From NCBI RefSeq assembly GCF_907163135.1, contig NZ_CAJQUA010000001.1, forward strand, positions 1,255,001-1,319,000: DNA of 64,000 nucleotides, given 5' to 3'. Within the stretch, counting starts at the first letter, position 1; each line of letters opens with the position of its first letter. Position numbers and translations under genes: made by a program. Below the pieces are notes generated by a model. It was not told the DNA's origin, did not search any database, and saw only the letters and a list, made by a program, of their open reading frames with translations. Positions 1 through 64,000 of this stretch are shown here, one piece after another. The stretch comes from Brachymonas denitrificans (GTDB lineage: Bacteria > Pseudomonadota > Gammaproteobacteria > Burkholderiales > Burkholderiaceae_C).

Positions 1-288
1 CGCGGCAAACAGCATCCACACGCTGCGGCCGAACAGGAAGTAGCTGATGTCGGACACCCAGGCTCCAACCGGACCCAGCCAGTTATCGGTGTAGTCGCGG
101 GTGCCGGTGGTGCTCCAGGCAGGATCGGCCACATCATGGCTGATCATGGCCGCCAGCCAGAACAGCAGCAGAAGCATTCCCACGAACAGCGCACTTTCCT
201 GGCTGAAGCGACGGAACAGGGCCGGCACCAGCGGCTTCTCGACGGGAGCCGGCGCGGGAGTCTGGGAATTGCGGATCAGATAGGACAT
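1..288 (-). CDS. ftsK: DNA translocase FtsK, N-terminal part (cut by window edge)
   Basis: The first 96 residues of a protein that continues past the left edge of the window. A short proline-rich cytoplasmic start is followed by a hydrophobic segment (about residues 33-48) and a loop with DPAWSTTG, then the start of a second hydrophobic stretch. This is the pattern of the four-helix membrane domain of FtsK, which anchors the septal DNA pump that moves chromosome dimers apart at division. The position next to trxB on the opposite strand is also usual for ftsK in Burkholderiales. The motor domain is not in the window, so the call rests on the N-terminus and context. Confidence 0.75.
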   Translation of the reverse strand, partial: MSYLIRNSQTPAPAPVEKPLVPALFRRFSQESALFVGMLLLLFWLAAMISHDVADPAWSTTGTRDYTDNWLGPVGAWVSDISYFLFGRSVWMLFAA

Positions 289-302
289 GTCACTCGGAAA
301 AC

Positions 303-977
303 TCATTCAACCGTATGGGCCTGCGTGGTCAGCAGGAAGGTGCCGTCACCGCGATCCACCACGGTGCCGTCATCCTCGAAATGCTTCATCACCCGGCTCA
401 CCATCTCGCGCGAGGCGCCGACCATCTTGGCGACGTCCTGGCGCGACACCTTTTGCCTGAGAATGAGCTGACCCTCGGCATCGGGCTGGGCCATTTCGAG
501 CAGCACCGTATGCACGCGGCCATAGACATCCATCAGGGCCAGCGACTCGATCTGCTTGTCGGCGCGGCGCAGGCGGCGCACCAGGCCGCGCATCACGGCA
601 TCGGCCATGGAGGCGTTCTCGTGCAGGCAGCGCAGGAAGGTTTCGCGGTTGAGCGTGAGCACGTCGGTCTGCACTTCGGCACGCACGGTGGCGGAATGGG
701 GTTCGCCGTCGATCAGGCTCATCTCGCCGATGCAGTCGCCCACCTCGAGCGTGGCCATGATGACTTCGCGGCCGCGCGCATCCTGCGACAGCACGCGGAC
801 CTTGCCGGACAGGATCATGAACAGGGTGCCGGAAATCTTGCCCTGCTCCACGATGTTTTCACCGCGCTTGAAGCGCTTCTTGTCGACGCTGGCGTACAGA
901 ATGCTCGACTGGCCAGCGGTCAGATCGCTGAACAGCGGCACACGCCGAATCAGGTCCAGATTGGACACAATAGCCAT
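303..977 (-). CDS. Crp/Fnr-family transcriptional regulator
   Basis: A 224-residue regulator with an N-terminal cyclic-nucleotide-binding-type beta-roll (about residues 12-125, with GDCIGEMSLIDGEPHSATV as the phosphate-binding-cassette-like segment) and a C-terminal winged helix whose recognition part reads QDVAKMVGASREMVSRVM. The four cysteines of an Fnr iron-sulfur cluster are absent, so it is closer to Crp-type regulators; the ligand is unknown. The start at 977 is supported by a strong AAGGAGG box six bases upstream. Its stop lies only 14 bp before the ftsK start, so the two may be co-transcribed. It diverges from trxB across a 221-bp gap. Confidence 0.85.
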   Translation of the reverse strand: MAIVSNLDLIRRVPLFSDLTAGQSSILYASVDKKRFKRGENIVEQGKISGTLFMILSGKVRVLSQDARGREVIMATLEVGDCIGEMSLIDGEPHSATVRAEVQTDVLTLNRETFLRCLHENASMADAVMRGLVRRLRRADKQIESLALMDVYGRVHTVLLEMAQPDAEGQLILRQKVSRQDVAKMVGASREMVSRVMKHFEDDGTVVDRGDGTFLLTTQAHTVE

Positions 978-1165
978 AGCTGCACCTCCTTGCGAATAGC
1001 GACTGGCCGGATTCCCATATTCTGCACTAATAAGAAGGCGTAACCGGATGATTTTTCTATCTCGCAAAACGCGCGCCTGTCGCACCCTGCCGCAATCGCC
1101 TGCCTCGTGCGCCAGCCCCGTGATCTCCGGTGCAAGGCGCAGACAAGGGGACGCTGCTATATTAG

Positions 1166-2152
<987 letters not shown>

Positions 2153-2254
2153 TTTTCATCCGGCCAATGCGGGTGCAGATCCGAAGCCTGGCCCCGCGCT
2201 GGCACCGATGTGGCCACGACGCTGCAGGCACCGGCGGTTTTTCACCGCACGGTC

Positions 2255-2283
2255 TTTTCTGCGAGCCAGAAATCCCATATAAT
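2255..2283 (+). promoter_or_regulatory. Probable promoter for rpmB-rpmG
   Basis: In the 305-bp gap between trxB and rpmB there is a perfect TATAAT at 2278-2283, with TTTTCT at 2255-2260 exactly 17 bp upstream as a weaker -35. Transcription would start near 2290, giving a leader of about 170 nt before rpmB. A long leader is plausible for ribosomal protein genes. I see no other gene in the gap. Confidence 0.55.
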
Positions 2284-2457
2284 CCAAGGCTTTGCTGAAT
2301 CTGCTCCTTGCAGCAGGCCCGGCAAAAAAAGCAATCGACCGTCTGCAATAGCGTGCATGCAGGTTTTCTTGACCGGCATGCTCCGCAGGCGAGGTGCAGC
2401 TTCGGCCAGCGTTGTCGGGGCTGTTGATTCCAACAAACCAGTAAAGGAGTGCTCTTC

Positions 2458-2691
2458 ATGGCACGCAAATGTGAAGTTACGGGCAAGGGCCCGCAGGTGG
2501 GCAACCATGTGTCCCACGCCAACAACAAGACCAAGCGTCGTTTCCTGCCCAACCTGCAGTCCCGCCGCTTCTGGATCGAGAGCGAGAACCGCTGGGTGCG
2601 CCTGCGTGTTTCCAGCGCTGCCCTGCGCCTGATCGACAAGAATGGCATCGAATCCGTGCTCGCCGACATGCGCGCCCGCGGCCAGGCCTGA
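2458..2691 (+). CDS. rpmB: Large ribosomal subunit protein bL28
   Basis: A 77-residue basic protein beginning [16 protein letters not shown] with the [12 protein letters not shown] segment, both diagnostic of bL28, a structural protein of the 50S subunit. AAGGAG lies nine bases before the ATG. It is followed 32 bp later by rpmG, the usual partner, and both appear to be read from the promoter at 2255-2283 and stopped at the terminator at 2914. Confidence 0.97.
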
Positions 2692-2723
2692 TCCACTCCA
2701 TTACTGACTGAAAGGAATTCACC

Positions 2724-2894
2724 ATGGCATCCAAAGGCGGACGCGAAAAAATCAAGCTGGAATCCACGGCCGGCACGGGCCACTTCTACACCACCAGCAA
2801 GAACAAGAAAACCATGCCCGAGAAAATGTCGATCATGAAGTTCGACCCCAAGGCTCGCAAGCATGTGGAATACAAGGAAGTCAAGCTGAAGTAA
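2724..2894 (+). CDS. rpmG: Large ribosomal subunit protein bL33
   Basis: A 56-residue protein. It begins [14 protein letters not shown], contains [11 protein letters not shown], and ends in a lysine-rich tail, which is the bL33 signature (cysteine-free, zinc-independent type). AAAGGAA precedes the ATG by about seven bases. It is second in a two-gene operon with rpmB, with a strong rho-independent terminator 19 bp after the stop. Both products are in the 50S subunit. Confidence 0.96.
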
Positions 2895-2913
2895 TTCGGC
2901 CCCTTCCCTGCAC

Positions 2914-2946
2914 AAAAACCGCCTGGCAATCGCCCGGCGGTTTTTT
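2914..2946 (+). terminator. Rho-independent terminator after rpmB-rpmG
   Basis: Stem AAACCGCC / GGCGGTTT around a 12-base loop, followed by a six-T run, 19 bp after the rpmG stop. The A-rich left flank would also let it work, more weakly, for transcripts coming from the right. Confidence 0.9.
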
Positions 2947-3018
2947 ATGCCCTGCGGCTTTGCAACGCAGGAAGAAACGGGGGGCAGTCGCTTGCGCGGC
3001 TGCCCCTTTGCGCAAGCC

Positions 3019-4299
3019 TCAGGTCTTCTGCCAGACGGCGGCGAAGAAGCCGTCGGTGCCATGCAGGTCGGGCCACATGCGCAGGTAGCGCCCCGCCTCG
3101 ACCGCGCCGCTGGCCGGGCTGCACAGTGTGGCTGCGTCCGGCACCTTGAGCTGCGTGAGCAGTTCGGCCACATTGAGCGGACGGAAAGCCGGGTTGGCCA
3201 CGCCAAAGGCATCGGCGATCACCTCGTTCTCCATCGGCAGGACGCTGCAGGTGGCATAGACCAGACGGCCGCCCGGCTTGAGCAGGCGCGCGGCGCTGGC
3301 GAGGATAGCCGTCTGTTTGAGGGCAAACTCGCGCACGGTATCAGGATCCTGGCGCCACTTGAGTGCCGGGTTGCGACGCAGCGTGCCCAGCCCCGAACAG
3401 GGAGCATCGACCAGCACGCGGTCGATCTTGCCGGCCAGACGCTTGATGCGCTCGTCACGCTCGTGCGCAATGGCCGCCGGGTGCACATTGCTCAGGCCGC
3501 TGCGCGCGAGGCGCGGCTTGAGGTTTTCCAGGCGATGGGCGGAGACGTCGAAGGCATAGAGGCGGCCGGTGTTGCGCATGCTGGCACCGATCGCCAGCGT
3601 CTTGCCGCCGGCACCGGCGCAGAAATCGACCACCATTTCGCCGCGACGGGCGTCCAGCAGCAGAGCCAGCAGCTGCGAGCCTTCGTCCTGAATCTCGATG
3701 GCACCCTGCTTAAACAGCTCCAGACGCGTGAGCGCCGGCTTGCCCTGCAGGCGCAGGCCCCAGGGGGTCCAGGGCGTTGACTGGCTCGCGAGGCCCTCGG
3801 CATTGAGCGCCTTCTGCACATCGGCACGCTTGGCCTTCAGGGTGTTCACGCGCAGGTCCAGCGGGGCCGGCTGCAAAAAGCTCTCGGCCACGGCCATGAA
3901 ACGCTCGCCCAGCTGGGCTTCCAGTTCGGTAGCCAGCCATTGCGGCAGGTTGTGCCGGTGCACCGGCAGCAGTTCGCTGTCCTGCACGGCGTCGCAGGCC
4001 TTGAGCCAGTCCTTTTCCTGCGCGCTCAGGGCGCCGGCGAGCAGGTCACGGTCGGCGGCAAAGCCGAGGATGGCGAGGCGCCGCTCCTTCGGGCCGCTGC
4101 CGCTGCGGGCCAGCATTTCGAAGCGGGCCTTGTACCGCAGCACGGCGAAGACGGTTTCTGCCAGAGTGCCGCGCTCGCGCTGGCCAAGCTGGCGGTTTTC
4201 ACGGAAATAGCGCGACACGATGGCGTCGGCAGGATGGTCGAATCGCAGGACCTGAGCCAGCAATGCGGCACAATGGTCCAGAAGGGCTTTGGGATGCAT
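3019..4299 (-). CDS. rsmB: 16S rRNA m5C methyltransferase, RsmB/NOP2 family
   Basis: A 426-residue RNA methyltransferase of the RsmB/NOP2/Sun family, which methylates a cytosine (C967 in E. coli 16S rRNA) with S-adenosylmethionine. The N-terminal 130 residues form the helical NusB-like RNA-binding region. The Rossmann-type catalytic part has VVDFCAGAGGKTLA for SAM binding and the two cysteine motifs DAPCSGLGTLRRNP (motif IV) and YATCSVLPMENE (motif VI), where the second and first cysteines respectively act in catalysis and product release. Other family members differ in target base, so the exact site is inferred. It converges with rpmG. Confidence 0.85.
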   Translation of the reverse strand: MHPKALLDHCAALLAQVLRFDHPADAIVSRYFRENRQLGQRERGTLAETVFAVLRYKARFEMLARSGSGPKERRLAILGFAADRDLLAGALSAQEKDWLKACDAVQDSELLPVHRHNLPQWLATELEAQLGERFMAVAESFLQPAPLDLRVNTLKAKRADVQKALNAEGLASQSTPWTPWGLRLQGKPALTRLELFKQGAIEIQDEGSQLLALLLDARRGEMVVDFCAGAGGKTLAIGASMRNTGRLYAFDVSAHRLENLKPRLARSGLSNVHPAAIAHERDERIKRLAGKIDRVLVDAPCSGLGTLRRNPALKWRQDPDTVREFALKQTAILASAARLLKPGGRLVYATCSVLPMENEVIADAFGVANPAFRPLNVAELLTQLKVPDAATLCSPASGAVEAGRYLRMWPDLHGTDGFFAAVWQKT

Positions 4300-4408
4300 A
4301 ACTTGCTATTTTCTCATGCCCTGCAGTGCCGCGGAATGCCCCCGGCTGATTCCCGGGCGGGCGTCTGGCTGCGGATTGCCCCCTTTCTGATCTGACGCAA
4401 GAACTGCC

Positions 4409-4774
4409 ATGCCCCACACCGCCCCCTCCTGTCCTGATGCCGCGGATTTCGCTCCTGGCCAAGCCGTGGCCGTCATCACCACCATTGACGATGGGGAGCA
4501 GGCCCGTGCGATGGCACGCGCGCTGGTGGAGCGGCGTCTTGCGGCCTGCGTGCAGATCAGCACCATCGAAAGCGTGTACCGATGGGACGGCGCGGTGGTG
4601 GCCGGACAGGAATGGCGACTGAGTTGCAAGACGCGCGGGGCCTTGTGCAGGCGACTGCAGGAGGCGATCCGCGCGCTGCACAGCTACGACGTGCCCGAGC
4701 TGCATGTGGAACGGCTGCATGCCGTCGATCCGGCCTATGCGCAGTGGCTGCAGGCGGAAACGGCTGCCGCCTGA
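4409..4774 (+). CDS. cutA: Divalent-cation tolerance protein CutA
   Basis: A 121-residue small trimeric protein of the CutA1 family. It shows AVAVITTIDDGEQARAMAR near the start, LAACVQISTIESVYRWDG in the middle and SYDVPELHVE near residue 95, all typical of the family. The family is linked to copper tolerance in E. coli, but its biochemical role is unsettled. About 16 residues are added at the N-terminus compared with the common core. It stands alone, diverging from rsmB and converging with the dioxygenase gene, whose stop is one base after its own. Confidence 0.9.
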   Translation: MPHTAPSCPDAADFAPGQAVAVITTIDDGEQARAMARALVERRLAACVQISTIESVYRWDGAVVAGQEWRLSCKTRGALCRRLQEAIRALHSYDVPELHVERLHAVDPAYAQWLQAETAAA

Positions 4775-4775
4775 T

Positions 4776-5639
4776 TCAGCGGATGGCTTCGCCCAGCGCC
4801 TTGCGCAGCGCCTCGGGCGCGCCGAACAGATAGCTGTCCATCTGCAGCGAGCCGATCTGTTCACCCGGCAGGCGCAGGGACTGGCCCGGCCCATCACCTT
4901 CGGCAGCACCCCAGGCGAACATCAGCGGCAGCAGGTGCTCATCGGTGGGATGGCTGCGTTCCGCGGAAGGTGCCCGTGCCCGGTAATCGATCAGGGCGGC
5001 GGTGTCGCCCTGCTCCAGTGTGTCGGTCATCCACTGGACGAACGCGGCCACATAGCCGGTATCGTCGCTGCCGCCGAAGAAATCGCGCAGATTGTGCGTC
5101 AGGCTGCCGGAACCGATGATGAACACGCCCTGTTCGCGCAGCGACGCCAGCATGCGGCCGAGCGCATCGGCCTTTTCGGGCGTCAGGTGGCTGGGGAAGG
5201 ACAGGTGCAGCACCGGCACATCGGCCTCGGGGTACAGGTGCATCAGCGGCACCCAAACGCCATGATCCAGGCCGGCCTCGGGTTCCAGTTGCAGCGGCAC
5301 CTGGTGCGCCGCCAGCATACCGACCAGATGGTCCAGCAATTCTTTCGGCGCGCCCGGCGCCGGATACTGCAACTGGTAGAGCGCCTCAGGAAAACCGCCG
5401 AAATCATGGATGGTGGACGGCGCAGGATGGCTGCCGGCCTGCAGGTTGCGCGTCATCCAGTGCGGCGACAGCACCAGCACCGCGCGCGGGCGCGGCAGTG
5501 TCTGCCCCAGCGTGCGCAACGCGGCACCGGCCTGTCCCGGTTCCAGTGCAAACATCGGAGAGCCGTGCGATATGAACAGCGACGGGAAGACGGCGGAGCC
5601 GGACGACAGGGAGGCAGAATCGGACATGGAGCAACTCAT
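4776..5639 (-). CDS. Class III extradiol-type dioxygenase (DODA/YgiD family)
   Basis: A 287-residue protein with the DODA/LigB fold, as in YgiD of E. coli and plant DOPA 4,5-dioxygenase, enzymes that open catechol rings using a metal bound by two histidines. FISHGSPM near the start, LSPHW at about residue 60, GLDHGVWVPL and GSGSLTHNLRDF carry the conserved histidines. The substrate is not predictable. The open frame extends to a TTG at 5666, but ATG codons at 5639 and 5627 are better candidates; none has a strong ribosome-binding site. It is 30 bp downstream of nagZ. Confidence 0.8.
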   Translation of the reverse strand: MSCSMSDSASLSSGSAVFPSLFISHGSPMFALEPGQAGAALRTLGQTLPRPRAVLVLSPHWMTRNLQAGSHPAPSTIHDFGGFPEALYQLQYPAPGAPKELLDHLVGMLAAHQVPLQLEPEAGLDHGVWVPLMHLYPEADVPVLHLSFPSHLTPEKADALGRMLASLREQGVFIIGSGSLTHNLRDFFGGSDDTGYVAAFVQWMTDTLEQGDTAALIDYRARAPSAERSHPTDEHLLPLMFAWGAAEGDGPGQSLRLPGEQIGSLQMDSYLFGAPEALRKALGEAIR

Positions 5640-5669
5640 CGCAGGCAAGGACGGGTCAGTCGCCAACGC

Positions 5670-6770
5670 TCAGTCCGCGTGCAGGGACGAAAGGGTTTCG
5701 AGCGCAGCAATATAGGCCGGCGTGCGCATCAGCACTTCCCACGGCAGTGCGGGCGACTGCGGCAGCAAGGCGCGGCGGCGCTCCTCGCTCACGTCGTTGA
5801 GCTCCCACTGGCCTTTCACCACCGCTTCGCTCACGCTGTCGAGCACCTGGTCCAGCACCTTGCCGCCGTCGAGGCTCTGGTTGCACAGCAGGGCCAGATC
5901 GCAGCCGGCGCGCAGGGCCGCCAGCACCGCCTCGGCATGGGTGAGCGACTGACCGCGGATCTGGCGTGCGCCCTGCATGCTCAAGTCGTCGCTGATGACG
6001 GCGCCATCGAAGCCGAACTGGCCGCGCAGGATGTCGTTGATCCAGCGGCTGCTGAAGCCGGCGGGCACGTCGTCCACCCTGGGATAGATCACATGGGCCG
6101 GCATCACGGCCGTCAGGGCGTTGTCGAGCCAGCCATAGGGCAGCGCATCGTCCTTGACGATGGCCTTGAGACCGCGCTTGTCGACGGGAATCGCCACATG
6201 CGAATCGGCCTTGACGTAGCCATGGCCGGGGAAATGCTTGCCGCAGTTGCCCATGCCGGCCTGCAGCAGGCCCAGCATCAAACTGCGCGCGAGCGAAGCC
6301 ACCACGCGCGGATCACTGTCCAGCGCGCGATCGCCAATCACGCTGCTCTTGCCGTAGTCCAGATCGAGCACGGGGGTGAAGCTGAAATCGATGCCGCAGG
6401 CACGCAGCTCGGAGGCCAGCACATAGCCGCAGGCGGTGGCCGCACGCTGGGCCGCCAGCGCATGCTTGCCCAGGCGTGCCCTGCCGTCCTTGCCATTGCG
6501 CCACAACTGGCCCAGGGCGCGCATCGGCGGCAGCGGCGTGAAGCCGTCGGTGCGGAAACGCTGCACGCGGCCGCCTTCATGGTCGATGGCGATCAGCAGG
6601 TCGGGCCGCAGCGCCTTGATCTCGCTGCTCAGCGCAGTGATCTGCTCGCGGTCCTGCCAGTTGCGGCCGAAATAGATCACACCGCCCACCAGCGGATGTT
6701 GCAGGCGCTTGCGATCCACGGCGGTCAGGCGGGTACCGGCGATATCGATGATCAGGGGGGCGTGGTGCAT
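5670..6770 (-). CDS. nagZ: Beta-N-acetylhexosaminidase NagZ
   Basis: A 366-residue family 3 glycoside hydrolase. It cuts GlcNAc from GlcNAc-anhydroMurNAc peptides in the cytoplasm during cell-wall recycling, and in many bacteria this influences beta-lactamase induction. The signature IDHEGGRVQRFR is at about residue 62, KHFPGHG with the catalytic-loop histidine near 178, and the nucleophile motif SDDLSM near 248. It is the last well-placed member of the long minus-strand block running from fabF, 58 bp after acpS. Confidence 0.95.
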   Translation of the reverse strand: MHHAPLIIDIAGTRLTAVDRKRLQHPLVGGVIYFGRNWQDREQITALSSEIKALRPDLLIAIDHEGGRVQRFRTDGFTPLPPMRALGQLWRNGKDGRARLGKHALAAQRAATACGYVLASELRACGIDFSFTPVLDLDYGKSSVIGDRALDSDPRVVASLARSLMLGLLQAGMGNCGKHFPGHGYVKADSHVAIPVDKRGLKAIVKDDALPYGWLDNALTAVMPAHVIYPRVDDVPAGFSSRWINDILRGQFGFDGAVISDDLSMQGARQIRGQSLTHAEAVLAALRAGCDLALLCNQSLDGGKVLDQVLDSVSEAVVKGQWELNDVSEERRRALLPQSPALPWEVLMRTPAYIAALETLSSLHAD

Positions 6771-6828
6771 GTCTGGCTGACTCTCTGGTAATCGGACTTG
6801 CGCCTATTGTGGCGCAAGGCAGAAGAAA

Positions 6829-7245
6829 TCACCGCGCCGGGGGATTGTCAGGCGCGGTTTTTTCGACGACGACAAAGCTGGCGGCGTACTCGGATTCGTC
6901 CGTGATGCTGACATGGGCCTGCAATCCCTGTGCCTCGAACCATTGCTGCAACTGGCCATGCAGCACGATGTAGGGCTGGCCGCTGGGCCGGTTGAGGATT
7001 TCGCAGCGGCGCCATGTCATGGGCATGTGCATGCCCATGCAGATGGCCTTGCTGAAGGCTTCCTTGGCGGAAAAACGCGTCGCCAGGTAGCGCACGCCGC
7101 GGTCCGGCCAGCGCGCCTGGCGCTGGTGATAGACCTGCAGTTCTGACGGGCCCAGCACGGTCTCGGCAAAGCGCTCGCCGCGCCGCTCCAGCGTGGCGCG
7201 CAGGCGGCGGATGTCGCAGATGTCGTTGCCGATGCCGTAGATCAT
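6829..7245 (-). CDS. acpS: Holo-[acyl-carrier-protein] synthase
   Basis: A 138-residue trimeric enzyme that moves the 4'-phosphopantetheine of CoA to the serine of AcpP, whose gene is at 20077 in this window. The N-terminal [11 protein letters not shown] holds the metal-binding aspartate, and [11 protein letters not shown] holds the conserved Lys-Glu pair. The start at 7245 puts it 22 bp after pdxJ, the classic pdxJ-acpS order. Upstream in-frame codons run into pdxJ and are unlikely to be used. Confidence 0.95.
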
Positions 7246-7267
7246 GCCCCTGCCCTCTTCGCCAGTC

Positions 7268-8029
7268 TCAGCGCCCGCCTTCGCGCAGGCAGCGCAGATA
7301 GTCGCGCACGGTGGCGGCGTAGCCCAGTTCCAGCGCATCGGCGACGAGCGCATGGCCGATGGACACTTCGCTCACCCCCGGCACCTCGCGCACGAAGGCG
7401 GCCAGATTGTCGCGGTTCAGGTCGTGGCCGGCGTTGACCTGCAGGCCGGCATCGAGTGCGGCCTGTGCGGCGGCGGCAAAGCGCTGAAGTTGCGCGCCCT
7501 GCTCTGCCGTGCCCCAGGCTGCGGCATAGGGTTCGGTGTAGAGCTCGACACGGTCGGCGCCCACTTCGCGGGCGGCGGCCATGGCTGCGGCATCGGCATC
7601 CATGAACAGGCTCACGCGCACACCGAGCTGGTGGCACTCGTCGATCAGCGGGCGCAGGCGTGCGCACACGGCCGGGTCGGTCAGATCCCAGCCATGGTCG
7701 CTGGTGAACTGGTCTTCGCTGTCGGGCACAAAGGTGGCCTGGTGCGGGCGCATGTCGCGGATGAAGCCCATCAGGTTCTGCGTCGGGTTGCCCTCGATGT
7801 TGAATTCGCGCTCGGGCCAGTCGCGCATCAGCGCGGCCAGTTCGGCCACGTCGCTGGCGCGGATATGGCGCTCGTCCGGACGCGGGTGTATGGTGATGCC
7901 GTCGGCGCCCGCCTCCAGGCATAGCGTGGCCGCGCGCGTGACACTTGGAATACCCAGGTGGCGCGTGTTGCGCAGCAGCGCAACCTTGTTCACATTGACC
8001 GAGAGGCTGGTCTTGCCCGGCTGACTCAT
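7268..8029 (-). CDS. pdxJ: Pyridoxine 5'-phosphate synthase
   Basis: A 253-residue TIM-barrel enzyme that condenses 1-deoxyxylulose 5-phosphate with 3-amino-2-oxopropyl phosphate, the last ring-forming step of vitamin B6 synthesis. Family motifs visible are [15 protein letters not shown] at the N-terminus, [17 protein letters not shown] with the catalytic glutamate, and NAGHDLN. Its ATG overlaps the recO stop by four bases (ATGA), so translation is probably coupled in a recO-pdxJ-acpS unit. Confidence 0.96.
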
Positions 8030-8796
8030 AGTTTCTGTAGCTCCATCATCATTTGACGCGTACGCAGCGTCTCGACGCCGCAATGGTAATGCAGCACGCC
8101 GCGCAATTGCTGCTTGAGGGCTTGCGCCAGCTCGCGCCGCTCCAGGCACAGGCGCAGCAGCGCATGCAGGGGCGCGGCATCGTCCATGGCCTGTTGCAGG
8201 GACAGCCAATGCTGGCCGGCCAGGGCCTGACGTGCCTCGGAGGGCTGCGCCTGGCGCAGGCCGCTTTCAGGCAGCAATACATAGCGATCGCCCGGCTGCA
8301 CCGGCATATGGGTCAGCGTCTGCACATCGAACACGGGCAGCACGCCCACTTCGCGCAACAGCGTCAGCTCGAAGGCGCGCAGCACGGCCTCCAGCACCTC
8401 GGTGGTCGCGGCAGACTCCTGCGCCAGCAGCGCCACGGCAGTGGTGTAGCCGTCGAACAGCGCTGCATGCGGATCGTCACGCGCCAGCAGGCGCATCAGC
8501 AGTTCGTTGAGGTAGTAGCCGGAGAGCAGCGCTTCGCCGGTCGGCATCACATGGCCGCCCACCCATTCGGCCGACTTGAGCGTGCCGATCTCCCCATCGC
8601 TGCTGTAGGTGACTTGCAAGGGCTGCAGGGGCAGCAACACCGGCCGGAAATTGGAACTGGGACGCTTGGCGCCCTTGGCCACCAGCGCGGTACGCCCGTG
8701 GTGGCGCGTGAAGACCTCCAGAATCAGGCTGCTCTCGCTCCAGTCATAGCGGTGCAGCACGAACGCCGGTTCGTGCGTGATGCGCTTCAGTGCCAC
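8026..8796 (-). CDS. recO: DNA repair protein RecO
   Basis: A 256-residue recombination mediator that helps load RecA on SSB-coated gaps in the RecFOR pathway. The N-terminal OB-fold part ([24 protein letters not shown]) and [16 protein letters not shown] are characteristic; the rest is the helical domain, with a reduced set of cysteines. It sits between era and pdxJ as in many betaproteobacteria, 29 bp after era and overlapping pdxJ by four bases. Confidence 0.94.
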
Positions 8797-8825
8797 GGCA
8801 CCCTCCGCAATGCGAAGGTCACGGC

Positions 8826-9869
8826 TTATTCGTAACCGAACGAGCGCACGCGCGCTTCGTCATCGGCCCAGCCGGAGCGCACCTTGACCCAGAGTTCCAG
8901 GAACACCTTGGCGTCCATCAGCTTTTCCAGTTCCTGGCGCGCTTCCATGCCGATGCGCTTGATGCGCTCGCCCTTGTCGCCGATCACCATGGCCTTGTGG
9001 CCATCGCGCTCGACCACGATGGTGGCGGCAATGCGCACCATGCGCGAGACCTTCTTGCCCGGCTCTTCCTCGTACTTGTCGATCACCACGGTAGAGGTAT
9101 AAGGCAGCTCGTCACCGGTCAGGCGGAACAGCTTCTCGCGCACAATCTCGCTGGCCAGGAACTTTTCGCTCTTGTCGGTCAGCTCGTCGGCGCCATACCA
9201 CCAGTCCTGTTCGGGCAGGTACTTGGCGGTAATTTCCAGCAGGCGCTGGATGTCCTTGGCGTTCTTGGCCGACATCGGCACGAACTCGGCAAAGGGATGG
9301 CGTTGCTGCATATCGCGCAGCCACGGGGCAATTTCGGCACGGCGATGCACCGTATCGAGCTTGTTAGCAATCAGCAGCACCGGAACGTCGGCCGGCAGCA
9401 ACGAAAGCACCTTGGCATCGGCCAGGCTGAAATGCCCTGCCTCCACCACAAACAGCACCACGTGCACATCGGCGACGGCGCCGGTCACGGCCTTGTTGAG
9501 CGACTTGTTCAGGGCATTGCCGTGGCGCGTCTGGAAGCCGGGCGTATCGACGAACACGAACTGGTTCACGCCTTCGCTACGGATGCCGGTGATGCGGTGG
9601 CGCGTGGTCTGTGCCTTGCGCGAAGTGATACTGACCTTCTGGCCCACCAGCGCGTTCAGCAGCGTGGACTTGCCCACGTTGGGCTTGCCGACGATGGCGA
9701 CCAGGCCGCAATGCGGCGCGCCAGCCGCTTCGCTGGATGCAGCGTCAGCCGGCGCCCCGCCGGTGGCCGGTGCACGGCCCAGAATTTTCTCCAGCTGCTT
9801 GGCCACATCAGGAGCCAGCTCGCCTTTGTCATCGGAGCGGGAATCGGGAAAAACGGGATCTTGGTTCAT
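8826..9869 (-). CDS. era: GTPase Era
   Basis: A 347-residue GTPase needed for maturation of 16S rRNA and 30S assembly. The G1 motif GKPNVGKST is at about residue 61, G3 DTPGFQ at about 109, and G4 NKLD near 168; the C-terminal KH RNA-binding domain carries [15 protein letters not shown]. About 50 extra N-terminal residues, rich in Ala and Gly, precede the G domain compared with E. coli Era; this type of tail is common in Burkholderiales. The ATG overlaps the rnc stop (ATGA), so expression is coupled to RNase III. Confidence 0.96.
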
Positions 9870-10678
9870 GGCGCCTTGCGTTGCCCCGCGTTGCGGGAGC
9901 GGATGGTAAGGGTGCGGGCAACCGGCTTGCCCTGCGGATAGGCCTGCTGCAGACGTTGCAGCATCTTGCTGGCCGCGTCTTGCTCGGCGGCGCGGCGGGA
10001 AGGACCGCTGCCACGCTCGCGCAGTTGCAGCGCCTCGATCAGGCAGTCGACCACAAAGGTCTGCTGGTGTGCGGCGCCTTCGATATCGGCTACCTGGTAG
10101 CTCGGCAGTGCCATCTTGCGGCCCTGCAGCCATTCCTGCAACGCGGTCTTGGGATCCTTGCCGGCGGCAGACATGCTGCTGTTGATGTCCACGTCGGCAA
10201 ACAGGCGGTGCACCAGGGCCTGGGCCGGCGCGAAACCGGCATCGAGATAGACGGCGCCGACGACCGCCTCGAAGGCGTCAGCCAGAATGGAGGGACGCTT
10301 GAGGCCGCCGGAACGCAGTTCGCCCTCACCCAGACGCAGGCTGGCAGCCAGATCGAGCTTGAGTGCAATGCGGTGCAGGCTGTCCTGCTTGACCAGATTG
10401 GCGCGGATGCGGGACAGATCGCCTTCGGGGGCCTGTTCCAGCCGGCTGTAGAGCAGGCTGGAGATGGCCAGACCGAGCACCGAATCGCCCAGGAATTCGA
10501 GCCGCTCATTGTGGTCTGCCGAGAAGCTGCGGTGCGTCAGTGCACGCTGCAGCAGGGCCGGGTTGGCAAACGCATGGCCGATGCGTTGCGCAAGCTGGTC
10601 CAGCGGCTGGGAGGATGCGGGTGTGCCAGGCAAGGAGGTAGAACTCGTCAAGAAGGACAATCCGTGTGCGGGAAACAA
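9866..10678 (-). CDS. rnc: Ribonuclease III
   Basis: A dimeric double-strand-specific RNase that processes rRNA precursors and structured mRNAs. [13 protein letters not shown] near residue 58 is the RNase III signature with the catalytic acidic residues, and [14 protein letters not shown] supplies the second acidic cluster. The C-terminal 70 residues form a double-stranded RNA-binding domain ending in a basic tail. No ATG is available near the start; the frame opens at a TTG (10678), and other TTG codons slightly downstream are possible. It lies 49 bp after lepB and overlaps era. Confidence 0.93.
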
Positions 10679-10727
10679 TACACCATTCGCCGGGTGGCCG
10701 CAATGCAGCAGCCGCCGGCCCGTGGCG

Positions 10728-11693
10728 TCATTCGATGCGGCCGATGCGCTTGAGATCGCCCAGGTTCAACCAGACTGCCACGGCCTTGCCGACGATATGG
10801 TCATCCGGCACGAAGCCCCAGAAGCGGGAGTCGGCCGAGTTGTCGCGGTTGTCGCCCATCACGAAATAATGGCCGGCAGGCACCTTGCAGGTAACGCCCT
10901 CGATACTGTAGCGGCAGCTTTCGCTCTGCGGGAAATTCTCGAGCACCGGAATACCGGCGGGACGGTTGGCATCGATCAGGATGCGGTGCGTGTGCGTACC
11001 CAGCTGTTCCTGGAACTGCTGGTAGTACTGCATGGTGCTCTGGTCGAGATAGTCCGGCAGCGGCGTGTGGTCGATTTCCTTGCCGTTCACCATGAGCTTC
11101 TTGTCGATATAGCTCACCGTATCGCCGGGCAGGCCGACCACGCGCTTGATGTAGTCCACCGTGGGCTTGGGCGGATAGCGGAACACCATCACCTCGCCGC
11201 GCTGCACCGGCTCGCCCTGGGTGATCTTCTTGTTCAGCACCGGCAGGCGCAGGCCCCACTCGTACTTGTTCACCAGGATCAGGTCGCCGATCAGCAGCGA
11301 GGGAATCATGGAGCCCGAGGGAATCTTGAACGGCTCGTAGGCGAACGAGCGCAGCAGGAACACCGCCAGGATCACTGGGAACAGGCCGGCCGTCCAGTCC
11401 AGCCACCAGGGCTGGGCCAGCAGGCGCTCCCTGGTCTGGGCCACATTGACGTTGTCGCCCGTCACGCCCTTGGCGGCCAGGCTGGCTTCGCGCTGGCTCT
11501 GTGCAATCTCGAAATCGGCCGCGGCCTTGCGGCGGTGCGGCTGGAACCAGAATTTCTCGGCGATCCAGTAGACGCCGGTCACGCACACTGCCATGAACAG
11601 CAGCAGCGCCATATTGCCCTCGATGGCACCGAAGTACCAGCCCGCCATGTAGGCGACGAAGCCGCCGAGAACCAATGCAGTCAGAAAAGGCAT
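10728..11693 (-). CDS. lepB: Signal peptidase I
   Basis: A 321-residue inner-membrane serine protease that removes Sec and Tat signal peptides. Hydrophobic helices occupy about residues 4-20 and 28-44, and another (GLFPVILAVFLL) precedes the catalytic part. The nucleophile is in SGSMIPSLL and the general-base lysine in YIKRVVGLPGD; the GHYFVMGDNRDNSADSR box is conserved. The start is at 11693, four bases after the lepA stop, which gives the usual lepA-lepB pair. Confidence 0.96.
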   Translation of the reverse strand: MPFLTALVLGGFVAYMAGWYFGAIEGNMALLLFMAVCVTGVYWIAEKFWFQPHRRKAAADFEIAQSQREASLAAKGVTGDNVNVAQTRERLLAQPWWLDWTAGLFPVILAVFLLRSFAYEPFKIPSGSMIPSLLIGDLILVNKYEWGLRLPVLNKKITQGEPVQRGEVMVFRYPPKPTVDYIKRVVGLPGDTVSYIDKKLMVNGKEIDHTPLPDYLDQSTMQYYQQFQEQLGTHTHRILIDANRPAGIPVLENFPQSESCRYSIEGVTCKVPAGHYFVMGDNRDNSADSRFWGFVPDDHIVGKAVAVWLNLGDLKRIGRIE

Positions 11694-11697
11694 GCGT

Positions 11698-13506
<1,809 letters not shown>

Positions 13507-13736
13507 GAACAGTGAATGGCAGGCCCAGGGGGCAGGATACGTCGGGGGAGCCACACCCCGGCCTGCACCGGTGCCTGTACGGGCGCCGGCGCGGGCAAAG
13601 CATTGAAGGGAAAACAGGGAAGGCTCCGGCCTGCGGCGCGACAGGGCCGGACATGCGCCTTCTTTTTGCAACCCGGTATTTTAGCCGGTTTGCCTGCCCG
13701 ATGGGCAAACCCGCTGCGCTGGCGCATGCCGCCCCA

Positions 13737-15344
13737 TCAGCGCGCTGCCGGCCGGATCATGGTGAACTGGGCAAATTCGCCGCGCTGGAACAGCAGGCTG
13801 GATGCGCGATTGGGTGGCAGCTTGCCCACGGCAGCGGCAAAGCTCGGCACATTGTCCACCTGCTGGTTGCCGATCGCCATGATGATGTCGCCCTGCTGCA
13901 GGCCGGCACGCTCGGCCGGGCTGCCCTGCTCCACCTCCTGCACCAGCACGCCGCCCTTGCCACGCAACTGCTGGCGCTGTTGCGCCGAAATCTCGGCCAC
14001 GTTCAGGCCCAGCGACTTGATGGCCGCGGCGCCAGGCAGCTTCTCGCCGTTCTGACCCAGCAGGCTGCGCGGGGTGGCGTCATCCTCGGCCTTGGCGATG
14101 GTGATGCTCAAGTCCTTGCTACTGCCGTTGCGCAGCACGGTGATGGTGGCCGCGGTCCCCGGCTTGGTCTCGCCCACCAGGCGCGGCAGATCGGAGGTGC
14201 GTGCGATGGTGTTGCCGTTGAATCTGGTGATGATGTCGCCCGGCTGCACACCCGCCTTCTCGGCGGGCGAACCCGCTTCCACGCCACGCACCAGCGCGCC
14301 CGCTTCCTTGTCCAGACCCATGGATTCGGCCACATCCTTGCCCACGGCGCCGATCTGCACGCCGATACGGCCGCGCGTCACGGTGCCGGTGGCGCGCAGC
14401 TGGTCGGCAATCCGCACCGCCTCGTCGATCGGGATCGAGAAGGAGATGCCCATGAAGCCGCCCGAGCGCGAGTAGATCTGGCTGTTGATGCCAACCACCT
14501 CGCCCTGCATGTTGATCAGCGGGCCGCCGGAGTTGCCGGGGTTGATCGCCACGTCGGTCTGGATGAAGGGCAGGTAGTCTCCGGTGTCGCGCTGCATGGC
14601 ACTGACGATGCCGGCGGTGACGGTGTTTTCCAGGCCGAAGGGCGAACCGATGGCCATCACCCACTGGCCCACCTTGAGCGTGTCGACCTTGCCGATGCGC
14701 ACGGCAGGCAGGTCCTTGCCGTCGATCTTGACCACCGCCACATCGGTGCGCACGTCCTTGCCCACAACCTTGGCGCGGAATTCGCGCTTGTCGGGCAGGG
14801 TCACGAGCAGGTCATCGGCACCATCCACCACATGGGCGTTGGTCATGATGTAGCCGTCTGCCGACAGGATGAAGCCCGAGCCCACGCCGGTGGGACGCTC
14901 CTCGCCCCCATCGGGCGCCGGAGTGCCGCGACGCGGATGGCCATCCGGCAGCGGCACGCCGAAGAACTTGCGCAGCAGCTCTTCCATCTGCTCTTCGGGG
15001 GTGCCGCCACCACCCAGACGCGAGGTACGCACCTTTTCCATGGTGCGGATGTTGACCACGGACGGTCCGACGCGCTCCACCAGCGGCGTGAAATCAGGCA
15101 GGCCGGTAACCAGCGGGGCCGCCGGTGTGGCGGACTGGTTGATGGCAATGGGTGGCGTGGCCAGCGGCTGCGAGGCACTGGCTGCCGGAGCCGCAGGTTT
15201 TCCGTCTGCCGCCGGCTTGCAACCTGCCACACCCGCAGCCAGCATCACGGCCACGGTGGCGGCTGCCGTCAGGCGCCAGGGGGCACGGCCGGCACGCGCT
15301 GCTGCAGGGGCTTCGGAATCAGGAGAACGGAAACGGGAGAACAT
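13737..15344 (-). CDS. mucD: DegP/MucD-type periplasmic serine protease with two PDZ domains
   Basis: A 535-residue trypsin-like envelope protease of the DegP/DegQ/MucD group that degrades or refolds damaged envelope proteins. The triad is readable: His in TNAHVVDG, Asp in RTDVAVVKID and Ser in NPGNSGGPL. Two PDZ domains follow (about residues 310-400 and 420-530). The N-terminus has an arginine-rich start, a hydrophobic segment and a VAGC lipobox at about residues 39-42, so it may be lipid-anchored, not soluble. It ends the rpoE-rseA-rseB-mucD operon, the standard sigma-E stress unit. degQ is an alternative symbol. Confidence 0.92.
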   Translation of the reverse strand: MFSRFRSPDSEAPAAARAGRAPWRLTAAATVAVMLAAGVAGCKPAADGKPAAPAASASQPLATPPIAINQSATPAAPLVTGLPDFTPLVERVGPSVVNIRTMEKVRTSRLGGGGTPEEQMEELLRKFFGVPLPDGHPRRGTPAPDGGEERPTGVGSGFILSADGYIMTNAHVVDGADDLLVTLPDKREFRAKVVGKDVRTDVAVVKIDGKDLPAVRIGKVDTLKVGQWVMAIGSPFGLENTVTAGIVSAMQRDTGDYLPFIQTDVAINPGNSGGPLINMQGEVVGINSQIYSRSGGFMGISFSIPIDEAVRIADQLRATGTVTRGRIGVQIGAVGKDVAESMGLDKEAGALVRGVEAGSPAEKAGVQPGDIITRFNGNTIARTSDLPRLVGETKPGTAATITVLRNGSSKDLSITIAKAEDDATPRSLLGQNGEKLPGAAAIKSLGLNVAEISAQQRQQLRGKGGVLVQEVEQGSPAERAGLQQGDIIMAIGNQQVDNVPSFAAAVGKLPPNRASSLLFQRGEFAQFTMIRPAAR

Positions 15345-15474
15345 GGCGGAAACCTCAGGTCGGATCAGGGACTGCTGCACGCAGAGCCGCATGCACGGCC
15401 ATCTGTCGCATCGCAGCATATGGTGCCACGAGGGCACGCAATCAAGATGTAAGCACGTGCTGTGGCCCTCCGGC

Positions 15475-16602
15475 TCAGCGCGGGCTGCGTTGCAGGTTGT
15501 CCAGCAGCTGTTGCAATGCTGCGGGAGGCACTTCGCCCACCGCCGTGACCTGCTGCCCGGCGATGGCCTGGCTGCGGATGCTGGTGGCGCCCTTGCTGTG
15601 TACGGCCGGCGGCCCTGCTGCGGCGCCCTCCCACAGGAACAGCGAGATGCTGCTGAGTCCGTCGGACAGCACGCATTGCGTCACGGTCGCGGCGGTCTGA
15701 TTGGAGGCGGCACCGCTGCGCGCTGCAGGATCGGCATCCACCACCGGCCCCAGGCCGCCAGCGCGACGCGCATAGCAATGCGTTACAAAATACCCGGGCA
15801 AGGGCTTGCGCAAGCTCCAGCCCTGCTGCTGCAGGCTGGTGGTGCGCAAGGCGGCCTGCTGCACGCGGTAGCCCGCGGTTTCCTTCATCATGCCTTCCAG
15901 CAGCGCATAGGACAGCGGCGCCTGAATCTGCAGGTCGGAAAATGCCACCTCCCGCAGCACCTCGGCCTGTGCAGGCTGGGCGCCGGCCGGCAGCATCTGC
16001 CATTTCAGCAGCAGGCCGGTCTTCTGGTCACTCCAGAAACGGTAGGCATAACGCAGTCCATCCACCGGAACGAAGGCCACCACGTCGGCCAGATGGTTGG
16101 CGACCCGCTCCTGACCCAGAGAGCTGGCGCGATAGTGACGCGCGGCTTCTGCCAGCTGGTTCTCCGCCAGTGGCATCATGCCCGGGAACAGCGTGGTCTG
16201 GCGCGGCATGTTGGTGCGGATGCGCACTTCCTTGCGATCGCGCAGGAAGATGTGCACCGCATAGTCGGTCCGGAAAATGCTGCGCGGCGTGCCCGACAGA
16301 TTGTCGACGCGCTCGATCTGCCGGCCATCACGCACCGCATGCCAGACCCGTGCACTGCGCAGATTGCCGCGCTCGCCGGACAGCGCCAGCGTGCCGGCAT
16401 AGGACTGCTGCCGCGCAGCCTGCTGCCAGCGCTGCAGCCACTGCTGCGCCGAGCGGCTTGCCACTGCCTGCTCATTGGCGGCCTGTGCCGGCTGAAACCC
16501 GGTTGCGGCCGGCAGGGTCCACACCAGCAGGCCCGCGCCCAACGCGGCAGCGCCCATCGCCACGCGCAGCAATCCACGACGTATCCGGCCTGTCAATTTC
16601 AT
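15475..16602 (-). CDS. rseB: Sigma-E regulatory protein RseB/MucB
   Basis: A periplasmic protein of about 375 residues with a Tat/Sec-like signal (MKLTGRIRRGLLR then a hydrophobic stretch). RseB binds the periplasmic part of the anti-sigma factor RseA and shields it from proteolysis until lipid or lipopolysaccharide signals arrive. Recognisable parts are WLQRWQQAARQQSYAGTLA, IERVDNLSG and the FVPVDGLRYAYRFW region. Start choice is uncertain: ATG at 16602 (GGAG very close) or 16614; both lie at or within the end of rseA. Confidence 0.88.
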   Translation of the reverse strand: MKLTGRIRRGLLRVAMGAAALGAGLLVWTLPAATGFQPAQAANEQAVASRSAQQWLQRWQQAARQQSYAGTLALSGERGNLRSARVWHAVRDGRQIERVDNLSGTPRSIFRTDYAVHIFLRDRKEVRIRTNMPRQTTLFPGMMPLAENQLAEAARHYRASSLGQERVANHLADVVAFVPVDGLRYAYRFWSDQKTGLLLKWQMLPAGAQPAQAEVLREVAFSDLQIQAPLSYALLEGMMKETAGYRVQQAALRTTSLQQQGWSLRKPLPGYFVTHCYARRAGGLGPVVDADPAARSGAASNQTAATVTQCVLSDGLSSISLFLWEGAAAGPPAVHSKGATSIRSQAIAGQQVTAVGEVPPAALQQLLDNLQRSPR

Positions 16603-16618
16603 CTCTCCATCCATGGGC

Positions 16619-17344
16619 TTAACGCACATCGAGCGAAGCCACGGTCAGTTCCGGCAACAGCGACTGGCCGCCGACCTGCGCATGAGCGGCCAGCATTTCC
16701 TCCAGTTGCGTCTCGGGCAGCGATCCTGCGTCCGCAACAACTGCCTGGACCGGCAGCTCCGCCTGTGCCAGCGGCTGCTCTGGCGCAGGTGTTTGCTGTG
16801 CCAGCAATGCCATGCTGCCGTTCTGGTGCTGCAGCGTCAGCACATTCCACCCCAGCAGGGCCACCGCCGCCACGGAGGCGAAACCGGCTGCCAGCTTCCA
16901 GCGCCAGATGCCGTCGTTGGCCGGCTCGCGGCCCGTATCGAAACGGTCGATGCGTTGCGGCACCGGGGCTTGTTGCACTGCGGGCGGCTGCACCGGTTCT
17001 GCCGGAGACACTTCCTGCGCCCCGGGCCTCTCGGCCAGCACCTCCTCGTTCATGCTGGCCACGCGTGTCTGCGCCAGCGCCTGCTGCAAGCCCGCCATCC
17101 ATGCCGGCGTCTCCACCGGCAGGGCCGTCTGCACCAGTTCATCGGCATGCGACTGGCGCAGCATGTCGCCGGCCAGATGCCAGTGCTGCCAGGCCATGCG
17201 GCCCGCGCCATCGCTGTCCAACCAGTCCAGCAGTTGCGCTTCTTCCACCCCGTCGGGCAGGGTTTCGCCGTCCATCCAGGCGGACAGGGCCTGCGCCATT
17301 GCTGCAGGATCAGGGGTCTGTGTTGTCCTGGCTGTCATGTTCAT
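16619..17344 (-). CDS. rseA: Anti-sigma-E factor RseA/MucA
   Basis: A 241-residue single-pass inner-membrane protein that holds the sigma factor at the membrane. The N-terminal cytoplasmic domain (residues 15-95, with LSAWMDGE and WQHWHLAGDMLR) is the sigma-binding domain. A membrane helix lies at about residues 148-166 (AAGFASVAAVALLGW), and the C-terminal part is periplasmic and glutamine/proline-rich. It follows rpoE by six bases and precedes rseB, so the order of regulator genes is canonical. Confidence 0.9.
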   Translation of the reverse strand: MNMTARTTQTPDPAAMAQALSAWMDGETLPDGVEEAQLLDWLDSDGAGRMAWQHWHLAGDMLRQSHADELVQTALPVETPAWMAGLQQALAQTRVASMNEEVLAERPGAQEVSPAEPVQPPAVQQAPVPQRIDRFDTGREPANDGIWRWKLAAGFASVAAVALLGWNVLTLQHQNGSMALLAQQTPAPEQPLAQAELPVQAVVADAGSLPETQLEEMLAAHAQVGGQSLLPELTVASLDVR

Positions 17345-17350
17345 TCCTCG

Positions 17351-17995
17351 TTACCAGCGCTTGCCGCTACGGTTCTCCAGCATGGGCCGCAGCTTGCCTG
17401 CCACCGCCTCGCGCGCCCGGAAGATGCGCGAACGCACCGTGCCGATCGGGCACTGCATCAGTTCGGCGATTTCTTCGTAGCTCATGCCGTCGATCTCGCG
17501 CAGGGTGATGGCCCGGCGCAACTCCTCGGGCAAGGCGTCGATCGCCTCGTTCACGGCGTGGGCGATTTCCTTGGCTGCGTAGATCGCCTCGGGGGTTTCC
17601 TGGGTAGTTGGTTCGTTCTGACGCAGAAAAGTTTCGTCGTCGTCTTCGCTGCTGCCACTCAACGCCGCATCGCTCAGCGTCGGATTGCGCTTCATGTCCA
17701 GCAGGGCCTTGCGCGCGGTGTTCATGGCGATGCGGTGCAGCCAGGTATAGAACTGCGCGTCCCCCCGGAACTGGTGCAGCGCGCGATAGGCACGGATGAA
17801 GGTTTCCTGCGTGATGTCGGGCACGGCATCCACGTCGCGCACCATGCGTGCCACCAGGCGCTCCACCCGCTTCTGGTACTTGAGCACCAGCAGTTCGAAG
17901 GCCTTCTGCTCCCCGGCGAGCGTGCGCTGCACCAGCTGCCAGTCGACCTGGCGGTCGGCCGGCATGGTGTCGGGGACGGCGGGCTTGTCGCTCAT
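17351..17995 (-). CDS. rpoE: RNA polymerase sigma-E factor (RpoE/AlgU type)
   Basis: A 214-residue ECF sigma factor directing transcription of envelope-stress genes. Region 2 includes DITQETFIRAYRALHQFRGDA, followed by the FYTWLHRIAMNTAR stretch; region 4 has LPEELRRAITLREIDGMSYEEIAE and CPIGTVRSRIFRARE. An acidic, serine-rich linker of about 35 residues separates them. The ATG at 17995 overlaps the stop of the upstream small membrane protein gene (ATGA). Downstream rseA, rseB and mucD complete the operon. Confidence 0.96.
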   Translation of the reverse strand: MSDKPAVPDTMPADRQVDWQLVQRTLAGEQKAFELLVLKYQKRVERLVARMVRDVDAVPDITQETFIRAYRALHQFRGDAQFYTWLHRIAMNTARKALLDMKRNPTLSDAALSGSSEDDDETFLRQNEPTTQETPEAIYAAKEIAHAVNEAIDALPEELRRAITLREIDGMSYEEIAELMQCPIGTVRSRIFRAREAVAGKLRPMLENRSGKRW

Positions 17996-18519
17996 GCGGA
18001 CAACTCCGGAGACGGCACCGATGCCCGTCCCTGCTGCTGTTGCTCCCAGACCAGGGCCTGACGCAGGCCCTGCCAGGCAGCGGGACTGGCCGAGCGCCGG
18101 GCCCATACCCAGCATGGGCGGCGGGGGGTGCCTGCTGCCACGGCCGTGGCTTCAACCGGCCGCAGGTGCAGCAGCACGGCGGACTGGAGATCGAGCGTGA
18201 TGGTGCACTGCCAGCGCGGGGCGTCGTGCGGGGAAAAACCGTCTGCCACCTGGCGCAACTGCCAGTGCTCACCCGTCCACACCAGCCAGCCACGGGCCAG
18301 CGCGTGCCACCAGTATCGGCCGAGCACGGCGGCGAGGGCCAGCCAGAGCCAGGCCACGCCCCAAGTCACTTTCAGAAAGGGAGAATGGAAATCCTGCTGC
18401 CAGCGCCAGAGCAGCAGCATGCCGGCGCCGGCCAGCAAGGCCAGAAACAAGGCGGCCGCAGGAATCCGGTGTTCCGCAAGGGGAAACCGGACCGCCGGCG
18501 GCCGTCGGTGCTGGCTCAT
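17992..18519 (-). CDS. Small membrane protein of unknown function (YgfX/CptA-like context)
   Basis: A 175-residue protein with two adjacent hydrophobic segments (about residues 20-38 and 50-67) and a soluble C-terminal half rich in Trp. Size and topology resemble the YgfX/CptA family, but I see no decisive motif, so function is not assigned. It lies between fabF (46 bp upstream) and rpoE, whose start overlaps its stop, so it is probably transcribed with the sigma-E operon. Such a gene at this position is common in related genomes. Confidence 0.7.
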   Translation of the reverse strand: MSQHRRPPAVRFPLAEHRIPAAALFLALLAGAGMLLLWRWQQDFHSPFLKVTWGVAWLWLALAAVLGRYWWHALARGWLVWTGEHWQLRQVADGFSPHDAPRWQCTITLDLQSAVLLHLRPVEATAVAAGTPRRPCWVWARRSASPAAWQGLRQALVWEQQQQGRASVPSPELSA

Positions 18520-18565
18520 GAGTCAGCCTGTGCCGGCAATGCCGGCCAGCAAGCAGTGACGTGCA

Positions 18566-19810
18566 TCAGACGCGCTTGAACACCAGCGTGCCGTTGGTGC
18601 CGCCAAAGCCGAAGTTGTTCTTCATGGCCACGTCGATCTTCATGTCGCGCGCGGTGTTGGCGCAGAAGTCCAGGTCGCAGTCCGGATCCTGCTCGAAGAT
18701 GTTGATCGTCGGCGGAGCCTTCTGGTGATGCAGGGCCAGCACGGTGAACACGCTCTCGATGCCGCCGGCACCGCCCAGCAGGTGGCCGGTCATGCTCTTG
18801 GTGGAGCTGACCACCATGTTCTTGGCGTGATCGCCCAGCGCTGCCTTGATGGCGTTGCATTCGTTCACGTCACCCAGCGGCGTGGAGGTGCCGTGTGCAT
18901 TGAGGTAGTCCACCGCATCGGCGTTGAGGCCGGCATTGGCCAGAGCGGCCACCATGGCCCGGCGCGGGCCATCCATGTTGGGGGCCGTCATGTGGCCGGC
19001 GTCGGCGCTCATGCCGAAACCTGCCACTTCAGCATAGATTCTGGCGCCGCGCGCCTTGGCGTGCTCGTACTCTTCCAGCACCATGATGCCGGCACCCTCG
19101 CCCAGGACGAAACCGTCGCGGTCCTTGTCCCAGGGACGGCTGGCGGTGGCCGGATCGTTGTTGCGGGTGGACAGTGCGCGCATGGCGGCAAAACCCCCGA
19201 TGCCCAGCGGAGACACGGTGGACTCGGAGCCACCGGCAATTACCACGTCGGCGTCGCCGTATTCGATCAGGCGGGCGCCCTGGCCGATGGAATGCAGGCC
19301 GGTGGTACAGGCGGTGACGATGGCCAGGTTCGGGCCCTTGTAGCCGAAGCGCATGGACACATGGCCCGCCACCATGTTGGTGATGGAAGCCGGCACGAAG
19401 AACGGCGTGATGCGGCGCGCGCCACGTGCCATGTATTCGGCATGGGTGTTTTCGATCAGCGGCAGGCCGCCGATGCCGGAACCGATCACGCAACCGATGC
19501 GCTCGGCCACCTCGGGCGCCAGCGCCTCGCCGAACGGCAGGCCGGCGTCTTCCACCGCCTGCTGCGCGGCAGCCAGGCCGTAGTGGATGAAGGTATCCAT
19601 GGTGCGGGCTTCCTTGGTGGAGACGTATTTCTCCAGCTCGAAACCCTTCACTTCGCCAGCGATCTGGCATGCCATGGCGGAGGCGTCGAAGCGGGTGATC
19701 TTGTCAATACCGGAGCGGCCGGCGAGCAGGTTGGCCCACGCTTCGCTCACGGTATTGCCCACAGGGGACACACACCCCAGGCCAGTAACGACAACGCGAC
19801 GACGGGTCAT
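18566..19810 (-). CDS. fabF: Beta-ketoacyl-ACP synthase II
   Basis: A 414-residue condensing enzyme that extends acyl-ACP with malonyl-ACP. The thiolase-fold signature is complete: catalytic Cys in VTACTTGLHS (about residue 165), His in NAHGTSTPLGD (about 305) and His in SMTGHLLGGAGG (about 342); the C-terminus NNFGFGGTNGTL is typical. Last of the fatty-acid genes, 266 bp after acpP. An in-frame ATG five codons upstream exists, but MTRRRVVVTGLG is the usual start. Confidence 0.97.
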   Translation of the reverse strand: MTRRRVVVTGLGCVSPVGNTVSEAWANLLAGRSGIDKITRFDASAMACQIAGEVKGFELEKYVSTKEARTMDTFIHYGLAAAQQAVEDAGLPFGEALAPEVAERIGCVIGSGIGGLPLIENTHAEYMARGARRITPFFVPASITNMVAGHVSMRFGYKGPNLAIVTACTTGLHSIGQGARLIEYGDADVVIAGGSESTVSPLGIGGFAAMRALSTRNNDPATASRPWDKDRDGFVLGEGAGIMVLEEYEHAKARGARIYAEVAGFGMSADAGHMTAPNMDGPRRAMVAALANAGLNADAVDYLNAHGTSTPLGDVNECNAIKAALGDHAKNMVVSSTKSMTGHLLGGAGGIESVFTVLALHHQKAPPTINIFEQDPDCDLDFCANTARDMKIDVAMKNNFGFGGTNGTLVFKRV

Positions 19811-20076
19811 GGCAATTCTCAATCAGTAGACTGGCCGCACCCGGCTGCAGGGGCAACACGCGGCGTACGGACAGGAGCAGATAAACAGCAAACACGCGCA
19901 CCCGAGCGACCGGCCTTGTTGCGAGGTCTGCTCAGATGCTGCATTTCAGGAAAAGGGAACAAGGGGCGCCGACTTGCATCGCGCACCCCATATGCCAATA
20001 GCCGGCAGAACCGGCTCGGCAGGATTCCGGCCTGCGGCCTTCCGAAAGAAAGGCCGCGGCACCGGACAACGCGCGC

Positions 20077-20355
<279 letters not shown>

Positions 20356-20434
20356 CTAGCCGTTTGCCGGTGGTTTTCGCAGACTGCTTGCATATCGATG
20401 CTGCATCCTGCCCCGCCGGCACGGCGCTATCTTA

Positions 20435-21181
20435 TCAGGCCATGAACATGCCGCCGTTGACGTGCAGCTCCTGCCCCGTAATGTAACCTGCCTGCGGCGA
20501 GGCGAGGAAGGCGACCGCATGGGCGATGTCCTGCGGGCTGCCCAGATGACCCAGCGGAATCTGGCCCAGCAGCGCCTTCTGCTGCTCTTCGCCCAGTTCG
20601 GCCGTCATGTCGGTGGCGATGAAACCCGGTGCCACGCAGTTGACCGTGATGTTGCGGCTGCCCAGTTCGCGCGCCAGGGCACGCGTCATGCCGGCCACGC
20701 CGGCCTTGGCGGCCGCATAGTTGGCCTGGCCGGGGTTGCCGGCAGCGCCCACCACACTGGTGATGCTGATGATGCGGCCGTAGCGCTGCTTCATCATCGG
20801 CTTGATGGCGGCGCGGCTGACGCGGAACACGGCCTTGAGGTTGGTGTCCAGCACGGCATCCCAGTCCTCGTCCTTGAGGCGCATGGCAAGCATGTCGCGC
20901 GTGATGCCGGCGTTGTTGACCACCACGTGCAGACCGCCCTGTTCCTTGATGATCCCGTCCATCAGTGCTTCGACAGCCGGCAGGTCATTGACGTTGACGC
21001 AGGCGCCCTTGCAGCCTTCCCAGGCAGACAGGGCCTGGCTGATCTTCTCTGCGCCGGCTTCGCTGGTGGCGGTGCCGATCACGCGGAAGCCGTTTTCGGC
21101 CAGTTGCCGGGCAATCGCGGCACCAATGCCGCGGGAAGCGCCGGTGACCAGGGCCACCTGCGGAGTCGTGTTTGTCGTCAT
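20435..21181 (-). CDS. fabG: 3-oxoacyl-ACP reductase
   Basis: A 248-residue short-chain dehydrogenase that reduces beta-ketoacyl-ACP with NADPH. TGASRGIGAAIA at about residue 13 is the cofactor motif, NNAGITRD near 90 the structural motif, and the catalytic Ser, Tyr and Lys are in SITSVVG and YAAAKAG. The end HVNGGMFM is typical of FabG. It lies 19 bp after fabD and 118 bp before acpP. Confidence 0.97.
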   Translation of the reverse strand: MTTNTTPQVALVTGASRGIGAAIARQLAENGFRVIGTATSEAGAEKISQALSAWEGCKGACVNVNDLPAVEALMDGIIKEQGGLHVVVNNAGITRDMLAMRLKDEDWDAVLDTNLKAVFRVSRAAIKPMMKQRYGRIISITSVVGAAGNPGQANYAAAKAGVAGMTRALARELGSRNITVNCVAPGFIATDMTAELGEEQQKALLGQIPLGHLGSPQDIAHAVAFLASPQAGYITGQELHVNGGMFMA

Positions 21182-21200
21182 CGTTTGTCCTTGATCAGGT

Positions 21201-22142
21201 TCAGGCCAGTTGGGCCTTGGCATCGGCCAGGCTGGCCGGGTCGAAAACGGCAGCGCTGACCAGCGCGGGATCGATGCGCTTGTTCATGCCGGACAGCACC
21301 TTGCCCGGGCCGCACTCTACCACGTGCGTGATGCCGCGGGCCGCAATTGCCTGCACGCATTCCACCCAGCGCACCGGGCCGAAGGCCTGGCGGTACAGGG
21401 CATCACGGATGCGCTCGGGATCGGTCTCGACCGCCACATCGATGTTGTTGACCACCGGGATCTGCGGTGCAGACAGATGGGTTTCGGCCAGCTTGTGCTT
21501 GAGCTTTTCGGCCGCCGGCTTCATCAGGCTGGAGTGGAACGGCGCCGACACGGGCAGCGGCAGCGCGCGCTTGGCGCCCAAGGCCTTCAGCACTTCGCAG
21601 GCCTTCTCGACGCCAGCCTTGCTACCGGCGATCACGGTCTGTGCGGTGTCGTTGAAGTTGACGGCTTCGGCCACTTCACCCGGCATGTCGTTCATCGCGG
21701 CCGCGCAGCCTTCGATCACCTTGTCGGCCGGCAGGCCCAGGATGGCCGCCATGGCGCCGGTACCCACCGGCACCGCTTCCTGCATGGCCTGGGCACGGAA
21801 ACGCACCAGCGGTGCCGCCTGCGCCAAGGTCAGCACGCCGGATGCCACCAGGGCGGAATACTCACCCAGCGAGTGGCCGGCCACCACGGCAGGCTCGGCG
21901 CCACCTTCGGCCAGCCAGGCGCGGTAGGCGGCCACACCAGCCACCAGCATCACGGGCTGGGTGTTGGTGGTGAGGGCCAGCGCCTCTTTCGGGCCTTCGT
22001 GGATCAGCCTGGCGACGTCCTCGCCGAGGGCATCGGACGCTTCCTGCAGGGTTTGCTGGACAACGGGATGGTCGCCCCAGGCATCAAGCATGCCGACAGA
22101 CTGGGAGCCCTGACCGGGAAACACGAAGGCGAATTGGGTCAT
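21201..22142 (-). CDS. fabD: Malonyl-CoA:ACP transacylase
   Basis: A 313-residue enzyme that moves malonyl from CoA to AcpP. FVFPGQGSQSVGM opens the protein, the nucleophile serine is in GHSLGEYSAL (about residue 94) and the partner histidine in the VSAPFHSSLM segment (about 200). It is 54 bp after fabH and 19 bp before fabG in the compact fab operon. Confidence 0.97.
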   Translation of the reverse strand: MTQFAFVFPGQGSQSVGMLDAWGDHPVVQQTLQEASDALGEDVARLIHEGPKEALALTTNTQPVMLVAGVAAYRAWLAEGGAEPAVVAGHSLGEYSALVASGVLTLAQAAPLVRFRAQAMQEAVPVGTGAMAAILGLPADKVIEGCAAAMNDMPGEVAEAVNFNDTAQTVIAGSKAGVEKACEVLKALGAKRALPLPVSAPFHSSLMKPAAEKLKHKLAETHLSAPQIPVVNNIDVAVETDPERIRDALYRQAFGPVRWVECVQAIAARGITHVVECGPGKVLSGMNKRIDPALVSAAVFDPASLADAKAQLA

Positions 22143-22196
22143 GATGGTAGAGAAAAAGAGTAATCAGGAAATGCGGAGCCGGCTAGCGCCCGCCTG

Positions 22197-23174
22197 TCAG
22201 TACTGCAGCAGCACCGAACCCCAGGTGAAGCCGCCGCCGACGCCCTCCAGCAGCAGCTTCTGGCCGCGCTGGATCTGGCCGTCACGCACGCCCGCGTCGA
22301 GCGCAAGCGGGATGGAGGCAGCCGAAGTGTTGCCGTGCTCGTGCACGGTCTGGATGACCTTCTCGGGCGACAGGCGCAGCTTGCGCGCCGTGCTCAGCAT
22401 GATGCGGATGTTGGCCTGGTGCGGCACCAGCCAGTCGATGTCTTCCTTCTGCAGGCCGGCTTTTTCCAGCGCAGCGGCGGCGGTTTTTTCGAGCAGGCCC
22501 ACGGCGAGCTTGAACACGGCCTGGCCGTCCATCTGCAGCAGCGGGTTGCCGCTGATCTCGCCCCCACTGACATGGCCGGGCACGTGCAGGATTTCGCGGT
22601 GGCTGCCGTCGGCATGCAAATCGCACGCCAGAATGCCGGGTTCGTCGCTGGCTTCCAGCACCACGGCGCCGGCGCCATCGCCGAACAGCACGCAGGTGGT
22701 GCGGTCATTGAAATCGAGGATGCGGGAGAAGATCTCGGAGCCGATCACCAGCGCCTTGCGCGCGGCGCCGCTGCGGATCATGCTGTCGGCCACCGTCAGC
22801 GCATAGATGAAGCCGGTGCACACGGCCTGCACGTCGAACGCCGGGCAGCCTGCGATGCCGAGCTTGTGCTGCACGATGCTGGCCGTGGAGGGAAACACCA
22901 TGTCAGGTGTGGAGGTGGCCACGATGATCAGGTCGATCTCGCTGGCCGCGCAAGCTGCGGATTCGAGCGCCTGACGTGCGGCATGCACGGCCAGATCGCT
23001 GCTGAACACCCCCTCGTCGGCGAAGTGGCGCGCCTGGATGCCGGTGCGCTCGACGATCCATTGGTCGGAGGTTTCCACGCCCCGCTGCGCCAGTTGCTCG
23101 ACCAGTTGCTGGTTGGTAACACGGCGCGGCGGCAGGTAGCTGCCGGTTCCGGTGATGCGGGAATACTGGGGCAT
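22197..23174 (-). CDS. fabH: Beta-ketoacyl-ACP synthase III
   Basis: A 325-residue initiating condensing enzyme that joins acetyl-CoA and malonyl-ACP. The Cys-His-Asn triad is visible: [10 protein letters not shown] (about residue 115), [10 protein letters not shown] (about 252) and [13 protein letters not shown] (about 282). The N-terminal [15 protein letters not shown] is a FabH hallmark. It lies 129 bp after plsX and begins the fabHDG run. Confidence 0.97.
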
Positions 23175-23303
23175 GGACGGACTCTTCTTGGGGTGACCGG
23201 GCAGCGCCGGGCGGCGTCATGCCCCTGTCACAGGTTTAGTGTTAGCCATATATTTTAACCGCTATGCTCCATGGCCGCGCAGCTGGGGGCCATGAAGGCA
23301 GTA

Positions 23304-24371
23304 TCAGGCAGCAGGCGCGGGAGCCGGCATCACGCAGGCCTGGATGCGCTGCTCGACACGGGCCAGCAGCTGGTGGCGTGCTGCCTCGTAGGCGCTTTCG
23401 AGCGCGTAGCCGAAGGCCAGCGCATCGGCAGAGCCGTGACTCTTGAACACCAGGCCGCGCAGGCCCAGCAGCGCGGCGCCGTTGTAGCGGCGGTGATCCA
23501 GGCGCTTCTTGAGCGCGGACAGCACCGGGTAGGACAGCACGGCCGCCACCTTGGAGAACACGCCGCGCGAGAACTCTTCCTTGAGGAAAGATGCGATCAT
23601 GGACGCCAGGCCTTCACTGGCCTTGAGCGCCACGTTGCCGACGAAGCCATCACACACCACGATATCCGTGGTGCCCTTGAAGATGTCGTTGCCTTCGACG
23701 TTACCGTAGAAGTTGATTTCCCCACGCCCGCCTGCCGCCGACAGCAACTCGGCGGCTTTCTTGATAGTTTCGCTGCCCTTGATGGCCTCTTCGCCGATAT
23801 TGAGCAGACCCACCGACGGACGCGGATCGTTCTTGAGCACGGACACCAGAGCCGAACCCATGATGGCAAACTGCAGCAGGTGCTCGGGCGTGCAATCCAC
23901 ATTGGCGCCCAGATCGAGCACGGTGGTGGCCGCACCCTTGGCGTTGGGCATTTGCGTGGCGATGGCGGGACGGTCGATGCCTTCGATGGTCTTGAGCACA
24001 TAGCGCGCAATCGCCATCAGGGCACCGGTGTTGCCGGCCGACACGGCCGCCTGCGCCTGGCCTTCCTTGACCTGGGCGATGGCGACACGCATGGATGAAT
24101 CCTTCTTCTTGCGCAGCGCGACTTCCACCGGATCCTCCATGGAGACGACTTCGGAGGCGGGCACGATACGCACACGCTCGGCGGCCATGCCTGCCGACTC
24201 CTTGAGGCGGGCCCAGCCGGCGCTGACCGCCTCGGGCTGGCCGACCAGCAGCAGGTTGACATCGGCATGCCGTTGCAGAAAACGGGCACAGGCCGGCAGC
24301 GTGGTGCTCAGGCCATGGTCGCCCCCCATGCAATCCACCGCCAGCGTCACTGGCGCAGAAGGTTCGCTCAT
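23304..24371 (-). CDS. plsX: Phosphate acyltransferase PlsX
   Basis: A 355-residue peripheral membrane enzyme that makes acyl-phosphate from acyl-ACP, the first committed step towards phosphatidic acid. Family motifs: [11 protein letters not shown] at residue 10, [10 protein letters not shown] at about 112 and [11 protein letters not shown] at about 219. It separates rpmF from fabH as in many proteobacteria. A terminator between rpmF and plsX suggests it also has its own promoter or relies on read-through. Confidence 0.96.
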
Positions 24372-24411
24372 TGAATGCGTCCTGGTATTGACGGATCAGG
24401 GAATGCCAGCC

Positions 24412-24446
24412 AAAACAAAAAGCCCGAGGCTACGAGAGCGTCGGGC
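24412..24446 (-). terminator. Rho-independent terminator between rpmF and plsX
   Basis: Read on the minus strand: GCCCGA, a 13-base loop region, TCGGGC, then TTTTTGTTTT. It lies 20 bp after the rpmF stop and would let rpmF be made at higher level than plsX and the fab genes below. Confidence 0.75.
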
Positions 24447-24466
24447 CCGACTGGCAGCACGGGTGA

Positions 24467-24649
24467 TCAGGCTTCAGACTTGTTCTTCAGCACCTGACGG
24501 CCACGGTAGAAACCGTTGGGGCTGATGTGGTGACGCAGGTGCTGCTCACCAGTGGTGGGCTCGACGACCACGTTCGGGGCAGTCAGTGCGTTGTGCGAAC
24601 GGTGCATGCCGCGCTTGGAAGGAGATTTCTTGTTTTGCTGAACGGCCAT
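24467..24649 (-). CDS. rpmF: Large ribosomal subunit protein bL32
   Basis: A 60-residue basic protein of the 50S subunit beginning [19 protein letters not shown] and ending with the [15 protein letters not shown] segment, as in bL32. AGGAG sits seven bases before the ATG. It lies downstream of the YceD-like gene, a conserved pairing, and is followed by a terminator. Confidence 0.96.
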
Positions 24650-24904
24650 GATCCGCTCCTCTAAAAAAGTTGATGGGTTCCGGGGCTTTGCCTGCAGCCA
24701 CAGGACCCGGAAAATACCTTCCGGCTCCCCGTCATGCCCGTGGGCCTGGGGACTGTGCCGCCTGCTGATGATTGCCGCAAAGGCCAAATGCCTAAGCAGT
24801 AAAGCATGGAATTATAACCAGTTTTCATCCACGCTTGCAAGGAAGATGCGGCAAAAAATCCACCACATTGCCTGTCGCGTGGCGCGAACCCCCATTATGC
24901 GGTC

Positions 24905-25486
24905 TTATTCGCCGTTCTGCTTCTTGAGAGCCTTGAGGGCGGCGAAGGGGTTGGGCTTTTCCTCTTCCCCGGCGTCGAAATCGGGCGTCTGCACCTGCAT
25001 CGTGGGTGCACTCGGGCAAACCTCGTGGCGCGGCGCCACGGGCAGATCCATCAGCAGTTCGTCCTCGATCAGCGCCTGCAGGTCGAAATCCTTGCGCCAG
25101 ACCAGCACGTCATCTTCCAGCTCCTCGTCCAGTTGCTCGGCCGTGGCCTCGTCACGTACGAAGCGGAACGCGCGCTCGAACTGCAGCGGCTGCTGCATCG
25201 GTTCCAGGCAGCGCTGGCACTGCATGGCGAGGCGGGTTTCGGCCTGCAGGTCGAGCCAGATTTCGGGCGCACCGCCAGTCACCGCCTCGCTGCGGCCCTG
25301 CGCCTGCCAGCGTACCGTCGCGGCGCTGGCGTCGCCAAGGTCCTCTCGCGACAGGCGCGCGTAGTGCGACAATGGATCCTCGCCAGACAGGCTCGCGCCT
25401 GCCTCGGCAAAAGCCACGATGTCCAGGTGACGTGCATTGAAAGGCTGCGCCGCGCGCTTGCCGCCAGATTTGATGTCGTTTGCCAT
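24905..25486 (-). CDS. yceD: YceD family protein (DUF177), large-subunit rRNA accumulation protein
   Basis: A 193-residue protein of the YceD/DUF177 family, almost always upstream of rpmF and needed for normal 23S rRNA levels in bacteria and plastids. The pair of cysteines in AMQCQRCLEP, the acidic stretch around DEELEDDVLVW and the end region PNPFAALKALK are family features. An earlier in-frame ATG at 25510 exists, but it overlaps the start codon of maf on the other strand; the ATG at 25486, preceded by GGGGG, leaves a more reasonable divergent gap. Confidence 0.88.
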   Translation of the reverse strand: MANDIKSGGKRAAQPFNARHLDIVAFAEAGASLSGEDPLSHYARLSREDLGDASAATVRWQAQGRSEAVTGGAPEIWLDLQAETRLAMQCQRCLEPMQQPLQFERAFRFVRDEATAEQLDEELEDDVLVWRKDFDLQALIEDELLMDLPVAPRHEVCPSAPTMQVQTPDFDAGEEEKPNPFAALKALKKQNGE

Positions 25487-25508
25487 ACCCCCGAGTGTAA
25501 GAGAATCC

Positions 25509-26141
25509 ATGTCTTTCTCCTCCCCCGCTGCCGCCCCGCGCCAGCTCATTCTCGCTTCCACCTCCCCCTACCGCCGCGAACTGCTGCAGCGCCTGCGCCT
25601 GCCGTTCGATGTGGTGGCGCCCGAGACCGACGAGACACCGCATGTCGACGAACATCCGCGCAGCGTGGCACGACGCCTGGCGCTGGCCAAGGCCCAGGCA
25701 GTGGCCACACAGCATCCCGAAGCCGTGGTCATCGGCTCGGACCAGGTGGCCGATCTGCATGGCCGCCCGCTGGGCAAGCCGGTCACGCACGAACGCGCCG
25801 TGGCCCAGCTGCGCATGATGCGCGGCCAGACCGTGGTATTCCATACCGCGGTGGCGGTGGTGTGCCAGGCCAGCGGTTTCGAGTCGGTGGATGTGGCGCA
25901 GGTCAGCGTCACCTTCCGCGACAGCGACACCGGCATGAGCGATGCCGATATCGAGGCCTATCTGCTGGCCGAGAAGCCCTATGACTGTGCCGGCAGCGCC
26001 AAGAGCGAGGCGCTGGGCATCGCCCTGCTGGCACGCCTGCAGAGCGATGACCCGACCGCGCTGGTGGGTCTGCCGCTGATCAGGACAGTCAGCCTGCTGC
26101 GCGCTGCGGGGGTGCCGATCCTGGCGGGAGCGGCAGCATGA
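25509..26141 (+). CDS. maf: Maf-family nucleotide pyrophosphatase
   Basis: A 210-residue house-cleaning nucleotide pyrophosphatase. ILASTSPYRRELL near the start and VIGSDQVADL near residue 77 are the Maf signatures; EKPYDCAGSAKSEALG near 157 is also conserved and suggests the YceF-type subgroup, which favours methylated nucleotides such as m7GTP. Start ATG at 25509. It overlaps the next gene by four bases (ATGA), so the two are translationally coupled. Confidence 0.93.
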   Translation: MSFSSPAAAPRQLILASTSPYRRELLQRLRLPFDVVAPETDETPHVDEHPRSVARRLALAKAQAVATQHPEAVVIGSDQVADLHGRPLGKPVTHERAVAQLRMMRGQTVVFHTAVAVVCQASGFESVDVAQVSVTFRDSDTGMSDADIEAYLLAEKPYDCAGSAKSEALGIALLARLQSDDPTALVGLPLIRTVSLLRAAGVPILAGAAA

Positions 26142-26920
26142 GCGGCACGCTCTATCTGGTGCCGGCACCGCTGGATTTCGGCTGCGAACCGCCGCTGCCG
26201 CCCGTCACCGATGTGCTGCCCCAGGCCACGCTCGAACAGATGGCGCGGCTGCGCTACTGGATCACCGAGAACGCCAAGACCACGCGCGCACTGCTCAAGC
26301 GGGTGAATGCCGTGGTACCGCTGGCCGCGCCGCTGCAGGAGTTGCAGATCGCCACCCTGCCGCGCGAAGTGCACAAGAAAGGCGACCACGTACCGGCACA
26401 GCAGGCCGGCGCGGAACAGGCCAAGGCAGTACGGGCCCTGCTGCAACCGGCGCTGGACGGTCACGATCTGGCTCTGGCCAGCGAAGCGGGGATTCCGGCC
26501 GTGGCCGACCCGGGCTCTTCCGTGGTGCGCGCGGCCCATGCTGCCGGCATCCGCGTGGTGCCGCTGGTGGGACCCAGCTCGCTGCTGCTGGCTCTGGCTG
26601 CCAGCGGCCTGAATGGGCAGAGTTTCGCCTTTTTCGGCTATTTGCCGCAGGAGCTGCCGGAAAGGGCAAAACGCCTGCAGACGCTTGAATCTCTGGCCAT
26701 GCGCAGCGGCCAGACACAGATATGGATTGAAACCCCCTATCGCAATCAGGCGGTATTTGATCACGCTTTGCAGTGCCTGAAACCAGAAACCCGTCTGTGC
26801 ATTGCCCATGGCCTGACATTGCCGCAGATGCAGATTCGCCAAGCCAGCGTGGCGCAATGGCGCAAGAATCCCCTGCAGCTGCCTCCGAGGTTGCCGGCGG
26901 TATTCGCGCTGGGCCTCTGA
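26138..26920 (+). CDS. RsmI-like SAM-dependent methyltransferase (tetrapyrrole-methylase fold)
   Basis: A 260-residue protein with the fold of RsmI, the enzyme that 2'-O-methylates C1402 of 16S rRNA. The GxP-type start TLYLVPAPLDFG and ASEAGIPAVADPGSSVV correspond to RsmI motifs, and IETPYRNQAVF is the RsmI-type C-terminal segment. Compared with RsmI the N-terminal region is altered and contains an inserted stretch, so it is probably the paralogue commonly found beside maf in Burkholderiales, with unproven substrate. It is followed by a strong terminator. Confidence 0.8.
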   Translation: MSGTLYLVPAPLDFGCEPPLPPVTDVLPQATLEQMARLRYWITENAKTTRALLKRVNAVVPLAAPLQELQIATLPREVHKKGDHVPAQQAGAEQAKAVRALLQPALDGHDLALASEAGIPAVADPGSSVVRAAHAAGIRVVPLVGPSSLLLALAASGLNGQSFAFFGYLPQELPERAKRLQTLESLAMRSGQTQIWIETPYRNQAVFDHALQCLKPETRLCIAHGLTLPQMQIRQASVAQWRKNPLQLPPRLPAVFALGL

Positions 26921-26992
26921 TTAATACGCGCGTAGCAACCCGGGCACCTGATCACGCTGAAGGGAATATCCCGCTGCGAAAAGCCGGGACAA

Positions 26993-27023
26993 TAAAAAAG
27001 CACCTGCTGGCAGGTGCTTTTTT
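26993..27023. terminator. Bidirectional rho-independent terminator
   Basis: Stem GCACCTG / CAGGTGC with a four-base loop, flanked by A-run on the left and six T on the right. It lies between the convergent RsmI-like gene and the H-NS gene and can stop transcripts from both sides. Confidence 0.88.
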
Positions 27024-27063
27024 GTATGCACGACAAGGGTTTTTACCCTGGCGTGAGTCGGAT

Positions 27064-27357
27064 TTACTTGATCAGGAAATCCTCGCGGTTCTTATCCTGA
27101 ATCCAGCGCGGCGGCTTGCCGCGGCCAGTCCAGGTTTCACCGGTTTCGTTGTTGCGGTATTTCGGGGCGACCTTGCTGCCGGTGGAGGCGGCACGTGCGC
27201 CACGACGGGCGCCGAACAGATCCTGCTCGGTCAACTCGTATTCAGCGATCAGGCGGCGGCAGGTAGCCACAGCCTCGGCCGTTTGTTCCTGGCGAGCCTG
27301 GCGGATGCGGGCTTCGAGTTCTTCACGCTGTTTCAGCAGTTCTTGCAGGGAATTCAT
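27064..27357 (-). CDS. H-NS-family nucleoid protein
   Basis: A 97-residue DNA-binding protein. The N-terminal half is a coiled coil for oligomerisation (LLKQREELEARIRQARQEQ), and the C-terminal domain carries YRNNETGETWTGRGKPPRWI, the H-NS/BpH3-type AT-hook-like motif that reads narrow minor grooves. It probably silences AT-rich or acquired DNA; the AT-rich stretch at 61.6-61.9 kb would be a natural target type. AGGAG lies five bases before the ATG at 27357; a GTG two codons upstream is less likely. Confidence 0.92.
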   Translation of the reverse strand: MNSLQELLKQREELEARIRQARQEQTAEAVATCRRLIAEYELTEQDLFGARRGARAASTGSKVAPKYRNNETGETWTGRGKPPRWIQDKNREDFLIK

Positions 27358-27445
27358 CGGCACTCCTGTTCGTGTTGGTTTGAATATGCAATAACGGCAT
27401 TATAGGACTGAAAATGCACTGAGGAATAATAACCGCAATCCCTGC

Positions 27446-28762
27446 TTAAGCCAATGCTGCCGGCGATTTGCGTGCAATCACCTTGTCGATGCGTTTGCCG
27501 TCGAGATCCACCACCTCGAAGTCCCAGCCGGTACAGAAGATGCGGTCGGTTTCCTCGGGCAATGCACCGGTAACGTACATCAACAGTCCGGCCAGGGTGT
27601 TGTAATGGTCTTTATCCTCGTCAGGCAGTTCGTCGATTTCAAGGCGGGCCTTGAGTTCGGCAACGGGAATCATGCCGTCGAGCAGCCAGGCGCCATCGTC
27701 CATGACTTGCGCCCAGGCTTCTTCGTGGGCATCCACTTTCAATTCGCCGGTAATGGCTTCAAGCAGGTCGCGCGGCGTCATGATGCCCTGGATTTCGCCA
27801 TATTCATCCACCACAAATACCATGCGGCCAACATGGGTACGGAACTGTTCGAGCAATTCCATGCCGCTCAGGGTTTCCGGCACGAAAGTCGCCGGCATGG
27901 CGATCGATTCCAGCGTCTGGCTGGCATCGTCATTCTCGGCCAACATGATGCGGCCCACGTTCACCACGCCAATCACGTTATCCAGCGTTTCTCGGCAGAC
28001 CGGATACCAGGAGTGGATATGGTGCTCGGCCGCCTGCTCCATGGAGCCGCGCAGCATCTGCAGGGCCTGGGACACGGTGGTCTGGGATTCGAACCAGTCG
28101 ATCTCGTTGCGCGGCACCATGATGGAAGACAGCACGCGGTCATCCAGCAGGAACACGTTCTGCACCATCTGGTGCTCCTGCTCCTCGATCAGTCCGGCGT
28201 CCACGCCCTCCTCCAGGCTGGCGGCGATTTCTTCCTCGGTTACCTTGCGCGAGCCGCTGGTATCGATCGGCAGCATTTTCAGCACAGCGGTGGTGGAGGC
28301 CGACAGCAGCAGCACGAAGGGCTTGGTCAGGCGCGCCAGGCGGGCCATGGGGCGGGAAATCCAGCGCGCCACCAGTTCGGGATAGAGCTGGCCGATGCGC
28401 TTGGGCACCAGTTCGCCAAAGATGATGGTGGTGAAGGTGATGATGGTCACCACGATGGCCGTCGCCGTGATGCCTGCCGGGCCCTCCGGCATACCCATGT
28501 TCTGCAGCGCGCTGGCCACGATGGGACTGAATGCGGATTCCCCCACGATGCCGTTGAGCACGCCGATGGAGGTGATGCCGATCTGCACCGTGGAGAGGAA
28601 ATGCGTGGGATTGTCGATCAGCCCCAGCGCGGCGGTGGCGCCGTGATCGCCCGAGGCGCTCATGGCGTCCAGTCTGGCCTTGCGGCTGGAGGCAATGGCC
28701 ATTTCCGACATGGCGAACACCCCGTTGAGCAGGGTCAGGAAAATGATGAGTAAAAGGTCCAT
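27446..28762 (-). CDS. HlyC/CorC-family membrane protein (DUF21 + CBS pair)
   Basis: A 438-residue inner-membrane protein. The N-terminal DUF21 domain has four hydrophobic helices within about residues 1-150, including the SEMAIASSRKARL segment and the conserved EL VPK turn. Two CBS domains follow (about 205-335, with IMVPRNEIDWF and IMTPRDLLEAITGE), then a CorC/HlyC C-terminal domain ending WDFEVVDLDGKRIDKV. Related proteins take part in magnesium or cobalt efflux and resistance. It diverges from apaH across only 26 bp that contain a palindrome. Confidence 0.88.
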   Translation of the reverse strand: MDLLLIIFLTLLNGVFAMSEMAIASSRKARLDAMSASGDHGATAALGLIDNPTHFLSTVQIGITSIGVLNGIVGESAFSPIVASALQNMGMPEGPAGITATAIVVTIITFTTIIFGELVPKRIGQLYPELVARWISRPMARLARLTKPFVLLLSASTTAVLKMLPIDTSGSRKVTEEEIAASLEEGVDAGLIEEQEHQMVQNVFLLDDRVLSSIMVPRNEIDWFESQTTVSQALQMLRGSMEQAAEHHIHSWYPVCRETLDNVIGVVNVGRIMLAENDDASQTLESIAMPATFVPETLSGMELLEQFRTHVGRMVFVVDEYGEIQGIMTPRDLLEAITGELKVDAHEEAWAQVMDDGAWLLDGMIPVAELKARLEIDELPDEDKDHYNTLAGLLMYVTGALPEETDRIFCTGWDFEVVDLDGKRIDKVIARKSPAALA

Positions 28763-28773
28763 GGAGTCAAGGG

Positions 28774-28790
28774 ATAATGCAGCGCATTAT
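28774..28790. promoter_or_regulatory. Palindrome in the corC-type/apaH divergent gap
   Basis: ATAATGC-AGC-GCATTAT, a perfect 7-bp inverted repeat that nearly fills the gap between two divergent genes and overlaps the first possible ATGs of apaH. Each strand reads a -10-like hexamer (GATAAT on plus, CATAAT on minus), so it could be a symmetric bidirectional promoter or an operator. No good -35 is seen on either side. Confidence 0.4.
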
Positions 28791-29616
28791 GGCAATGTAC
28801 TGCATCGGGGATATTCAGGGCTGTGACGCCGCACTGGGAGATTTGCTGGACAAGCTGGCTTTCTCGCCCAGCCGGGACACGCTGTACGTACTGGGCGATC
28901 TCGTGAACCGCGGGCCCGAATCGGCCAGTGTACTGCGGCGCCTAATGGCAATGGATGGCAGCGCCTTCTGCCTGCTGGGCAATCATGATATCCATCTGCT
29001 GGCGGTGTCGCAGGGCATCCGGCAGATGGGACGCCGGGATACGCTGACCGAACTGCTGACTGCCTCCGACGCGTCTCTGTTGCTGGACTGGCTGCGCCGG
29101 CAGCCGCTGGCGCTGTATGCCAACCGCTGTCTGATGGTACATGCGGGTGTGCAGCCACAATGGGATGTGGCGCAGACGCTGGAATGCGCGGCGGAGGTGG
29201 CCGAACACCTGCGCAGCCGCCAGTGGACGGGTTTCCTGTCCGAGGCCTTTGGCAACCAGCCGGCACTGTGGCGCGAGAGCCTGCACGGCATGGCGCGTTG
29301 GCGCCTGATCATCAACACGCTGACGCGCATCCGTTTCCTGCATGTGGACGGGAGCTTGGATTTTTCGCACAAGCGCAGCATCGAGGAGGCGCCGGATGAT
29401 CTGGTGCCCTGGTTTGCGCATCCCTTGCGCCGCACCGCCGATACGCTGGTGGCATTCGGGCACTGGTCGGCCCTGGGCCTGATCAAGCGGAACAACCTGC
29501 TCGCGCTGGACACGGGCTGCGTCTGGGGCGAAGAACTGACAGCCGTGGAGATCACGCCGGAAGGCACGCCGGGCGAGGTAATCCAGGTTACCAGCGCCAC
29601 CAGCGCCGAATACTGA
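28789..29616 (+). CDS. apaH: Symmetrical bis(5'-nucleosyl)-tetraphosphatase ApaH
   Basis: A 275-residue calcineurin-like phosphoesterase that hydrolyses Ap4A to two ADP and can decap Np4-capped RNA. The metal motifs are present: CIGDIQGCDAAL, LGDLVNRGPES, LLGNHDIHLL and MVHAGVQPQWD. ATG codons at 28777, 28789 and 28795 are all possible; none has a proper ribosome-binding site. If the -10-like element at 28773-28778 is used, the mRNA would start about at 28785 and be nearly leaderless. Confidence 0.93.
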   Translation: MAMYCIGDIQGCDAALGDLLDKLAFSPSRDTLYVLGDLVNRGPESASVLRRLMAMDGSAFCLLGNHDIHLLAVSQGIRQMGRRDTLTELLTASDASLLLDWLRRQPLALYANRCLMVHAGVQPQWDVAQTLECAAEVAEHLRSRQWTGFLSEAFGNQPALWRESLHGMARWRLIINTLTRIRFLHVDGSLDFSHKRSIEEAPDDLVPWFAHPLRRTADTLVAFGHWSALGLIKRNNLLALDTGCVWGEELTAVEITPEGTPGEVIQVTSATSAEY

Positions 29617-29622
29617 GCAGAT

Positions 29623-31098
29623 TCAGTTGCCCGCCGTGCTGCCGTTGTTTTCGGAGGCTGCCGGACGGAACAGCGCGGCCACGGTGCGCTTGGGACGGAT
29701 ATTGGCGCTGAGGCCCGGGCGCGTGGCAACGCGGCGCGGCGCCTGCTCCCAGGACGGGGCTTCGTCGCGCTGCTGCGCCTCGTAGGGCTTGTCGAAGAAG
29801 GGATCGGCCATGCGCGGGGCACGACGATAACGGTCGCCCGTCGGTTCGCGCGAGCTGCCGGCATCGCCACGGTCGCGCTCGTGGCGCACACGGTTGCCCT
29901 CCTCGCGGCGCGGCGGCGGACGGCGGTCCGGACGGCCGCCACGGCTGTCGAGCGCGATGCTTTCGGGCTTGATGGTCTGGCGCGTGAGCTTCTCGATCTC
30001 GCCCACCAGCTTGCCGTCGCCATTGCCGACCAGGCTGATGGCCAGGCCATCGGCGCCGGCACGACCGGTGCGGCCGATGCGGTGCACGTAGTCTTCGGCG
30101 TTGAAGGGGATGTCGTAGTTGAAAACCGCGGGCACGTCCTTGATGTCGAGGCCGCGGGCCGCAACGTCGGTGCAGATCAGGAAATCGACCTCGCCGGCCT
30201 TGAAGGCGTCGAGCGACTTCAGGCGCTCGTCCTGGCTCTTGTCGCCATGCAGCGCAGCCGTCTTGAGGCCTTCGCGCTCCAGGTGACGCGCCAGGCGGGC
30301 GCAGCCGAGCTTGCTGTTGGTGAACACGAAGGCCTGGCGCAGCTGGTTCTCGCGGATCAGTTGCTGCAGCGCGGCGCGCTTGTCGTCGTCGTCCACGCGC
30401 ACGAAGCGCTGCGTGACGGTAGCCGCCGTGGCGTTGGAACGCGCCACCTCGATGGTGACAGGGTTCTGCAGATAGCTGCCGGCCAGGCGCTTGATCTCGG
30501 GCGAGAAGGTGGCCGAAAACAGCAGCGTGGTGCGCTGCTTGGGCAGGTAGGCCAGGATGCGTTCCAGATCGGGGAGGAAGCCGATGTCGAGCATGCGGTC
30601 AGCTTCGTCCAGCACCACGTACTCGACCTGGTTGAGCACGCAGTTGCGTGCTTCGATGTGGTCCAGCAGGCGGCCGGGGGTGGCCACCAGCACTTCGACG
30701 CCGGCCTTGAGTTGGGCCGTCTGCGGCTTCATGTCGATGCCGCCAAACACTACGGCGCTGCGCAGCTGGGTGTACTTGGCATATTGCTTGATCTGCTGTG
30801 CGACCTGGTCTGCCAGTTCACGCGTGGGCAGCAACACCAGCGCACGCACCGGGTGGCGCGCGGGAGACACGGAGGTAGTCTGGTGCTTGAGCAGGCGCTG
30901 CAGCAGAGGCAGGGAGAACGCCGCCGTCTTGCCCGTACCCGTCTGCGCCGCGCCCATCACGTCCTGTCCGGCAAGGACAACGGGAATGGACTGGGCCTGG
31001 ATCGGGGTCGTGTTCACATAGCCCATTTCGGCGACGGCGCGTTGCAGCGGCTCGGCCAAAGGTAGTTGGGCATAGGTTACGTTGGCTGTTTCTGTCAT
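29623..31098 (-). CDS. rhlE: DEAD-box RNA helicase (RhlE type)
   Basis: A 491-residue ATP-dependent RNA helicase. The Q motif (PIQAQSIPVVL), Walker A AAQTGTGKT, DEAD box VLDEADRML, SAT motif FSATFS and the C-lobe HRIGRTGRAG are all in order within the first 370 residues. The remaining 120 residues form a basic, arginine-rich low-complexity tail (PDRRPPPRREEGNRVR), typical of RhlE proteins involved in ribosome assembly and RNA decay. It converges with apaH at a seven-base distance. Confidence 0.93.
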   Translation of the reverse strand: MTETANVTYAQLPLAEPLQRAVAEMGYVNTTPIQAQSIPVVLAGQDVMGAAQTGTGKTAAFSLPLLQRLLKHQTTSVSPARHPVRALVLLPTRELADQVAQQIKQYAKYTQLRSAVVFGGIDMKPQTAQLKAGVEVLVATPGRLLDHIEARNCVLNQVEYVVLDEADRMLDIGFLPDLERILAYLPKQRTTLLFSATFSPEIKRLAGSYLQNPVTIEVARSNATAATVTQRFVRVDDDDKRAALQQLIRENQLRQAFVFTNSKLGCARLARHLEREGLKTAALHGDKSQDERLKSLDAFKAGEVDFLICTDVAARGLDIKDVPAVFNYDIPFNAEDYVHRIGRTGRAGADGLAISLVGNGDGKLVGEIEKLTRQTIKPESIALDSRGGRPDRRPPPRREEGNRVRHERDRGDAGSSREPTGDRYRRAPRMADPFFDKPYEAQQRDEAPSWEQAPRRVATRPGLSANIRPKRTVAALFRPAASENNGSTAGN

Positions 31099-31134
31099 GC
31101 AGCAGAAGTCTCTTTACTGAGCGAGGGCAAATGC

Positions 31135-31165
31135 CCAAAAGCCAAGGCAGCAGAGCCACCTTGGC
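31135..31165 (-). terminator. Rho-independent terminator after the metallopeptidase gene
   Basis: Minus-strand reading: GCCAAGG, 11-base loop, CCTTGGC, TTTT. It lies 60 bp after the ypfJ-type stop and upstream of rhlE, separating the two. Confidence 0.6.
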
Positions 31166-31224
31166 GGAAAAACACATTATCCGGCTGTTGCGCAGGCGAG
31201 ACAAAGTCGCCTGCGAAGCACCTG

Positions 31225-32103
31225 TTACAGGTTGCTGGCGTTAAAGGTATCGCAAGCCTTGACGGAGCCGGTTTGCAGGCCCGTATTGAACCAGCGCACG
31301 CGCTGCGCGCTGGAACCGTGGGTGAAACTGTCTGGTACGGCATAACCCTGGCTGCGCTTTTGCAGTGCATCATCGCCGATTTTCGCCGCGGCGTCCATCG
31401 CGCGTTCGATATCGCCCTGCTCCAGAATATGGCGCGCACGGTCGGCATGGTTGGCCCAGACGCCTGCCAGACAGTCGGCCTGCAGTTCCACGCGCACGCT
31501 CAGCGCGTTCATCTGGCGTTCGCTCACGCGGCCGCGCATGGAGTCGACCTTGTCGGTGATGCCCATCAGGTTCTGCACGTGGTGGCCCACCTCGTGCGCG
31601 ATCACGTAGGCCTCGGCAAACTCGCCGCTGGCGCCCAGGTCACGCTTGAGGGTGTTGAAAAAATCCAGATCCAGGTAGACCTTCTGGTCACCCGGGCAGT
31701 AGAACGGGCCCATGGCCGCCTGGCCGGTACCGCAGGCGGTGGCGGTGCGGCCGCTGTACAGCACCAGCTTGGGCTTTACGTAGCTGGCGCCGCTCTGGCG
31801 GAACAGGTCGGTCCAGACGTCTTCGGTATCGGCCAGCACGGTGGAGACGAAGGCGGCAACCGGATCCTCCTTCGGCGGAGCCGGTGCGGGTGCGCTCTGG
31901 GTGACCGGAGCAGAACCGCCCATGCCGGAAAGCACGTTGATGATGGTGAGCGGATTCACCCCGAAGATCATGCTGCCGACCAGCGCCAGCACAATGGTGC
32001 CAATGCCGATGCTGCGCCCGCCCAGCATGCCGCCGAAGCCGCCCCCGCCCTGGCCGCGGCGGTCTTCCACGTTATCGGACTGTCGATTGCCTTCCCATTT
32101 CAT
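31225..32103 (-). CDS. ypfJ: YpfJ-family neutral zinc metallopeptidase
   Basis: A 292-residue protein with a glycine-rich N-terminus (RRGQGGGGFGGMLGG), one membrane helix at about residues 32-52 and a peptidase domain with the zinc motif AHEVGHHVQ at about residue 170. The LQADCLAGVWA segment and the C-terminal DTFNASNL are family marks. The topology suggests a membrane-anchored protease; its substrate is unknown. The start at 32103 follows a weak AAAGGAAAT box. Confidence 0.9.
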   Translation of the reverse strand: MKWEGNRQSDNVEDRRGQGGGGFGGMLGGRSIGIGTIVLALVGSMIFGVNPLTIINVLSGMGGSAPVTQSAPAPAPPKEDPVAAFVSTVLADTEDVWTDLFRQSGASYVKPKLVLYSGRTATACGTGQAAMGPFYCPGDQKVYLDLDFFNTLKRDLGASGEFAEAYVIAHEVGHHVQNLMGITDKVDSMRGRVSERQMNALSVRVELQADCLAGVWANHADRARHILEQGDIERAMDAAAKIGDDALQKRSQGYAVPDSFTHGSSAQRVRWFNTGLQTGSVKACDTFNASNL

Positions 32104-32299
32104 TGTGATATTTCCTTTACAGTCTGGACAGCCATTGCGACTCCGCTCTCCCTGCGGGTCGGGTCTCATGCACAACGATTATGCGCCAGAGTCCCTGGCG
32201 GCGTACGGCTCTTTCTGTAGGAAAGATGCCAAACTTCCGTTACCGTGACACGGGTCTCGCCGGCCGCCCGGCCAGTTCCGTTTTACAACAGCTCAGCCC

Positions 32300-33205
32300 A
32301 TGAACAATACCGAACTCGCACTCCCCTACCCCGCCCTCGCCGACGAAATTGCCGTCCTGCTGGCCGATGCCAGCGTGAGCGTGCCGCCGCGCATCGTGGC
32401 GCCGCTGCATGGGGGCGGTTCGCTGTTCGTGATGCCGGGATCGGATACGCGCGTGGCCATGACCAAGGTGATCAGCTTCACGCCGGCCAATGTCGGTACG
32501 GCGCGGCCCACCATCCAGGGCGATGTGCTGGTGCTGGATGTGGCAACGGGCGAACGCCGGCTGATGCTGGACGGCCCCACCGTGACGGCACGACGCACGG
32601 CAGCCGTCTCGCTGCTGGCAGCGCAGCGCCTGGCACCCAATCCCGACGGGCCGGTGCTGATCGTGGGAGCGGGTGTGCAGGGCAAGGCGCATCTGGATGC
32701 GTTTGCCGCGGGACTGGGCAGCCGCCGCTTCCGCATCGCGTCGCGCTCCGCCGCCAGCGCGCAGGCCCTTGCCTCGCATGCGCACCTGCATGGACTGGAA
32801 GCAGAAGTGGTGACGGACCCGAACGCCGCGCTCGACGAGTGCCCGCTGGTGGTGACCTGCACGCCGGCGAGTCAGGCAGTGCTGCACGCCACGCCGCGCA
32901 AGGATGTGTTTGTTGCCGCCGTGGGTGCCTTCACGCCGGCGATGGTGGAACTCAGCCCGGGGTTCTGCCAGCATTTTGCCGCGCACGGACGCATCGTGGT
33001 GGATACGCCCGAGGCAGAGCACGAGGCGGGCGATCTGCTGCAGGCCGGGCTGGAGGTGGCCGGCATGCCGACGCTGACCGATGTGGTGTGCCGCGGCAGT
33101 GCCACACAGAAGGATCTGCCGGTGCTGTTCAAGAGCTGCGGCTGGGCCGGATGGGATCTGGCCGCGGCGCGGCTGGCCATGCGCGTGGCCGCGTCCGCGC
33201 AGTAA
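32300..33205 (+). CDS. Ornithine cyclodeaminase/mu-crystallin-family imino-acid reductase
   Basis: A 301-residue NAD(P)-dependent enzyme. The Rossmann motif VLIVGAGVQGKAHLDAF is at about residue 118, and the N-terminal half has the RVAMTKVISFTPAN substrate-side segment. Members of this subgroup reduce delta-1-pyrroline-2-carboxylate or delta-1-piperideine-2-carboxylate to proline or pipecolate, as in hydroxyproline catabolism; others are true cyclodeaminases. The gene stands alone between ypfJ and dcd, so context does not choose between them. Confidence 0.82.
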   Translation: MNNTELALPYPALADEIAVLLADASVSVPPRIVAPLHGGGSLFVMPGSDTRVAMTKVISFTPANVGTARPTIQGDVLVLDVATGERRLMLDGPTVTARRTAAVSLLAAQRLAPNPDGPVLIVGAGVQGKAHLDAFAAGLGSRRFRIASRSAASAQALASHAHLHGLEAEVVTDPNAALDECPLVVTCTPASQAVLHATPRKDVFVAAVGAFTPAMVELSPGFCQHFAAHGRIVVDTPEAEHEAGDLLQAGLEVAGMPTLTDVVCRGSATQKDLPVLFKSCGWAGWDLAAARLAMRVAASAQ

Positions 33206-33223
33206 GACTGCTGCGGCCCGGGA

Positions 33224-33793
33224 TCAGGTTTTGGGCAGCGTGACGCCAACCTGGCCCTGGTATTTGCCGCCGCGGTCCTTGTAGCTGGTTTCGCAGACTT
33301 CGTCGCTTTCGAAGAACAGCACCTGCGCACAGCCCTCGCCCGCGTAGATCTTGGCAGGCAGCGGCGTGGTGTTGCTGAATTCGAGCGTCACGTAGCCTTC
33401 CCACTCGGGCTCGAACGGCGTGACGTTGACGATGATGCCGCAGCGGGCATAGGTGCTCTTGCCCAGGCACACCGTCAGCACGTTGCGCGGAATGCGGAAA
33501 TACTCGACCGTGCGCGCCAGCGCGAAGCTGTTGGGCGGAATGATGCAGACATCGCTGTGGATGTCGACAAAGCTCTTCTCGTCGAAGTTCTTGGGGTCGA
33601 CCACCGTGCTGTGGATGTTGGTGAACACCTTGAACTCGGGGGCGCAGCGGATGTCGTAGCCGTAGCTGCTGGTGCCGTAGCTGACGATCTTGTGCCCCTC
33701 GGGCGAAAAACGGACCTGGTTCGGTTCGAATGGCTCGATCATGCCGTGCTGTTCGGCCATGCGGCGAATCCACTTGTCGCTCTTGATACTCAT
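33224..33793 (-). CDS. dcd: dCTP deaminase
   Basis: A 189-residue trimeric enzyme that converts dCTP to dUTP for thymidylate synthesis. Family motifs include [13 protein letters not shown] near residue 43, the [23 protein letters not shown] core near 110 and [13 protein letters not shown]. The length is right for the monofunctional proteobacterial form. It converges with the reductase gene 18 bp away. Confidence 0.97.
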
Positions 33794-33902
33794 GCTGTGC
33801 CCCGGAAAGTGCTGCCAGTTGTCATGGGCGTGATTCTACGCGGGCGGACGGGCTTGCCACTGGCTGGCCTGCAAGGAAGCCGCCCGGCGGGATGGCAGAC
33901 GC

Positions 33903-33929
33903 AAAAAAACCGGCTCACAGGGAGCCGGT
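33903..33929 (-). terminator. Rho-independent terminator after the cytochrome c gene
   Basis: Minus-strand reading: ACCGGCT, seven-base loop, AGCCGGT, then seven T. It lies 20 bp after the cytochrome stop. Confidence 0.88.
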
Positions 33930-33949
33930 CTGCTTGCAGGATCAGGCTG

Positions 33950-34264
33950 TCAGAACGACAGAATCCACTTCGCCAGTGTGCGGGCATCGGCCTCGCTCAC
34001 GTTGGGGTTGGGCGGCATGGGCACGGCGCCGAAGCTGCCGGAGCCGCCTTCGCGGATTTTCTGCACCAGGGCGGCCTCGGCCGACTTGCCCTTGTAGCGG
34101 GCGGCAATGTCCTTGTAGGACGGGCCGACCACGCGCTTGTCGACGGTGTGGCAGCTCAGGCAGTTCTTGGAGCGTGCCAGCGCCTCGGACGCCTGGGCGC
34201 CCTGAACCACGCCGAACAGCAGGCCCGCTGCGACAGCGATGCTGGAGATGGTGGTGAGTTTCAT
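33950..34264 (-). CDS. Small periplasmic class I cytochrome c (c551/c5 type)
   Basis: A 104-residue exported protein: Sec signal peptide of about 25 residues (cleavage after AQA), then a single haem-binding CLSCH at about residue 35 and an axial-ligand methionine probably in the VPMPPNP segment at about 82. The compact single-haem size fits cytochrome c551-type electron carriers between the bc1 complex and terminal reductases or oxidases. AGGAG precedes the ATG by six bases. No respiratory genes are adjacent. Confidence 0.9.
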   Translation of the reverse strand: MKLTTISSIAVAAGLLFGVVQGAQASEALARSKNCLSCHTVDKRVVGPSYKDIAARYKGKSAEAALVQKIREGGSGSFGAVPMPPNPNVSEADARTLAKWILSF

Positions 34265-34462
34265 GGAAGCTCCTTTGCTGGATATCTTGCAGGCCTTTGC
34301 GGTCTGCCTGTGCGTTTGGATCGGGCCCTGCGCAGAAAAGTTCCGCAGGGGATGCCGCCTTTTGCACCGCATCTTAGCGGTTTGCCGCCCCCGTGCGCGA
34401 GTGGCAAACACGCATTTGCGCAAGGTTACAGCATGGTGTCGCAGCTGCGAGACAGCGCCCGC

Positions 34463-35560
34463 TTACTTGCCCAGCGGCGGCGCCTGCACGCCCTGTGCCA
34501 GCCAGTTCATGGACAGCACCTGGGCATCGCTCAGCGTCTGGCCGGCGGGTACGCGCAGCTTGCCCTCGCGATCGGTGATGGGGCCGGCGAACGGCTGCAG
34601 CTTGCCAACGGCCAGCTCCTGCTGGCGGCGCAGCACTTCCTGCTGTACGGCAGCAGGCACCTTGCGGCCGAAATCGCCCACGCGGATCGCGCCCTGGCGC
34701 ACGCCGTTCCAGACGTTCTGGCTCTTCCAGCTGCCCTGCTGCAGGGCCTTGATGCGCGAGACCTCGTAGTCGCCCCACAGGTGCGAGATGGACAGCAACT
34801 GATGGTCGGGCGCGTAGCGGCGCATGTCGGAGTGGTAGCCGATGACCCAGCGGCCGCGCTGCTGCGCCGCCACCGGCACGGCAGTGGAGCCGGTATGGAA
34901 AGCCAGCACGTCGGCGCCCTGGTCCATCAACAGCGTGGCAGCTTCGCGCTCGCGCGAGGGGTTGAACCATTCGTTGAGCCAGATCACGCGCACCTGGGCT
35001 TTCGGATTGACCGAGCGCATGCCCTGCGTGAAGGCATTGATGCCCTGCAGCACCTCGGGAATCGGGAAGCCGACCACGTAGCCGGCCAGGTTCGACTTGG
35101 TGACGCGGCCGGCGGCGATGCCGGCGAGATAGCGGCCCTCGTAGTAGCGGGCATTGGCCGTGGCGATGTTGGGCGCCTGGCGGTAGCCGGTCAGCACCTC
35201 GAACTTCACCTGCGGAAATTCGCGCGCCACTTTCATGGCCGGTTCCATGTAGCCGAAGCTGGTGGTGAAGATGATCTGGTTGCCCTGGCGCGCCAGATCG
35301 CGCAGCACGCGCTCGGCATCCGGGCCTTCGGCCACGCTGGCGACATGGGTGGTGCGCACGCTGTTGCCCAGCGCGCGTTCCACCTGCAGGCGGGCATCGT
35401 CATGCTGGCGTGTCCAGCCGGCATCGGTCACGGGAGTGACGTACATCCAGGCAGCACGAACAGGGGTGGAGGGAGAAGACCCGGAGGTCTGGGCGGAGAC
35501 GCCGGGTACGGCGGACATGGCCAAAGCGGCCAGCAGTGTGGCCGCGAGGTTTTTATACAT
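34463..35560 (-). CDS. BMP-family ABC transporter binding protein (paralogue 1, non-lipidated)
   Basis: A 365-residue periplasmic binding protein of the basic-membrane-protein (BMP/PnrA) family, which binds nucleosides or purines. It carries a Sec signal with an AxA-type cleavage site (GVSA-Q), not a lipobox. Motifs shared with the paralogue at 35737 are DAERVLRDLA, TSFGYMEPAMKVAREFP and the YYEGRYLAGIAAG region. It lies after a terminator, last in the transporter cluster, so it may be expressed apart from it. The ligand is not predictable from sequence. Confidence 0.87.
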   Translation of the reverse strand: MYKNLAATLLAALAMSAVPGVSAQTSGSSPSTPVRAAWMYVTPVTDAGWTRQHDDARLQVERALGNSVRTTHVASVAEGPDAERVLRDLARQGNQIIFTTSFGYMEPAMKVAREFPQVKFEVLTGYRQAPNIATANARYYEGRYLAGIAAGRVTKSNLAGYVVGFPIPEVLQGINAFTQGMRSVNPKAQVRVIWLNEWFNPSREREAATLLMDQGADVLAFHTGSTAVPVAAQQRGRWVIGYHSDMRRYAPDHQLLSISHLWGDYEVSRIKALQQGSWKSQNVWNGVRQGAIRVGDFGRKVPAAVQQEVLRRQQELAVGKLQPFAGPITDREGKLRVPAGQTLSDAQVLSMNWLAQGVQAPPLGK

Positions 35561-35691
35561 GGTGTTCCTCTACATGGCTCCGGAAAAGAAAAACTCTGCC
35601 GGCTGGAGCAAGGCCGTTGCAGAGGGCGGGATTTTACTGCCGTGGCGGATGCTGGAGGAGCACAAACATGCATGCGTGCGCTACAGACCAC

Positions 35692-35718
35692 AAAAATGCC
35701 TGCTCGGAGCAGGCATTT
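35692..35718 (-). terminator. Rho-independent terminator between the two BMP genes
   Basis: Minus-strand reading: ATGCCTGCT, three-base loop, AGCAGGCAT, then a TTTTT run. It sits 19 bp after the stop of the lipoprotein binding protein and 130 bp before the second binding-protein gene. Confidence 0.85.
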
Positions 35719-35736
35719 GAAAAACACGGCCAGGCT

Positions 35737-36897
35737 TTACTTGGCACCCGGCACCTGGCCTTCGATGCCCTTCACGTAGAAGTTGATGCCGCGCAGGAAC
35801 TTGTCATCGGCGACCTGGTCCTTGGCCAGCAGTTCCTTGCCGGACTGATCCAGCACAGGGCCTTTCCAGATGTGGAAGCTGCCGTCCCTCAGGCCGGCGC
35901 GCACTTCGTCCAGCTTGGCCTTGGCATCGGCAGGCACATCGGCGGCCAGCGAGACCAGGTCGATGGCACCTTCCTTCACGCCCCACCAGGATTCACCGCT
36001 CTGCCATTTGCCATCCAGCACGTCGCGCACGGTCTTGATGTAGTACGGGCCCCAGTTGATCACGGCCGAGCCCAGGTGCGCCTTGGGACCGTATTGCGTC
36101 ATGTCGGAATCCCAGCCGAAGCCGCGCTTGCCCATTTTTTCGGCAGTCTGCAGCACGGCGGACGAGTCGGTGTTCTGCATCAGGATGTCGGCGCCGCCGT
36201 TGATCAGGGCTGTGGCCGCCTCGGTTTCCTTTGGCGGATTGAACCATTCGTTCACCCAGACGACCTTGGTGGTGATGGCCGGGTTGACGCTCTGCGCGCC
36301 CAGCGTGAAGCTGTTGATGTTGCGCAGCACTTCGGGGATCGGCACCGAAGCGACGACGCCAAGCACGTTGCTCTGGGTCATCTTGCCGGCGATCACGCCA
36401 GCCATGTAGGCGCCTTCGTAAGTGCGGCTGTCGTAGGTGGAGAGGTTGGCAGCGGTCTTGTAGCCGGTGGCGTGCTCGAACCTGGCATCCGGGAAGTCGC
36501 GCGCGACCTTGACCATGGACTCCATGTAGCCGAAGGTGGTGCCGAAAATCAGCTGATTGCCTTGCGACGCCATGTCGCGCAGCACGCGCTCGGCGTCAGA
36601 GGATTCGGGCACTTTCTCGACGAAGCTGGTCTGCACCTTGTCGCCGAATTCCTTCTCGACGGCCTTGCGGGCATTGTCGTGCGCGAAGGTCCAGCCGCCA
36701 TCGCCCACCGGGCCAATGTAGGCAAAGGCAATCTTCAGCGGGCCCTTGCCGGCCGTTGCCGGGGCGGACGCGCTGGCGGCCGGTGCCGCGGAGGCGCCGG
36801 TGGCCGGTGCGTCCTTCTGGCCACAGGCGGCCAGGGTGAAGGCAGCCGCGGTGAACGCAGCGGCGCGCAGTGCGGTGCGCTTGGAAAAATCGATCAT
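35737..36897 (-). CDS. BMP-family ABC transporter binding lipoprotein (paralogue 2)
   Basis: A 386-residue substrate-binding protein. The signal peptide ends in a lipobox LAAC at about residues 22-25, so it is anchored as a lipoprotein, followed by an Ala/Pro-rich linker. The BMP core shows KIAFAYIGPVGDGGWTFAHD, FGTTFGYMESMVKVA and EGAYMAGVIAGKM. It is the first gene after the two permeases and is probably the main binding protein of this importer, likely for purines or nucleosides. Confidence 0.9.
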   Translation of the reverse strand: MIDFSKRTALRAAAFTAAAFTLAACGQKDAPATGASAAPAASASAPATAGKGPLKIAFAYIGPVGDGGWTFAHDNARKAVEKEFGDKVQTSFVEKVPESSDAERVLRDMASQGNQLIFGTTFGYMESMVKVARDFPDARFEHATGYKTAANLSTYDSRTYEGAYMAGVIAGKMTQSNVLGVVASVPIPEVLRNINSFTLGAQSVNPAITTKVVWVNEWFNPPKETEAATALINGGADILMQNTDSSAVLQTAEKMGKRGFGWDSDMTQYGPKAHLGSAVINWGPYYIKTVRDVLDGKWQSGESWWGVKEGAIDLVSLAADVPADAKAKLDEVRAGLRDGSFHIWKGPVLDQSGKELLAKDQVADDKFLRGINFYVKGIEGQVPGAK

Positions 36898-36951
36898 GAG
36901 CGAGGCTCCGTAGTGGGTGATTCTGGGGCGGCCGCCCCTGCGGTGCGGCCT

Positions 36952-37872
36952 TCAGCCGCCCGGATGGAACGGCTTGCCGAGTGCTGCCGGCATATTAATG
37001 CGAATCCATGTCGGATTGCGCGAGATCAGCGCCAGCACGACGATGGTGGCGACATAGGGCAACATGGTGAGCAGCTGGCTGGGCATGTCCACGCCCTGGC
37101 TCTGCAGCCAGAACTGCAGCATGGTAACGCCGCCAAACAGCCAGGCGCCCAGCAGCACGCGCAGCGGACGCCAGGTGGCGAAGGTGGTGAGCGCCAGCGC
37201 GATCCAGCCCTTGCCGGCGACCATGCCTTCCACCCACAGCGGCGTGTAGACGACCGACAGGAATGCCCCGGCCAGCCCACACAGCATGCCGCCGGCGACG
37301 ATGGCAGCCAGGCGGATGCGGCGCACCGGATAGCCCAGTGCGTGCGCCGATTCGGGCGCCTCGCCCACGCTGCGCACCACCAGACCGGTGCGCGTGCGGT
37401 AGAAAAACCACAGCAGGCCGAACGCCAGCGCCACCGACAGATACACCACCGGATGCTGGCGGAACAGCGCGGTGCCGATCCAGGGCAGATCGGACAGCAG
37501 CGGCACGGCATGCTGGGCGCGCGCCGGCAGGCTGGCCTGCACGTAGCCGGTGCCGGCAAAGGCCGAGAAGCCGGCGCCGAACAGCGACAGCGCCAGTCCG
37601 GTAGCAAACTGGTTGGTATTGAGCCAGATCACCAGATAGCCCAGCGCAGCGGCGAGCAGGCCGCCGGCAATCATGCCGGCGGCAAAGCCGACCCAGTCGT
37701 TGCCGGTATGCACCACGGTGGCAAAGCCCGCCAGCGCGGCGCACAGCATCATGCCTTCGGCACCGAGGTTGACCACCCCGGCCTTTTCATTGATCAGCAG
37801 ACCGAGCGAAGCCAGTGCCAGCACGGTGCCGGCGCTGAGCATGGAAGCGACGAGCAGTGCGGACTGTTCCAT
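36952..37872 (-). CDS. ABC transporter permease, nucleoside/BMP type (second permease)
   Basis: A 306-residue inner-membrane permease with eight to ten hydrophobic helices. The segment LLINEKAGVVNLGAEGMML at about residue 24 is the hallmark of the smaller permease in BMP-dependent importers (RbsC-like, YufQ-type). The ATG shares one base with the stop of the larger permease (TGATG), giving coupled translation. The binding lipoprotein follows 54 bp later. Confidence 0.92.
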   Translation of the reverse strand: MEQSALLVASMLSAGTVLALASLGLLINEKAGVVNLGAEGMMLCAALAGFATVVHTGNDWVGFAAGMIAGGLLAAALGYLVIWLNTNQFATGLALSLFGAGFSAFAGTGYVQASLPARAQHAVPLLSDLPWIGTALFRQHPVVYLSVALAFGLLWFFYRTRTGLVVRSVGEAPESAHALGYPVRRIRLAAIVAGGMLCGLAGAFLSVVYTPLWVEGMVAGKGWIALALTTFATWRPLRVLLGAWLFGGVTMLQFWLQSQGVDMPSQLLTMLPYVATIVVLALISRNPTWIRINMPAALGKPFHPGG

Positions 37873-38960
37873 CACGCCCCTCCTTTCGCGGCAGCCTGCG
37901 GGCGCAGCCACTGCAGGCGGTAGTGGATCCAGGTATCGCAGGCCAGCAGCGTGAACAGCAGCAGCCCCTGGAACACGCCGGTGATGGACTTGGGCAGCCC
38001 CAGGCGCGACTGCGCCAATTCTCCGCCGATATAGAACATGCTCATGAGGATGGCCGACAGCACCATGCCGAAGGGATGCAGACGCCCGACAAAGGCGACA
38101 ATGATGGCGGCAAAACCGTAACCCGCCGGCACGTGCGGCGTCAGCTGGCCGAGCGGCCCGGCCACTTCCAGGGCACCGGCCAGGCCGGCGGCACCGCCGG
38201 AAATCAGCAGTGCCGTCCACAGCGCGCGACGCGAGGAAAATCCGGCAAAGCGTGCGGCAGCCGGAGCCAGTCCGCCGACCTGCTGGGCAAAGCCGGAAAT
38301 GGTGCGGAACAGGAAAATCCACAGCAGCCCGGCGCCCAGCAGCGCAATCAGCAGGCCCGCCGACACGCGCGAGCCTTCCATCAGGAGCGGAATCGCAGTC
38401 ACGGCCTCGAACATGCGCGTCTGCGGGAAGTTGTAGCCCATGGGATCCTTCCAAGGGCCATAGACGAGATAGCCCAGCACCTGCTCGGCCACGTAGACCA
38501 GCATCAGGCTGACCAGGATTTCGTTGGCATGGAAGCGGTCGCGCAACAGCGCCACGATGCCGGCCCAGGCCATGCCGCCCAGCACGCCGGCCGCCAGCAC
38601 GGCCAGCACGATCCAGCGGCCGGTCTGCGCATCGGCCATCAGCGCCACGCCACCGGCCGTGACGGCACCGAGAATGAACTGCCCTTCCGCCCCGATGTTC
38701 CAGACGTTGGAGCGGAAGCACACCGCCAGGCCCAGTGCGATGATCAGCAGCGGCGTGGCCTTGACCATCAGCTCGCCGATGGCATAGGCGTTCTTGAGCG
38801 GCTCGACAAAGAACACATTCAGGCCCTGCACCGGATCCTTGCCCAGCAGGATGAACAGCAGCACGCCGATCAGCACCGTCAGGGCCAGCGCCAGCACGGG
38901 CGAAGCGTAGCTCCAGAAACGCGAGGGCCGCGCGCGCGGCACGAGTTGCAAGGCCTTCAT
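37872..38960 (-). CDS. ABC transporter permease, nucleoside/BMP type (first permease)
   Basis: A 362-residue polytopic inner-membrane protein (YufP-like). FRSNVWNIGAEGQFILGAV at about residue 82 is the conserved cytoplasmic coupling region, with hydrophobic helices before and after. It pairs with the permease at 36952 to form the channel. Its start overlaps the ATPase stop by four bases (ATGA), so ATPase, permease 1 and permease 2 form one coupled unit. Confidence 0.92.
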   Translation of the reverse strand: MKALQLVPRARPSRFWSYASPVLALALTVLIGVLLFILLGKDPVQGLNVFFVEPLKNAYAIGELMVKATPLLIIALGLAVCFRSNVWNIGAEGQFILGAVTAGGVALMADAQTGRWIVLAVLAAGVLGGMAWAGIVALLRDRFHANEILVSLMLVYVAEQVLGYLVYGPWKDPMGYNFPQTRMFEAVTAIPLLMEGSRVSAGLLIALLGAGLLWIFLFRTISGFAQQVGGLAPAAARFAGFSSRRALWTALLISGGAAGLAGALEVAGPLGQLTPHVPAGYGFAAIIVAFVGRLHPFGMVLSAILMSMFYIGGELAQSRLGLPKSITGVFQGLLLFTLLACDTWIHYRLQWLRPQAAAKGGA

Positions 38961-40489
38961 GCTGGCACCTCCATCGCTGCGGCAAGCGGAGACACGTCCC
39001 ACAGGCCGCTCATCCAGGCACCCAGCTGCTCCACCGTGGCCTCGCTGGCCGGAATCGACGGCGACAGCCGTCCGCGCGCCAGCACCAGCAGGCGATCACT
39101 CAATGCAAACAATTCGTCCAGTTCCTCACTCACGACCAGAACCGCGCAGCCAGCGTCGCGCAAGGCCAGGATCTCGGCATGGATCTGCGCCTGCGCGCCC
39201 ACGTCCATGCCCCAGGTCGGCTGCGACAGGATCAGCAGCTGCGGCCCGCCGTCGATCTCGCGTCCCACGATGTATTTCTGCAGATTGCCGCCGGACAATG
39301 CCCGCGCAGGCACATCCACGCCGGCCGCCTTGACGCCGAAGCGCTCGATGATGCCCTGTGCCTGCGCACGCAGCCGGCCCATGCGGATCCAGCCGCCCGG
39401 TGCCACCGCCTCGCGCCGCGTCAGCAGCAGGTTGTGTGCCAACCCGAGCATGGGCACGGCGCCGCGTCCGAGGCGCTCTTCCGGCACCACATGCATGCCG
39501 GCAGCGCGGCGACGGCGCGGGCCCCACTGGCTCACGTCCTGTCCGTGCAGGCGCACCATGCCGGGAGCGGCACGCCGGTCCTCGCCATCGAGCGCCGCCA
39601 GCAGTTCATGCTGGCCGTTGCCCGACACGCCGGCAATGCCCACCACCTCACCCGCACGCACTTCGAAGGAGATACCCTGCAGCTCGGTACCGAACTGGTG
39701 GCTGCTCGGCAGGCTCAGGCCATAGACCTCCAGCACCTGCCCGCCCGGCGTGCTGGGGCGTTTGCGCAGCGCCGGCGGCTCGGCCCCGATCATCATGCGG
39801 CTGAGGGAGGCGTTGCTCTCCAGCTGCGGATTGCATTCGCCGCTGACACGGCCGCCGCGCAGCACCGTGCAGGCCGTGCACAGGGAGCGGATTTCGTGCA
39901 GCTTGTGGCTGATGTAGAGAATGCTGCAGCCTTCGGACGCCAGCCGCCGCAGCACCTCGAACAGACCCTGCACTGCCTGCGGCGTCAGCACCGAGGTGGG
40001 CTCGTCCAGGATCAGCAGGCGCGGGTTGGTCAGCAAGGCACGGATGATCTCGACGCGCTGGCGTTCGCCCACGCCCAGTGTGTGCACGGCGCGATCGGGA
40101 TCGATCGGCAGGCCGTAGGTCGCGGCCTTCTCGCGGATCATGGCGCTGACCTGCGCCAGGCTGTGGCTGCGGTCCAGGCCGAGCCAGACGTTTTCGGCGA
40201 CGGTAAGGGTGTCGAACAGGCTGAAATGCTGAAACACCATGGCGATGCCCAGCGCGCGCGCCTGTTGCGGCGTTTCCACACGCACCGGCTGACCATCGAT
40301 GGCGATGCTGCCTTCGTCGGCCTGCACGGCACCGTAGATGATCTTCATCAGCGTGGATTTTCCAGCGCCGTTTTCGCCGAGTACGGCATGGATTTCGCCC
40401 GGCTGTACCGTGAGGGAGACGGACTCGTTGGCAGTGACGCCGGGATAGCGCTTGGTGATGTCGGTAAGCTGCAGTCGGGGTGCGGGCAT
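38957..40489 (-). CDS. ABC transporter ATPase, duplicated (nucleoside/BMP type)
   Basis: A 510-residue protein with two fused ATPase domains, as in RbsA/YufO-type importers. Domain 1 has Walker A GENGAGKST, a signature replaced by LGVGERQRVEI and Walker B LLILDEPTSVL. Domain 2 has a degenerate Walker A (GVSGNGQHELL, no Lys-Thr), signature LSGGNLQKYI and Walker B LLILSQPTWGMD in which the usual catalytic Glu position is altered. The first site is therefore probably the hydrolysing one. The frame is open for 260 codons further upstream, but MPAPRLQLTDITKRYPG at 40489 is the natural start. Confidence 0.93.
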   Translation of the reverse strand: MPAPRLQLTDITKRYPGVTANESVSLTVQPGEIHAVLGENGAGKSTLMKIIYGAVQADEGSIAIDGQPVRVETPQQARALGIAMVFQHFSLFDTLTVAENVWLGLDRSHSLAQVSAMIREKAATYGLPIDPDRAVHTLGVGERQRVEIIRALLTNPRLLILDEPTSVLTPQAVQGLFEVLRRLASEGCSILYISHKLHEIRSLCTACTVLRGGRVSGECNPQLESNASLSRMMIGAEPPALRKRPSTPGGQVLEVYGLSLPSSHQFGTELQGISFEVRAGEVVGIAGVSGNGQHELLAALDGEDRRAAPGMVRLHGQDVSQWGPRRRRAAGMHVVPEERLGRGAVPMLGLAHNLLLTRREAVAPGGWIRMGRLRAQAQGIIERFGVKAAGVDVPARALSGGNLQKYIVGREIDGGPQLLILSQPTWGMDVGAQAQIHAEILALRDAGCAVLVVSEELDELFALSDRLLVLARGRLSPSIPASEATVEQLGAWMSGLWDVSPLAAAMEVPA

Positions 40490-40690
40490 GGGTTGCGCGG
40501 ACGGGCTGGGCTCCCTGCCTTGCAGGCAGGGTTGCTGAAAAGTGCCTATTGTCGGTGCAAACGCACGCTTTGTGACAGATCGTGTCGCAGTTTTCGGCAC
40601 TGCATGCCCGCACCGCAAGTGCTGCCATCGGCCCCGGCTGGCATCCTGCAGCGCACAATAGGGCATCTTTGGCAAGAACCTGCAAACACC

Positions 40691-41245
40691 GTGGCTACTG
40701 TCCCCATTCTTGAACCGGGCCGCACCGCGCTGGCCCCCACCTTCGAACAACCACTGCACATGCTGCAGGCCTGCCATGAGCGCGTTTTGCGCATGTGCAC
40801 ACTGCTGGAACGGCTGCAGGCCCACGCGGCAACCCATGGCGCCGACGAGCAGGCGCGCCAGGCTGCGCGCGACATCCTGCGCTACTTCGACATCGCCGGA
40901 CCGCACCATCACGAAGACGAAGAGCGCCACCTGTTTCCGCGCATGCTGGCCAGCGGCGATGCCCGCCAGGTGGAGCTGGCCGACACCTTGCACCAGCAGC
41001 ATCTGGCGATGGCGGAGCTGTGGCAGAAGCTGCGCGCGGAGCTGGAGCTGCTGGAAGGTGGCGATGCAGCCCCCTTGCTGGGCAGTGCCGTGGCAGCGCC
41101 CTTCCTCGAGGCCTACCGCGCGCACATTGCCTGCGAGGAAGACGATGCCTATCCGCGCGTGTTCGCCGATGTGCCCGAGGAGCAGCAGCGCGCCTGGGGT
41201 GAAGAGATGGCGCAGCGACGCATCAGCCAGCCCAGACTCGCCTGA
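40691..41245 (+). CDS. Hemerythrin-like (HHE) domain protein
   Basis: A helical protein of about 184 residues with several histidine/acid motifs for a di-iron site: CHERVLRMC, IAGPHHHEDEERHLFPRM, LHQQHLAMAELW and AHIACEEDDAYPRVF. HHE proteins act in oxygen, nitric oxide or iron handling; no specific role can be assigned. The start is uncertain: a GTG at 40691 is my choice, ATG at 40603 or an internal ATG at 40760 are alternatives. It diverges from the ABC ATPase gene across a 201-bp gap. Confidence 0.8.
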   Translation: MATVPILEPGRTALAPTFEQPLHMLQACHERVLRMCTLLERLQAHAATHGADEQARQAARDILRYFDIAGPHHHEDEERHLFPRMLASGDARQVELADTLHQQHLAMAELWQKLRAELELLEGGDAAPLLGSAVAAPFLEAYRAHIACEEDDAYPRVFADVPEEQQRAWGEEMAQRRISQPRLA

Positions 41246-41291
41246 GATTTTCCGCCGCACGAGCATCCTCGGCGATGCCTTGATCGAGATG

Positions 41292-41322
41292 TGCCGGGCA
41301 TGGGCTCAGGCCCGGCATGTTT
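41292..41322 (+). terminator. Probable terminator after the hemerythrin-like gene
   Basis: Stem TGCCGGGC / GCCCGGCA with a ten-base loop, followed by an imperfect T-rich stretch (TGTTTCATT), 47 bp after the stop. Confidence 0.5.
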
Positions 41323-41439
41323 CATTGTGCAACCGCGCATGCCGTGCTGTGCATGCGGACTACCATGCAGGAATCGACCGTCCAGCAAAATGACATCGAT
41401 GCCGTCTTGCTGCCTGCCTCTTCTCCAGAAAGGTCCGCC

Positions 41440-41919
41440 ATGCCGCTGCCAAGTGACATCCCTGCAACTCCTGATGCATCCGCACCCCCCCGCCGCATGC
41501 TGTTGCGCCTGGCCGCTGCAGCCGGCGCGCTGGGAACGGCCATTCTGGCGGGCTGCGGTTTCGGTGGCCGTCCGGCGGCACGCAGCGCGGCCGACATGGC
41601 CTTTCGCCGCCAGTCGGCGCGCCACCTGTACGGCCGCTATGCCAATCGCATCTACCGCGGCATGCTGCCACCCATGCTGTATGCCGTAGGCACGCTGGAG
41701 GTGAACCTGGCGGCCAATGGCCAGGTACGCTCGGTGCGCTGGATGCGCGGGCCGACCCATGTTCCGGAAGTGATGCGCGAAATCGAAACCATGGTGCGCG
41801 CCGCCTCGCCCTTTCCTCCTCCGGGCAGCGGCGGCGGACGCTATGTGGACACCTGGCTGTGGGATCGCAGCGGGCGTTTCCAGCTGGATTCGCTGACCGA
41901 GGGCCAGTTGCGCGCCTGA
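41440..41919 (+). CDS. Lipoprotein with TonB-C-terminal-like fold
   Basis: A 159-residue protein. The N-terminus has arginines, a hydrophobic stretch and a lipobox (ILAGC, about residues 33-37), so it is probably a lipoprotein, although the start RRMLLRL could also suggest Tat export. The C-terminal 90 residues (GTLEVNLAANGQVRSVRWMRG, then MVRAASPFPPP) resemble the TonB C-terminal domain. AAAGG lies before the ATG at 41440. Function unknown. The host tRNA-Ser promoter begins 21 bp after its stop. Confidence 0.75.
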   Translation: MPLPSDIPATPDASAPPRRMLLRLAAAAGALGTAILAGCGFGGRPAARSAADMAFRRQSARHLYGRYANRIYRGMLPPMLYAVGTLEVNLAANGQVRSVRWMRGPTHVPEVMREIETMVRAASPFPPPGSGGGRYVDTWLWDRSGRFQLDSLTEGQLRA

Positions 41920-41940
41920 GCTGCGAACCCACCCCGCCGT

Positions 41941-41967
41941 CTGGCAAACGGAATCCCGCAGTACAAT
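41941..41967 (+). promoter_or_regulatory. Host tRNA-Ser promoter, now reading into the element
   Basis: CTGGCA at 41941-41946 and TACAAT at 41962-41967, with a spacer of 15 bp; the -10 ends nine bases before the first base of the tRNA. After insertion of the element this promoter drives the orphan 5' half and, 20 bp later, the complete element-borne tRNA-Ser. Confidence 0.55.
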
Positions 41968-41976
41968 GACAGGTTC

Positions 41977-42015
41977 GGAAGCGTGGGAGAGTGGTTTAAT
42001 CCAGCGGTCTTGAAA
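41977..42015 (+). pseudogene. 5' half of host tRNA-Ser(UGA), split by the integrated element
   Basis: The first 39 bases of a serine tRNA: acceptor strand GGAAGCG, D-arm, left anticodon stem GCGGT and the complete anticodon loop CTTGAAA (anticodon TGA). It then runs into unrelated DNA. The missing right part is at 54565-54613: ACCGC pairs with GCGGT, and CGCTTCC pairs with GGAAGCG. Joined at the CTTGAAA repeat, the two give one intact 88-nt tRNA-Ser with CCA. Confidence 0.93.
42009..42015 (+). other. attL: 7-bp core at the left end of the element
   Basis: CTTGAAA, exactly the anticodon loop of the host tRNA-Ser, repeated as attR at 54558-54564. Left flank is host tRNA (GCGGT), right flank is element DNA (TTTGTTG). 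Confidence 0.88.
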
Positions 42016-42035
42016 TTTGTTGTAGGTAGGTACTA

Positions 42036-42123
42036 GGAAGCTTGGCAGAGTGGTCGATTGCACCGGTCTTGAAAACCGGCATACCGCAAGGTATCCAGGG
42101 TTCGAATCCCTGAGCTTCCGCCA
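42036..42123 (+). tRNA. tRNA-Ser(UGA), complete, carried by the element
   Basis: An 88-nt serine tRNA with encoded CCA. Acceptor GGAAGCT / AGCTTCC, anticodon stem CCGGT / ACCGG around loop CTTGAAA (anticodon TGA, reads UCA), long variable arm with ATACC / GGTAT, and T-loop GTTCGAATC within stem CAGG / CCTG. It differs from the split host tRNA in every arm except the anticodon loop and conserved positions. It begins 20 bp inside the element, in the same direction as the host promoter, so RNase P could release it from the chimeric transcript. Confidence 0.93.
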
Positions 42124-42162
42124 GTTAATACAATCAGTTAGCGTATTTAAGCGCGGCGATAA

Positions 42163-42278
42163 GTAAGTGAGGAAAGCCTTGTAACTGACCACATGCAAGG
42201 GCAAATTCGGTGCCAATCAGCGTCAGGAACAAAACCTAGCGGTAAGCAGATAGTAAGTGCACCGCGAATCCGTAAGTG
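42163..42278 (+). repeat. Three GTAAGTG direct repeats, possible integrase arm sites
   Basis: GTAAGTG at 42163-42169, 42253-42259 and 42272-42278, with GGTAAGC at 42241. Related GGTAAGT and CGTAAGC sequences occur near the right end (54419-54435). Position close to the ends suggests arm-type integrase or excisionase binding; this is inference. Confidence 0.35.
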
Positions 42279-42300
42279 CCGCAGCAAGCGGCGACACAAG

Positions 42301-42322
42301 GCCCCGCTAGTCGGGGCTTTTT
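42301..42322 (+). terminator. Rho-independent terminator downstream of the element tRNA
   Basis: GCCCCG, five-base loop, CGGGGC, then five T. It lies between the element-borne tRNA-Ser and the methyltransferase gene and would end the tRNA transcript, shielding the restriction-modification genes from the host promoter. Confidence 0.8.
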
Positions 42323-42478
42323 GCCGTACGGTAAAGCAGTTTCGTAACAGTGCGCCGCGGTAGTGGCAGGTCAAGGCTCCTATGCCCAACTCGGCAAGAC
42401 AAGTACCATAGCCAGAGCAAGCAACCGAGATCCGAGAAATTGATGAATAAGCAGGAACCGTCGCGGAAGGATGTACCG

Positions 42479-43546
42479 ATGTCACTAGACCAAATTGTCA
42501 ATGGCGATTGCCTTGAGCTACTGCGCAGCTTGGATGATGAAACGGTTGATCTCGTAGTTTCGTCGCCGCCCTACAACATCGGTAAAGAGTACGAGGCAAA
42601 GCGAGAGCTTGAACACTACCTCGACGACCAGCGAGCGGTACTGCGGGAGTGCCACCGCGTGCTCAAGCCCACAGGTTCTATCTTCTGGCAGGTCGGTTCG
42701 TTCTCGCACAAAGGTACGCTCGTACCGCTGGACGTGAAATTCTTCCCTATTCTCGAAGACCTCGGCATGCTGCCGCGCAACCGTATCGTGTGGGTTCGTC
42801 AGCATGGCCTCCATGCCACAAAGAAGTTCTCCGGCCGACACGAAACCATCCTGTGGTTCTCCAAGGGGGAAGAATTTTATTTTGATCTTGACGCTGTGCG
42901 AGTGCCTCAAAAGTGGCAGAACAAGAAATCTCACCGAGGCGACAACAAAGGCGAATTGTCTTGCAATCCAGAGGGCAAGAATCCGGGCGACGTGTGGGTG
43001 TTCCAAAACGTGAAGCATAACCACGAGGAACAGACCATACATCCGGCCCAGTTTCCAGAGGGATTGATCGCTCGTATCGTCCTTGCGACAACGCCAGAGG
43101 GCGGAGTGGTGCTAGATCCTTACATGGGCACCGGAACCACAGCAGTAGTCGCTCGGGATTATGGCAGGCACTATATCGGAGCAGAGCTAGACGAGCGTTA
43201 CCACGGTGTTGCCCTACGCAGGCTCAATGGCGAGCCGGATGAAAGCGGTATGTTCCCCAATCTCAAAACATTGCGAGCATATGTGGCGAGAACAGGAAAA
43301 CCGATTGAAAATTATCGCTTTGACGTTCAAATTGGCAAGGTCGCGTCGGATGGAAGCAAGGCCAAAATTTACCCTGAGGAGTACCACGCGGCAGAGTTAG
43401 TAGATCGCTTGCAATACGAAGCTGATGCTTTTGAGGCGAAAATCAATGGACGCGAAATACCGGAGGCCAAAGACTTGAACGGCAAATCAGCAAAACCTCT
43501 TCGTGAAGTTATCCCGCCCCAGCCGCTCCCACTGTTTGGGGAGTAG
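42479..43546 (+). CDS. Type II DNA methyltransferase, probable N4-cytosine (M.BglII/M.BstYI-like)
   Basis: A 355-residue DNA methyltransferase. The catalytic motif IV VSSPPYNIGKEY is near residue 30, ahead of the SAM-binding motif I DPYMGTGTTAVVA near 215: the beta-class order. SPPY is the form usual in N4-cytosine enzymes. It is convergent with a BglII-like endonuclease gene 27 bp away, whose specificity it should protect (expected GATC core, AGATCT or RGATCY). ATG at 42479 has AAGGA at good distance; ATG at 42443 is the alternative. Base composition is much lower in GC than the chromosome. Confidence 0.9.
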   Translation: MSLDQIVNGDCLELLRSLDDETVDLVVSSPPYNIGKEYEAKRELEHYLDDQRAVLRECHRVLKPTGSIFWQVGSFSHKGTLVPLDVKFFPILEDLGMLPRNRIVWVRQHGLHATKKFSGRHETILWFSKGEEFYFDLDAVRVPQKWQNKKSHRGDNKGELSCNPEGKNPGDVWVFQNVKHNHEEQTIHPAQFPEGLIARIVLATTPEGGVVLDPYMGTGTTAVVARDYGRHYIGAELDERYHGVALRRLNGEPDESGMFPNLKTLRAYVARTGKPIENYRFDVQIGKVASDGSKAKIYPEEYHAAELVDRLQYEADAFEAKINGREIPEAKDLNGKSAKPLREVIPPQPLPLFGE

Positions 43547-43573
43547 CAAGAAAACCGTTGACGTTACTCCGCA

Positions 43574-44227
43574 TCAGACGATCTTGCATCTTCCTGCGCG
43601 GCCTTGCGTGATAGTTACAGCTCTCTGGTAGCGGGCAGCCACAGTCCGAGAGTATCGTGCCGCAGCGTAGTCCGTCCAAGTGGCATTCACCTGCCCCACT
43701 GACTCAAACAAGCCGACGAGCCTGATTGGTACGGTGAAAACCCCATTTTGAGCGAGTGCATTAAGTTGATTCACTGCCTGCTCGTAATACAGGGTACTGT
43801 TCGACGAAGGGAACATTCCTGCCTTGGTGACGATAACTACAAGACCAGTTGGCGCACCATGAAAAACAGTACCTGCGTTGAAAAACAGTTGGGATCGGAT
43901 GGTGTTGTTGAGCAGAAATGGATAGTTCGAGAACTGAATCTCTGCGAGCAACCCATTCTTGCCAAAATCAATGTCGGTCCCAAGGAATGAAAATGCAGGT
44001 GGGATTGGGATTCCGCCGCCCCAGCCGAGTGGAGTAAGTGCCGCAGCGATATACTCGTTAGTTCCAACCGGATCGAATATTGGCGAGCCTTGTTTTCCGT
44101 CTTGATCCGATGCTTTCAAGTGTAGTGGCATGTTCAAAAGAACCTGCTCAAGCTCCTGCCATTGGGCAGCATACGGTCCTGCAATAGCCGCTCCAGCGCC
44201 TTGAAAGTCTGTAATTTGTACCTGCAT
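43574..44227 (-). CDS. BglII/BstYI-family type II restriction endonuclease
   Basis: A 217-residue protein, about the size of BglII. The motif DIDFGKNGLLAEIQFSNYP at about residues 88-106 has Asp, then eight residues, Glu, one residue, Gln: the exact spacing of the BglII catalytic residues (Asp84, Glu93, Gln95), an unusual E-x-Q variant of the PD-(D/E)xK site. The following NYPFLLNN segment also fits that family. Recognition is therefore expected to be AGATCT or RGATCY. It is convergent with its methyltransferase; an XRE remnant lies 179 bp upstream in the same direction. Apparently intact. Confidence 0.8.
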   Translation of the reverse strand: MQVQITDFQGAGAAIAGPYAAQWQELEQVLLNMPLHLKASDQDGKQGSPIFDPVGTNEYIAAALTPLGWGGGIPIPPAFSFLGTDIDFGKNGLLAEIQFSNYPFLLNNTIRSQLFFNAGTVFHGAPTGLVVIVTKAGMFPSSNSTLYYEQAVNQLNALAQNGVFTVPIRLVGLFESVGQVNATWTDYAAARYSRTVAARYQRAVTITQGRAGRCKIV

Positions 44228-44406
44228 TTCTCCCGCCTACCTTCATCAAAAGCATGATGATAGGTCACAGGATGCCAAACGGGAACTTTTACCTTGGTTT
44301 GCCTGAATGCGCATTGCCCATACAGGCCTTGCATAACTGGGCCAACACCCTTGCGGCAACCTAGCGGTGATCGTGGCCCCTGTGGCCCACTACGGGGCTT
44401 ATTGCC

Positions 44407-44495
44407 CTAACTGCCTTGGCTTAAGTACGCATCTTCCGTTTCGCGCACTAAGTCCGCTGCCGAAACACCAAGTGCTTGACCTATCCCGATCATGG
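44407..44495 (-). pseudogene. C-terminal remnant of an XRE-type regulator (controller-protein-like), cut by the IS
   Basis: Reading from the left end of the IS, the minus strand encodes IGIGQALGVSAADLVRE and then EDAYLSQGS to a TAG stop. That is the last helix and tail of a Cro/C1-type HTH protein. Its position upstream of and parallel to the restriction gene is that of a controller (C) protein of restriction-modification systems. The N-terminal part is not recognisable on the other side of the IS, so the insertion probably came with a deletion. Confidence 0.6.
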
Positions 44496-44521
44496 TGAAC
44501 CGCCCCGGGTTTCGAGGAGGC
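44496..44521 (+). repeat. Left inverted repeat of the IS
   Basis: 26 bp, starts TGAACCGCCC; matches the right end base for base in reverse complement. Confidence 0.95.
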
Positions 44522-44545
44522 CCCAACTCTTGAGAAGATGGAGCC

Positions 44546-44869
44546 ATGAACAAGTCCAACAAGTTTTCCCCGGAAGTGCGCGAGCGCGCTGTGCGCATGG
44601 TGCAGGAGCATCGAGCCGAGTACCCTTCGTTGTGGGCAGCTATCGAATCGATTGCGCCGAAGATTGGCTGTGCGCCGCAAACCCTGCACGATTGGGTCAA
44701 GAGAGCCGAGATCGACGCTGGCCTGCGTGCGGGTACCACGACCTCGGATGCGCGACGCATCAAGGAACTGGAGCGCGAAGTCAAGGAGCTGCGCCGTGCC
44801 AATGAGATCCTCAAAACTGCCAGTGCGTTTTTCGCGCAGGCCGAGCTCGACCGCCAGCTCAGGAAGTGA
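44546..44869 (+). CDS. IS3-family transposase OrfA
   Basis: A 107-residue protein with an N-terminal helix-turn-helix ([16 protein letters not shown] ... [15 protein letters not shown]) that recognises the IS ends, and a C-terminal leucine-zipper-like coiled coil ([20 protein letters not shown]). It ends in the overlap GTGA with orfB, which is in the -1 frame, so an OrfAB fusion transposase could be made by frameshifting. Confidence 0.95.
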
Positions 44870-45780
44870 AGGCCTATATCGACCGCCACCGCGATGACTA
44901 CGGGGTCGAGCCCATCTGCCGGGTGCTGCAGATGGCCCCGTCGTGTTACTGGCGCCATGCGGCCCGGCAACGCAACCCGCAACTGCGCAGCGCACGTGCC
45001 CAGCATGACGACCATTTGAAAGCCGACATCCAGCGCGTGTGGCATGCCAACTGGCAGGTCTATGGCGCCGACAAGGTCTGGCTGCAGATGAACCGCGAGG
45101 GCATCCGGGTGGCGCGGTGCACAGTCGAGCGGCTGATGCGTACCATGGGCTTGCAAGGGGCACGCAGAGGCAAGACGATGCGCACCACCACGCCGGACAC
45201 ATCAGTGCCGTGCCCGCTGGACCATGTCAACCGGCTGTTTAAGGCCAGCCGGCCCAACGAGCTGCGGGTGTCGGACTTCACGTACGTCAGCACCTGGCAG
45301 GGCTGGCTGTACGTGGCCTTCGTGGTGGATGTGTACGCCCGGCGCATCGTGGGCTGGCGTGTCAGCCGCAGCATGCACACGGACTTTGTGCTCGATGCGC
45401 TGGAACAGGCCCTGTATGAGCGCCAGCCAGCAGCGCATGCCTTGACGCACCACAGCGACAGGGGCAGCCAGTACGTCAGCATCCGTTACACCGAGCGGCT
45501 GGGCCTGGCAGGTATCCAGCCATCAGTGGGAAGCAAAGGCGACAGCTACGACAACGCGCTGGCCGAGACCATCAACGGGCTATACAAGGCCGAACTGATT
45601 CATCGCCGGGGCCCCTGGAAGACCAGGGAAGCCGTGGAACTGGCGACCCTGCAATGGGTGCACTGGTTCAACCACGTCCGACTGCTCACGCCGATCGGGG
45701 GTATCCCGCCGGCAGAAGCTGAGGCAAACTACTGGAGGCAACTTGCCGACAGCAACACCTTGGCAGAGGTGTCCACTTAA
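44866..45780 (+). CDS. IS3-family transposase OrfB (DDE integrase domain)
   Basis: A 304-residue catalytic part. The HTH_21-type start ([18 protein letters not shown]) is followed by the rve core: first Asp in [10 protein letters not shown], second Asp in [12 protein letters not shown], and Glu in [14 protein letters not shown]. The spacing and the ending [18 protein letters not shown] are typical of IS3. The frame starts at a GTG overlapping the orfA stop; expression probably depends on coupling or -1 frameshift. All catalytic residues are present, so the IS may be active. Confidence 0.95.
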
Positions 45781-45788
45781 ACCAACCA

Positions 45789-45814
45789 GCCTCCTCGAAA
45801 CCCGGGGCGGTTCA
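45789..45814 (-). repeat. Right inverted repeat of the IS
   Basis: 26 bp, perfect complement of the left end. The downstream gene's GAGGAG box starts 13 bp after it. Confidence 0.95.
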
Positions 45815-45838
45815 GATTCTTGTTTTGAGGAGTTTCAG

Positions 45839-46492
45839 ATGTGTGATGTTCTTGTCTGGTCCTTAGATGCAATACGCTGGCCTGAAACGATCAGTGCGCT
45901 TGCTGCTGTGGCCACAGCCATCATTGCCCTCTGCGCTCTGCAAACTTGGAGACACCAAGACAAGGCCAAGGGTAAAGCGGAATTCCTTGATGCGTTAATT
46001 GAGGCTGCCCACACCTACATCGCCGAGATGCCCAAGCCCATCACGCTCTTGGAGATGGCAAAGATCGGTATGCAAGGCCATGCGCCAACTTGGGAAAACG
46101 GAGAGCCGGAAGATATAGCGGTCAAAGGTGCTATTGCCTACATCCAGAAGAACGGGGAGCACGATGGAAAGCGCCTGCTTGAGGTGCTGGAGGCCGTCCA
46201 GCCTTCAGTGGTAAAGCTAAGGTCGCTGGCGGCGAAGGGGCAGGTATTCAAGTTCGATGACTATGCGAAATGCCAGAAGGCGGTTGCGGTGCTTACATGG
46301 CATTTCGACAGAATAGAGGCGTTCATGGCTGTTATCGGGTCGCCAACGTGGAACTGGGAACATCCCGAGGTTCTCAGGCACTTGAAGGACGTAATGGCTA
46401 TCGACCCGGACGAGATTCGCAAGAGCATCCAAGAGAACAACGTCGCCCTCCTTGAATTTGCGAGTCAGGCCTACAAGAAGATTTACGGTTAG
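45839..46492 (+). CDS. Unknown protein with one N-terminal membrane helix
   Basis: A 217-residue protein I do not recognise. A membrane helix lies at about residues 17-36 (TISALAAVATAIIALCALQ), followed by a positively charged stretch and a helical soluble domain with several Trp and acidic residues. GAGGAG precedes the ATG by six bases. It starts 25 bp after the IS end, so the original promoter was probably displaced and the IS may now affect its expression. Position beside the restriction-modification genes makes a defence-related role possible but unproven. Confidence 0.7.
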   Translation: MCDVLVWSLDAIRWPETISALAAVATAIIALCALQTWRHQDKAKGKAEFLDALIEAAHTYIAEMPKPITLLEMAKIGMQGHAPTWENGEPEDIAVKGAIAYIQKNGEHDGKRLLEVLEAVQPSVVKLRSLAAKGQVFKFDDYAKCQKAVAVLTWHFDRIEAFMAVIGSPTWNWEHPEVLRHLKDVMAIDPDEIRKSIQENNVALLEFASQAYKKIYG

Positions 46493-46662
46493 AGCTTACA
46501 GGCCACGCAGTACCCATGCCAATACCAGTACGGCACCGTTGCGGTGATCGCCGCCTGTGCTGGCCTGCTGCCCGGCTGGTGCTGTCTGTTGGTGCCGAAA
46601 ACAAACCCGCCACAGTCGAGTGGCTGGGCGGGCTTGGCTGCATCAGGTTTCAGAGGAATCAC
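46489..46662 (-). CDS. Possible small protein (57 residues)
   Basis: A GTG-initiated frame ending TGTAAGCTCTAA on the minus strand, with a C-terminus WYWHGYCVACKL containing a Cys-x2-Cys pair. It lies 79 bp downstream of the zinc-ribbon gene in the same direction and overlaps the end of the convergent gene by four bases. No family is recognised and the start is weak. Confidence 0.25.
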   Translation of the reverse strand: MIPLKPDAAKPAQPLDCGGFVFGTNRQHQPGSRPAQAAITATVPYWYWHGYCVACKL

Positions 46663-46741
46663 CCTGCAAGCTGCGGAGGTTGGTTTAACGAGGAACTCAC
46701 CGCTATGCCTCGCCTCTGTCTGACAGGGGGTTGGTTGAGGA

Positions 46742-46960
46742 CTACCAGCTTTCTCGGCGCGTGCTGTCCTTGCACGGGCCACACAGGCGGATGCCCGCCA
46801 CGTCACGACTAAAGAACTTGTGGCCGCAGCAGGTACAGGGTCTCCAGCCGACATATCGCACGACGCGGGGCGGGTTGTAATTCCGGTCTAGCACCGGCTC
46901 CCGCCTGTCGTCGCGCTGCGGCCATTGCGCCGGTTCGTTGATGTCGCGCCCCTCGCTCAT
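46742..46960 (-). CDS. Small zinc-ribbon-like protein
   Basis: A 72-residue protein with RPCTCCGHKFF and IRLCGPCKD, two cysteine pairs 13-14 residues apart, the pattern of a small zinc ribbon. The first 35 residues are polar and arginine-rich. Its ATG shares one base with the stop of the upstream gene (TAATG), so it belongs to that operon. Small zinc-finger proteins of this kind are common in phage and satellite operons; the function is unknown. Confidence 0.7.
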   Translation of the reverse strand: MSEGRDINEPAQWPQRDDRREPVLDRNYNPPRVVRYVGWRPCTCCGHKFFSRDVAGIRLCGPCKDSTRRESW

Positions 46961-47463
46961 TACTGCACCTGACGGCGGGCAATCTCTGCCTCTATCTGCG
47001 CCAGCGTGGGCAGCGTGACATATACGGCCTTCGGCTGGTGCAGCCCATACAGTTCTGCCAGCGCACCGAGCGCGGCAATGCGTTCCATTGCGTTGTCGTT
47101 GCGCTCTGGGCAAGCAAGCTGCCAGAGCGTCCAGATGATCCATTGCTTCATGTGCGTGGCGACCTGTTCCCGTGTAGGCTCGATGCCTGCATAGACGTGG
47201 GCTTGCCTGTGGGGGTTGCCACGAATGAATGCGGGGTTCTTCCATGTGGGGTCGCGCCGCTCTGCTTCGGTAAGACATTGGCGCATGTCCTGCACTGATG
47301 CCACGACGCGCTCCCACGTTGCGCCGGGGAACTCGCCATCCTGAGCGACCACATGCCTGTCCCTGCCTTCAATCCAAATGATGAAACGCTTGGCGGGTTC
47401 CGTTGCCTCGGTGTCGTGATGGACGACGATGTTCTGCTTGTGGTCGGTGTAGCTCGTAATCAC
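46960..47463 (-). CDS. Unknown protein of the element operon
   Basis: A 167-residue soluble protein with no recognised domain. It has several Trp residues (KQWIIWTLWQLA) and an alpha-helical C-terminal half ending QIEAEIARRQ. It lies 15 bp after the HTH protein gene and overlaps the zinc-ribbon gene by one base. Translational linkage suggests a joint role with its neighbours, but nothing in the sequence names it. Confidence 0.7.
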   Translation of the reverse strand: MITSYTDHKQNIVVHHDTEATEPAKRFIIWIEGRDRHVVAQDGEFPGATWERVVASVQDMRQCLTEAERRDPTWKNPAFIRGNPHRQAHVYAGIEPTREQVATHMKQWIIWTLWQLACPERNDNAMERIAALGALAELYGLHQPKAVYVTLPTLAQIEAEIARRQVQ

Positions 47464-47478
47464 GGTTCGTTCTCCTTC

Positions 47479-48234
47479 TTATTGGGCGGGTAGTGCGGGC
47501 GGGACGTACAGACCGCTCACGGTGTCGGCTGCGATGTACGGCACGTCCAGCTTCTTGAAAATCGCTTGCAGGGTGCCAATCTCAGCCGGTGTCAGCTTGG
47601 CCCGTACCTCCTCACGGAGCTTGGGACGCTCTACGCGGTCGGGGCTGTTGGGGTTGTGCATCTTCTCCAGCAGGTAGCCATAGAGATGCATTTCGTCCAT
47701 GTCCAGCTTCTGGAGGTCGTAGCCAGATTGATCGTCAGTTGTGACGGTCACTTCCTGCTGGAGCTTGGTTGCGGCATCGAGGCCTAGCAGCTTGGCGCGT
47801 CGTTCCATGACCCGTACTGCTGTGGCAATCGCTGCCAGCTTCGGCGCTTTGTCCTCAAGCACTCGCGTCAGTACGTCGCCGTTTTCGGGGTTGCGTACAG
47901 GCTGGCCGGTGTTGTCCAGCATGGGTGCGCTGACCACACGACCAGCGGACACCAGCGGGTGAAACGCCTTAACGGTCTGCATTGCCTCGGTCAGCAGAAC
48001 ATCACAACGGCCTAGCTCAAGGTTAAGCAGTTCTTCGGCAGGTTCGCGGGTATGAGCGGCAAGTGCATTGCTAATGACACGCGACACGGTGGGCTTGCCT
48101 ACCCCCATGCGTTCGCCGATTTGTTCCAGCGTCAAACCCTCAAGGCGGAGGGAGAGCATTTCAGCCCGTCGCTGTGCATCGCGGACGGCGCGTGCTGATG
48201 TGATGTTTCTGGAATCTTTGCCTGTTCGTGTCAT
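47479..48234 (-). CDS. HTH protein resembling a phage terminase small subunit
   Basis: A 251-residue protein. An N-terminal helix-turn-helix (LEGLTLEQIGERMGVGKPTVSRVISNAL, residues about 29-56) is followed by a helical region rich in Arg and Glu (MERRAKLLGLDAATKLQQE) and an acidic C-terminal half. HTH followed by ERRAKLLGLDA is frequently seen in terminase-small-subunit-like proteins of phages, hence the cautious call; a plain regulator is the alternative. No large terminase is present. ATG at 48234 has GGAG seven bases upstream; a GTG eight codons earlier is less likely. Confidence 0.55.
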   Translation of the reverse strand: MTRTGKDSRNITSARAVRDAQRRAEMLSLRLEGLTLEQIGERMGVGKPTVSRVISNALAAHTREPAEELLNLELGRCDVLLTEAMQTVKAFHPLVSAGRVVSAPMLDNTGQPVRNPENGDVLTRVLEDKAPKLAAIATAVRVMERRAKLLGLDAATKLQQEVTVTTDDQSGYDLQKLDMDEMHLYGYLLEKMHNPNSPDRVERPKLREEVRAKLTPAEIGTLQAIFKKLDVPYIAADTVSGLYVPPALPAQ

Positions 48235-48304
48235 TGGTTGCTCCAACGAGACAGGCACTTATGCGGGAGCGTTGCGCTGCCGCAGGTTACGCCGTTGTGT
48301 TCAG

Positions 48305-48847
48305 TTACATGAAAACCGATACTCGGCTCAGTTCCTTGCTGATGTTGGCAGCGCGGATCTTCGACATGCCCAACGATTCAACAATGCGCCCGACTTGCGC
48401 TTGGTTCTCAATGCTGCTGAAATCTTCCGGGGCCGCACCTGCTGCCTTGGCATAGTGCCGCGCTTCTTTCCAGTCGTTGAAGTCGCTTTCCAGTTCATCA
48501 ACCAGCTTGGCAAGCGTAGCGGCCAGCGGTTCCATGTCTGCAATGCGTTTGCCAGCGCGGGCAAGGATACTATCGGCGGTCCCCTTCAGCTTTGCAGCAG
48601 CGGCGGCGCGTGCCACTTCTTCAGCATCGCCAAGCTCTTGCTCAAGGCTGGCGCGGCGCAGTTCAAGGCGCTGCATCAGTCGGCGCGTCTTTTCAATCTC
48701 AATTTCCAGCTTGTCGGCCTTCGCGTCGTCGCCCTTGGCTGCGGCGCTGTGCCAGTCGGCATGAAGCACGTCATAAGTGCCGCTGGCCTCGGTGTGCTTG
48801 GCAATAACGTCGGCAAGGGCTTCGCGGAGTTTTTCAGGGGTGTTCAT
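48305..48847 (-). CDS. Coiled-coil protein of unknown function
   Basis: A 180-residue almost entirely helical protein. Heptad-like charged helices dominate (KADKLEIEIEKTRRLMQRLELR and the AEEVARAAAAAKLKG region). No catalytic motif is visible. The size and composition recall phage scaffold or accessory proteins, but that is only a resemblance. It lies 22 bp after the ribbon-helix-helix-like gene. Confidence 0.65.
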   Translation of the reverse strand: MNTPEKLREALADVIAKHTEASGTYDVLHADWHSAAAKGDDAKADKLEIEIEKTRRLMQRLELRRASLEQELGDAEEVARAAAAAKLKGTADSILARAGKRIADMEPLAATLAKLVDELESDFNDWKEARHYAKAAGAAPEDFSSIENQAQVGRIVESLGMSKIRAANISKELSRVSVFM

Positions 48848-48869
48848 TTGGATGGTTCCTTGTGGTTGG

Positions 48870-49376
48870 TTACTTCTTGAAATGCTGGTTGTTGGCTTGC
48901 AGCATCGCGGTGACGCGTTCCTTCTGGCTCATCGCAGCAGCGCCACCGTTGGCCTGCACATGGCGGGCGTCCAGTTCTGCGTTGATGATTGCGTTTGGCA
49001 GCGATGCCTTGAACTGCTCAAGTTCTTGATGCTCGGCTACCGTCATTTCAGACGGGCGTGCCGGTTCGGTCGTCGTGGTCATGGGTGATACGTCCTTTCG
49101 TGGGGTTGCTGGTTGGGAAACTGGTTTGACGGTGCGCGGCTTACTGACAGGGTCAGTGGCCGGGTCGTCGCGTCGGAATTGGCTTTGCATTGCTGCTCCT
49201 TTGTGCTGGTTGAGAATCGCTGTCTCGACTACTGCCCTGACGCTTGCACCCTCGCGCTCTGCCAGCGTTGTAAGTGCGGCGTGAGCGTCAGCCGAGATAT
49301 GGGTGTCAAGCCGGAAGCTGCCCGCCGATGCGTGTCGGGCGCGGTAGCTTGCTTGGTGTTGAGCGTTGGTAGCCAT
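48870..49376 (-). CDS. Ribbon-helix-helix-like protein, first gene of the element operon
   Basis: A 168-residue protein. Residues about 15-50 (SFRLDTHISADAHAALTTLA then GASVRAVVETAIL) fit a ribbon-helix-helix DNA-binding domain: a short beta strand and two helices. The middle is low-complexity Pro/Thr/Lys and the last 60 residues are helical and polar. Three palindromes lie 20-77 bp upstream of its ATG, so autoregulation is likely. The frame runs 46 codons further upstream, but those residues would cover the palindromes; MATNAQHQASYR at 49376 is chosen. Confidence 0.65.
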   Translation of the reverse strand: MATNAQHQASYRARHASAGSFRLDTHISADAHAALTTLAEREGASVRAVVETAILNQHKGAAMQSQFRRDDPATDPVSKPRTVKPVSQPATPRKDVSPMTTTTEPARPSEMTVAEHQELEQFKASLPNAIINAELDARHVQANGGAAAMSQKERVTAMLQANNQHFKK

Positions 49377-49395
49377 GAGCGCATGGTAGGACGGT

Positions 49396-49453
49396 CTTAC
49401 CCGGTAAGCACTACATCTAGTGTTTGATTCCGTCAAAGTCACTACGGGTAGTG
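49396..49453. promoter_or_regulatory. Three palindromes in the divergent control region 49377-49687
   Basis: CTTACC-C-GGTAAG (49396-49408), CACTA-CATC-TAGTG (49409-49422) and CACTAC-GG-GTAGTG (49440-49453). They lie just upstream of the ribbon-helix-helix-like gene in a 311-bp gap that also holds the promoter of the small basic protein at 49688. They are probable operators. The rest of the gap shows only a short hairpin GTTGT-CATCA-ACAAC (49657-49671) next to that gene's ribosome-binding site. Confidence 0.5.
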
Positions 49454-49687
49454 TGTCGCGTCGTCCTTTGCCGGGGTGCTGGCGCTGGTGGCGATTCCTG
49501 CGGCTTGCGTGCAATAGGCTTACGCGCTGCCGCCCTCGCTGAATATCAGGAACAGTTCCAATCGCTTACGGGCGCAGTCCGTCAAATAAGGTATTTGCTG
49601 TTCCTTGGTTGCCGGACTAATCGCTTGCCGCTTCTCGGAGATGCATCCTGTAATTGCGTTGTCATCAACAACACACAGGAGAACGAC

Positions 49688-50083
49688 ATGAAGCAATCGA
49701 CAACGACCTACACCAAGCGAGTGAATGCCCGTCGCGCTGGTGTCGCCGCTGGCATCCCGAGCGAACGGGTTGCCCTGACGGTGCATAAGAACGGCGACGA
49801 AGTGCGGTTCGGCTGGAAGGAGAGCGCGGCACCCGTCAATAAGGTGACCACAGCAAGCAAGGTGCCGAAGGTCGAGCAAGAAGAACGCAACGGGGTCAAG
49901 CGTCCGAAGGCTGGCGGTGCGTGCGCTGCTGTGTGGGCATGGCTGGACGCGAACCCGACTGCTACGCTCAAGGAAGCGAAGGCCGCTGCACCTGCCCACG
50001 GCTGGAACGAAAACAATGTGAGCTGTGAGTATTACGCTCGCCGGAAGTTCTTGGGCATCAGTAGAACGACCGCCCCGAACTGA
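49688..50083 (+). CDS. Small basic protein of unknown function
   Basis: A 131-residue protein with a strongly basic, Ala/Lys/Val-rich first two thirds and a C-terminal segment (GACAAVWAWLDANPTATLKE, then NENNVSCEYYARRKFLG) that looks like a compact helical DNA-binding module. CAGGAG lies six bases before the ATG. It is the only plus-strand gene in this half of the element and is followed by a strong terminator. I do not recognise a family. Confidence 0.6.
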   Translation: MKQSTTTYTKRVNARRAGVAAGIPSERVALTVHKNGDEVRFGWKESAAPVNKVTTASKVPKVEQEERNGVKRPKAGGACAAVWAWLDANPTATLKEAKAAAPAHGWNENNVSCEYYARRKFLGISRTTAPN

Positions 50084-50107
50084 TGAACATGACAATTCGA
50101 TACAGCA

Positions 50108-50130
50108 CCCCGCCTCGTGCGGGGTTTTTT
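50108..50130 (+). terminator. Rho-independent terminator after the small basic protein gene
   Basis: CCCCGC, five-base loop, GCGGGG, then six T, 25 bp after the stop. Confidence 0.88.
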
Positions 50131-50258
50131 GTGACCTGCTGCCGCTGGCCGGTACAGGGTGCCACCCTTGCATTGACCACAGCGTGAGCATGGCCTGTGC
50201 CGCCCTGCATCCGGGTTGCGTCACTATGGTTTGCAGGGCTGGCCGTTGCCCCTTGCGG

Positions 50259-50398
50259 GGTGTAGCGGCTGTAGCAGGTGTAGCCGTAGCAGGTTGCCCA
50301 ATGCAGGTACAAAATAAAGAAGATTTAGGACTTTCAGAATCCCCCGTACCGTTTTCGCTACACCTGCTACAGCTACAGTCGCTACACCGGCTACACCT
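50259..50398. repeat. Mirrored GTAGC arrays beside the DUF3987 gene
   Basis: In the 313-bp gap after the terminator there are four GTAGC copies on plus (starts 50262, 50271, 50280, 50286; steps 9, 9, 6) and five GCTAC copies (50357, 50366, 50372, 50381, 50390; steps 9, 6, 9, 9). Read from the minus strand, the second cluster repeats the first, so the two form an imperfect inverted repeat of about 36 bp arms around a 65-bp centre. It could be an origin or iteron-like site, or a very long hairpin. The last copies touch the DUF3987 stop. No gene is seen in this gap. Confidence 0.55.
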
Positions 50399-52160
50399 AT
50401 CGCCGGTACTCATTCGCCACCTCGGGGTTCAAGCAATAGAACTTCTTCGGGCCTTGGGTGACGAGCTTGGCTCGGTTATGGTCTTCCAGCACTGCGAAGG
50501 CTTCGGAGCTTGCCGCGCCCCGTAGTTCGTTCGGCGCGAACTGCTTAACCTCTCGGGTCGGCACCAGCGCCATGCCGCTGTAGAGCTTCCCGATCAGCCA
50601 TTCCTCAAGCCGTTCCGCTTTCCGCAGGCTATCGGGAACCGCCAACTGACGGCAGAAGCGCAGCGCCTCATGCAAGTACCAGCGCATCAACTCCGTCCCG
50701 GCTTCCATGCTTTCCACGCCGATGGATGAAATGCTGTGCGTGTGGTCACAGAAGGCATGAAGGCAGGCCGCGAGGCGTGCGGCGTTGTCGGCGGCTTTGC
50801 TGGCTACGTCCTGAACGTCGTAATACTCGCGCCCCCGGCCCAGTTCTTCCTCTACCTCGTCGTGGAAGCTAACCCAGACTTCCTTCGCTTCGGGTGATAG
50901 GGGCAGGTAGGTAGTTTCCAGCCTGCCATCTGCATCAACCTGAGCCGGAATGTTGAGCAGTTGCGTGACCCTCGCATTGAATGCGGTCAGCGCGGGTTCC
51001 CCCGGCGCTTGCTCCCGGTAGTACCGCGTCCCCTGCGTTGATTCTGGATGTGCAACTAAGAACCGAGCGAAGAAGCCGATGCCCCGCGCCAGTGCCCCCT
51101 GTCTGCTGAGGAACGATTGCAGCGTATCGGGCTGCACCATCAAGCCCATCGTCAGGCGCATCCCCTCGACGTTGATGCTTTGGGTAGAGGTGCGGTCGCG
51201 TCGGAGGTGCCCACCATCCCAACACACGTTCAGGCCTGCCATGTTCCGCATGACCGATTCAGGGTTCATGCCGTGAGCACCGAAGATAATCCCCGCCTCG
51301 TTGCTCAACACAGCAGCCACAGGCCAGCGGGTCAGCGCAACGCCCAACGCTTCGGGCGTGTCGTCCATTCGGAGAATGGTCGGGATGCGCGGTTCAAGCG
51401 GCCTGTTGAGTTCAAGCTGCTTGAGCTGTTCCGCGACGTACTTATCAGGCATCCCGCCTTTCGCGCTCTGCTTGATGGCTTGCTTGTAGCCTTCCTCGGT
51501 GCATTGCCATTCGGTTGAGGCTGCACGATATGCAGCCAGCGCCGGTTTAGCCGCTTCCGCTTGCTGCGCTTCCCATTCGTGAATGGCTTGCGTGAAATAC
51601 TTGTCGGCGCTGCTCTTGCGTTCGCCGCTGACCGCGAGCGTGAGAAAGAACAGTGAGGCAGGGCCACGCAGACTTGCTCCGCGTTCAACGCTGACCAGTC
51701 CTTGCACCGTTGCCGAGACTGCGGAGAGCGCAGACGCTGCAATCAATGCGGTCGGTGCCTGGGTGAATTGCTCAACTTCCTTGATGGCATCGCGGATGAG
51801 GGGCGGCAATACTTCCAGCGGATACGGTAGCGCCTTGATTTCTGCACGCAACGGCACCGGCTTTTCCCAGACGGGTGCGGCTGGTTGCCCGTCACCGCCA
51901 AAGATGCCGGAAAGTAGGTCTTTGGCCTTGTGTAGCTTTCGGGCTGCGGGCTGCACAGCGTCGGCAGGGGCGACGATCGGCACTGCGCCGCCAGTAGGGT
52001 GCTGACCACACTGCAAGGCCTGCTGTGTCGCCTGCAAACTGTCAAAGCCCTGCACGGAGACATTCGCTAAACTAGCTTCTGCTAGTCCATTCAGGGGACG
52101 GTTCTCTTTCAGCGGCAGGGTGTTGCGACCCTCGCCGCTGTTTTCTTGATTACGGTTCAT
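50397..52160 (-). CDS. DUF3987 (YfjI-like) protein, probable replication helicase/primase-type
   Basis: A 587-residue protein of the DUF3987 family found in phages, satellites and integrated plasmids, usually as the main replication gene. A low-complexity N-terminus of about 100 residues precedes the domain; FFLTLAVSGERKSSADKYF near residue 188 is the nucleotide-binding-like turn, and LSNEAGIIFGAHGM plus MGLMVQPDTLQSFL are other family segments. The C-terminus is helical. It follows the AlpA-like gene by 114 bp. ATG at 52160 is chosen; the frame opens 23 codons earlier. Confidence 0.8.
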   Translation of the reverse strand: MNRNQENSGEGRNTLPLKENRPLNGLAEASLANVSVQGFDSLQATQQALQCGQHPTGGAVPIVAPADAVQPAARKLHKAKDLLSGIFGGDGQPAAPVWEKPVPLRAEIKALPYPLEVLPPLIRDAIKEVEQFTQAPTALIAASALSAVSATVQGLVSVERGASLRGPASLFFLTLAVSGERKSSADKYFTQAIHEWEAQQAEAAKPALAAYRAASTEWQCTEEGYKQAIKQSAKGGMPDKYVAEQLKQLELNRPLEPRIPTILRMDDTPEALGVALTRWPVAAVLSNEAGIIFGAHGMNPESVMRNMAGLNVCWDGGHLRRDRTSTQSINVEGMRLTMGLMVQPDTLQSFLSRQGALARGIGFFARFLVAHPESTQGTRYYREQAPGEPALTAFNARVTQLLNIPAQVDADGRLETTYLPLSPEAKEVWVSFHDEVEEELGRGREYYDVQDVASKAADNAARLAACLHAFCDHTHSISSIGVESMEAGTELMRWYLHEALRFCRQLAVPDSLRKAERLEEWLIGKLYSGMALVPTREVKQFAPNELRGAASSEAFAVLEDHNRAKLVTQGPKKFYCLNPEVANEYRR

Positions 52161-52274
52161 GATTTGTCCTGATTCCTTACGCTGGGCTTTTGCGTGCCGT
52201 ACCGACTCGCGCAAGTCCCGCGACTGCATTGGGTTTGATCGTTCAAGGCCATCGTTTTAGATGTACGCTGGTCG

Positions 52275-52523
52275 TTAAACGGTCGCATGCACCGGGCTGC
52301 GGCTGGGCAGCGGGTACTGGCTCGTATTGGTGCAGGTACGCTCTGCCAGCCACGCCTCAAGGACGGATTCGCGGTAGCGAATGGGCGAGCGCAAGGAATG
52401 CGGATTGATCTTGATGAACTCGGGGCCGGTGCCGTAGGTGCGCCAGCGTTCGAGGGTGTTGGGTTTCACGCCGATACGTTCGGCGGCTTCGGCAGTCGTA
52501 AGCAGCTTGGGTGCTGTGGTCAT
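52275..52523 (-). CDS. AlpA/excisionase-like HTH protein
   Basis: An 82-residue protein beginning with a MerR/HTH_17-type DNA-binding domain: LLTTAEAAERIGVKPNTLERW, then the wing PIRYRESVLEAWLAE. Such proteins next to integrases act as excisionase, integrase activator (AlpA) or replication regulator. It lies upstream of the DUF3987 gene and 750 bp from the integrase. Confidence 0.82.
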   Translation of the reverse strand: MTTAPKLLTTAEAAERIGVKPNTLERWRTYGTGPEFIKINPHSLRSPIRYRESVLEAWLAERTCTNTSQYPLPSRSPVHATV

Positions 52524-52729
52524 TTTGGTATGGCTCCAGAACTAACTCGTCTGGTCACCTGCCACTGACGTTACGGCGTGCCGGTTTTTCAACCGGCCCA
52601 AGGGTGTTGCACCCTTGAGGCTATCGGGTGAAGTGCAGAAACTTGTGAGTAACTGCACTGCACTTGCGGCAACTTTACCGGCCTAAGTTTGATGATGCAA
52701 TTTGACGCACGTTACTTTCATCAAACGAA

Positions 52730-52936
52730 TCACCATTGCATCGTCGGGTTTTCGCTTTCGTAGAGTTCTTGCAATCGAACCCACAGGTGCGCCTCGACAA
52801 TGTCTTTCACGATGGCAATTGACAGCATGTCATTAGCATCCCTGAAGTCGCGCAGTGAGTCGCACGAGTCTTCAAATACTTCCTGAATCTGCTCAATGGG
52901 CAGAAAGCGTATCCTTTCAAAGTGGCTGGTTGGCAT
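52730..52936 (-). CDS. Small acidic protein of unknown function
   Basis: A 68-residue protein, mostly helical and acidic, with IRFLPIEQIQEVFEDSCDSL and a C-terminal AHLWVRLQELYESE. No family recognised. It is between the integrase and AlpA-like genes on the same strand. The frame opens 22 codons earlier, but ATG at 52936 is the more compact start. The gap 52524-52729 after it contains two hairpins (52580-52597 and 52600-52616) without T-tracts. Confidence 0.55.
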   Translation of the reverse strand: MPTSHFERIRFLPIEQIQEVFEDSCDSLRDFRDANDMLSIAIVKDIVEAHLWVRLQELYESENPTMQW

Positions 52937-53135
52937 GTGGCCTCCGTATCGGTTGCCCACCCGCCGCGCAAACAAAAAGGCCGGCTGACGGTGGAGCGTC
53001 AATGCCGGCCTGCTGGTGCAGACTATTCAGGACGTGCAATCCGCACGTCAGGCGATCTGGTGAATCGAACTTTACGCCTCTGTCTGCGCGACCGCAAATC
53101 GGGCGCGGAATGAAATAGCTATCTCGTAAGTATGG

Positions 53136-54398
53136 TTATTCGACTGGCTCCGCTTCGGGCTGCTGCGCTGCCTCGGCTTGCGCCTTAACGGCCACAGCCT
53201 GCGCCTCGATCCAGTCAGCGATGCGCTGTGCTTCCGGTCGCAAGTATTGAAGCTGCTGCGTTTCGAGGTAGTGACGCTCGGTCACGGTCTTGGGTACATG
53301 GTTCGTCAGCAATTCCACCCTGTAGAGATCGAGGCGGCAATTCGCAAGTCCTATCGTCGTGAAGGTGCGCCTCAAATCATGCGGCGATAGGTGGAGGCCT
53401 GCAACCTCGCTGACCTTGTTCATGGTGTCGCGGGGGTCGCGGATATGGCCTGCCTTGCCCCAACTGGTGAAAACGAAGTCACTACCCTTGACGCGCTGCC
53501 GGGTCTTGAGCAGTTCCAATGCTTGCGATGACAGGGGCATCCAGACGGGATTTCTATTTTTCGGGTCGGGTATGTGCCACCAGCCCTCGTCGAGATTTAC
53601 CCTGTCCCATGTCAGCGCGGACGCTTCGCCAATGCGTGCGCCGGTCAGCATCAGGAACATGACAAGGTCAATGCTTGCAAGGGTGTCGCGGTTGTAGGCG
53701 ACTTCGCGCCACTGCTGGAGTGCTGACCACACCGCGCCGACCTTGCTATCGGGTATGCGGGTCGTCTTGGCCTTGATCGGTGCCCATTTCTTGTGCAGCA
53801 CTTCGACAGGGTTGTCCTTGATGATCGCTGTACCGTCCGGCCTGCGGTATTCCCGAATCGCGTAATTGAACAGGGCGCGAAGCACGCTGAATCCCTGATT
53901 GGCTTGCGCTGGTGCGGGGCCGTCGCCTCGCAGGCCGTGATTCTTAATCTCGTTGAACCGCTTTGTGACCGCCTCGCGGGTAATGCTCGCCATAGGCTTC
54001 TTGAGCCATGCCTCAAAGGTTGTGGTCACATGGCGCTCGATCTCGGCCTTGCTGCTGTCCTTTAGCGGGCGGTCGCGCTTGTATGCGTCCGCTACGTCGC
54101 GCAGGCTCACTGTCTCGGCTGCTCGTTCCTTGGCAACGGTTCGCGGGTCAATCCCCTGCCTCATGCTCCGCAGGTGTTCGCGTGCAACCTCGCGGGCTTG
54201 GTCGGCGGTGAATACACCATGCGGCCCGATGCTGATACGGGCCTCCTTGCCATTGACGCGCCCCTGCACGATGTAGGTGATCTTGCCTGCGGGAGTGACG
54301 CGGATGCCGAAGCCGCTCACCTCGCTATCCCAATGCAGGTCATACCCGCTTGCCGGGGGTGTAATTTTGTCGATGTAGGTCTTTGTGAGCTTTGCCAT
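53136..54398 (-). CDS. int: Tyrosine-type site-specific integrase
   Basis: A 420-residue integrase with an N-terminal DUF4102 arm-binding domain (KLTKTYIDKITPPASGYDLHWD), a core-binding domain (about residues 95-190) and a catalytic domain. The catalytic Arg is in LTGARIGEASALTW, the His-x-x-Arg in SPHDLRRTF, a later His or Asn in LLTNHVPKTV and the nucleophile Tyr in ERHYLETQQ. It starts 160 bp from attR and is transcribed away from it, as expected. It is the natural catalyst for insertion in the tRNA-Ser anticodon loop. Confidence 0.95.
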   Translation of the reverse strand: MAKLTKTYIDKITPPASGYDLHWDSEVSGFGIRVTPAGKITYIVQGRVNGKEARISIGPHGVFTADQAREVAREHLRSMRQGIDPRTVAKERAAETVSLRDVADAYKRDRPLKDSSKAEIERHVTTTFEAWLKKPMASITREAVTKRFNEIKNHGLRGDGPAPAQANQGFSVLRALFNYAIREYRRPDGTAIIKDNPVEVLHKKWAPIKAKTTRIPDSKVGAVWSALQQWREVAYNRDTLASIDLVMFLMLTGARIGEASALTWDRVNLDEGWWHIPDPKNRNPVWMPLSSQALELLKTRQRVKGSDFVFTSWGKAGHIRDPRDTMNKVSEVAGLHLSPHDLRRTFTTIGLANCRLDLYRVELLTNHVPKTVTERHYLETQQLQYLRPEAQRIADWIEAQAVAVKAQAEAAQQPEAEPVE

Positions 54399-54416
54399 TT
54401 TTGTTCTCCGGAAGGT

Positions 54417-54430
54417 GCGGTAAGTACCGC
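54417..54430. promoter_or_regulatory. Palindrome upstream of int
   Basis: GCGGTA-AG-TACCGC, 19 bp before the integrase ATG, overlapping the likely promoter. A related CGTAAGC lies directly beside it. Possible operator for AlpA-like protein or integrase arm site. Confidence 0.4.
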
Positions 54431-54557
54431 GTAAGCAGCTCCGGTAAAGTTATGACAAGCTACACAAAATGTAAATCCGGCGCAAATGCTTGTTTTCATG
54501 GAACTCGTAAAACTTACGCAAGAGGCGCACAGTAGCGTAAAATCAGCCTACGAGTTA

Positions 54558-54564
54558 CTTGAAA
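54558..54564 (+). other. attR: 7-bp core at the right end of the element
   Basis: CTTGAAA; element DNA (CGAGTTA) on the left and host tRNA (ACCGCC) on the right. Identical to attL and to the loop of the element-borne tRNA. Confidence 0.88.
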
Positions 54565-54613
54565 ACCGCCGACCAGCAATGGTCCGTGAGTTCGAATCTC
54601 ACCGCTTCCGCCA
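54558..54613 (+). pseudogene. 3' part of host tRNA-Ser(UGA), stranded at the right end
   Basis: Anticodon loop CTTGAAA, right anticodon stem ACCGC, variable arm GACC-AGCAAT-GGTC, T-arm GTGAG-TTCGAAT-CTCAC, acceptor CGCTTCC and GCCA. It completes the 5' half at 41977-42015. No tRNA promoter or 5' half precedes it here, so by itself it cannot give a tRNA. Excision of the element would restore the gene. Confidence 0.93.
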
Positions 54614-54667
54614 AGGCGCGAGAACACCACTCTGGTGTGTTCCTAGCGCATCCGATGGAACTGCCTC

Positions 54668-55357
54668 ATGAAAACCTGCGTGGTCCTGACCGGAGCCGGC
54701 ATCAGCGCCGACAGCGGTCTGAAAACCTTCCGCGACGCCGGCGGCCTGTGGGAAGGCCACCGCGTACAGGACGTGGCGACGCCTGAAGGCTTTCAGGCCA
54801 ATCCCCGGCTCGTTCTCGACTTCTACAACGCCCGCCGTCGCCAGCTGCAGCAGGTCAAGCCCAACGCCGCACATTTTGCGCTGGCCGAACTGGAGCGGCG
54901 CTACCGTGTCCGGATCATCACCCAGAACGTCGACAACCTGCACGAGCGCGCCGGCAGCAGCCAGGTGCTGCATCTGCATGGCGAGCTGACCAAGCTGCGC
55001 AGCACGCGCGATCCGGGTTACGTCATCGACTGGCACCACGACCAGTTGCCCGACCATGCCGATCCGATGGGCGCACCAATGCGCCCGCATATCGTCTGGT
55101 TTGGCGAGGAAGTGCCTGCGCTCGAGCAGGCGCTGGAACTGGTGGCAGAAGCCGATGTGGTGCTGGTGGTGGGCACCTCGCTCAAGGTATACCCGGCCGC
55201 CGGCCTGATCGCCTATGCTCCGCCACACGCCGACGGCTATCTGATCGACCCCAATCCGTCGCTGCAGGCTGCTGCTGCCTACGACCTGACGGTGATTCCC
55301 GAACGGGCCGCGCTCGGCGTGCCGAAGGTAGTGGACTACCTGCTGCGCAGCGACTGA
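54668..55357 (+). CDS. cobB: Sir2-family NAD-dependent deacylase without zinc cysteines
   Basis: A 229-residue sirtuin that removes acyl groups from lysines using NAD. The NAD motifs are there: TGAGISADSGLKTFRD at residue 8, TQNVDNLHERAG at about 86 with catalytic His in LHLHGEL, and VVGTSLKVYPAAGL at about 166. The zinc ribbon that normally carries four cysteines is missing; that region reads LRSTRDPGYVIDWHHD, and the only Cys is at position 4. This compact cysteine-free form exists in other bacteria. It begins 54 bp after the stranded tRNA part. Confidence 0.88.
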   Translation: MKTCVVLTGAGISADSGLKTFRDAGGLWEGHRVQDVATPEGFQANPRLVLDFYNARRRQLQQVKPNAAHFALAELERRYRVRIITQNVDNLHERAGSSQVLHLHGELTKLRSTRDPGYVIDWHHDQLPDHADPMGAPMRPHIVWFGEEVPALEQALELVAEADVVLVVGTSLKVYPAAGLIAYAPPHADGYLIDPNPSLQAAAAYDLTVIPERAALGVPKVVDYLLRSD

Positions 55358-55367
55358 GAGCGGCGTT

Positions 55368-56093
55368 TCAGTCCTTGTCCATCGTCCGGTGCTTGCGCAA
55401 CGTCCAGAACCAGATGCCGGCCAGCAGCACTGCCGCCACGCCCAGTTGCACCGCCCCGGCCCAGGGCACATCCTGCGCCACGCCGCTGCCCACGATCACC
55501 GCGACCACGCCCTGCGGCAGGAAACCGATGACGGAGCCGATGACGAAGGCGCGGTTGCGCACCTTGCTCAGCGCCAGCCCGAGGTTGATGATGCCGTTGC
55601 TCACCGGCAGCATGCGGATCAGCACGACCGAAGCCACGGTGGGCTTGGCATGCACGATGCGGCCGAAGAAGCGGTTCTTGCCGAAGCGCTCGGTCAGCCA
55701 CTCGCGCCCGCCCCAGCGTGCCGCGCGGAAGGCGACGAAGGAGCCCAGCAGGCTTCCCAGCGTGGACCACAGCAGACCCTGCCAGAAACCGAAGGCAAAT
55801 CCCGCCAGCGCACAGAACAGCAGGCGCGGCACGCCCACCATGATGAGAAAGCCGCTGAGCAGCACGAAGTAGAGCTCCGCGCGCAGGCCGCCGCCCTTGA
55901 ACATGCCGGCCAGCGTGTTCCAGTCGCGCAGCTGCTGGCCGAGCGGGGTGAACTGGATCAGCGCGAACAGTACCACGCCAATGCCCACCAGCGTGAGCAG
56001 CTTGCGCGAGGTGTTGTGGGCAACCTGTTCCAGTTCCTCCGGAGGGACATCCTCCAGCGCCTCTTCCAGGGCTGATTCGTGTTCGTTGCGCAT
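55368..56093 (-). CDS. TVP38/TMEM64 (VTT-domain) membrane protein
   Basis: A 241-residue inner-membrane protein. A soluble acidic N-terminus of about 30 residues is followed by five or six hydrophobic helices; the VTT core reads VGVPRLLFCALAGFAFGFWQG and VLIRMLPVSNGIINLGLALS. The family (DedA superfamily) is linked to lipid or undecaprenyl-phosphate movement across membranes. It lies 12 bp after the glycosyltransferase gene on the same strand, suggesting a shared role in envelope sugar-lipid handling. Confidence 0.85.
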   Translation of the reverse strand: MRNEHESALEEALEDVPPEELEQVAHNTSRKLLTLVGIGVVLFALIQFTPLGQQLRDWNTLAGMFKGGGLRAELYFVLLSGFLIMVGVPRLLFCALAGFAFGFWQGLLWSTLGSLLGSFVAFRAARWGGREWLTERFGKNRFFGRIVHAKPTVASVVLIRMLPVSNGIINLGLALSKVRNRAFVIGSVIGFLPQGVVAVIVGSGVAQDVPWAGAVQLGVAAVLLAGIWFWTLRKHRTMDKD

Positions 56094-56105
56094 GAATGGC
56101 GCAGT

Positions 56106-56849
56106 TTACAGGCGGTTGGAGCGCACGGCGCGCGCCAGATACCAGCGCACGCCGAAGCAGTCGCGGATGCCGCGCCACAGGCGGTTGTGCACGCCGTACT
56201 TGGATACGCCCCGCATGCGCTCGCGGTGATTCACCGGGGTTTCGATCACGGTAAAGCCCTGGCCGCGCAGCAGCGTCGGCAGGAAGCGGTGCAGGCCGTT
56301 GAATACCGGCACTTCGCGCAAGGCGCTGCGTTTGGCTACGCGCACACCGCAGCCGCTGTCGCTCACCTTGTCGCCGGTGATCCAGTTGCGGTAGCCGTTG
56401 GCCACGCGCGAGGAGAACTTGCGCAGCCAGGTATCCTGGCGCTTGGCCCGCACGCCGGTGACGCAGTCCACGCCCTGTTTTTCGGCCAGCGCCAGCATGC
56501 CGGGCAGGTCAGCCGGATCGTTCTGGCCGTCGCCGTCTAGCGTGCCGACCCATTCGCCGCGCGCCGCCTGGAAGCCGCTGGCCACCGCCGCGCTCTGGCC
56601 GGCATTGACGCGGTGGAACACGCCGCGCACCGTCGGATATTGCGCCTCGAGCTGGCGGATCACGCTGGCCGTCTTGTCGGTGCTGGCGTCGTCCACCAGG
56701 ATCAGCTCGTAGCCGCCGGGCAGGTCGCGCAGGGTGGCGATGACTTCTTCAGCCAGCGGAATGACGTTTTCCTCTTCGTTGTAGGAAGGAATCACGACGG
56801 ACAAACGCACACCTGCGTGAGGCGCCGGGCTGGCGGTAACTTGGGTCAT
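56106..56849 (-). CDS. Family 2 glycosyltransferase (DPM1/ArnC-like)
   Basis: A 247-residue GT2 enzyme with no C-terminal membrane helices. SVVIPSYNEEENVIPL at about residue 18, LILVDDASTDKT at about 52 and WVGTLDGDGQNDPADL at about 98 (DxD-type metal site) are the catalytic landmarks; HRERMRGVSKYGV near the end is conserved in polyprenyl-phosphate sugar synthases. It probably charges undecaprenyl phosphate with a sugar used by the ArnT-like enzyme encoded divergently, 194 bp away. Confidence 0.88.
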   Translation of the reverse strand: MTQVTASPAPHAGVRLSVVIPSYNEEENVIPLAEEVIATLRDLPGGYELILVDDASTDKTASVIRQLEAQYPTVRGVFHRVNAGQSAAVASGFQAARGEWVGTLDGDGQNDPADLPGMLALAEKQGVDCVTGVRAKRQDTWLRKFSSRVANGYRNWITGDKVSDSGCGVRVAKRSALREVPVFNGLHRFLPTLLRGQGFTVIETPVNHRERMRGVSKYGVHNRLWRGIRDCFGVRWYLARAVRSNRL

Positions 56850-57043
56850 TGTGAGGGGGACGCTGCATGCGCCCATGCTTGAGACAAGATTAGAATTTTA
56901 TGCCAGCGTCCGCCATCCGTCAGGACATGCGCCGGTTTCAACTTGCTACGGTGATGGCGGCTGGTATATTGCGCGTGCATCATGCTGCAATGCAGCAACA
57001 CCGCGCCGCCGCGCCAAGTGGCAGCGTCTTCTGGAGAATCCGA

Positions 57044-58669
57044 ATGTCCGACCCCGCGCGTTCCCTGGCGCCCTCCCGGCAACGCCTGCTGTGGCTGTCC
57101 CTGGCCTTGCTGGCCGTGCTCACGCTGGTCGCGGTGCTCAGCCGTCCGCTCACCCCGCTGGATGAAACCCGCTATGTGGGCGTGGCCTGGGAGATGTGGC
57201 TGCGCGGCGACTTTCTGGTGCCCTACAAGAACGGCGCGCCCTACGACCACAAGCCGCCGCTGATGATGTGGCTGTTCCAGCTCGGCTGGGCGCTGAGCGG
57301 AGGCGTGAATGAATGGTGGCCGCGGCTGGTATCGCCGCTGGCTTCAGCCGCCAGCCTCTTGCTGACCTGGGGCCTGGCACGCCGGCTGTGGCCGCAGCGC
57401 CCCGGGATTGCAGGGCCGGCCGTACTGATGCTGCTGGGCGGCATGCTGTGGATGATTTTTTCCACCATGGCCATGTTCGACATCCTGATGGCGTTGTGCA
57501 CGCTGATCGGCATGCACGGCATCGTGATGGCGGCCGACGGGCAGGCGCGGCGCGGCTTTGCCGTGCTCGGGCTGGCCATTGGCCTGGGGGTGCTGGCGAA
57601 GGGGCCGGTGATCCTGCTGCAGGTGTTGCCCGCAGCACTGCTGGCGCCGTGGTGGAACCGCGGCCTGCGCTGGGGGCGCTGGCTGGGCGGCATTGGCTTG
57701 TCGATTCTGCTCGGTGCCGCCATTGCGCTGGCCTGGGCGATTCCGGCCGGCTACTCGGGCGGCGAGGAATACCGCAACGCGATTTTCTGGGGCCAGACGG
57801 CCAACCGCATGGTGGAATCGTTCGCGCACCGTCGCCCGATCTGGTGGTATCTGCCCTTGCTGCCGCTGATGCTGTTTCCGTGGTTCCTCTGGACGGGACT
57901 GTGGCGCGCCACCCTGCCCTATCTGCGCCAGCGGCTGGACCGTGGCGGGCGTTTCTGCATTGCCTGGAGCCTGCCGGTGCTGCTGGCGTTTTCCTTCATC
58001 AGCGGCAAGCAGCCGCATTATCTGATCCCGATTTTCCCGGCCTTTGCCCTGCTGACGGCGCGGGCGCTGGACGAGGTGGAACAGGCGCGCGGGCTGTGGC
58101 TGCCGGCGTTGCTCGTGTTTGTGCTGGGCGGCGTGATGCTGGCGCCCGAGAAGCTGGGTATCCACCTGGATGAAGCCACCGTGCTGGCCTGGCCCGGGGT
58201 GGCGCTGATGCTGGCGACGGTGCTGATCTATGCGCTGGGCCGCCGCAGCGCCAAGCCGCTGGTGCCGCTGGCCCTGCTGGGCGTGGCGCTGGCGAGTGCC
58301 ATCCAGCTGGCGGTGCTGCGCCCGCAGTACGACTCCTACGACATGCACCCGGTCGCCCGTGCCGTGAAGCAGGTGCAGGATGCCGGTGGCCAGGTGGGGC
58401 ACATGGGCTTCTATCACAACCAGTACCAGTTTGCCGGACGGCTGGAGCAGCCGCTGGTGCAGATCGAGGGGCTGGAAGCGGTGCGCAGCTGGGTGGCGGC
58501 GCACCCGCAGTCGCACATCGTGCTGTACACGCGCGACATGCACCAGCTCGATGGCGTGCCGGTGCTGGCGATCCAGCGCTACCGCGGCGGCAGCGCGGCG
58601 CTGATGACCACGGCGACGGCCCGGGCCTTTCTGGCGCGCCCGCAGGCCGCCGACGAACTGAAATGGTAA
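57044..58669 (+). CDS. ArnT/PMT-family lipid-linked sugar transferase
   Basis: A 541-residue polytopic inner-membrane enzyme of the GT83/GT39 type. The catalytic periplasmic motif PLDETRYVGVAWEMW (Asp-Glu) is at about residue 36 and APYDHKPPLMMWL at about 66; about ten to twelve hydrophobic helices follow, then a small periplasmic C-terminal domain. ArnT proteins move aminoarabinose or another sugar from undecaprenyl phosphate to lipid A or other envelope acceptors. GGAG precedes ATG 57044. It is the start of an arnT-ugd-pepSY-epimerase row. Confidence 0.88.
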   Translation: MSDPARSLAPSRQRLLWLSLALLAVLTLVAVLSRPLTPLDETRYVGVAWEMWLRGDFLVPYKNGAPYDHKPPLMMWLFQLGWALSGGVNEWWPRLVSPLASAASLLLTWGLARRLWPQRPGIAGPAVLMLLGGMLWMIFSTMAMFDILMALCTLIGMHGIVMAADGQARRGFAVLGLAIGLGVLAKGPVILLQVLPAALLAPWWNRGLRWGRWLGGIGLSILLGAAIALAWAIPAGYSGGEEYRNAIFWGQTANRMVESFAHRRPIWWYLPLLPLMLFPWFLWTGLWRATLPYLRQRLDRGGRFCIAWSLPVLLAFSFISGKQPHYLIPIFPAFALLTARALDEVEQARGLWLPALLVFVLGGVMLAPEKLGIHLDEATVLAWPGVALMLATVLIYALGRRSAKPLVPLALLGVALASAIQLAVLRPQYDSYDMHPVARAVKQVQDAGGQVGHMGFYHNQYQFAGRLEQPLVQIEGLEAVRSWVAAHPQSHIVLYTRDMHQLDGVPVLAIQRYRGGSAALMTTATARAFLARPQAADELKW

Positions 58670-58740
58670 GGATTTATGATGTTTCACGGCACATGCCTGT
58701 GCCACCGAGTTTTCATCCTGCAACCTGACGCGCTCCTTCC

Positions 58741-59907
58741 ATGAAAATCGCAATCGCCGGCACGGGCTACGTCGGCCTGTCCAACGCCATCCTGCTGGCC
58801 CAGCACAACGAAGTCGTCGCCCTGGATATCGTTCCCGCCAAGGTGGACATGATCAATGCGCACAAGTCGCCGATTGCCGATGCGGAAATCGAGGACTATC
58901 TCGCGCACAAGCGGCTCGATCTGCGTGCCACACTGGACCAGCGCGAGGCCTATGAAGGGGCGGATTACGTCATCATCGCCACGCCGACCGACTACGACCC
59001 GGACACCAGCTACTTTGACACGCGCTCGGTCGAGGCGGTCATCCGCGATGTACTGGCCATCAACCCGCAGGCCGTGATGGTGATCAAGTCCACCGTGCCG
59101 GTAGGCTATACCGAGCGCATGCGCGCCGAGATGCAGTGCGACAACCTGATCTTCTCGCCCGAGTTCCTGCGCGAGGGCAAGGCCCTGTACGACAACCTGC
59201 ACCCTTCGCGCATCATCGTGGGCGAGCAGTCGGAGCGGGCGCGCGTATTTGCGCAACTGCTGCAGCAAGGGGCGTTGAAGCAGGACATTCCGGTGCTGTT
59301 CACCGGATCGACCGAGGCCGAGGCGGTCAAGCTGTTTTCCAACACCTATCTGGCCATGCGCGTGGCCTACTTCAACGAACTGGACAGCTACGCCGCCATC
59401 CACGGGCTGGACACGCGCCAGATCATCGAGGGCGTGGGGCTGGATCCGCGCATCGGCACGCACTACAACAACCCCTCGTTCGGCTACGGCGGTTACTGCC
59501 TGCCCAAGGACACCAAGCAGTTGCTGGCCAACTACCGCGAAGTGCCGCAAAACCTGATCCGCGCCATCGTCGATTCGAACACCACGCGCAAGGATTTCAT
59601 CGCCGACGAGATCATCAACCTGCGCCCGCGCGTGGTCGGCGTGTTCCGCCTGATCATGAAGGCCGGATCGGACAACTTCCGCTCATCCAGCATCCAGGGC
59701 ATCATGAAGCGCATCAAGGCCAAGGGCATCGAGGTGATCGTGTACGAGCCGGCGCTGACCGACGAGCACTTCTTCAATTCGCGGGTGGTCAATGATCTGG
59801 AAGCCTTCAAGCGCGAGGCGGACGTGATCATCGCCAACCGGCGCAGCCCGCAGCTGACGGATGTGAATCACAAGATCTACACGCGCGACCTGTTCGGGAA
59901 CGACTGA
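58741..59907 (+). CDS. ugd: UDP-glucose 6-dehydrogenase
   Basis: A 388-residue enzyme (short form, as in E. coli Ugd) that oxidises UDP-glucose to UDP-glucuronate in two NAD steps. The NAD motif [12 protein letters not shown] is at residue 5, the STVPVG segment at about 118, [21 protein letters not shown] at about 140, and the catalytic Cys in [14 protein letters not shown] at about 253. Its product feeds the epimerase encoded downstream and aminoarabinose-type modification. It lies 71 bp after the ArnT-like gene. Confidence 0.96.
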
Positions 59908-59932
59908 GCAACACGCACCAAGTCGATAGAGC

Positions 59933-59955
59933 GGGGCCGCTGCTGCGGCCCCTTG
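59933..59955 (+). terminator. Possible terminator after ugd
   Basis: GGGGCCGC-TGCT-GCGGCCCC hairpin, 25 bp after the stop. The following TTGAACCTT is a poor U-tract, so strength is uncertain. Confidence 0.45.
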
Positions 59956-59958
59956 AAC

Positions 59959-59998
59959 CTTAAGCATTCCATCAGCGAACGCTAAGGCATTCCTAAGC
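59959..59998 (+). promoter_or_regulatory. Tandem response-regulator-type boxes before the PepSY gene
   Basis: Two 17-bp units with the same spacer: CTTAAG-CATTC-CATCAG (59959-59975) and CTAAGG-CATTC-CTAAGC (59982-59998), starts 23 bp apart. They resemble the CTTAAG-N5-CTTAAG sites of PmrA/QseB-type response regulators. A GATGAT -10-like hexamer follows at 60008-60013, so the second box would cover the -35. The PepSY start codon is 68 bp after the second box. Confidence 0.5.
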
Positions 59999-60066
59999 TT
60001 GCGTGACGATGATAGAGGCATCGACAGCAATCGTGCTGCGACAAACTCCCGAAAAGGAACATCATC

Positions 60067-60510
60067 ATGAAACGCAACACTTCCATCGCCGCCCTGATCG
60101 CTGCAGCCACCATCGCCACCGCAGGCGGATTTGCCTATGCAGGCCAGGACGGCAAGCGCGCCGGCGATCGCTACGACGAACTGCTCACCTCCAAAATTAC
60201 GCTGCAGCATGCCATCGCTTCGGCGCAACTGCAGCACCCGGACGGCCGCGTGATCAAGGCCGAACTGGAGCAAGGCAAGGATGCGCCGTACTACGAGGTG
60301 GACGTGGTCACGCCCGACAAGAGCGTGGTCGAGGTGCGTGTCGATGCCACCGATGGCAAGGTGATTGCCAGCGACGTGCAGAACCGCGATGCCCGCAAGG
60401 ACAGGCAGGAGCGCAAGGACGCCAAGGAACGCAAGGACACCAAGGAACGCAAGGACGTACAGGAACGCCAGGAAGCCAAGGAGCGCAAGGACGCCAGGGA
60501 GCGCTCCTGA
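60067..60510 (+). CDS. Exported PepSY-domain protein with charged repeat tail
   Basis: A 147-residue secreted protein. Sec signal of 25 residues (cleavage after AYA), a PepSY-like domain at about residues 35-105 (TLQHAIASAQLQHPDGRVIKAELEQ, then YYEVDVVTPDKSVVEVRVDA), then a 40-residue tail made of repeated ERKD units. PepSY proteins are often controlled by QseB/PmrA-type systems, matching the boxes upstream. The function in the periplasm is unknown; metal or peptide binding is possible. AAAAGGAA lies upstream of the ATG. Confidence 0.82.
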   Translation: MKRNTSIAALIAAATIATAGGFAYAGQDGKRAGDRYDELLTSKITLQHAIASAQLQHPDGRVIKAELEQGKDAPYYEVDVVTPDKSVVEVRVDATDGKVIASDVQNRDARKDRQERKDAKERKDTKERKDVQERQEAKERKDARERS

Positions 60511-60594
60511 TCCCAACCGGCCGCTCGCGGATTTTTTCCGGAGCGGCCGCGCTCTGCACCGCCAAATCCCGCTCGCTGCCTCTAAGATAGCGTG

Positions 60595-61602
60595 ATGAAG
60601 ATTCTCGTCACCGGCTCGGCCGGATTCATTGGCGCGGCGCTCACGCAGCGCCTGCTGGCGCGTGGCGACAGCGTGGTCGGTATCGACAACCACAACGATT
60701 ACTATGATCCGCGCCTGAAGGACGCCCGCCTGGCGCAGTTCGCCGATCATCCGGGCTATACGCACTACCGCATCGATCTGGCCGACCGCGCGGCGGTCGA
60801 GCAGGTGTTTGCCACGCACAAGCCGCAGCGCGTGGCCAATCTGGGCGCGCAAGCCGGTGTGCGCTACTCGATCGACAACCCGCTCGCCTATATCGACAGC
60901 AATGTGCTCGGTTTTGCCCACATTCTGGAGGGTTGCCGCAACCACGGTTGCGAGCATCTGGTGTATGCCAGCAGCTCCAGCGTGTACGGCGCCAACACGG
61001 ACATGCCGTACTCGGTGCACCAGAGCGTGAACCACCCGCTCAGCCTGTACGCTGCCAGCAAGAAGTCGAACGAACTGATGGCGCATGTGTACAGCAACCT
61101 GTTCCAGATTCCGACCACCGGCCTGCGCTTCTTTACCGTGTATGGTCCCTGGGGCCGGCCGGACATGGCGCTGTTCAAGTTCACGCGCGCCATCCTGCAG
61201 GGCGAGCCGATCAAGGTATTCGGCTACGGACAGCACAAGCGCGACTTCACCTATATCGACGATATCGTCGAAGGCGTGATCCGCGTGCTGGATCGCCCTG
61301 CTCCACCCGATCCGGCCTGGGACAGCCGGAATCCCGACCCGGCCAGCAGCAGCGCGCCCTGGCGCGTGTACAACATCGGCAACAACCAGCCGGTGGTGCT
61401 GCTCGACTACATCGCCGCACTGGAGCAGGCGATCGGCAGGAAAGCCGAGATGGAATTGCTGCCGCCGCAACCCGGCGACCTGCACGACACCTTTGCCGAT
61501 GTGAGCGAACTGGTGCAGGAATTTGACTATCAGCCCGCCACACCCGTCACTGAAGGGGTGCAGCGGTTTGTGGACTGGTATCGCGGGTTTTACGGCGCAT
61601 AA
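60595..61602 (+). CDS. UDP-glucuronate 4-epimerase-like NAD-dependent epimerase
   Basis: A 335-residue extended short-chain dehydrogenase. TGSAGFIGAAL at residue 6 binds NAD; the catalytic Ser/Tyr/Lys are in ASSSSVYGANTDMPYS and LYAASKKSNELMAH. The stretch PTTGLRFFTVYGPWGRPDMA is strongly characteristic of UDP-glucuronate (or UDP-galacturonate) epimerases. With ugd upstream it should turn UDP-GlcA into UDP-GalA for envelope polysaccharide or lipid modification. ATG at 60595 is preferred to the GTG one codon earlier. Confidence 0.9.
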   Translation: MKILVTGSAGFIGAALTQRLLARGDSVVGIDNHNDYYDPRLKDARLAQFADHPGYTHYRIDLADRAAVEQVFATHKPQRVANLGAQAGVRYSIDNPLAYIDSNVLGFAHILEGCRNHGCEHLVYASSSSVYGANTDMPYSVHQSVNHPLSLYAASKKSNELMAHVYSNLFQIPTTGLRFFTVYGPWGRPDMALFKFTRAILQGEPIKVFGYGQHKRDFTYIDDIVEGVIRVLDRPAPPDPAWDSRNPDPASSSAPWRVYNIGNNQPVVLLDYIAALEQAIGRKAEMELLPPQPGDLHDTFADVSELVQEFDYQPATPVTEGVQRFVDWYRGFYGA

Positions 61603-61953
61603 TCCCGTCATTGCCAAGCGCAATTGCATTAATCCCGCATGACAGGCGTGTGATTAATCACACATGGCCCACCCGGAATATTTCCATATCCGGATTAATG
61701 GCTTTCATGCGCCTTTAAATACACTTTGGCTTAATTGTTCCCAACCCGCATCCAGCGGGCTGGAGCGCCCTGCGTTTTTGTCAGGAAGCGCTCCTTTCCT
61801 GCTGCTAAAATACTTGTTAAAAATCACCTATCTTATTGATTTATATTAATAAATTTGATTTTAAACAGGCAAGCCACCTGTCAGGGTAATCCTTGATCCG
61901 ACCGTTCGGATTTTGCCCGTAGACTGCATCACTTCAACGCAAGCGAAGCAGCC
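61603..61953. other. AT-rich intergenic stretch, no gene seen
   Basis: 351 bp between the epimerase and livG. From about 61620, and especially 61800-61865, it is far richer in A and T than the rest of the host DNA (runs such as TTATATTAATAAATTTG). TTGTTA at 61813 is a possible -35 for the liv genes but no convincing -10 is paired with it. A single 61-codon frame is present and I do not consider it a gene. Possible H-NS binding region. Confidence 0.5.
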
Positions 61954-62724
61954 ATGAGCGATATTATTCTCGAAGCCAGAAACCTGACCAAGGAATTCAA
62001 GGGATTCGTTGCCGTCAACAACGTCAATCTCAAGGTCCAGCGCGGCAATATCCACGTCCTGATCGGCCCCAATGGCGCCGGCAAGACCACCTGTTTCAAC
62101 CTGCTCACCAAGTTTCTCAAGCCCACCTCCGGCCAGATCCTCTTCAACGGCAAGGACATCACCCATGACGAGCCCGCCACCATCGCCCGCAACGGCATCG
62201 TGCGCTCCTTCCAGATCTCCGCCGTCTTCCCCCACATGACCGTGCTGCAGAACGTGCGCCTGGGCATGCAGCGCAGGCTCGGCGCGTCCTTCCACTTCTG
62301 GCGCAGCGAGAAGATGCTCGACCAGCTCAACGCGCGCTGCATGCAGCTGCTCGCCGAGGTCAAGCTCGAGCAGTTCGCCAACGAGCTCGCCGTCAACCTG
62401 CCCTACGGCCGCAAGCGCGCCCTGGAGATCGCCGCCACCCTGGCCATGGAGCCCGAGCTCATGCTGCTTGACGAACCTACCCAGGGCATGGGCCACGAGG
62501 ACGTGGGTCACGTCACCGACCTGATCAAGCAGGTCTCTGCCGGCCGCACCATCATGATGGTCGAGCACAACATGAAGGTGGTCTCCACCATCGCCGACAC
62601 CATCACGGTGCTCTCGCATGGCGAGGTGCTCGCCGAGGGCAACTACGCCGAGGTGTCGCAGAACCCGCAGGTGATGGAGGCCTACATGGGCACCACGGCC
62701 ACCGAACTGCAAGGAGCCCACTGA
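61954..62724 (+). CDS. livG: Branched-chain amino acid-type ABC transporter ATPase LivG
   Basis: A 256-residue cytoplasmic ATPase of the HAAT family. Walker A GPNGAGKTT at about residue 38, signature replaced by the LivG-type LPYGRKRALEIAATL at about 149, Walker B LMLLDEPTQGM at about 171 and H-loop MMVEHNM. It partners LivF, whose start overlaps its stop by one base. The permeases (livH, livM) are not in the window; the binding protein follows, so they may lie to the right. Confidence 0.93.
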   Translation: MSDIILEARNLTKEFKGFVAVNNVNLKVQRGNIHVLIGPNGAGKTTCFNLLTKFLKPTSGQILFNGKDITHDEPATIARNGIVRSFQISAVFPHMTVLQNVRLGMQRRLGASFHFWRSEKMLDQLNARCMQLLAEVKLEQFANELAVNLPYGRKRALEIAATLAMEPELMLLDEPTQGMGHEDVGHVTDLIKQVSAGRTIMMVEHNMKVVSTIADTITVLSHGEVLAEGNYAEVSQNPQVMEAYMGTTATELQGAH

Positions 62725-63482
62725 TGCATGCCGTTCTCGAACCCCAGGCCACACAGGCGGCCAGCACCGGCACTCCGGTGCTGGAGATCAGCGATCTGCA
62801 TACCTGGTATGGCGAATCCCACATCCTGCATGGCGTGAACCTCACCGTGAACAAGGGCGAGGTGGTGAGTCTGCTGGGCCGCAATGGCGCCGGGCGCACC
62901 ACCACGCTGCGCGCCATCATGGGTATGGCCGGCAAGCGCCGCGGATCCATCAAGATCAATGGCGTGGAGACCATCCGCATGCCCACCTACCGCATCGCCC
63001 ACATGGGCGTGGGCTATTGTCCGGAGGAGCGCGGCATCTTCGCCAGCCTGAGCTGCGAGGAGAACCTGTACCTGCCCCCGCGCGTGCGCAGCAAGCAGCC
63101 GCAGCCTCCGATGCATACCAAAGAGATCTACGAGATGTTCCCCAACCTGGAGCGGCGCAAGCACAGCCCGGGCACGCGCCTGTCCGGCGGCGAGCAGCAG
63201 ATGCTGGCGGTGGCGCGCATCCTGCACACCGGCGCCAACCTGCTGCTGCTCGACGAGATCTCCGAGGGCCTGGCTCCCGTGATCGTGCAGGCGCTGGCGC
63301 GCATGATCACCATGCTCAAGGCCAAGGGCTACACCATCGTGATGGTGGAGCAGAACTTCCACTTTGCCGCGCCGCTGGCAGACCGGCTCTATGTGATGGA
63401 GCACGGCGAGATTGTCGAGCAGTTTGCGGCCAGCCAGCTGCAGGAGAAGATGCCGGTGCTCAACGAGCTGCTGGGCGTCTGA
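62724..63482 (+). CDS. livF: Branched-chain amino acid-type ABC transporter ATPase LivF
   Basis: A 252-residue ATPase. Its Walker A reads GRNGAGRTTT, with arginine in place of the lysine that normally contacts the ATP phosphates; the signature LSGGEQQMLAVARIL, Walker B LLLLDEISEGL and H-loop region MVEQNFHF are intact. A N-terminal extension of about 18 residues precedes the domain. The Lys to Arg change would usually weaken hydrolysis, but the rest of the site is well kept, so it may be a natural variant of this subfamily. Confidence 0.92.
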   Translation: MHAVLEPQATQAASTGTPVLEISDLHTWYGESHILHGVNLTVNKGEVVSLLGRNGAGRTTTLRAIMGMAGKRRGSIKINGVETIRMPTYRIAHMGVGYCPEERGIFASLSCEENLYLPPRVRSKQPQPPMHTKEIYEMFPNLERRKHSPGTRLSGGEQQMLAVARILHTGANLLLLDEISEGLAPVIVQALARMITMLKAKGYTIVMVEQNFHFAAPLADRLYVMEHGEIVEQFAASQLQEKMPVLNELLGV

Positions 63483-63541
63483 GTCCTTCCGATTCCTTTT
63501 ACCCACACCCTTCCCTCTCGAGAAAAACCAGGAGACAAACG

Positions 63542-64000
63542 ATGAAACTGAACAAAGCAGCAAGCCTGACCGCGGTGGCCGCTTCCGTGCTAATGCTGGT
63601 GGCCTGTGGCAAGCAGGGCAGCAGCTCGGCGCCTGCGGCCTCTGGCGCCAGCGGCGCCACCGCCGCTGCTCCTGCCGCTGGCGGTGGCGGTGACGTAATC
63701 CGCATCGGCTTTACCACCGACATGTCCGGCGTGTACTCCGACGTGGATGGCAAGGCTGGCGCCGAGGCGATCCAGATGGCCATCGACGACTTTGGCGGCT
63801 CGGTGCTGGGCAAGAAGGTCGAGCTGGTGAGCGCCGACCACCAGAACAAGGCCGACATCGCTGCCTCCAAGGCACGCGAGTGGCTGGACCAGCAGAACGT
63901 GCAGATGATGGTGGGCGGCACCAACTCCGCCACTGCCCTGGCCACGGCCAAGATCATGGCCGAGAAGAAAAAGCCCTACTTCGTCATCGGTGCCGGCTCT
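63542..64000 (+). CDS. livK: HAAT-family substrate-binding lipoprotein (cut by window edge)
   Basis: The first 153 residues of a periplasmic binding protein. The signal peptide ends in lipobox LVAC (Cys at residue 22), followed by a Ser/Ala/Gly-rich linker of about 30 residues, then the binding-protein core IRIGFTTDMSGVYSDVDG and the VELVSADHQNKADIAASKAR segment. This type binds branched-chain amino acids, amides or related compounds; the ligand cannot be told. AGGAG is nine bases before the ATG. It lies 59 bp after livF. Confidence 0.9.
   Translation, partial: MKLNKAASLTAVAASVLMLVACGKQGSSSAPAASGASGATAAAPAAGGGGDVIRIGFTTDMSGVYSDVDGKAGAEAIQMAIDDFGGSVLGKKVELVSADHQNKADIAASKAREWLDQQNVQMMVGGTNSATALATAKIMAEKKKPYFVIGAGS

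Follow-up and report, generated by a model that had tools for sequence, protein, structure and literature searches.

The stretch of DNA analyzed here, called the window, is 64 kb long and covers bases 1255001-1319000 of a finished 2.71-Mb chromosome. In it, a 12,549-bp integrative element interrupts the anticodon loop of a host tRNA-Ser(UGA) gene. The orphan 5' half of the gene (41977..42015, + strand) ends in the attL core CTTGAAA (42009..42015, +), which is the anticodon loop, and the orphan 3' half (54558..54613, +) starts with the attR core, which has the same letters (54558-54564). The halves pair with each other perfectly, at 7/7 acceptor-stem and 5/5 anticodon-stem positions; the distance from one 7-bp core to the other is 12,549 bp. 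Because only these 7 bp are common to the element and the host, neither junction rebuilds the host gene; the left core is followed by TTTGTTGTAGGTAGG, which contains no tRNA 3' half. In a congener (G027), the same locus is uninterrupted and its tRNA is intact, with 236 bp aligned across the junction at 88% identity. The same arrangement as in the window occurs in ten other genomes, which excludes chance or an assembly error as the source of the split. The hexamer TACAAT (41961..41966, +), 10 bp upstream of the orphan half, is, by its sequence, probably the -10 box of the promoter for the host tRNA, and CCCGCAGTACAATG upstream of the host tRNA is identical in the intact G027 locus. Scans for consensus promoters and terminators gave no match, and no promoter was called upstream of the orphan half.

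A complete tRNA-Ser(UGA) lies inside attP (42036..42123, +), separated from the left core by exactly 20 bp and oriented like the host gene. It is the single tRNA reported by ARAGORN within the window, its Rfam tRNA score is 58.7 bits, covariation among the element tRNAs supports it, and it is 77% identical to the host gene that it replaces. The orphan 5' half fits the 3' half of the element tRNA less well (6/7 acceptor and 4/5 anticodon pairs) than it fits its own. The initial annotation had proposed an insertion in the anticodon loop spanning 12.5 kb, no restoration of the host gene next to the core, and a complete, different tRNA 20 bp inside the left junction, and had suggested looking for an intact tRNA in a relative without the element; all of this is confirmed by the observations above.

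The UCA codon requires a UGA anticodon. A whole-genome Rfam scan (2.71-Mb contig plus 43 kb; completeness, 100) returned 47 tRNAs, a list from which Ile(GAU) and Ala(UGC) are missing and which is therefore not exhaustive. The remaining serine tRNAs of this genome, as identified by ARAGORN, have the anticodons CGA, GGA, and GCU. A pattern scan (CTTGAAA...GTTCGAATC, i.e., the core and then the T arm) matched the element tRNA and the orphan 3' half only, and neither scan found a second complete tRNA-Ser(UGA) in the finished genome. We infer that the element tRNA is essential in the window strain. UCA was used in 2/1520 sampled host codons and 13/2059 sampled element codons, and it is rare among the sampled host genes.

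Each of ten element tRNAs was compared for its stem pairs: 22 of 22 are standard throughout, 14 of these pairs have changed on both sides, and slid controls gave 33 to 51% paired positions. Judged by this comparison, the element tRNA is under selection. Identity between an element tRNA and the gene it replaces is usually 74 to 79% and is higher in three elements (L063, 93%; L071, 94%; L081, 96%). In L071, the integrase is broken and the tRNA is kept.

The remaining genes of the element were assigned on the basis of domain matches. Next to the tRNA are two cargo genes, for a type II DNA methyltransferase (42443..43546, +; PF01555, 4.7e-62; PADLOC MTase_II, 2.2e-121) and a BglII-like type II restriction endonuclease (43574..44227, -; PADLOC REase_II, 3.2e-66; a weak PF09195 match). 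They are followed by nested IS3-type transposase genes (44546..45780, +; PF01527 and rve domains; ALIL pseudoknot RF01497), a helix-turn-helix protein (47479..48258, -; PF13384, phrog_645) that is common to six elements of the family, a DUF3987 primase/helicase-like replication protein (50397..52229, -; PF13148, 6.3e-91; phrog_2373 helicase), and an excisionase/AlpA-like small DNA-binding protein (52275..52523, -; phrog_66, 3.4e-11). The 420-aa tyrosine integrase is encoded at the right end (53136..54398, -; PF00589, 5e-17; PF13356); its residues R255, K280, H340, R343, H367, and Y377 are invariant across 15 relatives and can be read as the catalytic set. Among the main window open reading frames scanned, no phage structural genes were recognized, so that the element does not fit tRNA-dependent lysogeny in the strict sense of a temperate phage with structural and lysis genes; a weak match resembled a small terminase subunit (phrog_57, 5.6e-4). 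Cargo in relatives includes a methyltransferase with ORC-CDC6-like and PRTase-CE proteins, DarT with NADAR, and another restriction-modification pair.

Two T[AT]AG[CT] units separated by six bases form a paired motif that was found once near each end in most elements and almost never inside them. In the window, the left copy is TAAGCAGATAGTAAGT (42243..42258, +) and the right copy is TAAGTACCGCGTAAGC (54421..54436, +), and both are presumed to be integrase arm sites. Where present, the right copy is positioned at -144 from the core (-143 in L078); both copies are absent in L081, and the right copy is absent in L085 and L071. The left pair is located at +213 to +236 in L065 and in the window clade, where the tRNA extends from +16 or +27 to about +115, which places the tRNA inside attP. 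In the clade of L067 to L069, with the pair at +95, the start of the tRNA (+124 to +131) falls just outside attP. The two placements of a whole tRNA, inside attP and just outside it, are compatible with two origins.

Relatives of the integrase (60 to 94% identity) were identified in Betaproteobacteria, Pseudomonadales, and Methylophilaceae. An orphan host 5' half followed by a complete tRNA-Ser(UGA) was observed in 11 elements, including that of the window, from diverse proteobacterial hosts, and the host halves pair perfectly in all nine elements in which both could be read. The tRNA-replacing arrangement is a property of the integrase family and not of one locus. The acceptor and anticodon stems of the host genes vary among elements, which suggests that the integrase requires hardly anything outside the loop; the integrase genes of L067 and L068 differ at 56/1245 bases, yet these elements are inserted in different host tRNAs. 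Other relatives restore the host gene conventionally: L064/L085 and L078 (73% and 78% identity, respectively) have a complete tRNA identical to the displaced 3' half, and L073 and L075, which are more distant, restore tRNA-Met in the conventional way. L078 also carries a tape-measure domain. In the integrase tree, the conventional members fall among the tRNA-carrying ones, with the deep forks left unresolved. No integrase relatives were found in plasmids (E <= 1e-60) or in phage records (E <= 1e-50), and a search of 399 genomes of the order at E <= 1e-100 matched the window itself only.

Traces of the same arrangement persist where the element has decayed. In 401 genomes from the bacterial family of the window, two pattern scans for an orphan core followed by a complete tRNA gave 10 genomes with this signature, three of which contain the family integrase (the window, G704 at the coordinates of the L063 genome, and G112 at those of L081). 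Five others (G050, G583, G764, G024, and G047) have the left arm of the family and the tRNA, and no family integrase was found in the approximately 19 kb downstream. The last two genomes, G037 and G640, match the signature as well; they were rejected as family members and left uncounted because they hold other element types (halves pairing 7/7 and 5/5 across contigs). On the element contig of G037, there is a partial tyrosine integrase that belongs to another group, which suggests convergence. About 2% of the 401 sampled genomes bear the signature of the integrase family.

The five loci differ in how much remains. In the complete genome G050, the tRNA is 100% identical to the element tRNA of L068, the host 3' half was not found, and the other serine tRNAs are GCU, GGA, and CGA, leaving the element-type tRNA as the sole tRNA-Ser(UGA). 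The G583 locus matches the host flanks of L081 and retains about 3.1 kb, compared with a 15.8-kb element in L081. G047 keeps both halves, which flank the tRNA at a distance of 1.26 kb from each other and pair at only 4/7 positions. The orphan half has largely decayed in G764, a genome of the window's genus that is 83% complete, and in G024, whose tRNA is 98.9% identical to native-type tRNAs, so that its foreign origin rests on the flanking arm. No second tRNA-Ser(UGA) was found by the pattern scan in G583, G764, G024, or G050. Judging from these loci, elements have decayed in several relatives that still have the foreign tRNA and in which no other tRNA-Ser(UGA) gene was found. The initial annotation had argued, from the need for tRNA-Ser(UGA) at UCA codons, that the element took over a probably essential function. 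The whole-genome Rfam and pattern scans, which found no other copy, agree with a takeover, and the decayed relatives, in which the element tRNA is the only one found, lend it further support.

Taken as a whole, the explanation that we consider very probable is the following. Crossover by the tyrosine integrase would take place in CTTGAAA, the 7-bp anticodon loop of tRNA-Ser(UGA), and, as the shared sequence is only 7 bp long, integration destroys the host gene. The loss is offset by the whole tRNA-Ser(UGA) carried in attP, between the core and the left presumptive arm site, which upon integration comes to lie a few bases after the orphan host 5' half in the orientation of the host gene. Transcription would most likely start at the host tRNA promoter and run through the orphan half, with RNase P presumably releasing the tRNA. 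Restoration would then no longer be tied to a sequence match, so hosts with different tRNA stems become usable, as the comparison among elements supports. Such an element should be hard to lose, given that precise excision would restore the host gene and that a deletion taking the tRNA should be lethal; with time, elements decay and leave the foreign tRNA as the sole copy, outliving the element, as seen in the relatives described above. In IMG/VR, no attP junction from an excised circle was detected. Matches to the signature pattern in that database were set aside, being mostly chance occurrences of CTTGAAA upstream of phage tRNAs.

The source of transcription is the part of this explanation with the most serious competitor, in which the replacement is real but a promoter of the element tRNA itself, or another one in the element, drives its expression, with no role for the host promoter. 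A published phage tRNA does have its own promoter (PMC10865867), and in L067 to L069 the 117 to 124 bp from the core to the tRNA would suffice for one. In addition, the chimeric transcript may misfold: for the orphan half plus tRNA, a non-cloverleaf structure is favored by a predicted 7.4 kcal/mol in the window and by 0 to 5.4 kcal/mol in other elements. This prediction speaks mildly against the host promoter as the source of the transcript; folding during transcription may lessen the penalty. However, the gap between core and tRNA is 9 to 20 bp in the window and most members, which is too short for a separate promoter ahead of the tRNA other than one that extends into the orphan half, and the host -10 box is conserved upstream. 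We therefore regard a separate promoter as unlikely and retain transcription from the host promoter as the preferred reading.

It is considerably less probable that the element tRNA is not needed, either because another tRNA decodes UCA or because tRNA-Ser(UGA) is dispensable in the window strain. The rarity of UCA in the sampled host genes is compatible with this idea, but no further serine tRNA with a UGA anticodon was found, perfect stems are kept across elements, and the tRNA survives the decay of the element. Still more improbable is a conventional tRNA-targeting island, in which an identical 3' part restores the host gene and the extra tRNA is incidental cargo. Restoration is the rule for tRNA islands (PMC4383910), and L064/L085 and L078 follow it, but the window has TTTGTTGTAGGTAGG where the 3' half should be, and the 6/7 and 4/5 fit of the orphan half to the element tRNA also speaks against it (a comparison that is uninformative in L081, where the element and host tRNAs are 96% alike); the junction sequence refutes conventional restoration for the window. 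The least credible possibility is that the host had two tandem tRNA-Ser(UGA) genes, that the element entered the first, and that the complete tRNA is the host's: the two tRNA-Ser sequences are indeed close to each other, but a downstream copy would be expected beyond the 3' half and not inside the left junction, G027 has one tRNA at the locus, and the same order recurs in ten other genomes, so that gene order refutes it.

Replacement of the split gene by a tRNA in attP can be compared with several known systems, and the strategy itself has precedent (PMC10865867, PMC11476347). So-called tRNA-dependent lysogeny was described in mycobacteriophages in 2024, where loss of the phage tRNA led to clear plaques, providing an experimental precedent for the principle of tRNA-dependent integration (PMC10865867). 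The actinophages of that study (Fionnbharth, cluster L, and Gaia) share with the window element a tyrosine integrase, an attB at the anticodon loop of a host tRNA gene, a short common core (about 8 to 17 bp) that does not rebuild the tRNA, and a cognate tRNA on the incoming element, and they too have conventionally restoring relatives. Unlike the window element, they are full temperate phages of Actinobacteria and use tRNA-Lys, -Ile2, or -Leu; the Fionnbharth tRNA sits apart from attP, is encoded on the opposite strand, where it overlies a gene, and has its own promoter (PMC10865867). The window element is instead small and proteobacterial, with tRNA-Ser(UGA), a 7-bp core, and, across its family, a tRNA inside or directly beside attP. 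A proteobacterial precedent is a Sinorhizobium prophage in which the host tRNA-Leu(UAG) is inactivated and a prophage tRNA with the same isotype, 80.6% identical to that of the host, takes its place; it concerns another isotype and two strains, the elements are classed as intact prophages, and the parts of the account available to us do not describe the position relative to attP or later decay (PMC11476347). In Lactobacillus johnsonii Lj965, a Firmicute prophage and in that respect different from the window element, the tRNA is, according to a citing study, not rebuilt at an attachment junction, and the prophage encodes a cognate tRNA (cited in PMC10865867).

Conventional tRNA islands also use a tyrosine integrase and have anticodon-loop crossover among their usual sub-sites; they restore the gene with an identical attP fragment (PMC4383910), which L064/L085 and L078 have and the window element does not. 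In its gene content, the element resembles a phage satellite: it is small and integrative, and it has genes for an integrase, an excisionase, and replication but no complete set of virion genes. P4-like and PICI satellites, as generally known, are likewise 8 to 16 kb long, with an integrase at one end, excisionase-like and primase/helicase genes, and variable defense cargo. Helper dependence, packaging genes, and capsid-remodeling genes are satellite features not seen here. We found no description of a tRNA built into attP, of small nonphage carriers, or of fossil loci with a foreign tRNA that has outlived its element; this search mostly covered literature accessible without a subscription and is not proof of absence.

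Retention of the tRNA after decay is consistent with the tRNA being required for viable integrants. We lean slightly toward a broader interpretation, in which attP has become a combined integration and essential-gene-replacement cassette that captures the host promoter, needs no sequence matching, and is hard to lose, and in which its spread would amount to a recurrent and permanent exchange, in proteobacteria, of an essential tRNA gene for a foreign one that leaves a half-gene scar. Scans that demand a restored tRNA, such as Islander, which assumes a restored gene (PMC4383910), may miss such islands. The fossils are countable by a simple signature, namely, an orphan 5' half followed by a complete tRNA of the same isotype, and integration vectors without a matching tRNA 3' half are conceivable. 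With these elements, tRNA-dependent integration would reach beyond phages and include small, satellite-like proteobacterial elements with a distinct anatomy in which the tRNA is carried in attP. They would also provide a concrete mechanism for the horizontal replacement of essential tRNA genes.

Within the window, the tRNA-Ser(UGA) carried by the element is followed, about 175 bp past the gene, by a GC-rich hairpin (GGCCCCGCTAGTCGGGGC) and then TTTTT (42297-42325). This sequence resembles a terminator, although a consensus terminator scan made no call for the hairpin. Farther inside the element lies a nested IS3-type insertion sequence (window 44546-45780) with an ALIL frameshift pseudoknot (RF01497). 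In a conventional relative from Pseudomonas oryzihabitans, which restores the host tRNA, a DarT-like toxin is encoded together with a NADAR antitoxin (L085:4584-6028). An Rfam scan of the whole Brachymonas denitrificans genome listed 47 tRNAs, and neither tRNA-Ile(GAU) nor tRNA-Ala(UGC) was among them. These two genes usually reside in rRNA operons, and they were probably masked or missed by the scan rather than absent from the genome.

One relative was found at an apparent non-tRNA site. The integrase genes of loci L079 and L068 differ at 28 of 1,245 bases. Upstream of the L079 tRNA (L079:8265-8354), no tRNA 5' half precedes the core, the sequence there being TTCAGCGATAGACTTGAAAAC. Because the core lacks this half, the one junction read, on a contig that stops at the integrase, suggests integration at a secondary site outside tRNA genes.

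Similar arrangements were seen with other integrases. In two IMG/VR contigs (L102:526-1834 and L094:205-1498), a tyrosine integrase different from that of the window family is followed by CTTGAAA and, 10 bp past this motif, by a complete tRNA-Ser(UGA), which is possibly an independent instance of the whole-tRNA replacement strategy. In genome G037 (G037:C24, about 9059-9315, and G037:C4:469; loci L134 and L136), another element type, with a different integrase and with arm repeats (TTGCAAAG) unlike those of the window family, interrupts tRNA-Ser(UGA) within that same loop; a complete tRNA-Ser(UGA) comes after the split site.

In G704, a genome of the same genus as the window, the L063 element has split a resident tRNA-Ser(UGA) that is 100% identical to the tRNA of the L069 element from Zoogloea and lies at a different locus, adjoining a recA-like gene. 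Given this identity and location, the resident tRNA is possibly a foreign one too, acquired earlier.

What the first reader, a model, noticed from the sequence alone, without database searches (positions are those of the whole stretch)
42479..44227. BglII/BstYI-like restriction-modification system as cargo
The endonuclease has Asp-x8-Glu-x-Gln, the same spacing as the BglII catalytic residues, and the usual size of that family; the convergent methyltransferase is a beta-class SPPY enzyme. Restriction enzymes diverge so fast that a recognisable catalytic signature is informative. Prediction: methylation of a GATC-containing hexamer, probably AGATCT or RGATCY, at the cytosine N4.
Basis: partly seen in the sequence, partly recalled or inferred. 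Interest (0 to 1): 0.7.

Follow-up and report, generated by a model that had tools for sequence, protein, structure and literature searches.

The report
A BglII-type restriction-modification pair
A mobile DNA island in this bacterium carries a close relative of the classic restriction enzyme BglII with its matching protective methyltransferase, so it very probably cuts unprotected DNA at AGATCT; it is a clean but ordinary new member of a well-known kind.

Summary
The 217-aa protein (43574-44227, minus) is a full-length BglII orthologue: phmmer E=1.9e-64 against the BglII crystal structures, 56% identity, top fold match BglII (TM 0.81). D84, E93 and Q95 of BglII are all kept. At BglII's Ser97-Asn98 it has SN, where BstYI-like enzymes have GK, so AGATCT is favoured over RGATCY. 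The convergent gene (42479-43546, plus) is a beta-class SPPY amino-methyltransferase. The same convergent pair recurs in Rubrivivax, cyanobacteria, a viral contig and a relative of the host's family. More distant members of this methyltransferase clade sit beside BstYI-like nucleases. M.BglII makes AGAT(4mC)T, and Dam methylation does not block BglII, so m4C at the cytosine is the best prediction. It is not proven: the nearest solved methyltransferases are m6A enzymes, and two BglII/BstYI-family nucleases are paired with m6A RGATCY methylases. No C (controller) gene was noticed. The pair is cargo of a 12.6-kb island that splits tRNA-Ser(UGA) and brings a replacement tRNA-Ser(UGA). Activity, cleavage site and modified base are predictions. 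New member of a known kind; low interest.

The parts
43574..44227 (-). BglII-type endonuclease (R), 217 aa; catalytic D87, E96, Q98
   Evidence: phmmer vs PDB BglII E=1.9e-64; PADLOC REase_II 223-aa model E=3.2e-66; AF2 model vs 1d2i E=1.5e-21, TM 0.81; alignment A1
42479..43546 (+). beta-class amino-methyltransferase (M), SPPYNIGKEY, 355 aa from the ATG with the better ribosome-binding site (alternative ATG at 42443)
   Evidence: PF01555 E=4.7e-62; PADLOC MTase_II 360-aa model E=2.2e-121, next best 9.5e-73; same partner beside BglII-like R in other loci
42560..42589 (+). catalytic motif IV, SSPPYNIGKE
   Evidence: translation; S-P-P-Y-N-x-G-K invariant in A3 and A4
43271..43546 (+). C-terminal extension of M, found only in methyltransferases paired with BglII-like R, absent from those paired with BstYI-like R
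   Evidence: alignment A4; low-confidence region in the model
43547..43573 (.). 27-bp gap between the convergent stop codons; no strong terminator found
41977..42015 (+). 5' half of the host tRNA-Ser(UGA), left end of the island (attL)
   Evidence: intact gene at the empty site in a genus relative, L060
42036..42123 (+). complete island-borne tRNA-Ser (anticodon TGA)
   Evidence: ARAGORN
54558..54613 (+). 3' half of the host tRNA-Ser(UGA), right end of the island (attR)
   Evidence: right flank matches the empty site in L060 at 87% over 244 nt
53136..54398 (-). tyrosine integrase of the island
   Evidence: PF00589 5e-17 and PF13356 3.3e-14
44496..45814 (+). IS3-like insertion sequence, 26-bp perfect inverted repeats, 268 bp upstream of the R start codon

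Best explanation
It is a Type IIP restriction-modification system of the BglII kind, carried as cargo of a tRNA-Ser island. The R protein is expected to bind AGATCT as a homodimer and cut A^GATCT with the D/E/Q active site of BglII. M is expected to methylate the N4 of the cytosine (AGAT4mCT) on both strands and so protect the host's 310 AGATCT sites, while unmodified incoming DNA is cut. Shown here: homology, conservation of catalytic residues, fold match, conserved convergent pairing, the island setting. Inferred: site AGATCT, cleavage position, base modified, and that the system is active.
For: R: full-length match to BglII, E=1.9e-64, 56% identity; BstYI only 4e-4. D84, E93, Q95 and the residues I remember as base-contacting in BglII (S97, N98, N140, S141, Y190, R192) are all identical in the window protein; BstYI-like enzymes have GK where BglII and this clade have SN. 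Predicted fold: BglII structures are the only hits at E<0.001. M: best PADLOC model is 360 aa long with 160 bits of margin. The convergent R-M pair is conserved in Rubrivivax (R 72%, M 83%), ten cyanobacterial genomes, one viral contig and another genome of the host's family. At 45-50% identity the M clade is paired with BstYI-like endonucleases in Acinetobacter, Sphingobium and Spirosoma and with a type II endonuclease in phage BcepIL02, and lies beside PF09195 hits in several genomes of the order. M.BglII makes AGAT4mCT (PMC4882945); Dam methylation does not block BglII (REBASE as cited in PMC10287943). SPPY is shared by most N4C-MTases (PMC8885841). Purifying selection: pN 0.18 and 0.12 against pS 0.84 and 0.80 versus Rubrivivax.
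Against: The closest solved methyltransferases are m6A enzymes (M.BceJIV, RsrI). BglII/BstYI-family nucleases R.Nph3I and A. baumannii A118 RE are paired with m6A RGATCY methyltransferases. R falls below Pfam's BglII cut-off (20.4 vs 26 bits). AGATCT is not clearly avoided in the genome (310 sites). An IS sits 268 bp upstream of R. R is frameshifted in two relatives (L011, L013), so systems of this kind do decay.
Confidence: 0.8

Rival explanations
1. Same BglII-type nuclease and target, but M makes m6A (for example on the outer adenine of AGATCT) rather than m4C.
For: Nearest solved structures are m6A enzymes; best NCBIfam hits are adenine MTases YhdJ and CcrM; other BglII/BstYI-family systems use m6A (PMC10734518, PMC10287943).
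Against: Motif is SPPY, not DPPY, in every member of the clade. The characterised relative M.BglII is m4C. Inner-adenine m6A (Dam) does not stop BglII. [quoted passage not shown]
Confidence: 0.15
2. The system recognises RGATCY (BstYI specificity).
For: M is related to methyltransferases paired with BstYI-like enzymes; one PF09195 enzyme first annotated as BglII (R.Nph3I) proved to be RGATCY.
Against: R is far closer to BglII than to BstYI (221 vs 24 bits), keeps SN rather than GK next to the active site, and M carries the clade-specific C-terminal extension.
Confidence: 0.08
3. R is a silent or decaying passenger and only M works.
For: IS3-like element 268 bp upstream of R; R is frameshifted in two relatives, one with M intact.
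Against: R is full-length with all catalytic residues and shows purifying selection.
Confidence: 0.15

Closest known systems
BglII R-M system (Bacillus globigii; R.BglII PDB 1d2i/1dfm/1es8)
   Same: R 56% identical over 196 aa, same D/E/Q catalytic residues and fold; M probably orthologous to M.BglII, judged from a 360-aa PADLOC model (the length I remember for M.BglII; the tool does not name the model)
   Different: Genes converge and no C (controller) gene was noticed among the neighbouring ORFs; BglII genes run C-R-M in one direction by my recollection of Anton 1997, and PMC4882945 confirms a C gene there. Here the pair rides on a tRNA-Ser island in a proteobacterium
BstYI and BstYI-like systems (RGATCY; PDB 1sdo)
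   Same: Same endonuclease superfamily (E=4e-4); partner methyltransferases of the BstYI-like plasmid and phage systems are 43-47% identical over the aligned protein to this M
   Different: BstYI-like R have GK where this R has SN; their M lack the roughly 95-aa C-terminal extension
R.Nph3I/M.Nph3I (phage NrS-3) and A. baumannii A118 RMC
   Same: R of the BglII/BstYI family on mobile or variable DNA
   Different: RGATCY with m6A, experimentally shown (PMC10734518, PMC10287943)
Convergent BglII-like pairs in Nostoc, Richelia, Tychonema and Rubrivivax (L002-L013)
   Same: Same two genes, same convergent order, R 52-72%, M 65-83%
   Different: Other hosts and flanks; R frameshifted in L011 and L013

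Membership tests
BglII endonuclease family | Full-length sequence similarity to R.BglII | tested here: met
   E=1.9e-64 over residues 1-199 of 217
BglII endonuclease family | Catalytic D84, E93, Q95 | tested here: met
   D87, E96, Q98 aligned
BglII endonuclease family | BglII fold | tested here: met
   AF2 mean pLDDT 70, 1d2i TM 0.81; only BglII structures below E 0.001
BglII endonuclease family | Pfam PF09195 above the curated cut-off | tested here: not met
   20.4 bits vs 26. This is an annotation threshold, not a biological feature: direct similarity to BglII itself is overwhelming, and the profile probably leans to BstYI-like members, which score well in the order
BglII endonuclease family | Cuts A^GATCT | not testable with these tools
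   needs enzyme assay
M.BglII-type N4-cytosine methyltransferase | Beta-class PF01555 with SPPY | tested here: met
M.BglII-type N4-cytosine methyltransferase | Sequence orthology to M.BglII | tested here: inconclusive
   M.BglII sequence not held; best hit is an unnamed 360-aa PADLOC model, E=2.2e-121
M.BglII-type N4-cytosine methyltransferase | Makes AGAT4mCT | not testable with these tools
   needs methylome data
Type IIP R-M system | R and M encoded side by side and conserved as a pair | tested here: met
   convergent pair in L002-L010, L012, L013, L042, L065; L010 M and L012 R are partial in the fetched stretch
BglII R-M operon type | C (controller) gene upstream of R | tested here: inconclusive
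   No C-like gene seen by reading the ORFs next to R or M in the window, L002 and L065; not searched with a C-protein profile

The most novel reading that the evidence does not exclude
The C-terminal extension of M, present only in methyltransferases paired with BglII-like nucleases and missing from those paired with BstYI-like ones, is an add-on recognition module that reads the outer A:T pair. Its gain or loss, together with SN/GK in R, would mark the switch between RGATCY and AGATCT in a co-evolving R-M pair.
Probability: 0.2. Interest if true: 0.45.

Novelty: new member of a known kind. Interest (0 to 1): 0.22.

Why it matters
It is a rare proteobacterial BglII system (2 of 301 sampled genomes of its family), and no other PF01555 or Dam-type (PF02086) methyltransferase gene was found in the genome, so the AGAT4mCT prediction can be tested cleanly by one methylome run. 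The wider set of BglII-like and BstYI-like pairs that share one methyltransferase clade offers a natural series for asking how R and M change specificity together.

Tried and rejected
Family scans: NCBIfam gave nothing for R; Pfam PF09195 below cut-off. Plasmid and phage collections hold no R of this clade at E<0.01. Site avoidance as support for AGATCT: genome count 310 and a window count of 7 against 12 expected are not decisive; zero sites in the 12.6-kb island against about 1.4 expected is not significant. I tried to reach a Bacillus genome to obtain M.BglII itself; a plasmid locus is not accepted as a centre and a viral-contig scan with BglII found none. Promoter and terminator scans of the pair gave nothing above chance. 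The AF2 model of M has low confidence in the target-recognition and C-terminal parts, so it does not settle base or site. Considered and rejected: that the D-x8-E-x-Q motif is a chance match (full-length homology rules it out).

Full report
Observation. The window holds two intact convergent genes at the stated place: a methyltransferase at 42479-43546 (+) and a 217-residue protein at 43574-44227 (-). Both halves of the observation are confirmed.

The endonuclease. A sequence search of solved structures gives BglII at E=1.9e-64 over residues 1-199; BstYI is a distant second at 4e-4. In alignment A1 the window protein is 56% identical to BglII. D84, E93 and Q95 of BglII are D87, E96 and Q98 here. 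From memory, BglII contacts its bases through S97, N98, N140, S141, Y190 and R192; all six are identical here. BstYI and BstYI-like enzymes read EVQFGKYSF where BglII and this protein read E[VI]QFSNYPF, which favours AGATCT over RGATCY. An AlphaFold2 model made only from window and locus proteins (mean pLDDT 70) matches BglII structures as its only hits below E 0.001, TM-score 0.81. Pfam's own BglII profile scores it below the cut-off (20.4 vs 26 bits), so a Pfam-only annotation would miss it.

The methyltransferase. It is PF01555 at 4.7e-62. In PADLOC's library its best model is a 360-residue Type II methyltransferase at 2.2e-121, with the next at 9.5e-73; the endonuclease's best model is 223 residues long, the length of BglII. 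360 is the length I remember for M.BglII, but the library does not name its models, so orthology to M.BglII is likely, not shown.

The pair elsewhere. A genome scan with the endonuclease found twelve loci: one Rubrivivax MAG (R 72%, M 83%) and eleven cyanobacteria (R 52-64%, M about 65%). The methyltransferase lies beside it, convergent, in all but one (L011, where no methyltransferase match was found and the endonuclease is frameshifted); L010's methyltransferase is truncated, L012's endonuclease runs off its contig, and L013's endonuclease is frameshifted. A viral contig (L042; R 53%, M 61%) and another genome of the host's family (L065; R 53%, M 80%) show the same arrangement. Only 2 of 301 genomes sampled in the family carry this endonuclease. 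Against Rubrivivax, non-synonymous divergence is 0.18 (R) and 0.12 (M) where synonymous sites are saturated, so both genes are under purifying selection.

An independent line ties the methyltransferase clade to GATC-type nucleases. Searching plasmids and phages with the methyltransferase alone led to loci in which a relative with 47-52% local identity sits beside, or on the same small plasmid as, a gene annotated BglII/BstYI family (Acinetobacter, Sphingobium, Spirosoma, Komagataeibacter) or type II restriction endonuclease (phage BcepIL02). Three of the nucleases tested (Acinetobacter, Sphingobium, Spirosoma) match the 203-residue BstYI-length model. Searching the other way, with the endonuclease family PF09195, 5 of 15 loci from the order have this methyltransferase clade alongside. 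These BstYI-type methyltransferases lack the C-terminal extension of about 95 residues that all BglII-type ones have. A role of that extension in reading the outer A:T pair is a hypothesis only.

Which base is modified. SMRT sequencing of the BglII source strain showed AGAT4mCT (PMC4882945). SPPY is typical of N4-cytosine enzymes (PMC8885841). Dam methylation does not inhibit BglII or BstYI (REBASE as cited in PMC10287943), so an enzyme that protects against a BglII-like nuclease should modify another base. Against this, the nearest solved methyltransferases are m6A enzymes, and R.Nph3I and the A118 enzyme, of the same nuclease family, are blocked by m6A in RGATCY. I put N4-cytosine at about 80-85%.

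Setting. The host tRNA-Ser(UGA) gene is split at the anticodon loop: 5' half at 41977-42015, 3' half at 54558-54613. A relative in the same genus has the gene intact, with the window's right-hand flank following it. Between the halves lie a tyrosine integrase, a DUF3987 protein, an IS3-like element and the R-M pair. GC falls from about 65% to 51-61%. The genome has 310 AGATCT sites, no other PF01555 gene and no Dam-family gene; the island's methyltransferase is the only candidate found for GATC-related protection, within those two families.

Verdict. It is a new member of a known kind. What is shown is homology, conservation, fold and context; cleavage, site and modified base remain to be tested.

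Noticed in passing
window 41977-42123 and 54558-54613: The island disrupts the host tRNA-Ser(UGA) at the anticodon loop and does not rebuild it at either end, but carries its own complete, divergent tRNA-Ser(UGA). A search of the genome with it found other serine tRNAs only with CGA and GCT anticodons, so the island may supply the only UGA serine tRNA and be hard to lose. Usual tRNA islands restore the target with their own end sequence (Islander, PMC4383910 abstract).
   Followed up: partly
window 44496-45814: IS3-like element with 26-bp perfect inverted repeats inserted 268 bp upstream of the endonuclease start; it could alter R expression.
   Followed up: no
L011, L013: The endonuclease is frameshifted in two cyanobacterial relatives; in L013 the methyltransferase stays intact.
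   Followed up: partly
L065 (1435-2118 and 352-1434): M is 80% identical to the window's but R only 53%, lower than cyanobacterial R (58%): R and M disagree on relatedness, from faster R change or R exchange.
   Followed up: partly
Pfam PF09195: The profile named after BglII scores this BglII-like endonuclease below its cut-off, so the BglII clade is likely under-annotated.
   Followed up: partly
window 50259-50397: 36-nt inverted repeats, 83% complementary, built of GGTGTAGC-like units, just left of (downstream of) the DUF3987 gene.
   Followed up: no
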